Of a stretch of 64,000 nucleotides of DNA, positions 1 through 64,000 are shown in pieces; within the stretch, counting starts at the first letter, position 1, and each line of letters begins with the position of its first letter. The notes below the pieces were generated by a model. That model searched no databases, was not told the DNA's origin, and saw only the letters and a list, made by a program, of their open reading frames with translations. The DNA lies in assembly GCA_030407005.1 (NCBI GenBank), contig JAUDYN010000007.1:682001-746000 (forward strand), read 5' to 3'. The stretch comes from Desarmillaria ectypa. Lineage: Eukaryota > Basidiomycota > Agaricomycetes > Agaricales > Physalacriaceae. The position numbers and the translations under genes are program-made.

Positions 1-1413
1 TCATTACAACACATCCCAACTGCTTGGACTAGGCAGAAAATCCCCGACTTCATACGTCCGCGCAGCCGCAGTTACCGTCCTTATTGCAGACCAAATCACG
101 GCCTACAGGCCGTACACATTTTTTGCTGCTGCAGCGTATTGTCAACCCAGTACTATTTCTAATTGGGACTGTGGATGTGAGTATCATTTGTGGCCTCTGT
201 TTATTCTTTTTATTGATTCAGAACTTAGCTCTTTGCGCAGGAAATTCGGATTTCATCCCTATCAAGTCTGGCGGAGACGGGGGCGACGTACAATTCTGTG
301 CGTAAGGCTTGTTAACCCCAATTACATCTGAACTTACTTCACACTCAGGGTATGTTGGGTATTCGCCATCGCCATCAGTGCGTTGTCTACCTGTGCTGAC
401 ACTCGTCTATGTTGCGAACTCAATGCGCGGTGAATAGATGGTGATCGTCGCTCATCAAGGCACTGTTGTCACTGAGATGTTTACGCTCTATTTTTATCAT
501 GAACCTTTCTCTTATCCTCTTCCAGCAAATCTCTGCTTACAGACGCTGACTTTGTGCCCACCAATTTGGACTCCGACCTTTTCCCGGGGCTCAGTTCTGA
601 TATTAAAGTTCACGGCGGATTCAAGGAGACCCAGGAAAAGTCAGTTGGCCCCTTAGATACGTTCTCATGTTTACTGATACCTTTAGCTCGATTTAGATCT
701 GCGGAAGATATCTTACAAGCTGTGACAACCGCTTTGTCCGATCACAACGCCAACAGCGTGACTCTTGTCGGACATTCCCTAGGTTTGTTGTACGCCTGGT
801 TTCTGTCCTACGCTGAGTAGTCTGTCCCTTAGGTGGCGCACTGTCGCTCTTGGATGCTGTATATCTACCTCTCCGACTGACGAACGCAACTTTCAGGATG
901 ATCGGCTAGGGCATGCCTCGTGTACGTTCAAGTACCCTTTCTGGATCTTAATCTAAGTTTTCTTACGATGTCAGGTTGGAAATCAAGAATTTGCAGACTA
1001 CGTTGATTCTGTTCTAGGTGGGAACCTCGCGCGCATCAATAACAAGTGAGCCTGCATTTCGGATTTCTGACGGTATCAATCTAATAACGCTCTAGACAAG
1101 ATTTCATCCCGACGTTGCCAGGTTTGTAGATGCAACGATGACAGTTCATCCTAAGGCTGACAAAATTATATTCAGTGAGACTTCTGGGATTTCACCACCC
1201 TTCCGGAGAGATACATATCAACGACAACAATTGGAACTCTTGTTCAGGTACGCCAACATTTGACGGTTCGGGAGACATGTTGATATAAAGATTGCATGTT
1301 TAGGGCAAGAAAACCCCTCACACGAATGCACTGATGGTGCTGTCGAGACCATTTTCTCTAGCGATGTATTTGACCACAGCGGTCCCTATGATGGAATCAC
1401 GATTTGCTGTTGA
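1..1413 (+). pseudogene. Class-3 (fungal) triacylglycerol lipase, 5'-partial, with an in-frame stop
   Basis: This gene encodes a secreted-type alpha/beta-hydrolase that hydrolyses acylglycerols. It is split by many short introns and enters from the left edge. Visible family landmarks in order are the ITAYRPYTFFAAAAYC segment, the VIVAHQGT strand, the nucleophile elbow GHSLG (serine at about 775), the INNKQDFIPTLPG segment with the expected Asp, and GFHHPSGE with the expected His. It ends in HSGPYDGITICC and TGA at 1411-1413. In the exon after GHSLG the frame reads MIG, then TAG at 907-909, then GMPRV. Family members have Tyr at that place, as in YGMPRVGN. No alternative splice that I can see removes the TAG. 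The rest of the frame and all splice sites look intact, so this is a recent nonsense mutation or a sequencing error. The identity is secure; the pseudogene call is less so. Confidence 0.75.
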
Positions 1414-1715
1414 ATATTCTTATCTTCTCTGCCTCGGTATACAGGCTCTGGATGTTGGAGTATCAAATATCGCGCATCACAGAGCAGTTGACGCCGTGAT
1501 CATCGGTTGTCAGGCAAGGACTTGCTTTATTGCATCCTGTTGCTTCCATTAGTGTACACGGCGTGTAGATAAATAGGTAGCTGAACGACGACAACCCTCG
1601 CCTGTTTGCGAGGGTTCTCTGCTGAAATCCGGGTGAGCGCTGGAGAATTACCGCTCATTCTAACACTGGATACAATACAAAAAAATTGCTTGATTGTTCA
1701 AACACGATTATCAGG

Positions 1716-2808
1716 CTATGTGCGGCTGTAAGAGGGTAATTCCTCGTCAAAACCATTCCCGCTACCTGGGTAACCAAGTTTTCCAATAATTCCGTCAAGC
1801 TTCCATTGCCACTCGTTCCCTTCAGGCCATTTGACCAGCTCGCCGCCAAAGTTCACTTCAAAATCGCACACCCCCTCCACACCGATGGCCGCATAGACAT
1901 CGTGTTTGTGGCGGGGGAGATAGATGCCAGTGAACGCATCGGGAAGGCGAATACCGTTGTATGTGTAGAATAGGGCGCCAGTTTGAAACTCGAAGCCACA
2001 TCCTATCGTATCTCCAGATGAGATGCGCTGTAGGGCGCTGGTATAGTCACGGCCGCCAGTGGGATCTTCGAAAAACTTCCTGAAGTCGTCGAGATGTAGG
2101 CCTGCACTTAGGCGGTTCCACCCCGGTAGCCGCCATGCTGGATAAGGCTGACATGCAGTGCCTACAAAAGCGGGACTGTCAGCTCAAGTGTGGCGGTGAA
2201 GTATTTCAAGTACCCACCGACAGCAAGAAACCCTTCCATCCGGCGGATATGTATTTCGTAGTAGAGGCCTACTTTCCCGGGAGTTTCGTACAGTCCAGCC
2301 ATCACAGGAATGTTACTGAGGAGGCAGTAATCGCGACAATTCTTGTCAGTGCGTACTCTGATGACGGAAGGAACCTTGGAGTCGGGTTTGGCGTCAATAT
2401 TGTATATGATGCCAGAGAATCTAGAGCCAATGGGAGGAACTTCTATGCCCCAAGATCGGCAGCCATTGTTACTGATCTTGTCGACGACATAAGAAGGCAT
2501 AATTCTGGGCGGCTGCGCTGGATATTTATCACAAAATTCCTCTGCATCATCGTATTCACGTCCAGGAGCCTCGTTGTATAAACCATATTCATACTGTGTT
2601 ACAGATATGAGCAGAAATCTTGACCAATGAAATGTGGCACCGTACCGGAACTTCGGGAGCGGCAGACCATTGAGGAGGAGCCTGGGGCGGGTAAGTGCGT
2701 GAAGGTCTTTCTTTGCTATTTCTGAGGAAGGTAAACATTATAATTGAGAGTGGCACGCAATTGAGAATGGGAGTTGAGGTTAAGATGCGTTCCGCCGTCG
2801 CAGGCCAT
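1716..2808 (-). CDS. SPRY-domain protein (SSH4/RanBPM-like SPRY)
   Basis: The protein consists mainly of one SPRY fold, an interaction domain found in the endosomal ubiquitin-ligase adaptor Ssh4 and in RanBPM. The C-terminal exon contains the typical run PYPAWRLPGWNRLSAGLHLDD, then SGDTIGCGFEFQTGALFYTYNG, and the strand GVCDFEVNFGG. The upstream exon carries the lead-in YYEIHIRRMEGFLAVG. An intron at about 2149-2202 joins LAVG to TACQPYP in frame. The stop codon is at 1716-1718. The 5' end is less certain. The ATG at 2806-2808 joins the main frame only through a 35-nt intron (2722-2756), which is very short for this genome. Unlike Ssh4, I see no N-terminal transmembrane segment. It is transcribed divergently from RPC11, with about 100 bp between the two ATGs. 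Confidence 0.72.
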
Positions 2809-2908
2809 TAATAAGTAGTCGGCCCGGAAGTGGGCGATATGATCGATCACGTCATTGATCTGAATTTTTGCCCTTCAGTTCCACTGCCATCTCGACTCGC
2901 CGGCTGTG
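2809..2908. promoter_or_regulatory. Shared divergent promoter between the SPRY gene and RPC11
   Basis: Only 100 bp separate the two opposed start codons, so both promoters must lie here or overlap the 5' exons. I see no clear TATA box. Confidence 0.4.
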
Positions 2909-3437
2909 ATGCTGTTCTGCCCAACCTGTGCAAATCTCTTGGTAATTTCCTCAGAAAAAGGGTATAACAAATGGGCGTGCAATACCTGCCCATACGAGTT
3001 CCCAATAACGAAGCAGGTATGCACACCCATTCATCCCCTTCCATCGATTAATGTCGCCCTACAGATGACTTCAAGGACAAGACTCAAACGAAAAGAAATT
3101 GATGATGTTCTTGGGGGAGATCAAGCATGGGAGCATGCTGACGCAACACAAGGTGCTGTCTGTCTCCTAATCTGTGTACACCATGACTCCAATTTGGTAC
3201 AGCTTCGTGCGGTAAATGTAACAATGACAAGGCTTATTTCTATCAGCTGCAGATTCGTTCTGCGGACGAGCCTATGACTACCTGTGCGTCCACTACATCC
3301 TCATCTCGTGGTGTTTGTTTAATCTAACCGCATTTCTCTTGCAGTTTATCGGTGAAATTTACCTATACTTCAGGCGCTGCTAATACTGATTCTCTAGTAG
3401 ATGCACAGCTTGCACGCACCAATGGAGAGAAAACTGA
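2909..3437 (+). CDS. RPC11: DNA-directed RNA polymerase III subunit RPC11 (C11)
   Basis: RPC11 is a small zinc-ribbon subunit of RNA polymerase III needed for transcript cleavage, termination and re-initiation; its C-terminal half resembles TFIIS. Five exons can be joined. Exon 1 starts MLFCPTCANLL and contains WACNTCPY, the first zinc ribbon. Exon 2 holds the family motif EIDDVLGGDQAWEHAD. Exon 3 holds CGKCNNDKAYFYQLQIRSAD, the catalytic-loop ribbon with the RSADEPMTT signature. The last exon gives CTACTHQWREN and TGA at 3435-3437. Introns have ordinary GT-AG ends and are about 50 nt long. The product is about 110 residues, as expected for this subunit. The ATG at 2909 is chosen because MLFCPTC is the conserved N-terminus. 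Confidence 0.93.
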
Positions 3438-3968
3438 TCGATGATGGGCACGGCGACATCTACGGATAGATTACGATCCTTGCGATATCGGTATAGGCAC
3501 TTTTCGTTCACGGCGAGACTGCCTTTTCAAGAATGCAAATATATCAAGATATATTGGTGCTGAACTCTTCCGTGGGTGTGTTTACAGCCTCACTACCACA
3601 TCTATGTTCAGATAAGGTTCACATCAAATCACTTCTGGCCATAATTGTCACGGTCTTCGTGGACCTTGCACTGCCAGACACCCGCTAGGGAAACGGTTGT
3701 GCCTCATCGATAACTTGTGTAATCCAGCTGCATCTGAGGGCGACAGCGAGTGTAGTATGTACTTGTCTCGATACTCACAGGAGTCATGGCATTATGTTGA
3801 TTGAGGCCTACCTAAACGACTATATACTTTGAATTCATTTGTTCAGTCTTCCATTAAAATCATTTTTTGCTTCAACGCCCGAGATGCAGAAAGTTCGGGT
3901 ACGCAGTCCACGTGATTGTTGTCTAACGCGGAATCCGCACCGGATTTCAATCTTTACCACCGTCACTC
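3438..3968. other. Intergenic, no gene seen
   Basis: There are 531 bp between the RPC11 stop and the tubulin cofactor start. Frames are broken and I found no repeat or RNA gene. It presumably holds the 3' UTR of RPC11 and the promoter of the next gene. Confidence 0.5.
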
Positions 3969-4879
3969 ATGTCCTCAGGTGTCGTGAACGTATTTGTGGT
4001 CTCTCCCGATACTCGATCTGAGAGACGCCTCGAGCTCCACACGACAATCGGGCAATTGAAGGTCAGATGATGATTACTACCGGAGGGAGAAAGTTGTTGA
4101 CATTGTGCTAGGGCAAACTGGAACTGATTACGGGCATTCCGGTTGCAAATCAGTCTATATCATTGTTAAATTCAGATAGCGACCCTACGATCATTGCACA
4201 GTTGTCCGATGATAGCAAACCGCTGGGTTTTTACGGCGTTAGAAGCCTGCAAGTACTGAAAGTATGCGCGTCCCTGTCGCATTTATTGTCGCGGTGGGAT
4301 TGATTGCGTCAGGTAGATGATTTGGACCCTTCAACATCATTTACGGGGCAATTAACAGACACTTCACAAGTGGAAAAGTTCGAGTTAACGGAAGCAGAGT
4401 ACGCGGCGCGACCAGGTAAGATGCAACAAATTGCAGTGATATGCCGTACTCATCAAAACGCGTCAGATACTGTATTGGCATATAAGCAACGCCACCAAGT
4501 GGGTAGATTTGCACCCAAGGACGAAGCCAAAATACGGCCCACTCCCGAAATCAAGATTCCGGTAGGCTCTCGATGCGAAGTTGAATCTTCGGAACCTGGG
4601 TTCAGCAAGCGAGGGACTGTACGTTTCGTTGGACTAACGAAATTTGGATCTGGTAAAGGTGTATGGGTAGGAGTAGAATATGATGAACCTTTTGGTAAGA
4701 ATGATGGGTCGTAAGTCGTTCTTCACAGTGTCCTTCATACAGGTACTGAAAATATTCTCAGAGTACAAGGGGAAAGATATTTTGAATGCCGGCCAAAGTA
4801 CGGTGCCTTTGTCCGACCAGAGAAGGTAAAAGTTGGTGATTTCCCTCCCGAGGACATCGACCTTGATGAAGAAATGTGA
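3969..4879 (+). CDS. ALF1: Tubulin-folding cofactor B (Alf1/TBCB), CAP-Gly protein
   Basis: Cofactor B binds alpha-tubulin and, with cofactor E, passes it along the tubulin heterodimer assembly pathway in the cytosol. The N-terminal exons ([20 protein letters not shown], then [10 protein letters not shown] and SLQVLKVDDLDPS) form the ubiquitin-like domain of this family. The C-terminal exons carry a CAP-Gly domain: [20 protein letters not shown], then [25 protein letters not shown], then [20 protein letters not shown]. The GKNDGS motif is the classic CAP-Gly signature for binding C-terminal EEY/F tails. The protein ends DLDEEM with TGA at 4877-4879. Five exons join in frame through short GT-AG introns. 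The start at 3969 is the first ATG giving the Ubl domain. The order Ubl then CAP-Gly separates it from cofactor E. Confidence 0.9.
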
Positions 4880-5138
4880 ATGTATCCATTATAAGAATAA
4901 TATTATGTTATCGGCGCCCCGTCGTGCTAATAGTGGTCTCGATCTGTCTCTTGTCTGTCTCTACTTCGCCTGCGGTGCTCGAGACGGGTAGTAACTTCCA
5001 GAAACAGCGGGAAGGGGACCCCACGTGTTTTTCTTTGTGTTTATTTGCCAGCGACACTAACGTGTGGACGCGCGTCCCCACCTCTTTCCTCTATAACGTT
5101 CACCTGTCCCACTATTTCTTTACTCAGATTCTATCATA

Positions 5139-8104
<2,966 letters not shown>

Positions 8105-8370
8105 GAAAGAAGGACTAAATCAAATCTTTCACCCTTTGTTTTTTGTACGTTCTATGAGAGATGAATGCTTAGACGATCCAATACTTCAATAATTGCGCGT
8201 TACATGTACTTTATGAGTAATGCATTGCCGTGGAGATTGCCACGTGGAACTCACTCTGCGTAGTACTATTCCCAAATTACTGCAATCCTGAACGCGGTGT
8301 AGGGCTCCCCCAAGAAATTGGGCAAAGCAGAGCAGCGGACGAATTCCTTCTTGGAACCGCAACAACGGAA

Positions 8371-10198
8371 ATGTCGACGAAGCTCTCACCACCGTTGTCG
8401 AAGCCGTCACTTGTCAAGAGGCTCTCAGGATTTGCAACGACACCGCTAACGCCTGTAAAGAAATCGCTTCATGACAACATCGAGTTCGTACCGTTTCATT
8501 ACGGTGCTTGGGTGGTATGCTGAAATGAGCGTCGTACAGCTTCGTTCCGGCCTCGATACCGGCGCAACGGAGGCTGGAAATGCTGGCAGTGGCCATCTGG
8601 TCCATTCTGATAGTCGGGTGCTGCACGCTGTTCATCTTCCTGTGGTACGTTGTCGTTCGTATCGCATTTTAGGTTGACGGAGCTGATGGCGAACCAGTTC
8701 CTTTCCTCCGTTGTGGCCCCTCGTTACTTGTTATACGATATGGGTGCATTACCTGGACAAGTCGCCTGAGCACGGAGGGCGGGTCTGGCACTGGTACCGC
8801 CGGTGTGCGTGGTGGAGGTATTTCGTGGCATACTATCCTATTACGTGAGGCGACACTCCCTATTCAGTTTTCGGGCCTACGTTGACACTTTCCAGATGCT
8901 TGAAGGTCGGTCCGTCGTTGACGAGAAAATGCGGCCCCAGTGACCATTGCATCGTATTAGGAGGCAGACTTGCCGTCAAGTCGAACTTATGTTTTTGGTT
9001 ACCATCCTCATGGTATGTCGACATACTCACTACAAATGTTTAAATTTCCTCAAACAGATTACGAACAGGTATCATTGGCATGTACGTCTGTGGTTCAGCT
9101 TTGGTTTGTTTTACATTCCCACTAAGCTCAAAGTCATCTCCAGGGGGGCTTTTGCAAACTTCGGTACCGATGGTAGGTTATCTCAATCAATCACATTGTT
9201 TCAATTTTTTCATTCGATCAACATGCAGTGACTAATTTCTCGAAGCTTTTCCCTGGGATTACAACACATCTCCTCACCCTTTCGAGCAACTTCAAGCTTC
9301 CATTATATAGGGATTTGATGATACATTTGGGAATGGGGAGCGTGAGCAAGAGGTCCTGCAGTAACATCCTACAGAGCGGGCCGGGACAGTCTATCACTAT
9401 CGTTGTCGGAGGGGCCGCAGAGAGTCTGAGCGCTCATCCAGGAACCGCCGATTTGACTCTTCGTAAACGGTACGTTATCTTACCGTTATCGTTGCTACCT
9501 GCTTTTTTTTCAAATCACCCATAGACTAGGGTTCATCAAGATTGCTATCCAGGAAGGGTCAGTCCCTTTTCCACCTTTTAATCTACGTTTAGTTTATTCG
9601 TTCATAAAGAGCGGACCTCGTACCGGTGTTCTCCTTCGGAGAAAACGATGTAGGTTTTATTTTCCCATGAAAATAATGAGCAACTGAAAAAAATACAATA
9701 AATCCATCAGATTTTCTCGCAAATGCCCAACGAGAAGGGAACTGCTATCTACATGTTCCAAAAGAAGTTTCAGGCAATCTTTGGCTTTACTTTGCCGCTG
9801 TTCCACGGAAGAGGGATACTCAACTGTCTGTTATCTGTTTCTTTCCCCCCGGCCGTCTCGATGACAAGTGATGCTTTAGATAACCTCGGACTACTCCCCT
9901 ATAGGCGGGGAATAACTGCCGTAGGCGAGTCTTTGAACCTGGATGTGGCGTGCTTCATTACAGTTTTTCTGACAAGTTTTTCCTCAGTCGGACGTCCCAT
10001 ACCCGTGAAGCGAGTTAATCAACCAGATATCGAGGAAGTTCGACGCATCCAGACACTTTACATCGCGGAACTGCAGCGGTACGCCCTTTCTTTCCCTGAG
10101 CTCTTAGCGATCGTTCTGAATGATGACGCAGAATTTGGGATACCCACAAGGATGAGTTTGCCAAGGCCAGGAAGCGGGAGTTGAATATTATTGATTAG
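8371..10198 (+). CDS. DGA1: Diacylglycerol O-acyltransferase type 2 (DGAT2/Dga1)
   Basis: DGAT2 makes triacylglycerol from diacylglycerol and acyl-CoA at the ER and lipid droplets. The N-terminus MSTKLSPPLSKPS leads to HDNIDFVPASIPAQRRLEML and a hydrophobic hairpin (AVAIWSILIVGCCTLFIFL). Family motifs follow: active-site YVFGYHPHG, GAFANFGTD, FPGIT, RSCSNIL, VVGGAAESL, LVPVFSFGEND, FHGRG and YRRGITAVVGRPIPV. It ends IWDTHKDEFAKARKRE...NIID with TAG at 10196-10198. Rebuilding needs about 13 exons. Intron 1 is 8484-8539 with donor GTTCGT; it is the only choice that keeps frame and restores FVP. The intron at 9925-9987 has a GC donor (GCGAGT) instead of GT. Both flanks then read through in the conserved frame, so the gene appears functional. 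Confidence 0.93.
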
Positions 10199-11230
10199 GA
10201 AACGTTTATTGAACGGCTTTTGGTTGTAACTCAAACATATTATTTCCAGTACAGCACTATTCTTCTACTTACTTGCAGGCAGGTAGCTGCGATGCGACAA
10301 CACACGTACATAACTTAGCTCTAGATCTAAATTCCTATCGGGCATTCGTCATCGGTAAACTTTCCCACGCATTGAAGGGTTTCTCAGGTTCATTTTTCCT
10401 CGCGTACCCGCGACTGGCCGCTGATTCTAGTGTTAATCCGCTGTTGTGCGGAGTTCACGGATAGTGGAGCCCAAGCGGTTAGCTTGGCGTGGGACGACCT
10501 CCGACGAGTCCGAACATTGACTGGCGAAATGCCAAGACACGGTATGTTTATCGACGAGAGATAAAGGACGACCCTGAGTTGCTATAGTGAACAAATCAAA
10601 AATTTAAGACCGCATCGATCAGTATCAGTATGCCTCAGCGACATGTTACCTGAAAATCAACGCGCACAATTTTCATGTGGGCAGGAAATTTTTAGGCCGA
10701 TAACTAGACGGGTAGCCCTCGAAACGACGGTTCAAATTGCCGCCCGTGTCATTCTTGAACCACAAGTCTGAATCAGAAAGTATGTAACCGTAGGCGATTC
10801 GATTGAGATCATTGAATGCATATGAACGAAACCGTCGGAGAATTAGCTCCACCCCCTAAATGGTAGAGACCAAACTAACGGTATCTTTCCTTGACATAAA
10901 CTTGAAGCATGGTAATGTCATAACCTTGGTATTGACATAGTCTAACGACGAAAGCGCTGTAATACATATTATTTCTCTATAAATCCACGATTCTAACGTC
11001 TTCGAGTAGACGGCCCAGGCAAAGAGTTTCAAGCTATTGATGCAGGTAAAATTTAAATATAAGTGCTTAAGAAAATGCGAATGAGCGTATAAATGTATAA
11101 CAATGCAAGATCTATTCTAAATGGCACAGCAGCCTAGTTATGAACTTAAACATTCAAAGGCACGTTAGGTTTCCGTCGCATCAAGCCGGGGCATAAGCAC
11201 TCACAATACAATTAAATGAACGCAGCGGGT
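10199..11230. other. Intergenic region with a hammerhead-like motif and AT-rich remainder
   Basis: This is 1,032 bp between the convergent DGAT2 and Pls-like genes. No convincing reading frame was seen. At 10483-10536 there is an imperfect hammerhead-ribozyme-like fold, described separately. The rest is moderately AT-rich and shows nothing I can name. Confidence 0.5.
10483..10536 (+). other. Hammerhead-ribozyme-like motif, imperfect
   Basis: CTTGGCGT (10483-10490) can pair with ATGCCAAG (10529-10536) over eight positions, one being G-U. This forms a stem III that places U16.1 opposite A15.1 after the GAA of the core. Between them lies CCGACGAG (10501-10508), close to the conserved CUGANGAG box. 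Two core positions deviate: C where U4 is required, and G at the cleavage position 17. Stem II is only about three pairs and stem I is poor. It is probably inactive or a chance match. An alternative local hairpin, CCAAGC with GCTTGG, competes for the same strand. Confidence 0.2.
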
Positions 11231-14200
11231 TCACCTTACTTCGGTTCGCTCCTTCGAGCTCCGCCACGATTTCCAGTTGTCGACCCGTCTCGCAGGCCAA
11301 CCGACGTATACGGCACCCGACTCGGCGACCTCGCCCGATGTCAAAAGCGTGTGCTCGCATAGCATGCTGCTATCCTCCATGGAAGCACCGGAAAGCAATC
11401 TGGAACCGCTTCGCATAGCACAACTGGGAAAAAAGATGGTGTGAGAGAATGTTCTACAGTACAAGTGAACCGAGCAACTCACCCATTACCGATTTTCAGG
11501 CTGTTAAGCGCGAAATTTCCTCTCGAGTTGATGTGCGCCACGACTGAGCAGTTGTCTAGGGTCACATCATCGCCAAGCTGTCGATAAATCGCCTTTAGTA
11601 AAGGTATTCCATGGAAAGAGAGGCCCTTACCTCAACCAGATCGGGTTCGGTCATCAAACCAGCTTTACCGCCGACGTATATGGCGCAGTTCTTGCCGATC
11701 TTAGCACCCAACGCCCGCAAATACCATACAAAGAAAACAGTTCCCGTCAGGGGGAGTAGTATTCCTCCATTTCCGTACCCCTTGTAAAGCGGGCGGGAAA
11801 GGACCAGGTGGAGTTGCCATCTCTGGCAGTAGCTGCTCTTGTCCCATTCGAATTTTCCCGCGTGACGGCGTCCGATGACAATCCATTTGGTCAAGATTAC
11901 CCATAGAATGGCGGCCAGAGCTTGAAGGTTGAGCACGACAGTGAAACTGAGAGCAATAAGGCCATACAGTACAACAACACGGTACCAGACGGGGCTGAAG
12001 AAGCGGGTCTCCGGGAAATGAATGTGCAACTGTCGAAGGATCTGAGCTGCTGCAACGGCGCTGATCGACCAGAAAGCGGCAGAACATGAAGCAACGACGA
12101 CGTTGATGCACAGGAGGATAGAGTAAGGAAAGACAAAGTAATCTGCTTGACGTTTGTAGAAGGCCTTGCCAAACGGTGTTGTCGTGTCGCTAGTTGGATC
12201 GGGGTCCTTCGAACCTTTGTTGAAGCAGATGGCTTGACCACGATCTTGATTTGAGATCAGCACAGGAAAACGCACATAGATATGTATGACATACCGCTAC
12301 CCATCCATGTTGAGCGCTCCTCGTAGAAAGCGTTTCGTGTGGTCATAGTACCCGATCCCAAGACGGCGCGCCGGCCCACCCGTACGCCGGGGAGAAGGAC
12401 AACTCGGTCGGCGATCATAGCTTTGCAAGATCAAGTGAGTTTTTAGGGTGAGATAGCATACTAATTTCACTTACCACCATCACCAATGACTACCTTCTCA
12501 GATGAATTTGCATCCGTAGTGAAGACCTCAGAACGCGACCCAAAGACGACATCGTTACCAATTTCCAACAGTTCCGGTTCGAGACAGTACATCCCAGATC
12601 CGGGCCAGTAGATTCGACGACCGACCTTGGCGCCCATCGCACGGTATACGAACTATATCAAATAGAGGACGTAAGTCAGGATAATTCTAAACGCATAAAT
12701 TTGATGACTTACAGAAACAACCTCATAATGAGTGCCCAAAATAGAGAAGGCGTTCCTTAGATGATCTTGAGACAGGAGCACAGAGTTGATGTATCGGCGA
12801 AGCAAAATCAGCTGCGACGCATCTTCTGCTTTGCAGGGCCTATTGAGACCAAATATGCGTTTCACGATGATCGAGAGAACCAGGTGAAGTAGTGGAGTGC
12901 AGACGGCCCTGACAATTCTTGACACCGCGTGATAGAGTACTCGATCGGATGTAGCAAACCAATAGATCACGGAGACGAGAGCGTTACCACGAGGTTGAAT
13001 AAAGGTAGTCTCTTGTAACATCAAATAGATGCACGCGAACCAGGGTATATCTTGTAATGAAAACAGGACGATCAGTTAAAGAACGATAAGGCTAGTCGAT
13101 GATGCGCCTACAGGATGTGAAAAGCACCAAACCAATAATGGGATAGGCGACGAAAACTTTCAAGAATCGGTGTGGTTCCCGGAGAGAAGTCCTATTCAAT
13201 GCTGCATACTCCGGTGGAGAAGGAGCTTCGTTGCTGGACGAATGAGGACCATAGACGGCGCCCTCTGGAATGCGAGCCCCGGGTGCCACTTGCGTGTAAG
13301 TATTGACGACGGCGTTCTTCCCAACAACTATGTTGTCGAGACGGAATTGTCCATCCCTCTCGACACAGAACCCACGAATGAGAGCAGTGTCGAGACGACA
13401 ACCGTCCTCTAGTCTGATAAGGTCGTACTCGCTGAGCTTCGCCTTGTGCGCTATGTGGACGTTCTTGCCTATGTGGGCACCCAGAAGACGGAAGTAGAGC
13501 TTCTCTAGGGCTGGGTGCGCAGCGAATACACCACGACCGGCCGTCCGCAGGCTCTGGTTCACAAGCCACCAACGCAAATAGTATGATGACCACCTACTCA
13601 TCGGTCAGAGATGACCCGTAGTGAACAAACGATGCACTCACATCTTATAAGTCCCACGTTTATACTTTCCAATGACGATCCACTTGAATGCTATCGCAGC
13701 AATTGGTGCTACGAGTCGTGTCGCCAACCGAGCTGCAGTGATACAGCATAGTAGGACGCCCATACGTTCCCAGAAGCTATCGTCAATATATCTAGCGAGG
13801 TGGGACATAGTGTACAACAAAAGTGTCCCTAATATATCGTGAGAGATAGCTTAAAGCTGAACTGCGAGTTACTCACAAGTCAAAGCGGTTTTGAAAGGAT
13901 AGAAAAACACGAATGGGAAGACCTGAACCAAGATGGAAAGCGGGTGACTTTGCCCACGATATCCTTTAGGCGATTCCGTGTCATCCTGCTCGCCATAGCT
14001 CAGTGTTGAATCTGAAGGTGTGTTGAGTATCGATTTGTAAGGGAGAGACATCATAGAAGTAGCATTAGACATGCTATGCTCTTGTTGACTCTCGATTAGC
14101 CCTGCGATCCCAGAAACAGTGCTGTTAGTGAAAATCGCAGAAATGGGTACGCTTGCGCCTGTGGCCTTCCGAATGAAGTAGGATAACTTCCCAAGAAGAA

Positions 14201-16670
14201 GAGAGTTGCCGCCAAGCAGGAAGAAGTCAGAATCCCCTTTGATCCTGTCCGACTCGAGGGAGAGAAGGTCAGAGATGATGTCGCGGACGAGAAGCTCGCG
14301 CGACGTCATGGTTGAGGCGTTCTGACGAGCGAACTCTTCTTCCATGGTGGCAAAATCAACTTGGCCATCAGTGCTCTTCAACAGTGGTGTCCTCAGTACA
14401 CGAAAGGGATCAGGTAGGATGTAGCCTGGGAGGATTCCGGATATGTACTTCATCAGAGTTTCCTCATTAGGCGCGTCCCGACCTGTCATGGAGACAAAGG
14501 CTTCGGGGTTGCCGTCATGGCGGAAGCGTACGGCGGCATCGGACACTCCAAATGTGGATAGCAGTGTATGCCTGAGTATACCAAGGTCGACTGACACCTT
14601 CGAGCATGCGACAGGTTCGGAGAGTGCTGCTAATGGAGGAGGAACCTCTGCTTCGAAATGACGTTGAACAACAGGGACACTGTCGGTCATGCATCCAAGA
14701 CCGAACCGAGTCGCCAGTTTAATCCGAAGAGGTTTGCCAGCACTAGCGATGATAGGCCATTGGTGGACATACAATAAACACTAAAGCTTAAAGCCGCACC
14801 TATTCTTCGGTAAGTCCGCCATATAAACGATCGCAAATGGCCACTTTGAAGGGTGCAAGTGGTCTCTAAAACAAAGTTGTCGCTCAGTTGACTGTGACTG
14901 AATAGCAAACTACAGCTCCACATACCTTAGTAGATCGTGGAGCTGCGAAAGACCAACGCGAGGCCGGTCAGGCTGAGGAACTATGACGATACCAATGACT
15001 TCCTGCAGCGCGTTGTGCTCGATTGCAAAAGCCAGAGAAGCCTTTGATAAATGGTCAGCTACTAAATAGATTCACAAATCGATGCGGCCTACCTTGACAT
15101 GGTCTCTTGCCGCCGTCATAATGGCCTCCTCAATCTCGAAAGGTGAAATGACTTCCCCTCCCTTGTTGATAATCTCTTTTGAACGGCCAGTAATGAATAG
15201 GTAACCATCAGAATCCACATATCCCACATCTCCCGAATCAAACCATCCTTCACTCGAGAAAGCCGACGTATCGAGAGGCATGTTGATGTCCGGAGAGATT
15301 TCGTAGCCCTCAAATGTGGGCAGTCCACGAACCGACACCGCTCCAGTTTTCCCGGTTGGTAGCTCGCGCTCCAAATCATACGGATCACGGATCGATATGT
15401 ATGGACCGCATGCTATTCCAGAACATCCTGGACGTTCAAGTCGGTACGTCGTAGGCGGAGACGCGATTGGCATGCATCTAAATAAAGATCATGGTCATCA
15501 GAATGTGGGAAAAACAAATTGCAGTTAAAACTTACTCCGTCATCCCGTACGAAGGCAAAATAGTGGCTTTATTGAATCGACTCTGGAGTTCGACAGCGAG
15601 GGAGGGAAGTAGACCGCCTGCAGCATTGCAAATCATACGAATACTGATGTCGCGATCTGGTTCAATGTAATCGGGTTGTGACGTAAGGACAGCATGATGG
15701 ATGGTAGGCGCGGCGTAGTACCTTTGCCACTAGCGTCAACCAAGTAGACGAAGTAATGAAATATGACATACCAAGTTGCATGTAGCTGGGAAGCGAGATT
15801 CCAGAATGCGATCGCGTCAAAACCGGCGCACATGATTGCGCTTCCGCCAGAAAAAGCAGGGGCCCATAGATTTCGTACAATCCCACCGACATGGAAAAGT
15901 GGCATCATGTTTACTAGTTTGAAAGTTAGAACTATGGTAAGTGCATAGACAGAATACTCACAGTTGACGTCGCGCGGTTGGAGATCCCATGAATGAACGA
16001 CAGCCCAAGTACCCACAATCAAAGACCTTAAAGTATACGGTACAACCTTTTTCTTGCCACTAGTACCTGAAGTGTGGAGAACGAGCGACTGGTCATGAAG
16101 CCCGTGTGGCGTCGACGGAGGAGGAATGATCATGTTACCGCCCACCAAGGTCATATTGAACAATCCCGCGGGTCCGGTAGGATGTCCTTCAATGTAGATG
16201 ATCTCACAGCCGAGGGCATCTCGAAGAGCCAGGAGCTCCAAACGGTGTTCGGCCTCCTTCGTAGAAACGATTGCTTTGGCGTTCAAGCGATGCGCATCCT
16301 CTCGAAGTTCCGATGCCGTGCAGCTCGCATTGACTGGGGCAACGGTGTGGTAAGTAGCAAGGGAGAGAAGGGCGAGAGCGTTCTCGGGCCCGGTGGGAAG
16401 TGCAATCATAACTCTATCATTAGGGCCCAAAGGCGACCGGGATGGGGAGTGGGGAAGCGCAAAGTTTTTGACAAAAGAGTGGAGGATGTCATGATTTAAT
16501 GATGGCCGAGAGGCGTCTGGTGAATGAATGGCAGGTGCTGGTGTCGAGCAGAGACAGTCGAGCAGCGTATGGACCCGTCCTGAGCTGACAACACGTTCAT
16601 CAATCAGGTCTCCAAGAGAGACACCTGACGAGGGAGTGAGGCCCCGTAAGAAGGAAAGTGGGATGGACAT
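11231..16670 (-). CDS. NRPS-like A-T protein with membrane segments and three beta-helix modules (Pls-type)
   Basis: This is a single-module, condensation-domain-free NRPS-like enzyme of roughly 1,500 residues. It starts MSIPLSFLRGL at 16670. The adenylation domain shows LVLHTSGTSGKKKVVPYT (A3), MMPLFHVGG, YGMTE (A5), GWFDSGDVGYVDSDGYLFIT (A7), GRSKEIINKGGEVISPFEIE (A8) and PKNSAGKPLRIK (A10). The thiolation domain has SDFFLLGGNSLLLGKL, with Ser for the phosphopantetheine arm. After this come hydrophobic segments alternating with three hexapeptide (left-handed beta-helix) modules, at RLLGAHIGKNVHIAH, YRAMGAKVGRRIYWPG and LRALGAKIGKNCAIYVGG. It ends KERTEVR with TGA at 11231-11233. The same order, A-T then membrane-separated tandem acetyltransferase-like domains (TIGR02353-type terminus), defines bacterial epsilon-poly-L-lysine synthetase Pls. 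The substrate cannot be read by eye; isopeptide homopolymer synthesis is inference. Introns are canonical and the frame is intact. Confidence 0.85.
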
Positions 16671-19600
16671 GGTGTCAGAGGGCTTCTAGCACAAATCCGA
16701 CTCTGCGTCTCCTCAGGGGATGGGGAGGAAGAAGACCAGGCTTAAGTAGAATGCGTTGACTGGCGGTGCTTAAGAAGGAAGCCAGACGGAGCCAATCAAC
16801 AAAAGATAACTGTCGGAAGCACACGACGTGGAGTTTCACATCCAAGGATGTAAGCGACGGAAAACAGTCTCGAGCTAAAATGTGATAATATGGGAAACGA
16901 TTTTGCATCATAATTTGATAGACCCATGGAGCGAGCGAACGTATGTAATTCTAAGTTTGGCAATCGAATCGAAGAGCAGAATAATTTTCGTTCATGAGGA
17001 TCCGGAATTGCGGGGCCGGCAGATAGGCAAAAATAGTCCCATTCATGCAGATTTCTTTGATCTGTTATCGAAGGCGACCAGCATATCCTTACGATTTTTT
17101 CGTAGTAAAGCTCATTTGAGCCAAGCAAGCAAGCTCAAAGCGCCGCCAGGGTCGCAGTATACTACAGGCGCCTACACACCTCGCAGTCAGTGGAAACGAA
17201 GACGTGTTACTGGAAGATAGACGATACTTGCCTTTCTTTTCGTCATAGAAACTAATTGAGCCTGGTGCGTGGACCGTACCGGTTCGCCCGCAGGACAGAG
17301 CAACGGACGCATGGAAAAGAAGTTCGACTGACAACTTTGATGGCAATCCAGTTCAAGGGATGATAACAAATATACACAAATACCGGCGTTCCATTATGCG
17401 TGTCGTCAAGTCGCCTGCAAGTGTCGCCGCTATGCCCCGAAAATGCCGAAGAAAAAGCATCGCTGGCTGTCAACGGCGGCTGAAGCATAGGCTTGGCATT
17501 CCAGATCTTGGCGCACTGATATCGTTGAGGTACCAATTTCAATCCAGAATTTCAACTGGATTGGAATTCCAGTGGACGTGAACTGCCTCATACAGGAGAG
17601 ATCGTGCTCTTTCCGACTCTGCCAGTCAGTTTGATTTGGATTTTTATCCTTATCACACGGAAAACGCGAGCCTGCAACTCTTAGTCCCATATTTTGGGGT
17701 CGTATGTCATGGCCATTTAGGGTTCATGCCGCGTTCTTCTCGGGAAACATTGTATTGAATGAGCCGGGTCGTCTGGTCTCCAATAAATCCATTATCTGTC
17801 GGGCGTCGGCATCTCACATACGTCAAATATGAGCGCCATTATGTAGGTACGGGTCCTATATTGTTATTACTAGCTTTGTACTCTCTAAATGCAGTGCCCT
17901 TCTTCGAATTCCCTGAATAACGATAGGAACACTGCATATAGCAAGGCCCTTTACTCATTCCCTTCGTAAGTCGGACCGTCCCGGATGAGAAAAGGACAGG
18001 CACACCAAGCATACGTTAGCGAGAAAACATCGAAGCACAGATACTTTTAATTCCGGTCTGTAGATATCAGAAAACTCAGAAAACACTGGATAGTCGAGGT
18101 TACTCGTCGTCATTATTGCGTGTCAGTTCTCAGGGAATGCTCTTGGTCTGAAGATCTTAGCGAGATCTTCCCGGCATTGATCGATCAATGTGATTTTGAA
18201 ATACACGGCGAAGTTGGAGTTGAACCCACTTAGTACCGTGCTAAGTATACCATAGACGAGAACTGTAGGAGCATTGCATGCCCCGGCGCCAATTGGAACT
18301 CCGGGAGTCGCCCAGATGTCGGGTCGGTTTTCAGTCGTGCCGTGTCGAGGTGAGAGCTCGCAATGTTTAAGGGGAGGGGTTCGGGTTTTGAGATGGCGGT
18401 CGGGACGTTTTCAAAGCGAGAGATCGGGCTTTGAGAGGGCGGGGTCAAGACAATTGATATAGTGCTCTCCGAAGATTGAAGCTCTGGACCTTTCGGGACG
18501 TTTGAAGTCAACAGTCCATTTACTGGTAGGATTTTGGGGTATCTTGAGATACTTTCATTTCCCTTTTGAGATGTTGCCGTCTAACATCGAATCTTAAATT
18601 CTACTGAGCGACGGTGACTAAGCGAACGGAGTCTATCGATAGCCTCGCCTCGCCCGTACGCGGAACTAAAGATATCTGAGTGTAGGAATTATGCAACTAC
18701 TACAATGTGTAGGTGCGCATAAGCCTTCTCCAGCTTGTTCTCTAACCCACTACCACATTTTGAGACCCTAGTCTGTAAAGTCAAAGTCGTGAAGTCTCAT
18801 AAATTTCGATATTCATTTCGGGCTGAGCATGTTAGAGTTCATTTCTCCGGCTTCCAACTTAATTAGTCTTGATGTGTTCCAAGAGGAAGGTAAGCACAGC
18901 TTCCCATTAGCATAAGCTCCGTCAGCCATTAGGATGGGTATCATAATGTCACTGACTCACCTTTTCGAAAGACCCGTGTTACAATGAGCGGCTCAAAAAT
19001 GTCTGCAATAAATGTCCCGATCCCAGTGTATCGAACGTCGCGAACTTCAGGCCTCAAATTCCCAGAATTTCCGCTCTGATCCGTTGTCTGGACGTGCCCC
19101 GAACTCAGGATATCCAAAATATCGACTACAAACGTCCACAGTTTCAGTCTCATCCGTCTCGAGATCTAAACCGTTTCTCTCCTACAAGTCAAATTTCTCG
19201 GCGTCTCCGAAATAAGTGTCTGCCGCCTGACTCGGCCCTCCAATACCTGGCTGTTGTTCCTTGGGGTCAAGAGATCTGACGTTGTAACTCGAGTCTGCGC
19301 TGTCTTCGGAGAATAGAGCAGCCGCTGAGACGTTGAATCCTCAAAGTACGTATATTTTTGAAATTTGCTTTAAGTGTTGTCAAGTTGAGTTTTCGGGCTC
19401 GATCACGATTTCATCACGAAAAAAGTGTAGCCAGTGCCGAAGATACCGTTCAGTAAATATCCGGTTTGCATTAAGATGGTAGCAGGCATTTTGCGAAGGT
19501 CAGTCTTCAACACGGTGAGTTAGTGATGACAGTATGGTTCAACGGAGTCCCGGACGATCGAGCAGAAAATTCTATGACGGAGAACGAATATCGCGGTCAT

Positions 19601-22600
19601 GACTTTCAATCATGACGCGTTGTTATCATGGGAAAACCCCGAGGAGAATTTGTCAGCATTTAATTTAACCGGTAACCGTCGTCAGAATCAAAACTCAAAC
19701 GAATCTCTAAAATCCCACTATATGGATACTCCAGAGTATGTTTCCCATCCAGCCGTGGCATAGCCTACCTACCGGTGTCTATAAATATCATGTTACCATC
19801 CACGGTCGAACTTTAGAGGTACTTGGCAAGTCTCGCTAATACCCGATTACTCAAGAAACTTGAATCCTGCATACTTACTCACCAATGAATGTTACTTTCA
19901 CACACGGTCGAACTTTGGGAATGCTTGGCAGGTCTGGCCAACACCCCGCAGTCGATGCTTCCTCATTTCTGACTGATGGATGTTACTTCATCTGCATTAC
20001 CAGGAGATAATGAATGTATTTTGTGTGAACTCACGCAATAATGGATTATCTCGCGTGCGAGCGCGCCCGATAATACTAATGCCGTTGTAACAACTCATAC
20101 AAAAGTCTCCATCTGCTTCAAGCACGAGAATTTGACGCAGTAACGCCTTCGATAAGCGCAGGCCCAGGCTGTAGCACACGGAACTCATCAAGAAAGAAGC
20201 GAAGCGGACTACGTTCACGCAGAAGTGACGTTGCTTTCCTCTCCCGCGAACATCGTCTTTGATATCGAGATATCAAGTTCTTAGTAAAGATGAAGGCTCG
20301 GGCGCATCGTCCGGCGTATAGATCAAGTGCCAATAGTAATTGCCGATGACGAAGTATTTCTTCCGAGTCGAGCGTTGGGACTGTATAAGCGAGCCACTGA
20401 GCCATAGTAGTTAGCTGCTATCATTCTCACGCAAACCTGCCCAACCTCATGGCAGTTATCGATGTCCGGTGAAGGAACGGTCGAGCAAGAACGATGGGGA
20501 TGTTATTCTCAGGAATTTACGTAGCAATGTCGAAGGGTGTGAGATGGAAACACATGGTAGAAAGAACCATCGGACATAGTAGTGCTCGAATGGAAGGGAG
20601 TATGACGACTTTGAGAACTTTGGAGTCAGGGTCGATGTTTTAAACAACTCGGAGAAACCTGTTCACCGTGATGCGTCTTGTGCGCGTCGTCCTTGGCACG
20701 ATTTACCGACTAGTGCACATTGGAGGCTATAATTTATAGGTTTAGAAGCAGGTGGACTCAATATCTAGGGTCTCTGTAGAGTCCTATGAGTCAGTGTAGC
20801 ACATGTCCAGTATGATTGTTGAGTGTAAAATGCGCAGCTAGCACAAAGAAGTTGAAGAAGACTTGTGGTGTCGTGGAAAGCGGCGGGTAGCTGATATCAT
20901 ATCTCAAACGACGACTCTGAAACGCTTTGCAGAATTACCGTGTCTGACGGCCTACCTAACATGTAAAAGCAACTCCAAATAAATCCGAGAGAGGATGAAG
21001 AGTGTCGCCGTACCAATCTAAAGGATCAGGCTAATGATTGGCACAATGATATTGACATGATAAGGAGCTGGTGGAGGGAGATTAAGCAAGCACCAGTGGA
21101 AACTTGAGCATAAATTCCAGAGTGCCCCGAGGCATTGGTATATCTTGGAAAGAATCTTGATAGGTCGATATACGTATCTTTTTCCAAGGCACCGGGGTTC
21201 CGCCCATTCTAGCGTTTCTACCTTGGCTTTCTGATACTTGCCCAGAGAAAGGGGTGGAAAAATTCTGAGGGTTGGATGCCACGATCTTGACAAGATTAGT
21301 ACGTCAGCGGTACCTGCGGAGCATAGCAGCACTAAAGGCGAAAGAAGATGAGCATTGAAGTCGAGGATTATTGACCTTGGGAACGGAGAAATCGCCCTAG
21401 TTCTGACGGCTGGATTCGACGGAGATAGGTGTCAACATGGAAGTACAGGCCCTCAAGGATCGGAACGATTGATGGGTCTTGTCCGGACTCGATCTTGGCT
21501 TGAACTTCTCACTCCCGCCGCAACCAAAAAATGTGAGGATGATGTCGATAGTGCATTGATAATGCCATTGAGTTCACATAGCAGAATCGACTGTCATCGA
21601 GGGTGAGAGAGGTTCGAGTGACGAATCTACGTGCAAGCCTTGCTGCCGGCATCGCCATAGAGTGACCTGGATGGGACCTTTACTTGTTAACTTCGTGAAC
21701 TCAAACCGGTATTAGATGTGCCTTTGTGAAAACTCGCTTGTATGTCGACGACCGCCCATGACAGTGGCATCGGATGCAGGATGTCGGCGGTGCGCCGGAC
21801 TTGAACCCAAAAGCTGTGATTAAGTTGCGACTTCAACTCTGAGGCGTTTCTCGTGTGTAGTGGCCATTAATGAAAGAGATTATTGTGAGAGAGATAAGCT
21901 GAAAAAAGAAAATATCCAGTTACATCTTGTGCAGGGACTCAGTATTAATGTCGACGTAGTCGTATTATTCACTGATGTCTTACCAGACTAGGTCGAAACA
22001 CATCCATCGCTACAGCACTGTCGCCGATTCATCGCGTTCAAACAGTCAAAGGATACTCTGACATGTAGTTCGGGACCCAGAAGGATTATTCGTCTATAAC
22101 GAATACAACCTATCCAGAAGTCTTCATCCACGGGAAACGGTGATCGTACCTCGATAGTATGGTAGAGTATCTCGGGAGGTGATCTATGCGTGGTAGGAGG
22201 TACTGTGGCTTAGTATGATACATTAGAGGCCACCTAAATATAAAAGACTTGTTGATTTTTACGTCAAGAAAACCAGGGAGTAGCTTATAATTAATGGGAG
22301 AAACGAAAGATAGTACATAACTGTGCGAACCTTCCGGACGTGAATGATTTGACGCGATACACAAGAGTCCACAAGTCCCTGAGATAAAACGACGCGCAGT
22401 GTCATCGGCAGATATCAAATTACTGCACCTCAATGCGTAGTCTACTCTAGTTAGTATCCGTCATGCTTGACTGTCCCTGGAAAAATACGGCTGATGTTTC
22501 TTTGTGCTTGGCGATCTTTCTCGCCCCTGCTCAGCGACCATTATCCTTGGTAAGGGTGCTTCAAGCTTAGGGTCCAGGATTTTGAGTTACTTGCTCATAT

Positions 22601-23035
22601 AAATTTGTTACATGAGGACTCGGAGGATAAAAAAGTCTAGACGTTACCCTGGCGGCCGCAGGCCACTTTTTAAGCAAAGCGTGCAGAATAGAGAATAAAT
22701 TTGGGAATAGAGCTAAAATAGAGATGCGCCAACAAATAGATTACCCGTTGGATCTTGTTCTGGTGTAGAACTACTCAAAACGACTACTTAGCCGAGGGTG
22801 ACGCGCAACGCGGATCTGGTCCGCCACACTTTGGCAAAGCGACACAAACACTGGTGGAGTATAAGAACTGGGCGAGACGCACATACGGAACCCACCTTTC
22901 TTTCCTTCCTACTTCCATCTGCTTAGATCCTGGTGATCTTTGAGCCTTTACAGTCTAATTCAACTTCCAGCCTATTTGCACATCTCTATCCTATTTCACG
23001 CTTCTTTTTTACTACAACCTAATACGCCATTCGAC
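16671..23035. other. Gene-poor region, 6.4 kb
   Basis: No recognisable protein domain was found on either strand. Open frames are short (60-112 codons), overlap in several frames and do not chain through plausible splice sites into a known family. The longest are on the minus strand at 18230-18511, 20118-20405 (with a second frame at 19997-20218), 21018-21332 and 22110-22433. I could not identify any of them. The frames at 19997-20647 hold a few protein-like runs broken by stops, so a decayed gene is possible. No transposase or reverse-transcriptase motif was seen. An imperfect direct repeat lies at 19801-19990. The last few hundred bases are the promoter and 5' UTR of the His/Asp-rich secreted protein gene. 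Confidence 0.45.
19801..19990. repeat. Imperfect direct repeat of about 100 bp, two units
   Basis: The segment CACGGTCGAACTTTAGAGGT at 19801 recurs as CACGGTCGAACTTTGGGAAT at 19903. Each copy is followed by a similar CTTGGCAxGTCT stretch and, further on, by xATGTTACTT (19889 and 19979). The match decays between these blocks. It has no coding context; the origin is unknown. Confidence 0.55.
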
Positions 23036-24747
23036 ATGGTTTTCGTTACTGCTCACTTCACCGTTCTCGCTGCCTGTATCTCTCTCGCTGTTATTTCTCA
23101 GAACTCGCCCTCTGTCGATGCCGCCGCTCTACCTCGCTCTGATGTCACGAAAACTAAGCTCGCCGTTCGCAAAGAGGCACCGCTTATGCCCCTTCCTCCT
23201 CACGCGGCCCACAAATCTGCGCCAGAATTTCACAAAGGCAAGAAGACTGAGAAGAAGGGAGATAAGAAGCACAAGGAGAAGCACCGTAAAACGGTTCGCC
23301 GCCTTATTTTCTGTTGATGGGCGTGAAATTGACGCATATATGCGCCTTGATTTGTAGAGATTCGCCAGTCCGGGTGAGGAGCCTGTCGCCATGCTGAAGA
23401 GGGCAGGACAGCAAGCCTACTTCGATCATGACGGCACATCCATTCACCGTCGCGCTCACGACTCGGAGCGTGCTCGTGCCCATGGCGGTCATGGCGATAA
23501 TCGCGAAGTCATTTTCAAAGGGAAGAGAAATCACGCTCTCATTCACCGGCGAAGTCCTGACCATGATCACGATCACGATCACGAGCATGACCATAATCAC
23601 GATCACGAGCATGAACACGAGCATGACCATGATCACGACCACGACCACGATCATGATCACCATCGACGCTCTGCACTTGCCTTCGGAAAGTCCTCTGTAG
23701 TTCCCTCTTCGATGAACGGACACTCTCGTCGAAGCCCTTCAGAATTCACTGAGGAAAATGGGTCTAAAGGAACTGTCGATATTATGGTACGCTGGCAAAT
23801 CTATTTTGTAGAATCATCTGACCATTTCTCCATAGTCCGACGACAAGAAACTAGGGTCGTTGTTGCTGAATGTCACAGACGGAACCGTGACCGTATCATC
23901 GAACGACCAGACGGTCATTTATCTCGTCGAAATCACTGACTCCGACGACAGCCAGGATAAGTTCGTTCAACTTCAGACGTTCCCCATTAATTCCACGGCG
24001 GGTCCCCGTTGCGTCACATATTGCACAAGACCTTCGGGGCCCGAGGACTTGTACGACAGCCCTTGCGAACCGGCCATCTCTGGGAGTGACGAGAGTCAGA
24101 CATTCTTGTACGCCAAGAGTACCGGAGCTCTCATTCCCTTGGGTCATAACTCCAGCAACGCGTCTGGACCGCAGACAACCAATTCTAATGATGGTGGAGA
24201 GGACGTCACAGACTTAGAGGAGAGGAACGAGGAGCCGAAAAGCGTAACAATGATATTCACTCCGAATAGTCGGGCTGGCAACGCTACGGAGGATTCGGGT
24301 GCCAGTACCGAAGAGGACTCATACGCGTCTACGATAACCGTGACAGAAACTCAGACGGCTACTGTTACTGCCACCGTCACTAGCACGGCATCTCCGCTCT
24401 CCTCGGCGACGGCACAAGATGCCTCGACGGACTCTAGCAATGCTCCCTCGGCTACACCCAGCTCGCTCAGGGTCGAAGTCTATGCGCCGAACGCATTTTT
24501 TGACTCCGAGTCCTTATCTTCGCAAGAGGCGACTTCAAGCACGTCTGACACTGACACCGCAAACGCGCCTACATCGACATCCGAGAATCCTGTTCAGGTC
24601 ACTACTGAAACTGCTGCTACTGAGAGTCCTGCTTCTTCGGCAGTATCGACGACGGACAACTCAAGTTCAACCGCAACGGTGGCAGCCCGGTCACAGATGA
24701 CGGCGGTGAGTACGGCACCCTATAAATGGAAGTTCAGCAAGAAGTGA
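23036..24747 (+). CDS. Secreted His/Asp-rich protein with dibasic sites and Ser/Thr-rich tail
   Basis: I do not recognise a named family. The ATG at 23036 opens a clear signal peptide (MVFVTAHFTVLAACISLAVI, cleavage likely near VDAAALP). There are three exons: intron 1 at 23294-23357 (GTTCGC...TAG), and intron 2 follows GTVDIM. After a Lys-rich stretch comes a low-complexity block of alternating Asp/Glu/Asn and His, about 33 residues (roughly 23563-23660), that could chelate divalent metals such as Zn, Ni or Cu. Six dibasic sites (LKR, HRR, GKR, HRR, HRR, SRR) lie around it and would suit Kex2-type processing. A folded-looking middle part (NVTDGTVTVSSNDQTVIYLV, then CVTYCTRP with paired Cys) is followed by a long Ser/Thr-rich tail ending KWKFSKK. 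There is no hydrophobic GPI signal at the end. The tail is probably O-glycosylated. The DNA under the His/Asp block is repetitive, so its length may vary between strains. Confidence 0.78.
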
Positions 24748-25180
24748 GAGAGTTAGCTACGAAGTTTTTGTGTACTGTAACAGTGAATGGACGTTTTGAA
24801 GATCCTTGCAGAGTCTGCGCTTTTTACATTCTGAGTAATAATCATGCTGATTTCCTTTGATAAAAATCAAAGCAGTTCTAAGGTTCACCGAACGCTCCAA
24901 CTGGAGCACATGCAGTATTCTTCAAGGTGCTCACCGTTGAAGACCGTCAAGTTTGTATTGGTCAGATTTAATGTCTTCTCCTTGATGACCTCATCACTCA
25001 CACCCTTGTAGTTAATCCTGTTCATGACACTGCGAGTTGTAGTCCTGATCGTTATCTTGGTTCCAATAGCGTGTCTGCATTGAAGATGACACGTAAAATG
25101 CATTCGACCTCCACACTGTAACATTAGTAACACAACGATAGATGAACATCATCGACATCTGCACAGGTAAGAAAACCCCT
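24748..25180. other. Intergenic or possible 3' exon of the CX4C-repeat gene
   Basis: The minus-strand open frame 24885-25133 contains Cys/His-containing, protein-like sequence (CGGRMHFTCHLQCRHAIGTK and onward). It could be an extra 3' exon of the neighbouring minus-strand gene if that gene splices past its apparent stop at 25181. I cannot decide from the sequence alone. Confidence 0.3.
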
Positions 25181-27841
25181 TCATCCCATTAGCCGCATTC
25201 TGACCACTGTCCTTTGTCCAGGAAAAAGTGGATGCGAGTACTCTGGGAGGATGGCAATTTCCAATTCGCCGTGCATGTCTTTGACGATTCTTATATCGTC
25301 ATTCTTCTCTGCTCGGTCATGCATTGTGACGTGAATACGATGCACACAGCGATAGCGCGTGAGGATCCCTCCATGGGCAAGAGTTACGAGACGAGTCTTT
25401 GGGCTAGGTATGAGGCCAGTCAATGGAACCAACATTGAAAAGCGTAGGGAAGATACTGACTCAAATGCGACGCCGCCAACCCTTTCTATCTCGCCCCTCA
25501 AATTACCGACAAAATCGACCACGGCAGGTTGGCGGTCACAAATTGCATAGTCCGTCGCGACAACAGAGTATTCACCATCAAAGGCGAGGAGCTCGCCTTC
25601 CTTAGCTGTCGTCTTCTCCTGACCGGGGCTCCCGGTATTATGTTGGTACCTTGACGAGTGCTTATCCACTTCGTCGGCTTTCTTCGGGTCATTTCCCTTT
25701 GCATTTTCCTGCCGATGCTTCATAATAATCCACTCTGCCTGTGCCTCGAAGAACCCTCGTAGACGCTGGTGATAATCGTTAAGAAGCTGGGGGAAAGAGG
25801 TGTATTCAGGGTATATCGGTTTGCGCGGCTCCTGGTGCTCCCTGGTTCAGTTCAGGTTTCAAAATTGGGGCGTAGAACCTCACCCTTCGACGGGGTTTAT
25901 CATTGGCCACCTCCGCCCCTTCTTTCCTCCACCTCCTCAGCATTTTAGTCCTATGACGACACTCTTTGCACATTTTCCACTTATATGCCTCCACGGGTGG
26001 AAGAACAGCATCACAGTATCGAATGGTGCATATTCGGTACCCAGGCGGGAGACTTTGCAGGTTTAGTTTCGGCTGCTGAGAGGGTATCAGAAAGGAATGA
26101 AAGAACAGCAAGAAGGACGACTCACGCTGGGGCTCGCTTTCTCCTTATCAGGGTTATACGTTCCTTTTGTGATTCCCAGCCGCTTGCGCTGGTACTCGCG
26201 GTGATGTTTTCGACAGGCTTTACAGCATTTCCACGCGTATCCTTGGTCGAGGAAAGTGTCACATGCATTGATTGCACATTTTCTCTGGAGATCTGGGGTA
26301 CTAGAAGATGAAGTGACCGACGGCAAAGCGGAAGCGACTTTCTCCGGACTCCTAGGGGGTATCCGTATTACCAACCTTACTTGTTGTGCGGGAGGATGTG
26401 CTGGTTGGGAAAGAGGCTCATCGTCTTCACTTGTAGTATCTCCAGAGTGTCCAAACTCAGTCATTCGCCGTCGATTCACTTCTTCGAAGAGTGCCTCTTC
26501 ATCACTGCTGCTCAGATCCGTGAGGTCACTATCCCATCCGGATATGGATTCCTCTTCAGGAGAAGGGACGTGAGTGCTAAGTGCTGAGGTCGAGGGAGCG
26601 GCTGGTTCGGAGGCCTGGCACCCCTCCCTCTTACGCTTGGCCGGAATGACAATTATCCCCACAGGTTCCTTTCTCTCCCGCTCTTTACCTTTGCTGGATA
26701 TCCTGTTCTTCCAGTCTTTCATCACACATGGTGGACAACGATGCGCAAAAGAAAAGGCGTGGATGAGGCCGCTGCAGTTTGGCGTCGCGCAAGGACGGAG
26801 AGGCTGTGAGAAAAGAAGGGTAAGAATTATGCTTTGAGTCAAATAGCTAGAAAGAACGTACTGCAGGTGCAGTCTTTTTCTTCTTCTTGGGAAGAGACGA
26901 CGGCAAACGTGGCATGGTCGGTGCTGGTGATATTGATACCATACTTGGTGCTGGTGGTGCTGCAGGAGGCGCCGGTTCGCTGTCCTTGCGTACAGTCACC
27001 TCAGGCTATCCCTTAAAATCAACACAATTCCGAGGACACAGGGCAAGAATATCATACCTCGGGATACGATAAATCGTCAGGCATCGAAGTGCCCGAAACA
27101 CCATCCGGAATGATGACTGGCGAATGCTTTGACTTTCCAGCGACTTCCCTTCTCTTCTTCGAAATAATGGGAACGTCAACATCAAACGCGCGTCGGGGCT
27201 TCACTGTTTTGGGAAACTGTCCCACCGCAGCCAAAGGTCTGCACCTCGCGCAAAACACGTCTTCATCAGCCGAGTTTCGCGGAGTCAAGATCGAGCCACA
27301 GCCGAAGCGCATGCACATACGGATACTGTGGGGCGCGATCATCTGTGCTGGGGTGGGGATCACCTGAAAGGATGGGCGAGGGAAGATAAATTCGCCTCTC
27401 GAGTTAAAGTGCACCGGGATGGAAGGTGAAGCTAAAGATGGGTATGGATTGATATTTAGTGCTATAGGTCCAGATGTGGCTTGTTTCAGCGGGAAGACGG
27501 AGCTGGGTTTGTCAAGGTCCTTTCTTGCGTTCTTCAACATTTGGATTTTAGTTTTGGGTTCAAGACTTTCTTAAACGACTTGGAACTCACGTTCACGTTC
27601 ACGTTTATCTCCTGAGCCTTGTCCTTCATACCGAATGGGCGCCAATCAAGATCAGTCAAAAGGTCCTGAATTGAATAGGCGCTGATGACATACTTTCTGC
27701 TTCTGCTACGCGCGCTTTGTCAGTTCTCTGTGTTCGCGTAAAAGATCCAGGAACATCAACCTTATCGTTACCAAAAAGTTTCTGCGTGATCTCCTTTTTC
27801 CTCTCCTCCCATGCACGAACGCCCGCTTCCATTGTGTCCAT
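25181..27841 (-). CDS. Protein with four CX4C...CX2C zinc-binding-like repeats
   Basis: This multi-exon gene encodes an unnamed protein that starts MDTMEAGVRAWEERKKEITQ at 27841. Exons join through introns such as the 44-nt one after TDKAR, one after NVNVN, one before PEVTVRKDSE, and a 52-nt one that links DKPRRR to EPRKPIYPEY in frame. Four repeats share the pattern C-x4-C-x(12-15)-C-x2-C: MCMRFGCGS...CARC, PCATPNCSG...CPPC, KCAINACDT...CKAC and ICTIRYCDA...CKEC. The last two are followed by basic, helix-like stretches (RKHHREYQRKR, RHRTKMLRRWRKE). Such repeats suggest structural zinc fingers and possibly DNA or RNA binding. Acidic and Ser-rich linkers separate them. A C-terminal domain (GELLAFDGEYSVVATDY onward, ending PGQRTVVRMRLMG) is unknown to me. 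The true 3' end is uncertain. Confidence 0.6.
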
Positions 27842-30800
27842 ATCAGGGTATCATCAATTAAGTGCACTCAGTCTCCGATGTGACAAGAAAACACCTGAAC
27901 AGAAAAATAGCACAGCGGGGTAGCTAGGGGGACTGCGACGGCGACTGTTCATTTGATTTTTGACTCTAAAAAATTTCAAGTGCGAAATTGAAAGCCCGCA
28001 GCTGGGGGCGTGCGAATTTTTTTTTTACGACTCTGACTAGCTGAATGAAATTTTTATCATTTGGTGACACGCTTAAGGGTGATAAGTACGCAGACCAACT
28101 CCGCTAAATACACGCTATGGAGAGGGATGCAACCGCGAGAGAACGAGCTGAAAGGTCAACTTAAATAAATGCTGAGTAAAGCTCCTATCCTCAGCCAGCG
28201 TACCACTCAAACAGCTGTGTGATATATAGCTAGGGGCCAACAGCATGAAGGAAAGCTGGTGCGGTGAAGTACAAAAGGGGATGTTGAGAACGGATAGTCA
28301 GACTGGAATGCATGGTGGCATACGCCGTAATTGTGACGCAAGATAGTGGACACCGTCTAGAAACGTTAAGACAACGGTGCAGAGGACGTGCGACAACTTC
28401 GGAAAGATCTAACGTATTAGAGAAACGACACGGTCATTCGAGGAAAGCCGTGCGGCGGTGAATGGGAAAGGCGAGTTCGATACAGAAATTCCACCTACCG
28501 CTGAAGTTGACCGCACTGTGAATAAATGTCGATAATGCTGCCACGGACAAGACTAGCCGCAAGGAAGAATATGCAACATCAAGATGCCCGAAAACATGGA
28601 TGGAGATGTCCGAATGACCCTAGGCGCCACCGATGAACGTACCACAGTGCGTGCGCGTTGTATAAAGGGGTCGCAACTCTTCCACAGTGAGCCTCGGCTT
28701 GAGTACAGCCCCCTACTTGCAAATAGACCTATTTGTATTTAGTGTCGTATCCTTGTCTGCATCTCTTGAACGTTGGAGAGGTGCAGGATGTGCCATTACT
28801 ATCATGTTTTGCCAAGGAGTAATGGCTCGGGTAAACTTAAATTTTCTGATCCGTAAATGAGACCAAGTAGCACGACATACGCTTCTTTCTTGCCGCAGAC
28901 TCCGGAGGTTTGCGATAGTAATTTCAGAGATGAGCCACTAGATCAGGCAGTCGACGCCCCCCGGCAGTATGGCCGGAAGTACGCAGAGTATCGGTCCCAC
29001 CCGGGAACCCAGGCAAAGGACGAGCATCAAGCCAAGCCGTTGCAGATTTAGGGATATCGGGCTTTTGAGGCTTGGTGTACTCGAGGAAATTCTTTTCGGC
29101 ATTCGGAGATGTACAGGTTCACTTGAAAGCACATCCCAAAATTTTACTGAGCGCCAAGGTTAAACACCTAGAGTTTGATTCGGGGTGAATTCTTCTTTGA
29201 AACAAACCAGTCCATATTCCATGGTTTCGTCCCTAGTTGACGCGGTTTGTCGACTGAACCTCAAGATAAACACGCACCATGTGAAGGACATCCACGAAGC
29301 CAGCTAAATATATGTGTATCAACATTTGATGTGAGAGAAAGGCGCAAAAAAATGTGGGGATCCAAAAATACTTGTTGAATATTGGGGAAAGACTAGTACA
29401 TTAGCGACCATGTACTCTCGCGATCACTTATCATGCAGGAGTTGGATTCAAAACGTCTCGGTAGGGTTAAACGGGAAAAGGATGAAGCCAAGATGTTAGG
29501 GTGCAGCAATAGCAGAGCCTGGAGTGCATAATATTATAGCAAACGAGAATAGATGGATGGTGGTTGACCTTGCTTTCAAAGATAGATTGCTAGCCTGAGA
29601 ACTCGGTGTGTGGTACGTTTCTGATGCTCCGATGCCACATCGGGCCACGTTGTATAGACAATTTGACGCAGGAGATCTGAAAGGCGATTCTCGGCATCGT
29701 TGTGCTAAGAAGCAACGACACAAAACATTAGAACGAGCCTAAGGGTTAATATACCGTGAACAAGCTTACCGGGATCCAAGGAGAACCAAATGGTTCTTTG
29801 AATGATTCTCAGAGTCCCTGATGGCGCAATAGGTATCAATAGAACTTCATGATCTGAGAAGCTGAGCGCGTGGACAGTAGAGTGAGCATCATACTCAGCC
29901 CTGAGCGGCTGATTGAATGGCTATAGTTATCCCTTGGAGCTAGGGACTTATTGGCTGGAAACAATAACAGATACGAAGGGAAAATCTGGTGGGATTCTCG
30001 AAGTGCGAAGCCCAGACTTCAGCATGGCACTTGGTTCGGGATGATATTGACTGCATGAGGACAGAGAGGAAGATACGCTCCTCGTTGCCGGGAACGGCGT
30101 GTAAGAGTAGATTTTGGAAGTGGTCATGGTGGTCATGGTCGAGGTAGGCGTTGTTTGGCTATCTTTGCACCTTCCGCCACTTTCTAAGTGGTCCGTGAGT
30201 TCATATTTGTTAACAACTTTATCGCCGCCTTCAATCTGCCCACCATTTCCGCTATGGCGTCTGTGTTCCTGTCTGTATGTTGCCGGAAGAACTGTGATTA
30301 CAAGACCAATAGGACCACCACTTCCTCTCTTCGTCGTGTTCATCGTCTTTGAGAAGTGTCCATCTCATTGAACTAGCTGTGACTTGGATAGAGCAATACG
30401 CGGCAAGCCCCCAAGACTTCAAATCTTTGACAACAGGCGGAGGTATCGCTAAGAGGGAATATGACGACGGTTTTGAAGAATCTACTGACTTTCCATGAAG
30501 CAATGGTGCGTGTACAGTTATGGAAATGTATATAATCTCTATAATTGTCTCCAGGATATCTATGAACACTACACCCAGGGCCGAATAATTGCTTTTATCG
30601 GTACTTTATTATTGGACGAAGTGTGCGGTCTCAATGCTGAGTCGATGTTACCGCCGGCACGCAGAGTGGGGTGCATATCCCGAAGAGGAAAAGAAACAGC
30701 GTGCTCTTCATTTCAGTATTCGACTAGGCTGATCAGCCACTGCAACCGAGATGGACAGCCGGTCCAGTACCCGGCAAACTTCAAAAGGCGCCTAGATCAA

Positions 30801-30858
30801 TCACTGCCTCAGTCAACGCATTCTGACCTTGACTACTCATTGACGAATTTCGTCGACC
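27842..30858. other. Gene-poor region, 3.0 kb
   Basis: No recognisable gene. Short frames at 28857-29163 (plus) and 29496-29723 (minus) overlap without domain signals. A minus-strand frame at 29948-30343, rich in Ser/Thr near its end, and its neighbour at 30252-30569 might be exons of a small gene, but I found no splice path I trust. The homopolymer T run near 28018-28026 and generally broken frames suggest non-coding DNA. The right end holds the promoter of the kinase-ankyrin gene. Confidence 0.45.
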
Positions 30859-33800
30859 ATGGCGTTTTCGTCATCTCAAAACGCTAGTGCCTATGAACCA
30901 CTCGATGACGGGTGCTATGATTCCAATGCCAGTTATGTACCCCCTTCATCCGACATCTATGGCGGCAAACGCAGCATCCTCTCAGCACATACAGATCCCT
31001 CTACACGCCCGACAACCTATAACCAGCTCATCGATTACCTCGGCATGCTCGCTGTCCAAGTTATCAATCCCACTGATCTCTCCATCGGGAAATCCATCGG
31101 CGTTGGGGCGACATTTCATGTCCAAGAAGGGACCTTGAATAACCATACTGTTCGTTCAACCCTGGTTGCGGTCAAAACGCCTCGCAAGAGCGTACATAAA
31201 GATACCTTCATCCTTAACTCCCTCATCCGGGAGGTCCTCGACGAGATTCGAGTGATGTCGTATTTTTCGTTGCACCCAAACGTGCTTTCGATCTTCGGCG
31301 TCTGTCTTCAGAAGAGTGGAGAGGAGAGGCTTTTACCGCGGCTCATTGTTGATCGTGCCGTTGGTTCCCTTGGATCATTGCTACGAAAATCATCTAGCAA
31401 CGGTGGTGATGGCATGCCTTGGGAGTTGAAGATGAAATTCAGCCTCGAAGTGGCGGCAGGTCTGGAGGCGTTGCATCAGATTGAAATCGTTCATGCAGAT
31501 GTTAAATCAGACAATGTTCTAATCTTCTACGATGCGAAGAATTGGGACGTTCCGACTGTGCCTCAGCTATGTGCCAGGGTGTCGGACTTTGGCTTCTGTG
31601 TACCGGACACGTCGTCGAGAGCTGCATACGCTGCATCGGGAGGTACGCTTCGTTTCAGAGCGCCAGAGGCACTGGCGGAGGCACCGCCTTCTTTGAGGCA
31701 GTACGCGAATCGGCCAGAAAGGGATGTGTATTCCTATGGAGTATTTCTTTGGGAGATTTTCAATGACGGAAATACGCCATTTGTGGGCGTAGGCGATGCG
31801 GATGTAGCGGCTCTGCAGTTGGGGACAGAGGACGGCGCTGCTAAGCACCTTATTACCACTTTTCGTGGAAAGAACGATGGCTTAATGATAGGTCCTCTAG
31901 GTGCTATCAATGGGGCAGTCCAGAGAGACCCTCAGAGGAGAAGCAAGTGGCAAGAAATCTTCGATATCATTTGTGCGTCGAGTGACATTCGATGTTTGTC
32001 TCCGGATCCCAACAGATCATTTGTTGATGTAAGACTAGAGCTTTTCATGCCCGTCCTGCATGTGGCTTATGCGTCCCTAGTATTTCACTCAATCGTGGTG
32101 TCGTCAGCGAGAAATATCCTGGAACATATTCCAGTCTCAAGGATTATGGTTACCAACCATTCCGATACCGTCTACAGTACGTGCCCCTTTGCTCATGCTT
32201 TCATTACTAACCAATAGTTTATGCAGTCTTCTGATGATAGTGCCTATTCTGACGTTGTCCTTCGGGAGTTGGAAAACTCCATACAATCGAGACCTTCCGA
32301 CTGGATTACCACGGTCAGACTCGCCCTTCACTATTTCATGAGTCGCGACTTCGGCGTCATGGAAAGCTTGCTGCGACGTTTTGTCGAAAGCGATATCGTC
32401 GAGCTCGGTGAATATGGGAGTCCCCTCCTCCACCTGGCTGTTCGCGTGGACGCTGTCGATGTTATGCGCGCGCTGCTCGTCAAAGGAGTCGATGTTCATG
32501 CCGCTGATATCATAGAGGATCAGACGCCGTTACATGCAATTCGCTCTGCCGAAGCTGCACGGGCATTAATCGAGTTCGGAGCGAACGTAAACGCGTTGAA
32601 ACGCTCTACTCCTCTCCATTCATGTATATCTGCTGACATAGCTGAAGTCTTGTTACAAAACGGCGCCGACGTCAACGCCCCCGACAGTTATCACCGTTCC
32701 CCAGCTCTACATACTGCTCGATCTGCCGGCATCGTTCGGGTTCTCCTGAAGTATGGTGCGGATCCATTGAGTAAGGATCGATTCGGAGATACAGCTCTGC
32801 ACCGCGCCGTTTCTGACGAAGTGGCTCAGTGTCTAATGGAGACCTGTCCTGAACTTATCTACGTCAAAGGCCAGCTTGATGGCACACCCCTTCATCGTCG
32901 TGTGGCGGATTGGTCTGCAGAGACCATACGAATGGCGATTCGTCTGGGTGCAGATGTAGATGCGCCCAATTCTGATGGAGATACTGCCCTCCTCAGGTCG
33001 CATCAGTTCACCGGTGTCCTGTCTGACGTGGAGGTCGTGCGTACCCTCATCGAGGCAGGAGCCAAAGTGCCGTTACCCAAGGGCGACTTCCTTTTGGCAA
33101 CACCGTTGCACGAAACTGTTTCGCCGCCTTTAATGGAATATCTACTAGGACATGGATTTCAGCCGTATGTTAATATCAGGCAGGAAGTAAATGAGCAGAC
33201 TCCGTTACACGTTGTAGCCGCTCGCGACATGGCGCTTCATAAATCATGGACTGTTCGCCACGCCAAGGAAGAACGGAGGGGCGGTGAGCCTGCATCTTCA
33301 TCTACGCAGTACGGCGGGATAGCACATCTCCTCGAGCAGTCGTCCTCGATTCCATCTGTGGACTTGATGAAAGTGCTCCTTAAATATGGCGCTGACCCAA
33401 ACATCGGTGATGATGAGGGAGACACGCCCCTTCATTTTGTTGCGCGAAACTTTGTTGGTCATCCTGGTCACCTGGAGAATCTCAATCTTATTCGTCTTCT
33501 ATTGGAAGCAGGTGCAGACATCAGCGCACGGAACGCTGCAGGCGAGACACCTCTCCATTGTGCTGCTCGCGCTGAGACCGTCTTCGAGTTTCTTTGCTTG
33601 GGGGCAGATCCAACGCTTGCTGATCACCAGGGTGTAACCATCCTCCATAATGTGTGGCGCTTCACTGGAGAGTGCGAACGCGTAGTTAAAGCTCTTACTG
33701 AGCATGGCGCAGATGTTGATGCTGCAGATAACCGAGGGTCCAGACCGTTGCACTATGCGTGTCGCGGCTACGAGAAGGGTAGCCTAGGGTTATCGCAGGT

Positions 33801-34062
33801 CAAGCGCTGGGCTCAGAGTACGTGCTTTCATCAAGGGACCCCTCCTTTAGAGCCTACTATCTACGCTGCATTCGAGAATGCTCTCCCTACCGTCAGGGCT
33901 CTGTTGGATTGTCGTGCTGATATCCACGCGCAGAGTAAAGCCGGGGAGACGGCTGTGAGGGTGGCGTCGAGGCATCCCTTTGGACGGGAGGTGTTTAGGC
34001 TTTTTTGTGAGAGGGGAGCGGACGTAAATGAGGTTCCGAGGCCCTGGTGGAATTTTGACTGA
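30859..34062 (+). CDS. Protein kinase-ankyrin repeat fusion (RIPK4-like layout)
   Basis: One gene spans what look like two open frames. Exon 1 (30859-32028) encodes a tyrosine-kinase-like domain: glycine loop SIGVGATFHV, VAVK lysine, catalytic loop VHADVKSDNVLI, VSDFGF, FRAPEAL and DVYSYGVFLWEIF. Intron 32029-32080 (GTAAGA...CTAG) leads to a 32-codon exon. Intron 32177-32226 (GTACGT, CTAAC branch-like, TGCAG) then joins in phase to exon 3. Exon 3 encodes about ten or more ankyrin repeats (GSPLLHLAV, TPLHAIRS, TALHRAVSDE, TPLHFVARN, TPLHCAARAE, RPLHYACRG). The fused product is about 1,033 residues. The HRD Arg is replaced by Ala (HAD), but the catalytic Asp, Asn and DFG are present, so kinase activity is plausible. 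Reading it as two genes would leave the kinase with an odd tail and give the ankyrin part an ATG inside the acceptor region. Substrate and trigger are unknown. Confidence 0.82.
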
Positions 34063-34282
34063 GCGGGGACTGCATCGGAGGAAGAGCTTGTACATATACA
34101 TGAACTGATAGGCTCTGATACCTGATTCACCACCCGACATCACACTATCTACTATTCTATAATATACGTCACATCCTTCGATTAGATTTCCCGAAACAGA
34201 GGGCGTCGCCATACTCAGAAGATTTCTTTTCTCTACACTCGCCTCTTCTTCTCCTCGCAAATCAGCACAATGAACGAGTAAT

Positions 34283-35661
34283 TCAACACGACATGAGATA
34301 AACCTTGAACCCGTCCATCATCTCCTCCAGAGGACATAAAACTTCCTCGTAGAAATCTTTCCTGACCTCTTCCATCTTCTTACAGGCTTGCGTACTCTTT
34401 GTAAGGCACGTCATGACCGCACTTGCATACTTCGAGCCCATCTTGGTGCTCAGCCGATGAGCACAGTCTAGCAAGCACTTATGATTGTCTTCTTTAATCC
34501 AAGCGCCGGCGTCGCCAGAGAAAAAAGCACCCTCGACGTCTTCCCAAAGCCGGTCTCGATGAGCAGAGTCCTAAGGCTATACGTATCATGCCTGATATCA
34601 AACATGACGACATTGTTATCGTTTCCATCCTGTCGCTCAGGATGATGATACAGACTGTGAATAGGATCTGTCACCAGACAGCAATCTGAAACCAAGGCAT
34701 CCTGAGAATGAGCAGTTGTGAAGCCAACGAGGTATGCTGAACGGATTTCAGCGTCCCCTTTCCCTCCCTTCTCCCCTCTCCTCCCCTCCCCTCGTCGATA
34801 CAAGCACTGCAAATGGATTTATGCACCCAATCAGCCGCATGAATCTCCATCACTGGTGTAGTGATCTCTACTGCAATTCGAAAACGATCTTCGAGCGCCA
34901 TCGAAATGTCATTGTCCAGAGCGTAGGCAAGTATGGGAAGACGAGCCGGATTGACGATCCCTGGGCTCAGGGTTGGAATTTTGTAGACGAGGAAATGTTC
35001 ACTTCTATGTCACACAGTAAAACTGAGGCATGAGAGACGGTGCATAGAAGGAAGATCCGGTGAACGGAATGTCACAGCCATCTTTATGAGCGCGTCGGAG
35101 CGGGGTCCATGTTCCTCTAAGTAAACTGGACTTGACTCGTATTGGGCAAGCACACAATTGGTAAGAATAGGTTTGACAGCAGGTATCAGCGTAGAGACTG
35201 GGATATGGTAGGTTTGTAGATCCTGGCCGCCGTGGATTCGTCTTGCCAGCGCCAATGCGCCGATCAGCGGTTGATCGCCTGTCTGAGATAGGTGCTCGTA
35301 CAAAGAATACAAATTTTTGATAGCTAGAACAGTCAGCAATAGACTGTACGTGAATATCATCGACCCAACCTCTTGCTCCCATGTCCTAAGTTGCGAAAGC
35401 AAATCGTCGACTCGCCTTTTCTTCCACCCGATCCAAGTCAGTTTTGTCCTGACGAGGCTGATGTCTGGAGGTAGCCTTTCCCTTAGATCATACAGTATGT
35501 CCCCAACCTTTTGCAAGGATTGACGAAAAACTCGCTTGGCATCTTTGGGAAGACCTCACTCTGCGTTGCTGAGATATTCGCGGAACATCTCCAACCGAAT
35601 CTCCACGCACTCTAAGCGATGCTGCATGGACTCGAATGGTTTACCTACTGGCAGTTATCAT
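34283..35661 (-). pseudogene. Decayed tandem copy of the helical-bundle/pseudokinase gene
   Basis: This is a paralogue of the intact gene at 37766-39295, matching it nearly end to end: FREYL...SLQKVGDILYDLRE, LALARRIH, MALEDRFRIA, IRSAYLVGF, MGSKYA, and a VLCPL...FKV...SC end. It is broken at least four times. TGA codons lie at 35556-35558 and 35010-35012, with homologous sequence continuing in the same frame after each. There are frame changes near 34805, in the segment after VHKSICS, and near 34497, before CAHRLSTKMG. The first coding exon after the start is also deleted relative to the intact copy: the MITAS start is followed almost at once by the HRLECVE helix. No set of normal introns removes these breaks. 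It lies tail-to-tail with the kinase-ankyrin gene. Confidence 0.85.
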
Positions 35662-36110
35662 AGAGCACAGCGCTTGAAGGTGGGAGCCACAGATCACGAG
35701 AGACCAGAACCATGCCGAGGCTAACCTGGTGTCGAGCAAGACGACAATTTGAAGCCATTACACTATATCTGCCGCGATGTCTACCGTCAATGGCAATACA
35801 TGTAACGTACCACACAATATCAATCGGAATGATTCTGCAAACCACTCTACAACGCCTACAATTAAGAAAAGGAGCACAAACATTGTAGCAAACGGCGCCT
35901 AATCAATCGCTCACGAATTATTCTGGAAGTGCACATATGCCTATAGGAACGCTGATGGGTTCGGAAGAAATGGCACCATCTGAAAAGCGCACATCTGAAG
36001 GAAACTACAATACATCAGTGAGTGCTATGACCAGCAGGAAGACCTCGGACACACCTGCTTTTGCTCCTCTTCTCAAGATTCGAAGCTACCGTGTCCATGA
36101 CGTCTGATTT
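35662..36110. repeat. Upstream flank shared with the intact paralogue (segmental duplication arm)
   Basis: Non-coding sequence here matches 39296-39730. Examples are the block ATCAATCGCTCACGAATTAT (near 35903 and 39534) and CAGCAGGAAGAC (36032 and 39659), in the same order. The duplicated unit therefore covers gene and promoter region, about 1.8 kb here and 1.9 kb in the other copy. Confidence 0.75.
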
Positions 36111-37765
36111 ATGATATGAAACATGATCAAAAGATAGGAGCGGACACATGACCTCGTTAGCAGTGGCAAGGAGAACTCTATTATATGCTTGCTAAGACAA
36201 CGACTGTTCCCGAAATCAATGAGAGGTTGTGTAAGGTGGTCAAGAGGTTGTTGTGATAAATTGTACCACAATGCTAATAGCGAGACCTTTAATTTCTGGG
36301 TTACAAACTCGTGAGGAGTTTTCCCATTGACTTTGTGTATTTATACTAGTTTCTACCTATTCTAGTAATTTCTAACCAGTCATTTTCTTGCTCAGCATAT
36401 CCCGACTAGTCTGACCGTGGTTCGGTGCAGAATCTCGTGAACCCGGTTCGAACCCGAACCGCACCTTCAGGTTCAGGTTCAGGTTCAGGTTCAGGTTCAG
36501 GTGTGGTGCAGGTTCGGGTTCGGTGCTGCCGTGCAGGTGCGGGCTCAGGGTTTATACAAGCTCGTATTTCTGCACCCGCAACAGATGTGTGTAGATTATT
36601 TCCGACACCAAGTCACTCCGGGATGTCTTCCCTGTTCTATCACTGGCTTCAGCCGTCTGCTACTCAGGATACCGACCTCACAAGCTCGGTAACCTGACAT
36701 CAACTGTATCTACAATCTCCTCGATTTTTGTGTTGCTGTGCTCCTCTTGTGAGTCGACATTCACTATGACCCTCTTGAGTCTTGACTAATCATTTGTAGA
36801 CCACTGTCCACCATGACAATATAATATATCCATATCCAAGTAGTATGAACCAAAATTGTGGTACCAGAATATCAGTTCTTCATCATTTTTGGGGACACAG
36901 TGCTGCTCATACAATTATCGTCACATGAAGTCCCTTTAAGGCTTCAGTACCCTCTTTTTAATCAGGAAGAAAATAGTGGGCGAAACTCCTGTCCTTGCAA
37001 GTATCTACGAGCATGCATAACATTTTATAATGGAGCTAAGTGAGGTAGCACTTCGAACATATCATGTTGTTGTCGCAAATTCTGCAGCTGTTATATTCCA
37101 CTTCCCCTGGCTCCTAGTTGTGCTTAACGTCAACAAGAATCTTCAATTCAAAAGATATCATAGCATATCACACCTCTTTCCACCACATTTCATCTAACTC
37201 CAGTGCCATACCACAGTACTTGATAGAGATATTTTACACTTGAGATCCATGGGCGACCAATTCTGCATCAATGCGGCCGCAAGTTATCACCACACGTGAC
37301 CGTTAATTTGCCTTCCTCGTCAGCTTGAAGCTCGTGGCCGGAGTGTAACATAAATACAGCCTTGTTCTCGGAAATTTGTTAGTAGTATTCAATTTTATGG
37401 TTTAAATTACGAGTATTATCGATTTAGATCGAGAAGGTAACGCGAGGAGAACATACTCAGTCGGGGCACAACATAGGTGAAACAACTGCGGCATATAGGT
37501 AAATACGGACGTAACTTATATGTGATTGAGATAAAGGGACGTGCTACTAAAATAGTAAGTAAGTAAACAATGAGATATGATAAGTACTTAGAGAAAGGTT
37601 GTGCGGAAAACCAAAAAAACAAAGCTTCAACCATAGGATATTAGTCATTGTTACCCGCGTTGTTTCTCGTGTTAGGCTAGAATAACCACTGTGCTAATCT
37701 CGCCTTGATCGCTTGCACTCCCATTCTATCCTGCCTAATAGTTATAAGCACGACAGATAGATAGG
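36111..37765. other. AT-rich spacer between duplicated units
   Basis: There is no recognisable gene in 1.65 kb. It holds a TTCAGG microsatellite inside an inverted repeat at 36448-36523. The rest is AT-rich with broken frames. Confidence 0.5.
36448..36523. repeat. Inverted repeat flanking six TTCAGG units
   Basis: Six perfect TTCAGG units occupy 36466-36501. The left arm CGAACCCGAACCGCACC ends at 36465. The right arm GGTGCAGGTTCGGGTTCGG (36505-36523) is its reverse complement with one inserted base. The whole could fold into a long GC-rich hairpin. The telomere repeat of these fungi is TTAGGG, so this is not telomeric. Confidence 0.8.
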
Positions 37766-39295
37766 TCAACACGAGACGGAACAAACCTTGAAGCCACCCG
37801 ATATCTGCCGCAAAGGACACAAAACATCCTCATAGAGCTTTTCCCTGAGCCTTCTCGTATCCTTCGGTTGCCCACTCAACACGAGGCACGTCATTGCCGC
37901 ATTGGCGTACTTCGAGCCCATCTTGTTACCCAACCGACGGGCGCACTCTTTCAAACGCTCATATTCCGTCTCTCCACGCTTCGGCTCTCCCAATACTGTA
38001 CGTGCCATCGAAAGTATCGCCTTGAGCGTCTGACCAAACCCGATCTCGATGAGCAGGGTCCCGAGATAATACAAATCATATCTAACGTCACCCTGTTCCA
38101 CGAAATCGTTTGGCGCTGGGAGCTTCTGAATACCCCAATATTGAAGGGGTGCAGGTTTGAGACCGATGAGGTATGCAGAGCTGATCTGAGCGTCGGTTTT
38201 TGCTCCCTTCTCTCCTCCCTTAGTTGACAGGAGCACGTTCTCGCTACAAATGGCTTGGTGCACCCAACCAACCGCATGCAGCTCCAGCACGGCCATGGTG
38301 ACCTCCGCTGCGATACGAAAGCGGTCTTCGAGTGCCATCCGGATGCCATCACTCAGAATGTTGGCAAGCGTTGGAACGGAGGCCTTCGTGTCGAGCTTCG
38401 GGCTCATGAGCGGGAGCTGATAGATGAGGAAATACATTCTACCATCATACTGCTTTGCAAAGCCGATGCAAGGGAGGAGCTGCTCTGGCATGAAAGGAAA
38501 ATCCGGCGCGTAGAAAATGGCTGCTGTCCTTTCGATGGCGTTCCTCGATGGGGAATCCTCAAGGTGGCAGTGGGCCTCCACGTACACCAAGTCTGTGTCG
38601 TTTATGGTGGCAAATGCGCGGTCCTTGATGGCGGGACCAACCCTTTTGAGAGCATAGGTTGGGATGAGGGGAGGTTGGAATTTCTCTGCGCGATTGTGAA
38701 TTCGTCTCGCCAATGCCAATGCGCTCGTCAAAGAGTGATCGTGCATCTTCAATGAATGTCCGTACATCGTCGATGAATGATGGTACATTCCCAACAGTTG
38801 TTGGTATAAAAGATCAACGGTTGTGATCTTCAGCAATACACCATAGGCGCGGATCGTCAAACCCGCTTCTTGCACCCATGTCCTGAGCTCGACGACCAAA
38901 TTCTTGATCCGCCTTTTCCTCGGCTCAATCCACTTCAGTCTACCCATGACGATATTCGGTGAAAGCTGCACCCTGAGCTCGAACAATAGGTCCTCGACCT
39001 TGTGCAAGGATTGTGGGAATGCCTTTTGTGCGCGAGACGAGAGAGTTGACTCTGCTCTCGTGAGATATTCACGGAAGACATCAAGTCGGGTTTGGACACA
39101 GTCCAAGCAACTTCCCACCGATTGTATCGTCTCGGATGTAGCACGGTGGTTTGAACACTTTGCATGGATGTCCCCAATTAATTTTCCAATTCTGTTAGCC
39201 ATGCTAAAGCTGTCCATGCAAAATATTGACATTCAGCGTTGTTACTTTTTCGACGGAAAACCTGCTCACCTACTGCCAGGTTGCTTGGGATCCAT
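37766..39295 (-). CDS. Helical-bundle (HeLo/4HB-like) plus pseudokinase protein, MLKL-like layout
   Basis: The gene has two coding exons: MDPKQPGSS (ATG at 39295), an intron of about 60 nt starting GTGAGC at 39269, then the main exon to TGA-equivalent stop at 37766. The product is about 489 residues. The N-terminal 170 or so are amphipathic and helix-rich (IGKLIGDIHAKC, LDCVQTRLDVFREYL, SLHKVEDLLFELRVQL, IKNLVVELRTWVQEA), as in the HeLo/MLKL four-helix-bundle class. The C-terminal half follows a kinase plan but without catalytic residues: VYVEAH at the beta-3 position, LELHAVGWVHQAICSENVLL in place of HRD...N, and SSAYLIGL in place of DFG. I infer a pseudokinase controlling a membrane-active helical bundle, as in MLKL. 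The family name and membrane activity are not proven. A dead tandem copy lies 2 kb away. Confidence 0.7.
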
Positions 39296-40792
39296 GATAG
39301 AAGAGAGGCGCTTGAAGGTAGGTACCGCAGATCACGAGAGGTTGACAGAGTGTCTAGGATAAACTGGTGGTGAAACAGACGATGTTTTGATGTCATTACA
39401 CTGTATCTGCCGCAACGTCCACCGTCAAGGTCGATACCACACAATTCAAAAAGGAATCTTTCTGCCGAACGCTCTCGATAGCATCTGCAGTTGCAAGAAA
39501 GAGAGCACAAACATTGTAGCAGAACAGCGCTTAATCAATCGCTCACGAATTATTCTGGACGTGTACGTATATCTGGCGCCTGCGGTTCCGGAAGAAATGG
39601 GGTTATCTCAAACGTGCTCATCTCAGGGAAATACGATGCGGTGATTAGTGCTTTGATCAGCAGGAAGACATCGGACGTACCTGTCTTCGCTCTTCTTTCA
39701 GAGATTCGCACCCTTCTTGACAAGCAGTGGTGTATGTTAGTGTTCAAGGCGAAATGTCGGTGGGGCGGCATTGGATTGTAGTACTGAACCAGATAGTCAC
39801 CGCAACGTAAATTCAGGTCCAAAGTATTTGCTGATAGAGTTCAATCTACCGACGGGTACGATACCACGTTGCACAGGAACCGCGCTGAAGTGATATACAC
39901 CAGGCTGCCATTGGATCTACGTTGATATGAAACACCGCCAAAAGATTACAGCAGACGGACTTCCTTGCTGTATTTTTAGGCACAGAAACTCATGGCTAAA
40001 TTCTACGAACGTCTTGTACACTTCTCATATGGTCCCGACCGTTCCCGAAATTGATAAGACGAAAAGACTGGTGCCACCACGTCATGCAAGGACGTAGCAT
40101 GTCGTATCAGAATACCGGAGACGCAACATAGGGCGTACGCGACCCGGAACTTTGCGAGTAAACCCAGGCTCTCCACGTTTAACTGGAAAGGAGAAAGACT
40201 CGAGTACAGTTCTAGCCCAGGTCCTCTGTCCAGATGAGATCAGTGCCCTCCGTTGGCCTGCGACAAGACTGCAGTGGTCGACGTTATGTATTCGGGATTA
40301 TTAATCGTGCGGATTCAAGGATATCGACAAGGTCTTGTTTGGATATTGTGCGGCAAGACTTGTAACAGGAACATGAAAGAGATCTGTGCTGCAAAGAACG
40401 AAGTCCTTCGCGACGGTATCTGTTCATTCGGCGGCGTGGCGTTCAGAGCCTTGTGCGACATTTAGTATCGTCCTCGACGATAGGAGAAGTAAAAGCGTCA
40501 GATATCTTTTAGACAATGTCACGATCCATCTCGATGGTAAGAAAACATGTAGTATGAACGCACCCTTGCGTTTCAGCCTCATCCTTATTTCTATTGCGGG
40601 CCCTGTTGGGTTATCTCTGAGAACTACAACTGAAATACTACAAGCTCAAACTGAGAACCATAAGCCCACAGTCCAGACAATTGCTGGAGATGGCTGGAAT
40701 TCCATGATTAGATCAATGGCATCATAAATCGGCTGGACAGACAGGTTCAGGCTAGCATTGAGCAGGGCCTGGATGTTAACAGACATGGTACG
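39296..40792. other. Promoter flank of the pseudokinase gene and unassigned sequence
   Basis: 39296-39730 is the second arm of the segmental duplication. Beyond it, short frames at 40253-40465 and 40386-40727 (plus) and 40646-40882 (minus) overlap. The minus frame reads quite protein-like (LEWPDGAIEFYRKLEPDYIA), and the plus frame may be a 5' exon of the next gene. I could not choose between them. Confidence 0.35.
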
Positions 40793-42268
40793 ATGCTGGT
40801 GAGCGGAGATTGCAATGTAGTCAGGCTCCAACTTCCGGTAGAACTCAATAGCTCCGTCAGGCCACTCGAGTCGAAGCATCAATGCATAACACTCACTTCC
40901 TACAGAATTACTGCGAATTCCTTTGGTGTGGATCGAGGTTCAACGTCGAGTGTTGTGTATCTTCCTCACGTATCGAGGACGAAGAACATCCGTAACATTA
41001 TCACACGCCGTGGCCTCGCGTTCTTCAACACCGGAACGGAAAGCTCAGACATCGCCGACCAGCCACAGACATCTTCCTTGACGTACGACTCCGAATTCTG
41101 GTTCTATTCGTTTAATTCCTCTTCATTTCGAACTCGTTTGTTGGTCTGGATTACCGCCGTCAAGCATGACTTCGTCTCCTCTGGATCGGTTTCGTCCCTT
41201 CGTTTGGAACCCGGTTCATTTGAGCTATGCACCTTCGTATACGTAACACCCTTCATGGATCGGTTTGCTGGTGGACGACCCATTGGTTTTCATGAGGATT
41301 CAGACATATACAACACAAAGTGCCGTTCACAGGTCCTGGATGAAGTCCGTTTCTCCGGACTCGTTGAAGACGTTTACCTTTTGTATGTAATCTCAAAACA
41401 TTTGTCGTGTTTCTTCCTCACAACGCATTTTACAGAATTACGGTTCTGTATCCGATATACCGCCCCAAACAGATCAGTATTATCCTGGGAAGGCATTTTG
41501 TCTACGACCGATAGGTCATCGTCGCTTTGATCTTCTCTCTACTATGAAGAACGCAGACGTCTGTCTAGTTGGACATTTAGTTCGGACGATCCGCAGATCT
41601 CTCTGACTTTGAACCGTTCAGACCGACTCGGAGTTGGTCCTCACGGGGCCGCACTACGCACGAGCTTCCCAGCTCTGAGGGTTCTCCCATCCTGGCAGTT
41701 GTATGTTGTATGGCAAGTGAATAAACCACTGCAAGTCTTCGGTCAAGATCATACGAGAAACCCCGGGTATTGTTTCACGAAGCCATGTGTATCATGAGGT
41801 ATCATTTCTCATCGTACGACCTCTCTACGTGCCGATTTCGAGATTGGGATCGCTGCGCAGATGCTCAAATCTTTGTTTAGTTCTAGTGTTGCTCAAGATG
41901 GCATACCTATGCGAGATCCACAGGATCAGACAGAAGAGACGTGTCATCCAAGTACGTATTCTTTTCTTTCTTGGTTTCAAGTCCATGAATCTCGAACAGT
42001 TCAAGCCACATACTACGTCAAGGTTGGACCCGCGATTTATTACCTTATGAGCCAGTGAAAGATATTGATAACACTTCGGGTTAATGGAAGGGAACGTCGC
42101 CCAGCTCCGACACGTAGCCCTCAGTTTACTGACCGAAGAGAATTACCCATTATCGAGTACAACGGGATATGTCTTGTCGCCAGACTGCTGATGAGACGAT
42201 TTCTTCATAGACTCGGTCCACCACCTCGCTTCCAGCCGCCTCAGATTATCCATCAACGTAACAGCTAG
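40793..42268 (+). CDS. Unrecognised multi-exon candidate gene
   Basis: Several plus-strand frames look like exons but match no family I know. The frame 40793-41393 runs without a stop and can be spliced (donor GTATGT, acceptor TTACAG) into VLYPIYRPKQISIILGRHFV. The last part is better supported: the frame 41861-42058 (MLKSLFSSSVAQDGIPMRDP to VKVGPAIYYLMS) joins in phase through a 36-nt intron (GTGAAA...GGAAG) to ERRPAPTRSPQFTDRRELPI and ends HQRNS with TAG at 42266-42268. The middle exons at about 41520-41860 could not be chained with confidence. Start, exon count and even unity of the gene are open, and a decayed gene is possible. Confidence 0.3.
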
Positions 42269-42672
42269 CCATCATACAGGATTGTATCAAGCATCCGATA
42301 GATAATACAAATGTATCCCATACGATTGATAGTAATAAGCTATATACGAACACACACAAAAAAATATCATGACACAAAAGTGTGGTGTACACAAAAAGGT
42401 GGAGGGGTGGGTCTAAAAACCTTGTACCTGACAGGTATCGCTCGTACTGGTATATAGTAAGCGATATACGAAGGGGGGAGAAACAGGGAGAAGGGCGTCA
42501 AGGCACAGGACTCGCCAGAGGAATCGGATTTGTCTAAAAAACAAAAAAAAAAGGTTGGCCAGTCTGGAAGAAGCTTAAAGGTATAAATAGAGGAAATTGT
42601 TTGTTTAGAGCGAGTGAGGTCGAGGGATGGATAAAACACAGCACACAGAAGATACAACAAGGTCCCTTAATC
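42269..42672. other. Intergenic, 3' region
   Basis: There are 404 bp between converging genes, AT-rich with short A runs. It probably holds the 3' UTRs of both neighbours. No other signal was seen. Confidence 0.5.
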
Positions 42673-44403
42673 TCAAATCCCGCCATAGGCATCATCGTCA
42701 TTCATTCCGGTCCTCGCATGCGCGCCAGCAGCGTTTCCACGTCCTGTACCTTCTGGCGAGTAAGCATGGTAGTTACCGTACGCCTCCTGATTGTACGAAG
42801 CCTGTGGGGTAGGTTCCGAGCTATAGGCACCTCGCACATCCTCATGCCCATCATCCGACGTGACATTTTGCATACGAGTAGATGGAACCTGGCCGAATGT
42901 GTACTGGGGCCGGGGCTGGAGGACGTACACCGGCTGCGGCGGTTCTTGAACGACGGGAGATGCGGAGGTGGCAGCATAAGGATGGGCAGCGTATGGCTCA
43001 TCATACTGGTCGACACCACCTTGGGTAGCGTAGTAGGCTCCTTGTCCCGCCACTCCAGGACCGGTGGTACTCGTGATAGACGGTGCGATAGAGTGTCCAC
43101 GCTCGTACATCTGCGGTGCAGTAGCAACAGGTCGGTGGGGGGCGAGAGTATCTTCGTCCAGAACCATGGCTGAGCGGCGGAATTGCGAGGCTTCGAATTC
43201 ATCAGCGCGACGACGGTTCCTTCTGCGGCGCTGTATGAAGAGTCAGTAACTGATTTGAATGAAAGCACTTCTGGCACCCAAAGGTCCCAACAAAGTGATA
43301 TGCAACAAGCTATCAAAAAGGGATGAAACATGCATCTATCACAAGCTCCGCTAGCGAGCTGTACGATACCGTCTAGCAAAAAAAGGCTGAAAAATGCCCC
43401 ATTCCGCCTGACAAGACAGGAGCCTGGAACTAGAATCAAATATGTAGTTCCTGAAAAAAGGCACGCATCTCACACGGCCAACCTTTCTACTCAAATTCCC
43501 AGCCCTGAAACCGACAGAAGGGGAAACCTCGGTCGAGCAAAAACGGTCGGGTGCCAGCTGAGGCAACCCAAAAAATAAAATAAAAAAGCACTCACCAGGA
43601 CAAACGCAATACCGAATCCTAGAATAGCCACGGCAATAAGACCACCTGCTATCCCTCCAGCGAGAGCCTTGGTGTTGAGCGAGCTCGAAGTTGACCCTGA
43701 GGCCCCGGCACTGACAGTCGAGCCTGGCAGCTGCGATGTTCCAATGCGGGTCACGGTACGGAACGAGCTCGTCTGAGTATAAGTAAACGTCGTATAGCTT
43801 CCCGTAGACGATTCATCTGCTGCTGCTGTGGTCCTCTCCTGGGTATTTGACGAGGTGGCCTATAGATGCCGGTATGAGAAAAAAGTCAGGAACGATATCA
43901 TGAACAACATACATCGGTTGTTATGGCGGCGCTCGTAGCAGAAGTAGAAGCTGAGGTGTTGGCGATAGATGTAGAGCTTGAAGTAGCCGAAGTGGAGGCG
44001 GTAGTGACGGGCGAGGTCGAGGTCGAGGTGTTACTTGCTGTGGTAGCAGCTGTCGATGTCGTTTCCGCGGTGGTGGCCGAGGTGGCTGACGACGATGAAG
44101 ACGACGAGGTCGAGGTCGGCGACGTAGTCACGGACGATGTCTGGGTTGATGAGGTCTCACTGCTGGGCGACGCAGAGGTCGTAGACTCTGAAGTCCCTGA
44201 TCCACGGTCAAGCTCCTCGGCTCGACGAACAGCACTGAGTACGCACCTGTGCTCGACGCTGTCGCCGACGGCGAGGTTCCCTGCGATGCTGAGGTAGACG
44301 TTGCCCCCGTCCCGCTGCCGCTGCCCGTGCTCTGGCCTCCTCCCTGGCTTCCAGTGGCTTGTCGTACGCGAAGCATGCGGTGGTCTTGAACAAGTCCAAG
44401 CAT
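42673..44403 (-). CDS. Ser/Thr-rich single-pass membrane protein with DDAYGGI C-terminus (copy 1)
   Basis: The product looks like a fungal cell-surface sensor-type protein. It has a long Ser/Thr-rich, probably O-glycosylated outer part, one transmembrane segment (AGGIAGGLIAVAILGFGIAFVL) and a cytoplasmic tail beginning RRRRNRRRADEFEASQFRRS. It starts MLGLVQDHRML at 44403; a stop lies directly upstream in frame. No signal peptide is visible, so the transmembrane segment probably also acts as the targeting anchor. Four exons join through introns, one placed exactly at the end of the transmembrane segment. The tail is rich in Pro, Tyr and Gln and ends MNDDDAYGGI. The gene at 53570-55551 shares the intron position, the juxtamembrane motif and the last seven residues. 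Function is unknown; a wall-stress or signalling role is inference. Confidence 0.75.
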
Positions 44404-45261
44404 TTAGAATTATATATATAGAAATGAAAGGGCGTGAAAGGAAAAGAATGTGGAATCCAGTTTGACTGGGCAGGTCGGTTCGTTGGTGGTGAATTGATGA
44501 GTTGACAAGCCAAATTCGAATCTTTCTGCTGAGAATGGTTGCCATACGCCCCACACGTGATCGCTGGTTTCACCTTCATCATCTATTTTCCTCCGGGCCG
44601 GGTATTCTACATATAGGTGCTGTATTTGTCGTATCATAAAGGGTATGTATACAGCAGAACGTAGTGGAAAAGTAGTAGGAGCAGCTGTGGAGGGCAGCAG
44701 AATGATCCGTAGTATTAGCCGAAAGTCGAGCTGGCTCACTACAATCTGACTGGTATTTTTCATATCGGTCACGAAATGGGGTTGCTTCGGTTGCCTAATA
44801 CTTGGCTGTGGCGTCGCTTCTACCCTAGGCGCCAGGAATTTTCTTTCAGGTGCTCCTCTCTGTTGACGAAAAGGTAGCCCCTTGGAGGACACTCATGGTT
44901 TCCGTGGTGCTGTAGAATCATGACCGCAATCGACGTTTCAGTCAGTTTCATCTCGAGTAGGGCGGGCATAAGGACCCAGACTTGAATTTATCGACCACTT
45001 TGTCGCCCTCAATCGAGTGCGGTCGTACGGCAGTTTATCACACTGAACCTGACATCGACGTCGCTCGGAAGTTTTATGCGATAAAGTCACTGATATAAGA
45101 TCAGATATTCTGTAGATCCGGCGTTCAACGAAGCGGTAGACGCACCACTATTCCATTCAATCGACGCAGAAATGTACAAGGTTCCATACATATAAAACTG
45201 TCTTTTCAAGGCATTAGATTAATACATTCCAAAAAAAAACTTCTGTTTAGACAGCTCGAGC
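44404..45261. other. Intergenic, no gene seen
   Basis: These 858 bp lie between the start of the membrane-protein gene and the end of profilin. A minus-strand frame at 44410-44892 has no domain signal. It probably holds the promoter and 5' UTR of the membrane-protein gene. Confidence 0.5.
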
Positions 45262-45806
45262 CTAGTACCCCACGCTGATCAAGTAATCCGCAAGTCCCTC
45301 TACAATGGGCGTAGCCTCTGGCGCCTGGATGGGCGCGATATACTCAGCAACAAGGATCGCCTGCTTTGTCTTGACAATCACAATTCCATCCGCCTATCCA
45401 AGACAATCAGCATTCCAACCCATTACCAGAATCAAGTCTACGTACCGCCTTCTTCCCATATATACTACGTTCATTCGCCTGGAGGGTGAAGAACTTTTGC
45501 CCAACAGCACGGATACCCGATCCTTGAACGCTCGCAGAATCCGTGAAACCCTTGATGATAGCATTCTGCTCCTCCGTTGAGAGCTACCAGGGAACGATGA
45601 GCACAAGATCAAGGCAGGCATCGCGAGAGGATATTCACGTTGTATCCCGCCGACGCAGCCCAGATACCTCCCTGTTGACCGATGATAGCTGCTTTGGCGA
45701 TCCTGCCACTACCGACGAGATTCGTATCGACGTATGCTGCCGGGTACTATTGTCAGTATCTTTGCTTGTACAGAAAAGCAAACGAGTAGGAACATTGCCA
45801 GGACAT
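45262..45806 (-). CDS. PFY1: Profilin
   Basis: Profilin binds monomeric actin, poly-proline and phosphoinositides and feeds actin to formins at growing tips. Four exons join in frame. Exon 1 is the tiny MSWQ exon (ATG at 45806, donor GTTCCT). Exon 2 gives SYVDTNLVGSGRIAKAAIIG and GGIWAASAGYN. Exon 3 gives LSTEEQNAIIKGFTDSASVQ and GQKFFTLQANERSIYGKK. Exon 4 gives DGIVIVKTKQAILVAEYIAP and ends LADYLISVGY with TAG at 45262-45264. The length of about 126 residues and the N-terminal MSWQ and C-terminal LxxYLxxxGY motifs are diagnostic. The MSWQ exon fixes the start. Confidence 0.95.
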
Positions 45807-47235
45807 TATCTAAAGAGGAGAAAGCGGGATAGAGAGAAAGAAACAGTAGTGGTGGGTGCACTGATGAAGAGACACAGCGCTAAATGTCTCCCCTGTTCGG
45901 AGATCGCCGTTATCGGGGCTCGACTTGGGTTTCCTCTGACCACCACCGCCACCACCGCCATCATTGCTCTACATACCGCCGCCTGGGAGTCGCTGGCGAC
46001 GCTGCTCGAAAGCTTGCTCGTGACCGTATCCTCTGATGGTTGTGTATATAAACGTTGACTAAATCGGCGCTGGGCCTTATTCTCGCTTAGCGGAAGCGAA
46101 CTGGTTCTCTCATCATACTTTTCACTGGTGCTGCGGTATGGCGGATAAGTGGCCTTTTGTGATTGACACATTCAACACGTTCCCCGCCCAATGACCGCGG
46201 TTCGTCGTCTCGCAGTCCCTTCCTCTTCGTTTGAAGGTTGGGAAACGTAAGTTTATATCTCGTCATTTCCACACCGCTCATATATACCCGTCTTCGCAGC
46301 TCGTATGTAGGTCGCGCCATAATACTGATTATAGTGGTGCTTTCATCTCAAGACTCCCTGACTCGGCCTCGGGAAATTTTAATACTGAGCTTGGTCATGG
46401 GAATCTGTTGAGGTTGATGCGAACGCTGCAAATCATCAGTAGACATCCTTCTTTCATCGTGATGAGCCAGCAGTCATGTCATTCATGTGCCTCTTTGTTG
46501 ATATCAAGAATTCTTTCAGCGGAACTTCTCCTCTCGATAGTCATTGTCGATTTCTGTTCATCTTTTCGTTGGAAGCCTGGCGTCATCATCTGCGACCTTT
46601 GAGACGTGGAGATGATACGAAATCTGCCAAATATTTCAGGCTTGTCGCTGGTCCCTCCTTTGAGCTTTTTTCTACTTCTATTCTGAGCATGGTCTCTCCG
46701 AAGGATACCCCCTCTGACATCTGACGCGGACGCTGCGGCGTAGCCGACACACCGAGGCGAGTATGATGCATGTCCAAGGATTCTAGTCGGACCTGAAGGA
46801 CCGACCTGTATCATGTGGAGGTGCCTACGCATTGATTTACTGGTAGATGATGCCTATCCCATTCATTGATTTTATCTGTATCTAGTGGTCGCGCTTGAAT
46901 ACGAGCCATATTTTCGTTAAATCAGTGAATCTGCTCCTTTTACTACCGGCTGTTCAAACGTTCATCCTTGTCCCTACTTTCAGGTGGTAGTACTAATTAA
47001 ATAGCTTTTATTTGCAGAAATACATTATACAATTCCGCATAAGGCAATCGCGAAGTTCCACGTCGACGGCGTAGTCACCGGATTCTCACGCTCGATCACC
47101 ATGTCTTCGCACCAGCGTGCCTCCTTCCCTTTGACTCCGTCCTATCTTTATTCTCGCTCCTTTTTCTCCATCTTCAATCAGGAATTGTCTGGGGTCGAAT
47201 GAGCATCTCGTAGAAAAGAAAACGGAATATTCGCC
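45807..47235. other. Intergenic, 1.4 kb between divergent profilin and ALG5
   Basis: Frames at 46231-46724 (plus) and 46479-46832 (minus) overlap and show no domain. The region must contain both promoters. Nothing else is recognised. Confidence 0.5.
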
Positions 47236-48432
47236 ATGGAAACTTCCACTATCGTTTATGCTGGCCTCGCAGCAGTCTTTGGGGTGGCAATAGCTGTACG
47301 TGTTCCTGCTCTGCAATATCCCTCAGCGAGATGAAATCCCGTTTCATCCTTGTTCTTCGAGCCACGGGTCTTTGTACGCCGTGGTGAGGACGAAAACATC
47401 TGGGTCAGGGTATAATAACCCTGTCTGATTCATTTCCTTCCTCCTCATTACGTTCCTACTTCTTGGGTTAACCGTGTTATTAGTTATATCTCACACTCAT
47501 TGCATGGTCACCTGACCCAATAGTCACCCGCGACTCTGAAAAGAAATACCTCTCACACAAGCATCTCACTGATGCCCAGCCCTTGTCACTTCTCTCCGAC
47601 CCGAGCACCGTCGACCTTAGTGTCGTCATCCCCGCCTACAACGAGACCGAACGCCTTCCCATCATGCTCGCCTCTGCTATCGACCACCTCAGCAAAACGA
47701 CGCACTCATTTGAGGTACTCATCGTCGACGATGGCTCCTCTGACGACACCTCTGCCGCGTCTCTCAGTCTCGCGGGGAAGTACCCAAAGTGCGATATCCG
47801 CGTAGTGACGCTGGAGAAGAACCTGGGCAAGGGCGGTGCGGTGCGCCATGGGATGCTCTATGCGAGTGGGGAGAGGCTCTTGATGGTCGATGCGGACGGA
47901 GCAAGCCGGTTTAATGACTTGGAGCTCCTCTGGCGCGCTATGGACGATATCGCTCCAGACTGCGGTGCAGGAGTCGTCGTCGGGAGTCGTGCACATCTTG
48001 TCAGAACGGACGCGGTCGTGAAGGTACGCACGCATCCGTCCCTTCCCCTTTACCGTGACTTAGGATATCCATCAGCGTTCGCTACTCCGGAACATCCTCA
48101 TGTACGGGCTGCACACTATCCTGCGAATCGTAGGCGTCGGACACATCCGTGATACTCAATGCGGGTTCAAGCTGTTCTCGCGTTCTGCGGCGCAGCAGAT
48201 ATTTCCTCACCAGCACCTACCTACGTGGATATTCGATGTCGAGCTCCTCCTACTTTCCAAGCAGCTCCGTATACCTGTCGCAGAAGTGCCTATCGACTGG
48301 CATGAGGTCCCAGGCAGCAAACTGAATGTTGTGACGGCGTCTTTGCAGATGTTGAGGGATTTACTGATTGTTAGGGCAAATCACTTGCTGGGGAGGTGGA
48401 AGGCGTCGTCAGATAAGGTTAAATTAGATTAA
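47236..48432 (+). CDS. ALG5: Dolichyl-phosphate beta-glucosyltransferase (Alg5)
   Basis: Alg5 transfers glucose from UDP-glucose to dolichyl phosphate at the ER membrane, supplying the donor for the last steps of N-glycan precursor assembly. The ATG at 47236 starts METSTIVYAGLAAVFGVAIA, a membrane anchor. A long intron (donor GTGTTC, about 225 nt) joins in phase to TRDSEKKYLSHKHL. The GT-A glycosyltransferase family 2 core follows: LSVVIPAYNETERLPIML, VLIVDDGSSDDTS, NLGKGGAVRHGM and the DxD-like LLMVDADGASRF. The last exon begins RSLLRNILMYGLHTILR and contains DTQCGFKLFSR, FDVELLLLSKQL and VPIDWHEVPGSKLNV, all typical of Alg5. It ends SSDKVKLD with TAA at 48430-48432. The frame is intact. Confidence 0.93.
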
Positions 48433-48522
48433 CTAAAACATCTTATGAGAGCATTAGTGGATTAATATAATGCTATGTTCGTCTCCCATGCTCTATTAAC
48501 TTACGTGATAGTGGAAGCTATA

Positions 48523-48603
48523 TGCCCCATGGCTGAGTTGGTTACAGCGTCCGACTGTTATGTCAACATCGGAAGGTCGAGAGTTCGAGTCTCTCTGGGG
48601 CAG
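48523..48603 (+). tRNA. tRNA-Asn (GTT) with a 7-nt intron
   Basis: A full cloverleaf can be drawn. The acceptor TGCCCCA pairs with TGGGGCA over seven bases. The D stem is GCTG with CAGC. The anticodon stem is TCCGA with TCGGA, and the T arm is GAGAG-TTCGAGT-CTCTC. The anticodon loop is 14 nt. Taking CTGTTA plus a final A as the standard seven-base loop leaves TGTCAAC as an intron at the usual place after position 37. The anticodon is then GTT, for asparagine. It lies 90 bp downstream of ALG5 on the same strand. The discriminator is G at 48603. Confidence 0.88.
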
Positions 48604-50147
48604 ATGGAAATTAGGTTGGCTGTTCGGCTTCGATCTGTAACGTTTTTGCTTTGATTGCTCTGTGCCAGCTCGGCCTACACACAAAACCTTCCCGAGGGGG
48701 GTGTTTTCATATGGTATTTTACCAGTGCTTACCTTATCACGTGAACTGTCACATGACAGATACGCGAAAATCACAGGATCTTTTCCAGAACTTTATCTTC
48801 GCGCTTTCTTACTAGCAGTCATCAATGACGACTTTGATACCTTGCTTAGCGGTTTCCATTCGTATTCTACTATCTTTTCTTCTTGATTTCATAATACATT
48901 TGCGCAGGCCTAGAAATTAAAATACATATTGCCGCAGACCAAAGATAGGTAGAAACCAATTGCAGGAAGCTTATAACCTTCTTAAGATAATCACATGAGG
49001 AAAATTTTGGCCCTCATACACATGGCGTAAGCTGTCCTCACTGCACTAAAATTTCAGCATTTTTACCCCTAAATATGCAGAAAATATTCAAGGTTTCTTT
49101 TCAGTATTTTTGTAAATAAAAATAGAAAACTGTATAAATATTTAAAACTTTCACTGTATTTGGCAAATCTTGCAGAATATAGCGAAAAACTCAAAATAAT
49201 TTGAGTACTTTTTTTTAGTCAAAAAACGATGAAAAAACTTTGCATATTTTTTATGTTCCTATAGGTAAAAATACTTCGTCTTTCATCCAGTGCTTTGGAT
49301 TTCAACAAAAAAATATGAGAATACCATTGGCAATTTTTGCATCTCTGCTATTTTTACAGGACCATATTCCTGCATAGTGAATAATGTTTTATTGCATCTT
49401 TTGATGTAGAAATAGATTGCTTCTCGTCTTTCCGTGATGGTGGTTGGAAGATGAATCTGAAGCTGGGGATTAGCTTTGTGGCATGGTAAATTATTGGCGT
49501 CACACCATGTAAGAATGATTTGCAATGAGTCTATACTGAGACCGTTAAGCAAGGTAACTCTCGTGAATTACAATTTAATACCAAACTTTATAGAGCTATG
49601 CCTTACTTTGTAAGTAGAATATAATGACAATAGGATTGAATATGACAGTGACCTTACTGCACACATGTAAATACATGATAGGTACTAAGTAACTAATCGG
49701 TAACTTACTGGTCTGAAGCCCTAGGGTTCACACGAAAGCTAGGGGAGGTAACTTATTCATTACTCCTTTTGCAAGCTGTGATTGACCCAGACATGTCCTC
49801 ACCTGTATTTTCTCCCTACATTTTCCAATTAGTGATCCACCAGAATCCTACCACAGCTACCAGTGCGTGTTGGTGCGATCTTTGCTGATAACAGGCATAC
49901 CGTCTACTGGACTCCCGATTTTTATCCCGACCTTACAAGTACGTGTGTTTACCGGGTGCAAGAGTTGCTCAGATGGCTCCGTCAACCGTTACTTCAGTTT
50001 CTAACCTGGCTGTCACTTTCTTCTGATGAGTTTGAATAACTCCTCATTCCCAGTGCTTATCTGGTACATTGTAATGAATACAATTTTAGTAACGTTCCTG
50101 TGGTTTTATCTTATGAATGGGGTGACACACGATCCTGGTCCAAGAAA
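48604..50147. other. AT-rich intergenic region
   Basis: About 48860-49650 is strikingly AT-rich compared with the surroundings, with many A and T runs. A minus-strand frame at 49283-49552 (MLNGLSIDSLQIILTWCDAN onward) could be part of a degraded mobile element or gene; I cannot name it. No terminal repeats or target-site duplications were found by eye. Confidence 0.45.
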
Positions 50148-52257
50148 TTAGGAGAAGATGCCTTTTAAATACTGCTTCAACCCATCTACTCCGCCTACGA
50201 GCGCGCCGATCATCCCATCCGGCCTGACTACGACAACCCAGTGGCGGTTGTTGTAGTGTTTGCACGCATAACCCTCTCCATCGGTGAGGACAAAGTCAGC
50301 GGAGGAACCATCAACGACAGGAGCAGCATTTTGGGGAGATATCACGACCGACTTGGTAGCACCGACTGGGGAGGCCTTTAAGAGGTCCAGGATTTCCTTT
50401 GCTTCCAGTTCAGCACCGGCGAAAATGAGGACCGTATGGTATGACGTGTGGAATATGTCGAAGAGACGCGTCTTCTCTCCCTGCGAAGACACCAGACCCG
50501 GAGCGTCAGGAGCACGGTCCCCAGCTCGTAAATCTCCACCCTCTCCCGACCGATACGGATCGACGCTCTCAGGTGTTCCCGCCTCATCTACGACTATTGG
50601 GCTTCCGCGGTAATTGACGCCGAACTGATACAGCTCGGGCCCTCTCTGCCACCCGTCATATGAAGCGGCTCCCGGTGTGAAGGTCTTGTTATGAAGCTCG
50701 GTGGTTTTGTTGAGCATAGCTGCGATGACCGGGATGCGTTCTTGCGAGTAGGTGTCTAGTAGAGTAGGTGCCGCCAATCCTTTATCGACGAGGGCGAGTT
50801 TCCATGCTAGGTTGATCTGTTGGCGGGTGGGTTATAGTAAAATTTGCTGAGGAGAAGTTTGGAGAGCTCTTTACCGAATCTTGGACGCCTGAGTTGAGGC
50901 CCTGTGCGCGCGTTAGGCATTCATCGATAATTAGTTCATTAAAAACAACATACCTGACCTCCCGTAGGACTATGAACATGGGCAGCGTCTATGCTCGTTG
51001 ATCATTAACGATATATTTAGAAGGGAAATGTCATACCTCCGGCTACAAAAGCTCTCCCTGAACCATACTTGTCCACCATCCGAATATTGGGCCTGTAGGA
51101 AACATAAGTATGCAAACATATTTGTGGCAGAAAATACTCCCCGAAAGTTGGACATCCATACGAGTTCGCCGAACTCGATGTCTGTTCGGCCAGAGATAGC
51201 ATAGAACTCTTTGAGAAATGCTTCACGTTTGGAAGCTACCGTTGTCGCGTCCAGCTGGTGCCCTGTGATGAAGAACTGGTATTTGTTTGCAGCCGGGTCC
51301 TCAGATGGCCGTATGGTCAGTCTATGAAAACAATGGGTAGACGGTTCGAACTTCCAAGTAATCCTCAGGGAACATACGCTTTGGTCGACATATCTCCGTA
51401 CACATGCCAGAACTTCCCATGATTGTCTAAATGGATGAAACGCTCGAGTTGGTTGCAAACTTACCTCGTCAAGTTGTGGCTTTATAATCTTGATGTCGCC
51501 AATGATCGTGTCCTCCCCTTGTCGCGTCTCGCCGAGGAACGTCAAGCCTAGTGTCTTGCGTACAACGCTACGGGCCCCCTCTGAGCCAACAAGCCATCGA
51601 GATTCGATGGTTTCTTCGACAGTTTGGCCGTCGCGGGTCTTAAGGACACGGGATACAACGCGGTCGACAGACTGTTCGAAGGATACCAGTTCGGTGCCCA
51701 GCTCGACTTGGCATCCATACTTTGCCAAGTGTTCTCGTAGCACCTCTTCGTGACGATCTTGGCCAAGCATGATAGGATCGCTCTGGGATAATTACCGCGT
51801 GTTAATTCGCGGGTCCATCGGGAAAGGAAAACACATACGTAAGGCTTCTCTGGGGTAGCTTCGCCTTTACGAACCATGCTCATGATCTTTGTCTCCCCAT
51901 TTGGGAGGTGATGGAAGACAGGATGGACAACGCCTCCTTTCTTCTGAATGTCGGGTAGGACGCCCATGAACTTGTAAAGCTCGAGAATCCTGGGCTGAAC
52001 CGAGATGCGCATAAGCCTAGGAAAGTGACAGACATACTGGCATGTATATGAACCTGAATACCACACCCTTTCTGTCCGATTTTATGTGTTTCACACTTGT
52101 CTATGATGCGAACGGACATGTCATTCTGCAGTAGAGCGAGAGCTAAGGTAAGACCTGATGGACCTGCTCCGGCCTATCGTGGGTCAAACGTAGCAGTCAG
52201 GTCGCGGGCAAGAAGGATTGATAGAAGACGTACAATGAGAACTGAGGTGTCTGTCAT
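50148..52257 (-). CDS. Flavoprotein aromatic monooxygenase (phenol hydroxylase type), with a mutated splice donor
   Basis: This is a class A FAD-dependent hydroxylase, NAD(P)H-driven, acting on an unknown, probably aromatic, substrate. It starts MTDTSVLI at 52257. The second exon supplies the dinucleotide-binding GAGPSGLTLALALLQ and the following acidic strand. Later exons give LGQDRHEEVLREHL, WLVGSEGARSVVRKTLGL, FWHVYGDMSTKA, the FAD ribityl motif GDAAHVHSPTGGQGLN (assembled across an intron) and NLAWKLALV. A thioredoxin-like C-terminal domain ends VGGVDGLKQYLKGIF with TAA at 50148-50150. All exons join cleanly except one. After WMSNFR the donor at 51141-51140 reads GG in the context GGGAGTAT, where GTGAGTAT would give perfect phase to PNIRMVDKYG. 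Retaining the intron leads to a stop about 50 codons later. The gene is therefore damaged, or there is a sequencing error. A related intact gene lies at 58025-60495. Confidence 0.85.
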
Positions 52258-53569
52258 GATGATAGATGAAACAATGAATCGACTCGCAGCATACATACTT
52301 ATAGACTCGGAAAGACGCTACTAAGGGTCCACTTGATCTGTTATCAGATAACTCTCATGTCATCATCCTTGCTAGACTGATGTGATTATGAATAAGCACG
52401 GCATCGTAGTCAATGTGCCGGATGGATACGTTAGTGCCAACGTTAGGACGTGGAGCATCACCCAGCCATCTAAAAGAAGGGCGTAACGTGAGAACCCGCG
52501 CTCAGCGCTGCCGTCAGCGCCCGACGGGTTAACGTGATTAGTGATTGTCAGACAAGGAGACGTTTTCGTAAGATAAGAAAACTCGCAGAATTTCATGAAG
52601 AGGGTACTTACATATTGCGTATTCCTCCCCAAGTCCCGGGCATTAGATGTCGCTAGTGCCTACGGATGACTGTCTCGGCAACTCAAAATCAGGTGGCCGC
52701 TATCACTGCCTGCTCCACATTGTGCCGACATATTCGAGTCTATTCAAGGTTTCCGAAGCTTAGGCCAAAACCGGTCTGCTCGACTCGCTGAAGGTAATTC
52801 TCCGACGCAAGTTGTCCGTCGGAGGTACCATTGAGTTCTAGCGCACAAAATCCCTGGCAAACCTTTCGATATGAACAATTCTCACATTTTTTTTTGTGAT
52901 AATTGAATTTGTGAAGCGGCTCTGAAATTCATCCGCGTGATGGATATCGACATCGACATCGATGATGGATGACATCTGCCAGAACAATTCCTTACCTTCA
53001 TCTCTTGTTTGCAACTTGAAAAGCCCATGGTTGGAACATTGTTGTGTATGTTCGTTGCGAGCATTGTTAGACGTGTTGCGTTATTATGTTCTTTGTGTGG
53101 GAATGCACTTAAGTGCTATGTCCACTGCTGTAGGATGATGACGACGAATTATCATGCGGTTGCCTTTCATAAAATTAGCCTAGGGACAATAAGATTCATT
53201 TACACGCCTTTCAGCATGAGGCTCTTTTTGGATGCTCTCAACTCTCAGGAAAATGCTGCCGCTGTTGATTAAAAACTTGAAATAAGAACATATAATGAAA
53301 AATGCAACCTACGATGAACCAAGATACCGTCTCTATCACCATAGGACCTCTCAGGATCTCTCCTAAAATCATGTCAGAGGGATCTCCAGGCCCAGCACGA
53401 TGTACGCGACGTGATGGCAACGGATTGGGAGAATTGTGACCGTGACTGTTACTAACTTTATTCTTTTTCCTTCATCCGGGGACCGCCTCGGTTGAATTCC
53501 TTTCTCCGTTCCACGCTTCACGTCTTCATTCTTTTTCATCAGTATATTATCCACGCTCTTTACCGAAAA
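52258..53569. other. Intergenic, 1.3 kb
   Basis: Only short, overlapping frames without domains. It contains the divergent promoters of the flavin monooxygenase and the second membrane-protein gene. Confidence 0.5.
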
Positions 53570-55551
53570 ATGCTTCACGGAATGAATGAGAGACGCGCTG
53601 CTCACCGTGGCCTGGAACGCCGCCTGGGTCCTACGCCGTCTTCCATGCTGAGTACGACTAGTAACCCACTGGAGAGCCTCTTGTCTTCACTTACGGACAA
53701 CAGTGAAGGTGAGGAGCCAATTTACAGCTGGAAAGAGGGAAGAGATTGCTGACTGGAATTGCAGAGACGACGCTCACCATTCGTCCGACCAGTACCAGCT
53801 CTGCCTCCGTGACTTCTACCAGTGTCACCTCGTCTGCTACTTCTAGCCTCCAGACGACTACCTCTACCCACACGTCATCGACGTCGACGTCTTCTTCAAC
53901 GTCCACCACGACGACATTGACGACGACTTCATCTACCCAGTCGCCGACGACCTCCTTACCCACATCCTCCTCCTCTTCCTTCTCACCGTCACCCCACATG
54001 TCAACTTCAAACACACTGAGCATAGAAGTGACAAGTTCATCCACTCATACCACGGGGACAGTTTCTGTTACCGTATCAGGAGTAGCTAAATCAAGCTCAA
54101 CAAGTGCTGTTGCATCCTCATCGGTCAGTCCAACTGGTGGGACGAGCAACACGGGTGCAATCATTGGAGGCGTTGCCGCAGGAATTATTGGTCTCGCATT
54201 GGTCATTGGAATAATAGGGTTCTTTTTGGTGCGTTGCTACCTGAATCCGTATTCAGCAACTGATTTTTCATTTCTTCAGCGTCGATGGCGTACAAAACGT
54301 CGCGACAGGGATGAATTCGACGCCAGTACATTCCGACGTTCTGCCGTTCTTATGCATGACCCGCCTCCGGATCCCGATAATGACCGTCCATTCAACCCCC
54401 GTCCTCCCAGCATGTTAGAGCGTCGAAAACATCCAATGTCGTTCGGAACGCAATATGGAGCACCGGGACCTTTCTATGCTCCTCCAGAGCGTTCGCAAAC
54501 ACGCTACGATACGGGGGTGAACCGTGGCTACTCGCCACCTCCGGCCGCAAACTCCGCCAATCCGTTGTTCGCCCCCGCCATATATAGGCAAACCGATGAT
54601 GCACCTCGGGCATCCCCAACACCATCTGATGCTCCCCAGTATGTCTATAACTACGATTTAGATGATGGTTCGCTGCCCTCTCCAGTGTATGGACTTGGGG
54701 GCCTCACCATGCCAGCGAGTCTACCAGCGAATCGAGCCTCTGAGAACACTGTCAGCAGGGACACATCGGTTACACGTAGTATCGCCACTTACGATCAGTC
54801 TGCCTATCGTCCATCCATGGCTTCTAGCACTGCTCGGCAGAGTCTACCTCTACCAACGAACGATTACATCGACGTCACTCGGTCTAGCGTCACCCCCTTC
54901 CAGGCTGCTCAATACGTAGAGATCGCGAACCGACTAGCCACTGAAGTTCCTCAGGGATTGGATACACCGGCTGTGAATGAATATGTGCATAGTAGAGATG
55001 CGTCATTAGCAACTGATGGTTCAAGGGCACCACCTGTTGTTCCGCCGAAGGACAGCCATTATTCTCAAGCTTCCATCTCGTCCCCCAAACGAACATCTGC
55101 GCAATCTCAGGTATCAGTGGATACTATGAAGGACCTCGAATTCCCTGCTCCGCCATCCCCGGTTCTATCTACCTCATCCCGTTATCGTGTTGACTCTACG
55201 CCTCCCACTCTTCCCGAAATATCCATAGATCGCGGATCTGTCTCGCAGTATTCCTTGCCGAGCTCTTACCGGGATAGCACCAACAGCACTCCGACATCTT
55301 CTCTGTTCCCAGGTTCTGTTTCTGGCTTCCCCAGTGGTGTCAGTCAAGCCATCACTGCAGGTGGCAAGCCGGGCTCCCAGAGCAGGTTCCCAACCACGCC
55401 CAGCCCACTTGGAAACAGCTTCGTGATGACTCTCCCTACAGAGGGTAGCAAGCAGTTCCCTTCCAGTCCTACCCCCTCGAGTCCCACGATACCTGCGGTC
55501 AAGAGGCCCGAAACGATTTACGATGTGGATGATGCATATGGGGGTATTTAA
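53570..55551 (+). CDS. Ser/Thr-rich single-pass membrane protein with DDAYGGI C-terminus (copy 2)
   Basis: This is a paralogue of the gene at 42673-44403. It starts MLHGMNERRAAHRG (ATG at 53570). An intron after DNSE joins to a Thr/Ser-rich outer region of about 110 residues. The transmembrane segment is GAIIGGVAAGIIGLALVIGI. An intron sits right after GFFL, exactly as in the paralogue, and the next exon opens RRWRTKRRDRDEFDASTFRR, matching its juxtamembrane motif. The cytoplasmic tail is long (about 400 residues), disordered, rich in Pro/Ser and includes PVVPPKDSHYS, an SH3-ligand-like stretch. It ends IYDVDDAYGGI. No signal peptide is visible. Conservation is confined to the juxtamembrane motif and the last seven residues, which suggests a binding partner recognises the C-terminus. 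Function is unknown. Confidence 0.78.
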
Positions 55552-58024
55552 ATGGAATTTTGATTAAGATCTGTTTCTTCATATAAAGGTTGATTCTACG
55601 GGATCTGGGATCTCCGTATACCATTACGCCCAATGTATCACTTCCTGTTAGCAATCAGGAATTGCTTACAGTTGTCTCTCTTTTCATCCTTGGGATACGG
55701 ATTCTGGTAATTCCCGTAGTTTATCCACCTTGATTGACGCTTTGATCAGTATACTCGTTGCTCTCTCTTGTGTGGGCCTCTCTTCACTGTATTTCTGTTC
55801 ATTGGTTATACGTAGCGGCTCTATTTTTTCCCCACTGTATGCTTTTTCTTACGAGCTGCTACGAATTGTTTATAATGGCACTACGTTCTTTTGATACCCG
55901 TTTGTGTTTTTTTAATGACGTTTATATTTAGAGGGGGGAAAACATATTGATTGTATCGTTGCTTCTTGTTGTAAACAAAGTATCTTTATTGATTTACAAG
56001 TCATATTTGGCTTTGAAGGTGCATAGTACTCTAAGAGCAATACGACTCGAACACGTGTGGCAGTGCCGGATATCCGGAAGCACTTTGCCGTATCACATGA
56101 TACCAAACCTTGTTGGGTCAATTTGAATGACGTATGCGCATAAACACACTGTTCTGCATTTTTTCTGATGCTTGATTCAAAGCGCAATAGAGAGGTGACC
56201 GAACTCGAACGCGCCAAAGACGATGGCACGCATTTCCTCTCTTGTCGGAGGCGTACGAGCCATTATTATCTGAACTCGAGGCGCAATGCCGTATACAGGT
56301 CATTGGAGGATCTGGTCCTTTCAATCGTGACGCGTCCAACGGGGAACTTGGTCGATATCTGTTAAGCATTACGGTGGCTCGGTTGCGTAAGGAAAGATGG
56401 ACCTGCAGTCCCACGAAATTCCTCCACCGAGCCGGGCCCTCAGAGCTAAGCGCTAAGCACCGACGATTTTTACTGTATATAATCGTCATAATCAATGCCT
56501 TTCCACGTGCCGAGAGATTACCGCGGTGGACGGAGAAACGACGTTCTAGCGTGAATGGGTTGATATCGAGCCTAGATGCTGCCCAGGTCATTAGTAAGTA
56601 AGTACTGAACGAATGCCTTGCCTGATATGGCGCTCAGTGCACCTTACCGGCGAATATTGCAACCTAGGACCTTGGGATTGACAGGAAAGAACAACAATGT
56701 CCAAGCAGCGATTGTTTGTTATTTTCTGTCTCAGGAGCATGTCCCTCTTTGCTTTCACTTTTCTCTCTATGTTACGCTCGTTTTCTGGTCTAAATTTTGT
56801 ATCATGCCTAGACCTAAATCTGTTTACGTTCTTCACCAGCACAGATGAGCTTTACCACCTCAAGGCGTGCTTCTAGCTCTGGAGCGACAATCCGATCTTC
56901 TCTTCAAATCGCGCGGTGCTCGGCTTGGATAACGAAATTAGTTATATCATCCTCGGAGGATGGAGAAGTTGTCCGAATTTTACGGTCCTCCTTACAAAGA
57001 CAAACGGGCTATCGTAACGAAGAATAAGGTTTGTTGTGTTTACCAGGTCGCCACTACGAAGACGCTGACATCATGAGCAAGGGAAAGGGAAAGCTGATGA
57101 AACTGACCTCGTAGAAAGAGACCCCAAGTCTTTATGGAGGAGAAGAGCGGCGACGACGAACCTAGTGAATAGCATCCGAACCATTGTATTCCATGGGTCA
57201 AGATATCTCCCACGAAATACTTCGAGTTTTTGATTTGTCAGTCAACATTACCTTGCTCGCGGCTGCTATGTTGACGGTGCATTCATTTCAGCTCCGACGA
57301 GTTCGGTCCGCGTATTGGCGTCACAGGAAAGGGCTACCAAGATGGGCCTCAATCCCCCATCCGGGTGTACATAATTTCACCGTCGAATGACCTCAACACT
57401 TCTGACTCATGACACTTTAACGACTCAGTAAGTCAGAATACGCCCAGGATGTTCCCTATGGTCAGGTGTGATGACTGTATAGACCTAATGGTGCGTGTTG
57501 TGCCCAATTCGCTGAGCCCTGGTTTAAATATATCTTCCTTTCAGTGCGGTGTTTCCTATTACAGCCTTTGCCCTACTTTCCTATGCTCTTCCAGTCTCCA
57601 TTACAGATGTACTGTTACCTTTTGCTTTCGAACCACATATCAGCGGCTTATGTGCCCGAAGATGCGATTTTATACACGTTTGTTCCAACAATTACCTCGT
57701 GGGAGAGAGTGAGAGACTGCGTACCCGTTAAGGTATTGATGCGATCCTCGGTACACCCTCAATCATGATCTGCCTAGTCCTTCTATCCAAACAAAGCTAC
57801 AAAAGTATGCACTTACCAGCCGATTGGGCGGAAAGTTGCTTTCTAAAGGTCTTACAGGTACATGCTCTGTTAGCGCAAAAAAGCTTCTTCCTGTCACCCG
57901 ACGATGAGGCCGATGCGGAGTCCTCGATAAGGGAACCGATTCTCATTCCCGTCCCTGCCAGCGAATATAAAATGAGAGGTAGCAAATCTATCGGGTTACT
58001 TGGCCCCCACAAGTTCGACTTATC
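55552..58024. other. Intergenic, 2.5 kb
   Basis: No recognisable gene. The plus-strand frame at 56242-56601 (SEAYEPLLSELEAQCRIQVI onward) lacks an ATG in good position but reads fairly protein-like. It might pair with the frame at 56845-57027. Without a convincing splice path or domain I do not call it. The first 300 bp are T-rich and probably the 3' UTR of the membrane-protein gene. Confidence 0.45.
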
Positions 58025-60495
<2,471 letters not shown>

Positions 60496-60577
60496 AATTC
60501 CGAAATACCAGTAATTTATGAATATAATGTACATGAGACACGTTACGTAATGCGATAACAAACTGCAAAAATTAAAA

Positions 60578-63353
60578 TTACTTGTACACTCGTCTTTTGC
60601 TGATAGGTGGCGCTTCTGCACTATTGATAGGCACCCGCCTAGGACCACCGACGCTCTTACCAGCAAAAGATATCTTGGGCATTACCTTTCCCCGCGATGT
60701 GACCGTACCGGTTAAGAGCTTAACAGTTGGTTTCGTGCTAGGAGCCGCAGCCTTCAAAGTTAATGAAGGAGGCTCCTTCCTAGTAGGAGCTTTTTTTACT
60801 GAATTGTTCTCCTTCTCGTCCGTCCCTGTTTTACCCTTAGTCCCAACACTCAGCCCCATACCGTCAGCTTTACCTTTCCCCTTTTCCTGAGCTGTCAATC
60901 TCTTCGGCTCAGGCTGGATAATTCTACCCTTCTTGGTCATTGATATGTTGACCTTCTGGTTTGTACGTCCTCTATCGATTGTGCTCGAGGGCGTCCGCTT
61001 ATTTTCTAGCGGACTTGGGGGTCGTTCAGGCTTGGGCGGAGACTCTGACACTCCAAGTTCTTGGGCCAAGGTCATCGCCGGTTCCTGGGGCGTTTGGAAC
61101 GCCACCTGTTCATCTTCTTCTGGTAAAACCTCCAGTCCACTTGATGACGAAGAATCATCGAAGTTTAATCCATTGGGACTCGTGGGCGAATTACCCAGCT
61201 GCAAGATACGACTCAGCGGGCTTGGTCGCACCGGCGAATACGCGTGGATCATGCGTGGAGCGAAGGGCTTTGCCATCGGGAATGGTCGGCGGAAACCCGG
61301 TTGAGGTGTGCAAGGCACTGATACAAACAGTGGTTCAGTAATGTATGTGGGAGGCGAGGTCTCGGCTGAAGCAGGTGGCTCTTTCTTATCAGGAAGGGAA
61401 GAGGTCGGGGCTGGAACTGGAGGAGTCGCGGGGAGTTGAGACAAAAACAGTGATGGCTGGGATGGGAGGACAGAATGGGGAGAAGGAGGGGGCAAAACAA
61501 AAGAGTTAGGCAGTAACGATGGGGTAGACTCAAGGCCCTTCATATCTGAGGCTGTCATTGACATCGATGGGAGGATTACCTCTGTTTCAAAGGCAGGCTC
61601 CACTTTCTTCTTCGTCGGCGATGCAGTTAGAGAGGATCGGCGCCTGATACGTGTGGTCTTGCGCGTGGTTCCGCTGTTCCCTTTAACAGGTGACTTCTTG
61701 GGGGACTTGCGAGGAGATTTGTGTGGCGAGGTAGTCTCGGATGGTTGTCCACTGGGAACGGGGGTTGGGGGCAAGTCTGCAAGCATCATCTCAACTTGCC
61801 AAGAACGCTTCTCATCGTTGAACTTCTTCCTTTCCATCTGGGGAAGTACTTGTGAGAAGTACAAAAACCTCAGTAGATTGATGGCTTTACCTCTAAAGAC
61901 GCCCGTTCCTTCCCTAAGTTGATTGTGGCCTCGGTAAACTTCTTACGCTCTTCCTCCAGCTGTTTCTTGATGTCGTCCAAACGTTCTCTGTGCTTGTCTT
62001 GCTCAGGCAGAGTCATGAAGTCGACACTGACGTCCGCGGGATCATGACCGGTTGCAAGGCGCTTATCGGCGGCGAATCTATCAAACAATACCTGCGCCTC
62101 TGATGTATGAGTTGATGCATTTTGCTGCGCAAGCTCTGCACTCTCTTCAGAATTAAAAACGAGTAGAAGCAAACAACATACCAAGCTCGGTCTTCGGTGA
62201 ATCAATGACAGCTTGAAGTCGCCCTCGTTCTTCATCTGCTAGCGCAGAGTTATCAGCCGGTAGCACTGGGCTGGCAGGAACTGCAGGAACCCGAAGGGAT
62301 TCGTGGAAGGATAGAAGGACCGATGTCAGTTTGTCACCTGCGACCTCCGGCGCAGCAAATGGGAATAATGTTGCCATAGTAAAAGGAGTTAGCTGTTGAA
62401 GATTTCTTTGTCAGTTCGATAAATGGAAAACGTTACCAACTTACATCGAGTTCAGAGTCACTATTCCTCATGTCATATATGAGGCGTTGCAGTCCATTTA
62501 CAGCGTTCAGAACAACGGTCTTGAGCACCGAACACTCCGTCGCCAACTGCAATCGAGCCTTCTCAGCCTCTTGAAGTGCAACTTCCAACACCCCGGGACC
62601 TCTTCCAATGGGCTCGTCGCCGCCACCATTCACAACACGCAAGTTGGAACAAGTAAAGCCACTTGAAGCCGCCATGACCTTGGTCTGCGCATCTGAGATC
62701 TTGTTCCACTTTTCCGCCATCTTCTCAAACTCTTTTTCTTTCTTCTTGAGTTCTGCTTGGTGGGTGGCCCGAACAGCTTGCAGAGCAGTACGTGATCGTT
62801 GAAGCTCTGTCATCGTCTGCCGATGCGATTGTTCCGTAGACTGAAGATTTTTCGCCGTTGCGCTATTAGAGATTAATGCATAGCAAGGATATGCTATATC
62901 TGGTGAACTTACTTGAGCCTGGACTTGTACGTACTCATTTCTCGTTCAAAGTTGGCCGCCTTCTCCACTGCGCTGCTATGCATAGACTTGATCCTTTCAT
63001 GATCATACCTGAGGGTGCGTAGCTCCGTCGCCAACTCTTCTGCCCGAGACATATCTTTCTGCAAAACTGGTCTGTTAGTTTGTTCTCATAGTAGACATGA
63101 CACTTACCATTCGTTGCCCCAGGAGTTCCATCAAGCATTTAACAGCACTATCCATGTTCGCATTCGAGATACCATCCAACGAGAGACCTTGTGGTGGCAC
63201 GAATCCGTGAGCAACCAGCTGAGCATTGATGTACTGCAGACTTGATGTCGAGACCAGCGACTCCGACGATGTATTAGACACTGGGGATCCAAAATCTGAA
63301 AAATTAGGACTGGCGACATCCCAGTGTACGAGTTTCCTGGCCGGTGTGGTCAT
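60578..63353 (-). CDS. Coiled-coil protein of the ADIP/Msd1 type (microtubule-anchoring)
   Basis: The gene starts MTTPARKLVHWDVASPNFSD at 63353; an upstream TTG in frame is not used as the start. The N-terminal part LQYINAQLVAHGFVPPQGLS, then DGISNANMDSAVKCLMELLG, then RAEELATELRTLRYDHERIK, resembles the afadin/alpha-actinin-binding (ADIP) family. Its fission-yeast member Msd1 anchors microtubule minus ends at the spindle pole body. Long coiled-coil stretches follow (KKKEKEFEKMAEKWNKISDA, RERLDDIKKQLEEERKKFTE). The large 3' exon is disordered, rich in Ser/Pro/Lys, with PHKSPRKSPKKSP repeats that look like CDK-type phosphorylation sites, and ends PISKRRVYK with TAA at 60578-60580. Family assignment is by resemblance of the N-terminal block; the C-terminal half has no domain. 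It is tail-to-tail with the monooxygenase, 82 bp apart. Confidence 0.72.
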
Positions 63354-63601
63354 CGTGGTGGACGAGGGCAAAAGCGATTCAAATACAAATCAACAACGCG
63401 TCACATCACGTGTTCGTTTTTGGTCTCAATCTTAACCTCAATTTGGATACGAAAAGTACAAAATGGAAGTCCCCTGGTTCCAAAGTTTATAATGCAAGTG
63501 TAGTATACAGATGATAGCATAGTTATAGCAAGGAAGTATAGATGGTAACAAACACGAACGATGAATGAGGTAAGAATAATGTTAATAACCAAACGAGTAA
63601 A

Positions 63602-64000
63602 TTATGCTTTCCTCTTGTAAAACAACACATAGGCTTTCTGGCTCTATAATGGTTGTTAGGATACCTTTGAATGGACCAACAGAAAGGCACATACCACTAC
63701 ATCTCTGTCGTCGACAGTCTTGATGCTACTATCATCACAGTAATTCCACCGACCATTAGAACGAACGAAAGCGGTATCTGATATACAATTGAGGAACAAA
63801 AGTGCCCAAGGAAATAGAAAACACCTACAGTGACCGCTACTCAAATTACCGGTATGGTTCGTGACACCGTATAAATCATACTTGTATGGTGGCATCTGTC
63901 TCCGAGGATCATTGGGAGACATAACGACACCTCCATTGAGTAGAGCTTCATTCTTAGGCGGCAGGGGCATCCGTGACGTCAAATCAAGATCTTTCAGCGG
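63602..64000 (-). CDS. Ubiquitin-specific protease, C-terminal part (Doa4/USP8-like), 5' end off the window
   Basis: Only the last exons are present. They encode MPPYKYDLYGVTNHTGNLSS, then GHYTAFVR across an intron (the catalytic His box), then RWNYCDDSSIKTVDDRDVV and, after a final intron, KAYVLFYKRKA with TAA at 63602-63604. This is the end of the UCH catalytic fold of cysteine-protease deubiquitinases. The catalytic Cys box lies beyond the right edge. The YxLYGVxxHxGxLxxGHYTA pattern and the YVLFY ending fit the Doa4/USP8 group, which recycles ubiquitin from endosomal cargo, but the subfamily call is tentative. Confidence 0.88.

Follow-up and report, generated by a model that had tools for sequence, protein, structure and literature searches.

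Among described systems, the vertebrate RIPK3-MLKL pair joins an active kinase with a pseudokinase to which two helices connect a four-helix bundle. In fungi, the het-S/nwd2, hellf/fnt1 and hellp/pnt1 clusters of NLRs with HeLo or HELL effectors place a repeat-bearing activator beside a HeLo-type effector (PMC7885112, excerpt). Bundles of the MLKL_NTD type are described as common in basidiomycetes (BaMLKL), either on NLRs or as single domains (PMC9815663, excerpt), and fungal HELL-kinase/pseudokinase proteins, which have the same effector architecture as the genes considered here, receive a single sentence in the accessible portion of PMC12881547, which describes no kinase gene as a partner. 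Plant MLKLs and wheat Pm13 likewise combine an N-terminal bundle with a kinase-like domain (PMC10951266, excerpt).

The present analysis concerns a locus of Desarmillaria ectypa, located in a window of 64,000 nucleotides (the whole stretch of DNA that was analysed), at which an active-looking kinase and a pseudokinase with a predicted MLKL arrangement of helices are encoded by neighbouring genes, a proximity that sets the locus apart from the vertebrate pair. Its components depart from those of the NLR-HeLo clusters, as a kinase stands in place of the NLR and a pseudokinase in place of the amyloid tail, and the host is a basidiomycete; from BaMLKL, as described in PMC9815663 (excerpt), the bundle is set apart by being joined to a pseudokinase. 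The locus is read here, with a probability of roughly 0.45, as a bipartite gene module, conserved in mushroom-forming fungi, in which a kinase would control a HeLo/MLKL-like death effector. Searches of an open-licence library turned up no paper describing a kinase/MLKL-like gene pair of this kind. The first partner comprises the following features:

30859..34062, + strand: kinase-ankyrin gene, exons 30859-32028, 32081-32176 and 32218-34062; 1036 aa before the stop
31081..31812, + strand: protein kinase domain, residues 75-318; Pfam PK_Tyr_Ser-Thr PF07714, 8.9e-29
32218..34062, + strand: ankyrin-repeat exon; PF12796, 7.9e-55; PF00023, 3.1e-53

Both introns of this gene are GT-AG and the frame is open once spliced, an alternative acceptor at 32227, 9 bases downstream, being likewise frame-preserving; homologues have the same layout, several of them with 1009-1041 aa. 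The catalytic motifs are intact (glycine loop, VAVK, HADVKSDN, DFG, APE), and the full set was present in all 12 aligned kinase rows, the alignment omitting the ankyrin-only fragments P0023-P0026 and the incomplete A. mellea model P0028. Together with the Pfam kinase and ankyrin matches, these motifs bear out an earlier note's description of an apparently active kinase with ankyrin repeats. The HxDxKxxN motif of the kinase-ankyrin proteins is what we take to be a Ser/Thr-type signature, and by its sequence the gene encodes an active-looking Ser/Thr-type kinase. The order of kinase and ankyrins recalls RIPK4/ANKK1.

The label 'RIPK-like' used in the same note proved too specific by sequence. 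A profile of five kinase domains, substituted for one including the ankyrins whose results were swamped by ankyrin structures, was compared with PDB sequences: the best matches were an EGFR entry (9p9u), Mer/Tyro3/Axl and MAP3K9, followed by CSK, CSF1R, Eph, ITK and LRRK2, and no RIPK occurred among the best 60 of 1082. FslK is described as a lineage of fungal kinases that has its relatives among the tyrosine kinases and is expanded in Agaricomycetes (PMC3937382, excerpt); the window kinase resembles it in being active-looking, in having tyrosine kinases and MLKs as its nearest PDB sequences (best 60 of 1082) and in coming from the Agaricomycetes, a likeness drawn from the PDB ranking and that description.

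The kinase further differs from RIPK3 in its ankyrin repeats and in that a scan of 13 kinase proteins for the RHIM core pattern, [VI]Q.G, yielded no convincing RHIM. The MLKL-like gene might instead be the effector of an NLR or amyloid signal, the kinase being incidental, since the fungal HeLo effectors known so far are triggered by NLRs via amyloid motifs (PMC7885112, excerpt) and signalling of this kind has been suggested for Agaricomycetes (PMC9815663, excerpt). The short pattern does occur in 8 of the 13 kinase proteins and near the C-terminus of 4 of 36 pseudokinase-family members, all four C1-type, but in the kinases it falls within ankyrin repeats or the strand of the glycine loop and hence is no separate motif, and it was not found in A- or B-type pseudokinase proteins. 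A shared amyloid-type motif, suggested by matches in both C1-type partners, was discounted on the same grounds. Moreover, the aligned proteins end shortly after the pseudokinase, leaving an amyloid tail no room, and the six matches of a NACHT-only search of the D. ectypa genome all lie elsewhere than C30 and C1; this alternative is very improbable.

On the opposite strand lie two genes of the pseudokinase family, an intact one, listed below with its parts, and a decayed one, listed last:

37766..39295, - strand: MLKL-like gene, an intact HeLo-pseudokinase of A-type; 489 aa up to the stop, from exons 39295-39270 and 39209-37766
38846..39209, - strand: predicted N-terminal four-helix bundle, helices at residues 9-28, 35-64, 67-91 and 104-130
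38696..38815, - strand: two helices linking bundle to pseudokinase, residues 141-158 and 167-180 of the AlphaFold2 model
37784..38668, - strand: pseudokinase domain, residues about 190-484
34286..35633, - strand: decayed B-type HeLo-pseudokinase pseudogene; tblastn with P0010, 74-79% identity in three pieces

The kinase gene thus faces both MLKL-like genes tail-to-tail, as first described. Across 97% of the query, the product of the intact gene is 100% identical to the deposited D. ectypa protein P0001, the deposited model being 485 aa long and differing in its last few residues from the 489-aa reading. The AlphaFold2 model (pLDDT 81.7, pTM 0.86) predicts the MLKL layout of four-helix bundle, two helices and pseudokinase, in agreement with the name 'MLKL-like'; the linking helices are placed like the MLKL brace. 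A single-sequence search against the PDB gave nothing useful (best E 0.56) and the family profile alone was informative, ranking HRI first (6.6e-5) and MLKL second (E 0.004), with MLKL in 11 of the 60 rows listed.

As whole-model fold searches were filled by kinases, with MLKL absent from the 50 rows listed, the N-terminal part was modelled separately (pTM 0.72). Foldseek with this domain alone yielded nothing at or below E 0.001, and animal MLKL chains were absent from the rows listed by the whole-model and N-terminal VIA fold searches; the fold matches of the bundle were generic, to plant MLKL (AtMLKL2/3) and CC-R bundles. Pm13 retains key kinase residues, unlike the fungal pseudokinase, and we know of no neighbouring kinase-ankyrin gene for Pm13 or the plant MLKLs. 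In the window's A-type protein, Pfam HeLo and SesA (PF14479, PF17107) gave no match at the curated cut-off; relatives scored below it as well, P0055 with 25.8 bits for SesA (cut-off 26.3) and P0051, P0042 and P0052 with 16-17 bits for HeLo (cut-off 23.2), while a precomputed table assigns SesA to P0055 and HeLo to P0019, a HeLo plus pseudokinase protein.

Pseudokinases commonly regulate kinases, and the two proteins could form a regulatory pair without a pore, in which the pseudokinase docks onto the kinase or activates it allosterically, and the helical domain serves oligomerisation instead of membrane killing. The generic fold match and the low hydrophobicity of the A-type N-terminus fit such a pair, the best 17-residue Kyte-Doolittle mean of P0001 (0.28) being the lowest of 14 proteins, with a maximum of 1.64 in P0042. 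It is nevertheless quite improbable, given the SesA/HeLo signal in relatives and the similarity of the bundle to plant MLKL and CC-R bundles.

The B-type gene carries two in-frame stops and two frame changes when compared with an intact relative, and its N-terminal exon was not recognised by tblastn with P0010. Its main piece is 74-82% identical to seven B-type proteins of other species and 40% identical to the intact neighbour; because the former are far closer, the proposal that it is a recent duplicate that decayed was rejected, and its sequence identifies it as an old paralogue kept in other Armillaria. The pseudokinase tree was built without P0056, P0057 and P0019, and alignment A3 without P0005, P0050, P0056 and P0057.

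The linkage of the two families is well supported. All MLKL-like genes found in the D. ectypa genome sit in one of two regions; a kinase-ankyrin gene accompanies each region, at a distance of 3.7 kb in one and 26 kb in the other. A random site would lie that near one of the three kinases with probabilities of 5.5e-4 and 3.8e-3, respectively. The gene trees of both families fit joint duplication. Co-occurrence extends to relatives: in six of seven comparable cases a kinase gene is on one contig with an MLKL-like gene of its own type. Two of these were read directly in D. ectypa, while for D. tabescens (twice), A. mellea and Phlebia brevispora the criterion was that the contigs are equally long; the family lists behind this count are incomplete, scoring in the three protein searches having been limited to the 7995-7999 candidates with the most shared words. 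Kinase P0021 and B-type P0013, each of which its tree places as sister to A. novae-zelandiae, lie on contigs of 5965 and 5968 bases that might be a single fragment; they were left out of the count.

It is rather unlikely that the proximity reflects descent alone, in which case a neighbourhood formed by chance in an ancestor would have been duplicated and kept in some lineages, with kinase and HeLo-pseudokinase in separate pathways. The D. ectypa and Armillaria loci go back to a common origin, and their linkage therefore does not count as independent evidence; the C27 kinase of D. ectypa has no MLKL-like partner in the 70 kb covered, the C1 partners are separated by 26 kb with other open frames, one with a sub-cut-off SKN1/KRE6 match, and A. 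novae-zelandiae, the exception in the count, has its copies on contigs of different length. Against mere descent stand the confinement of the D. ectypa family to two kinase-bearing regions, with the chance values given above, and the consecutive gene numbers of the two homologues in P. brevispora, a member of another order (Polyporales).

A further remnant lies beyond the intact gene:

40649..40936, - strand: remnant related to a DUF6535 gene, 45% over 66 aa to C1:966048-968426; without a Pfam match itself

The C1 sequence is a DUF6535 gene (6.2e-36) beside the second MLKL-like gene. The remnant is possibly part of an old duplicated block; with 63 matches of this family across the D. ectypa genome, the idea of DUF6535 as a third partner was dropped.

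The A-type protein also departs from vertebrate MLKL in its activation loop. The conserved Ser/Thr of this loop is missing from all 8 A-type rows, that of the window's gene among them, and present in 23 of 24 aligned rows of other types (P0015, P0016 and P0019 omitted); in P0039, of the C1 type, the loop Ser is residue 348. One of the A-type rows, P0007, carries two Ser at other positions of the loop. The intact gene, by sequence the odd one of the MLKL-like family, is not classed as MLKL because it lacks Ser/Thr at the family's conserved position. Since part of the loop is missing too, the A-type effector at this locus may be switched by docking alone, or be a regulator.

Under the favoured reading of a kinase-controlled death module, the ankyrin repeats would act as sensor or scaffold and the effector as a HeLo/SesA-type four-helix bundle held back by a dead kinase domain. 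A signal sensed via the repeats would switch on the kinase, which would bind the pseudokinase and, in canonical members, phosphorylate its activation loop; the released bundle would then attack the membrane and kill the cell, as in allorecognition or defence. Phosphorylation, interaction, membrane attack and cell death are steps that we infer, and in the D. ectypa window the canonical B effector is broken and the A-type effector intact. The necroptosis-like module proposed earlier is partly supported: among the relatives compared, the refuting condition of genes without co-occurrence did not arise, and the predicted layout is MLKL-like, while RIPK kinship found no support among the best 60 PDB matches and recent duplicate decay none in the sequence identities. 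It is somewhat unlikely that mushrooms run a true kinase-to-pseudokinase necroptosis circuit on a movable gene pair, the kinase-ankyrin sensor phosphorylating a HeLo-pseudokinase executioner as a fungal relative or independent reinvention of RIPK3-MLKL, with the A-type as a derived, phosphosite-less regulator from tandem duplication.

Models of somatic incompatibility are based on ascomycete work (PMC8229728, excerpt), which makes basidiomycete candidates useful. Published fungal HeLo effectors, in the excerpts available, answer to NLRs through amyloid templating, and in animals a kinase acts on a pseudokinase. If true, a conserved kinase/pseudokinase pair in mushrooms would place kinase-switched MLKL-type death outside animals, and its defined loop Ser, with natural variants lacking it, would offer a small genetic system for the restraint of a killer bundle by a pseudokinase.

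The kinase-ankyrin gene and its MLKL-like neighbours, members of a family pairing a helical (HeLo) bundle with a pseudokinase, lie on contig C30 of the Desarmillaria ectypa genome (40.6 Mb, 32 contigs), in a window that encodes the deposited protein DFS33DRAFT_898446 and comprises the following features:

15639-16685 (-), AMP-binding enzyme
30859-34062 (+), kinase-ankyrin gene
34286-35633 (-), broken MLKL-like gene
36466-36502, short array of GGTTCA-type hexamers, between the two MLKL-like genes
37766-39295 (-), intact MLKL-like gene
47484-48146 (+), family 2 glycosyltransferase
50976-51791 (-), FAD-binding domain

The anatomy of the locus is firm. Two seeming open frames form a single three-exon gene, connected via two GT-AG introns, with the kinase N-terminal and the ankyrin repeats C-terminal. 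The minus strand opposite carries one broken and one intact gene of the same family, the latter with a 60-base intron close to its start. Gene structures and strands thus bear out the tail-to-tail arrangement described in the earlier note.

The window kinase matched PK_Tyr_Ser-Thr (8.9e-29) and, strongly, ankyrin repeats in Pfam. In an alignment of 12 rows, nine of them deposited proteins and the others the three D. ectypa loci, no row lacked the glycine loop, the catalytic Lys or the HxDxKxxN, DFG and APE motifs, in keeping with an apparently active kinase; the four ankyrin-only fragments P0023-P0026 and the A. mellea model P0028, without the VAVK stretch, stood outside the alignment. The proposed RIPK-like identity was not supported by sequence: no RIPK occurred among the best 60 of 1082 PDB sequence matches to a kinase-only profile, near the top of which were Mer-group tyrosine kinases, MAP3K9, Eph and LRRK2. 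FslK, a tyrosine-kinase-related fungal lineage expanded in Agaricomycetes (PMC3937382), is a plausible class. An SNASY motif at the kinase N-terminus (30922-30936, +), outside the kinase domain, is kept in 11 of the 12 rows (P0032 has a gap).

Within D. ectypa, the MLKL-like family was found only on C30 (an intact A-type and a broken B-type gene) and contig C1 (one intact gene, one fragment), and the kinase-ankyrin family on C30, C1 and C27. The C1 partners are 26 kb apart and convergent like the C30 pair; at both loci the MLKL-like gene has a DUF6535 relative on the side away from the kinase, this domain having 63 matches across the genome. Random-placement probabilities for the two linked loci were 5.5e-4 and 3.8e-3, which are not independent because the loci share ancestry. 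The third kinase-ankyrin gene (L031, a C27 stretch, 4811-8035; C27:3484811-3488035, +) has both exons open, and no MLKL-like partner was found within the 70 kb examined.

The co-occurrence in relatives named as a check by the earlier note was recovered: kinase and MLKL-like gene of one type shared a contig in six of seven comparable cases (species by type, both partners listed), contig identity outside D. ectypa being judged from equal contig size.

Linked pairs and the exception
D. ectypa, C30: linked, read directly
D. ectypa, C1: linked, read directly
D. tabescens, C30-type: linked, contig size 1921874
D. tabescens, C1-type: linked, contig size 983568
A. mellea: linked, contig size 3174697
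Phlebia brevispora: linked, contig size 14876, gene numbers g3563 and g3564
A. novae-zelandiae: exception, different contigs

Distances are available for D. ectypa only and, via gene numbers, for Phlebia, which belongs to Polyporales and Desarmillaria to Agaricales; a further P. brevispora pseudokinase gene (P0053) is found on a contig of different size. Guyanagaster was kept out because its kinase is C30-type and its pseudokinase C1-type, on different contigs. Both gene trees group Lentinula with the C30 type and leave C1 outside, as joint duplication of the two genes predicts; support for this is 95/96 among the kinases and SH-aLRT 92, short of a star, among the pseudokinases. Linkage of the two families is likely.

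The pseudokinase tree (36 members, quick method) resolved an A-type (the intact window gene and eight relatives; stem 0.85, long, versus 0.39 for B), a B-type (eight genes from other species or sources, some models partial) and a C1-type, apart from members in Lentinula, Mucidula, Athelia, Phlebia and others. In its main piece the broken gene showed 74-82% identity to seven B-type proteins versus 35-41% to A-type proteins, and A and B types occurred on same-sized contigs in A. nabsnona, A. mellea, A. novae-zelandiae, A. borealis, A. solidipes, D. tabescens (where the B-type model has just 274 aa) and one further source; A. luteobubalina had the A-type alone among the matches listed. These sequence comparisons indicate that A and B are an old gene pair, with B lost in D. 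ectypa. A C-terminal fragment of an MLKL-like gene 41 kb past the C1 kinase (stretch L026; C1:1045344-1045565, -) again points to birth and decay of family members. Lentinula raphanica P0017 and P0045, both members on contigs of equal size (49339), are perhaps a separate tandem duplication; P0045 alone (1/34 rows) has Asp at the HRD position.

In the loop that runs from the DFG to the APE equivalent, 23 of the 24 rows outside the A-type have Ser/Thr at one column (Ser348 of the C1-type P0039), as against none of the eight A rows, which have seven other letters and one gap there and lack the HPER segment; A-type P0007 carries two Ser at other loop positions. If phosphorylation of this residue were the switch, the A-type could not use it, which, judged from the alignment, counts against the simplest reading at the window locus. 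EIQ[ND]G, within the last 20 residues of only the four C1-type pseudokinases (P0039, P0040, P0041, P0054), fits the short core pattern of RHIM, probably by chance within the last helix.

A 2025 review (PMC12881547) mentions HELL domains fused to a kinase or pseudokinase domain, and basidiomycete NLRs commonly carry MLKL-like bundles (PMC9815663); no paper in the open-licence literature was found to describe a kinase-ankyrin partner for HELL-pseudokinase or MLKL-like proteins. Fungal HeLo effector genes commonly sit next to the genes of their activators, repeat-bearing NLRs acting by amyloid templating (PMC7885112, PMC12881547). The D. ectypa neighbour is likewise repeat-bearing, but is a kinase, the effector has a pseudokinase in place of the amyloid tail, and a genome search gave no NACHT match on C30 or C1. 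A HeLo effector switched by a kinase, in RIPK3-MLKL fashion, would be the economical model, its steps, as we infer them, being kinase-pseudokinase binding, phosphorylation and killing.
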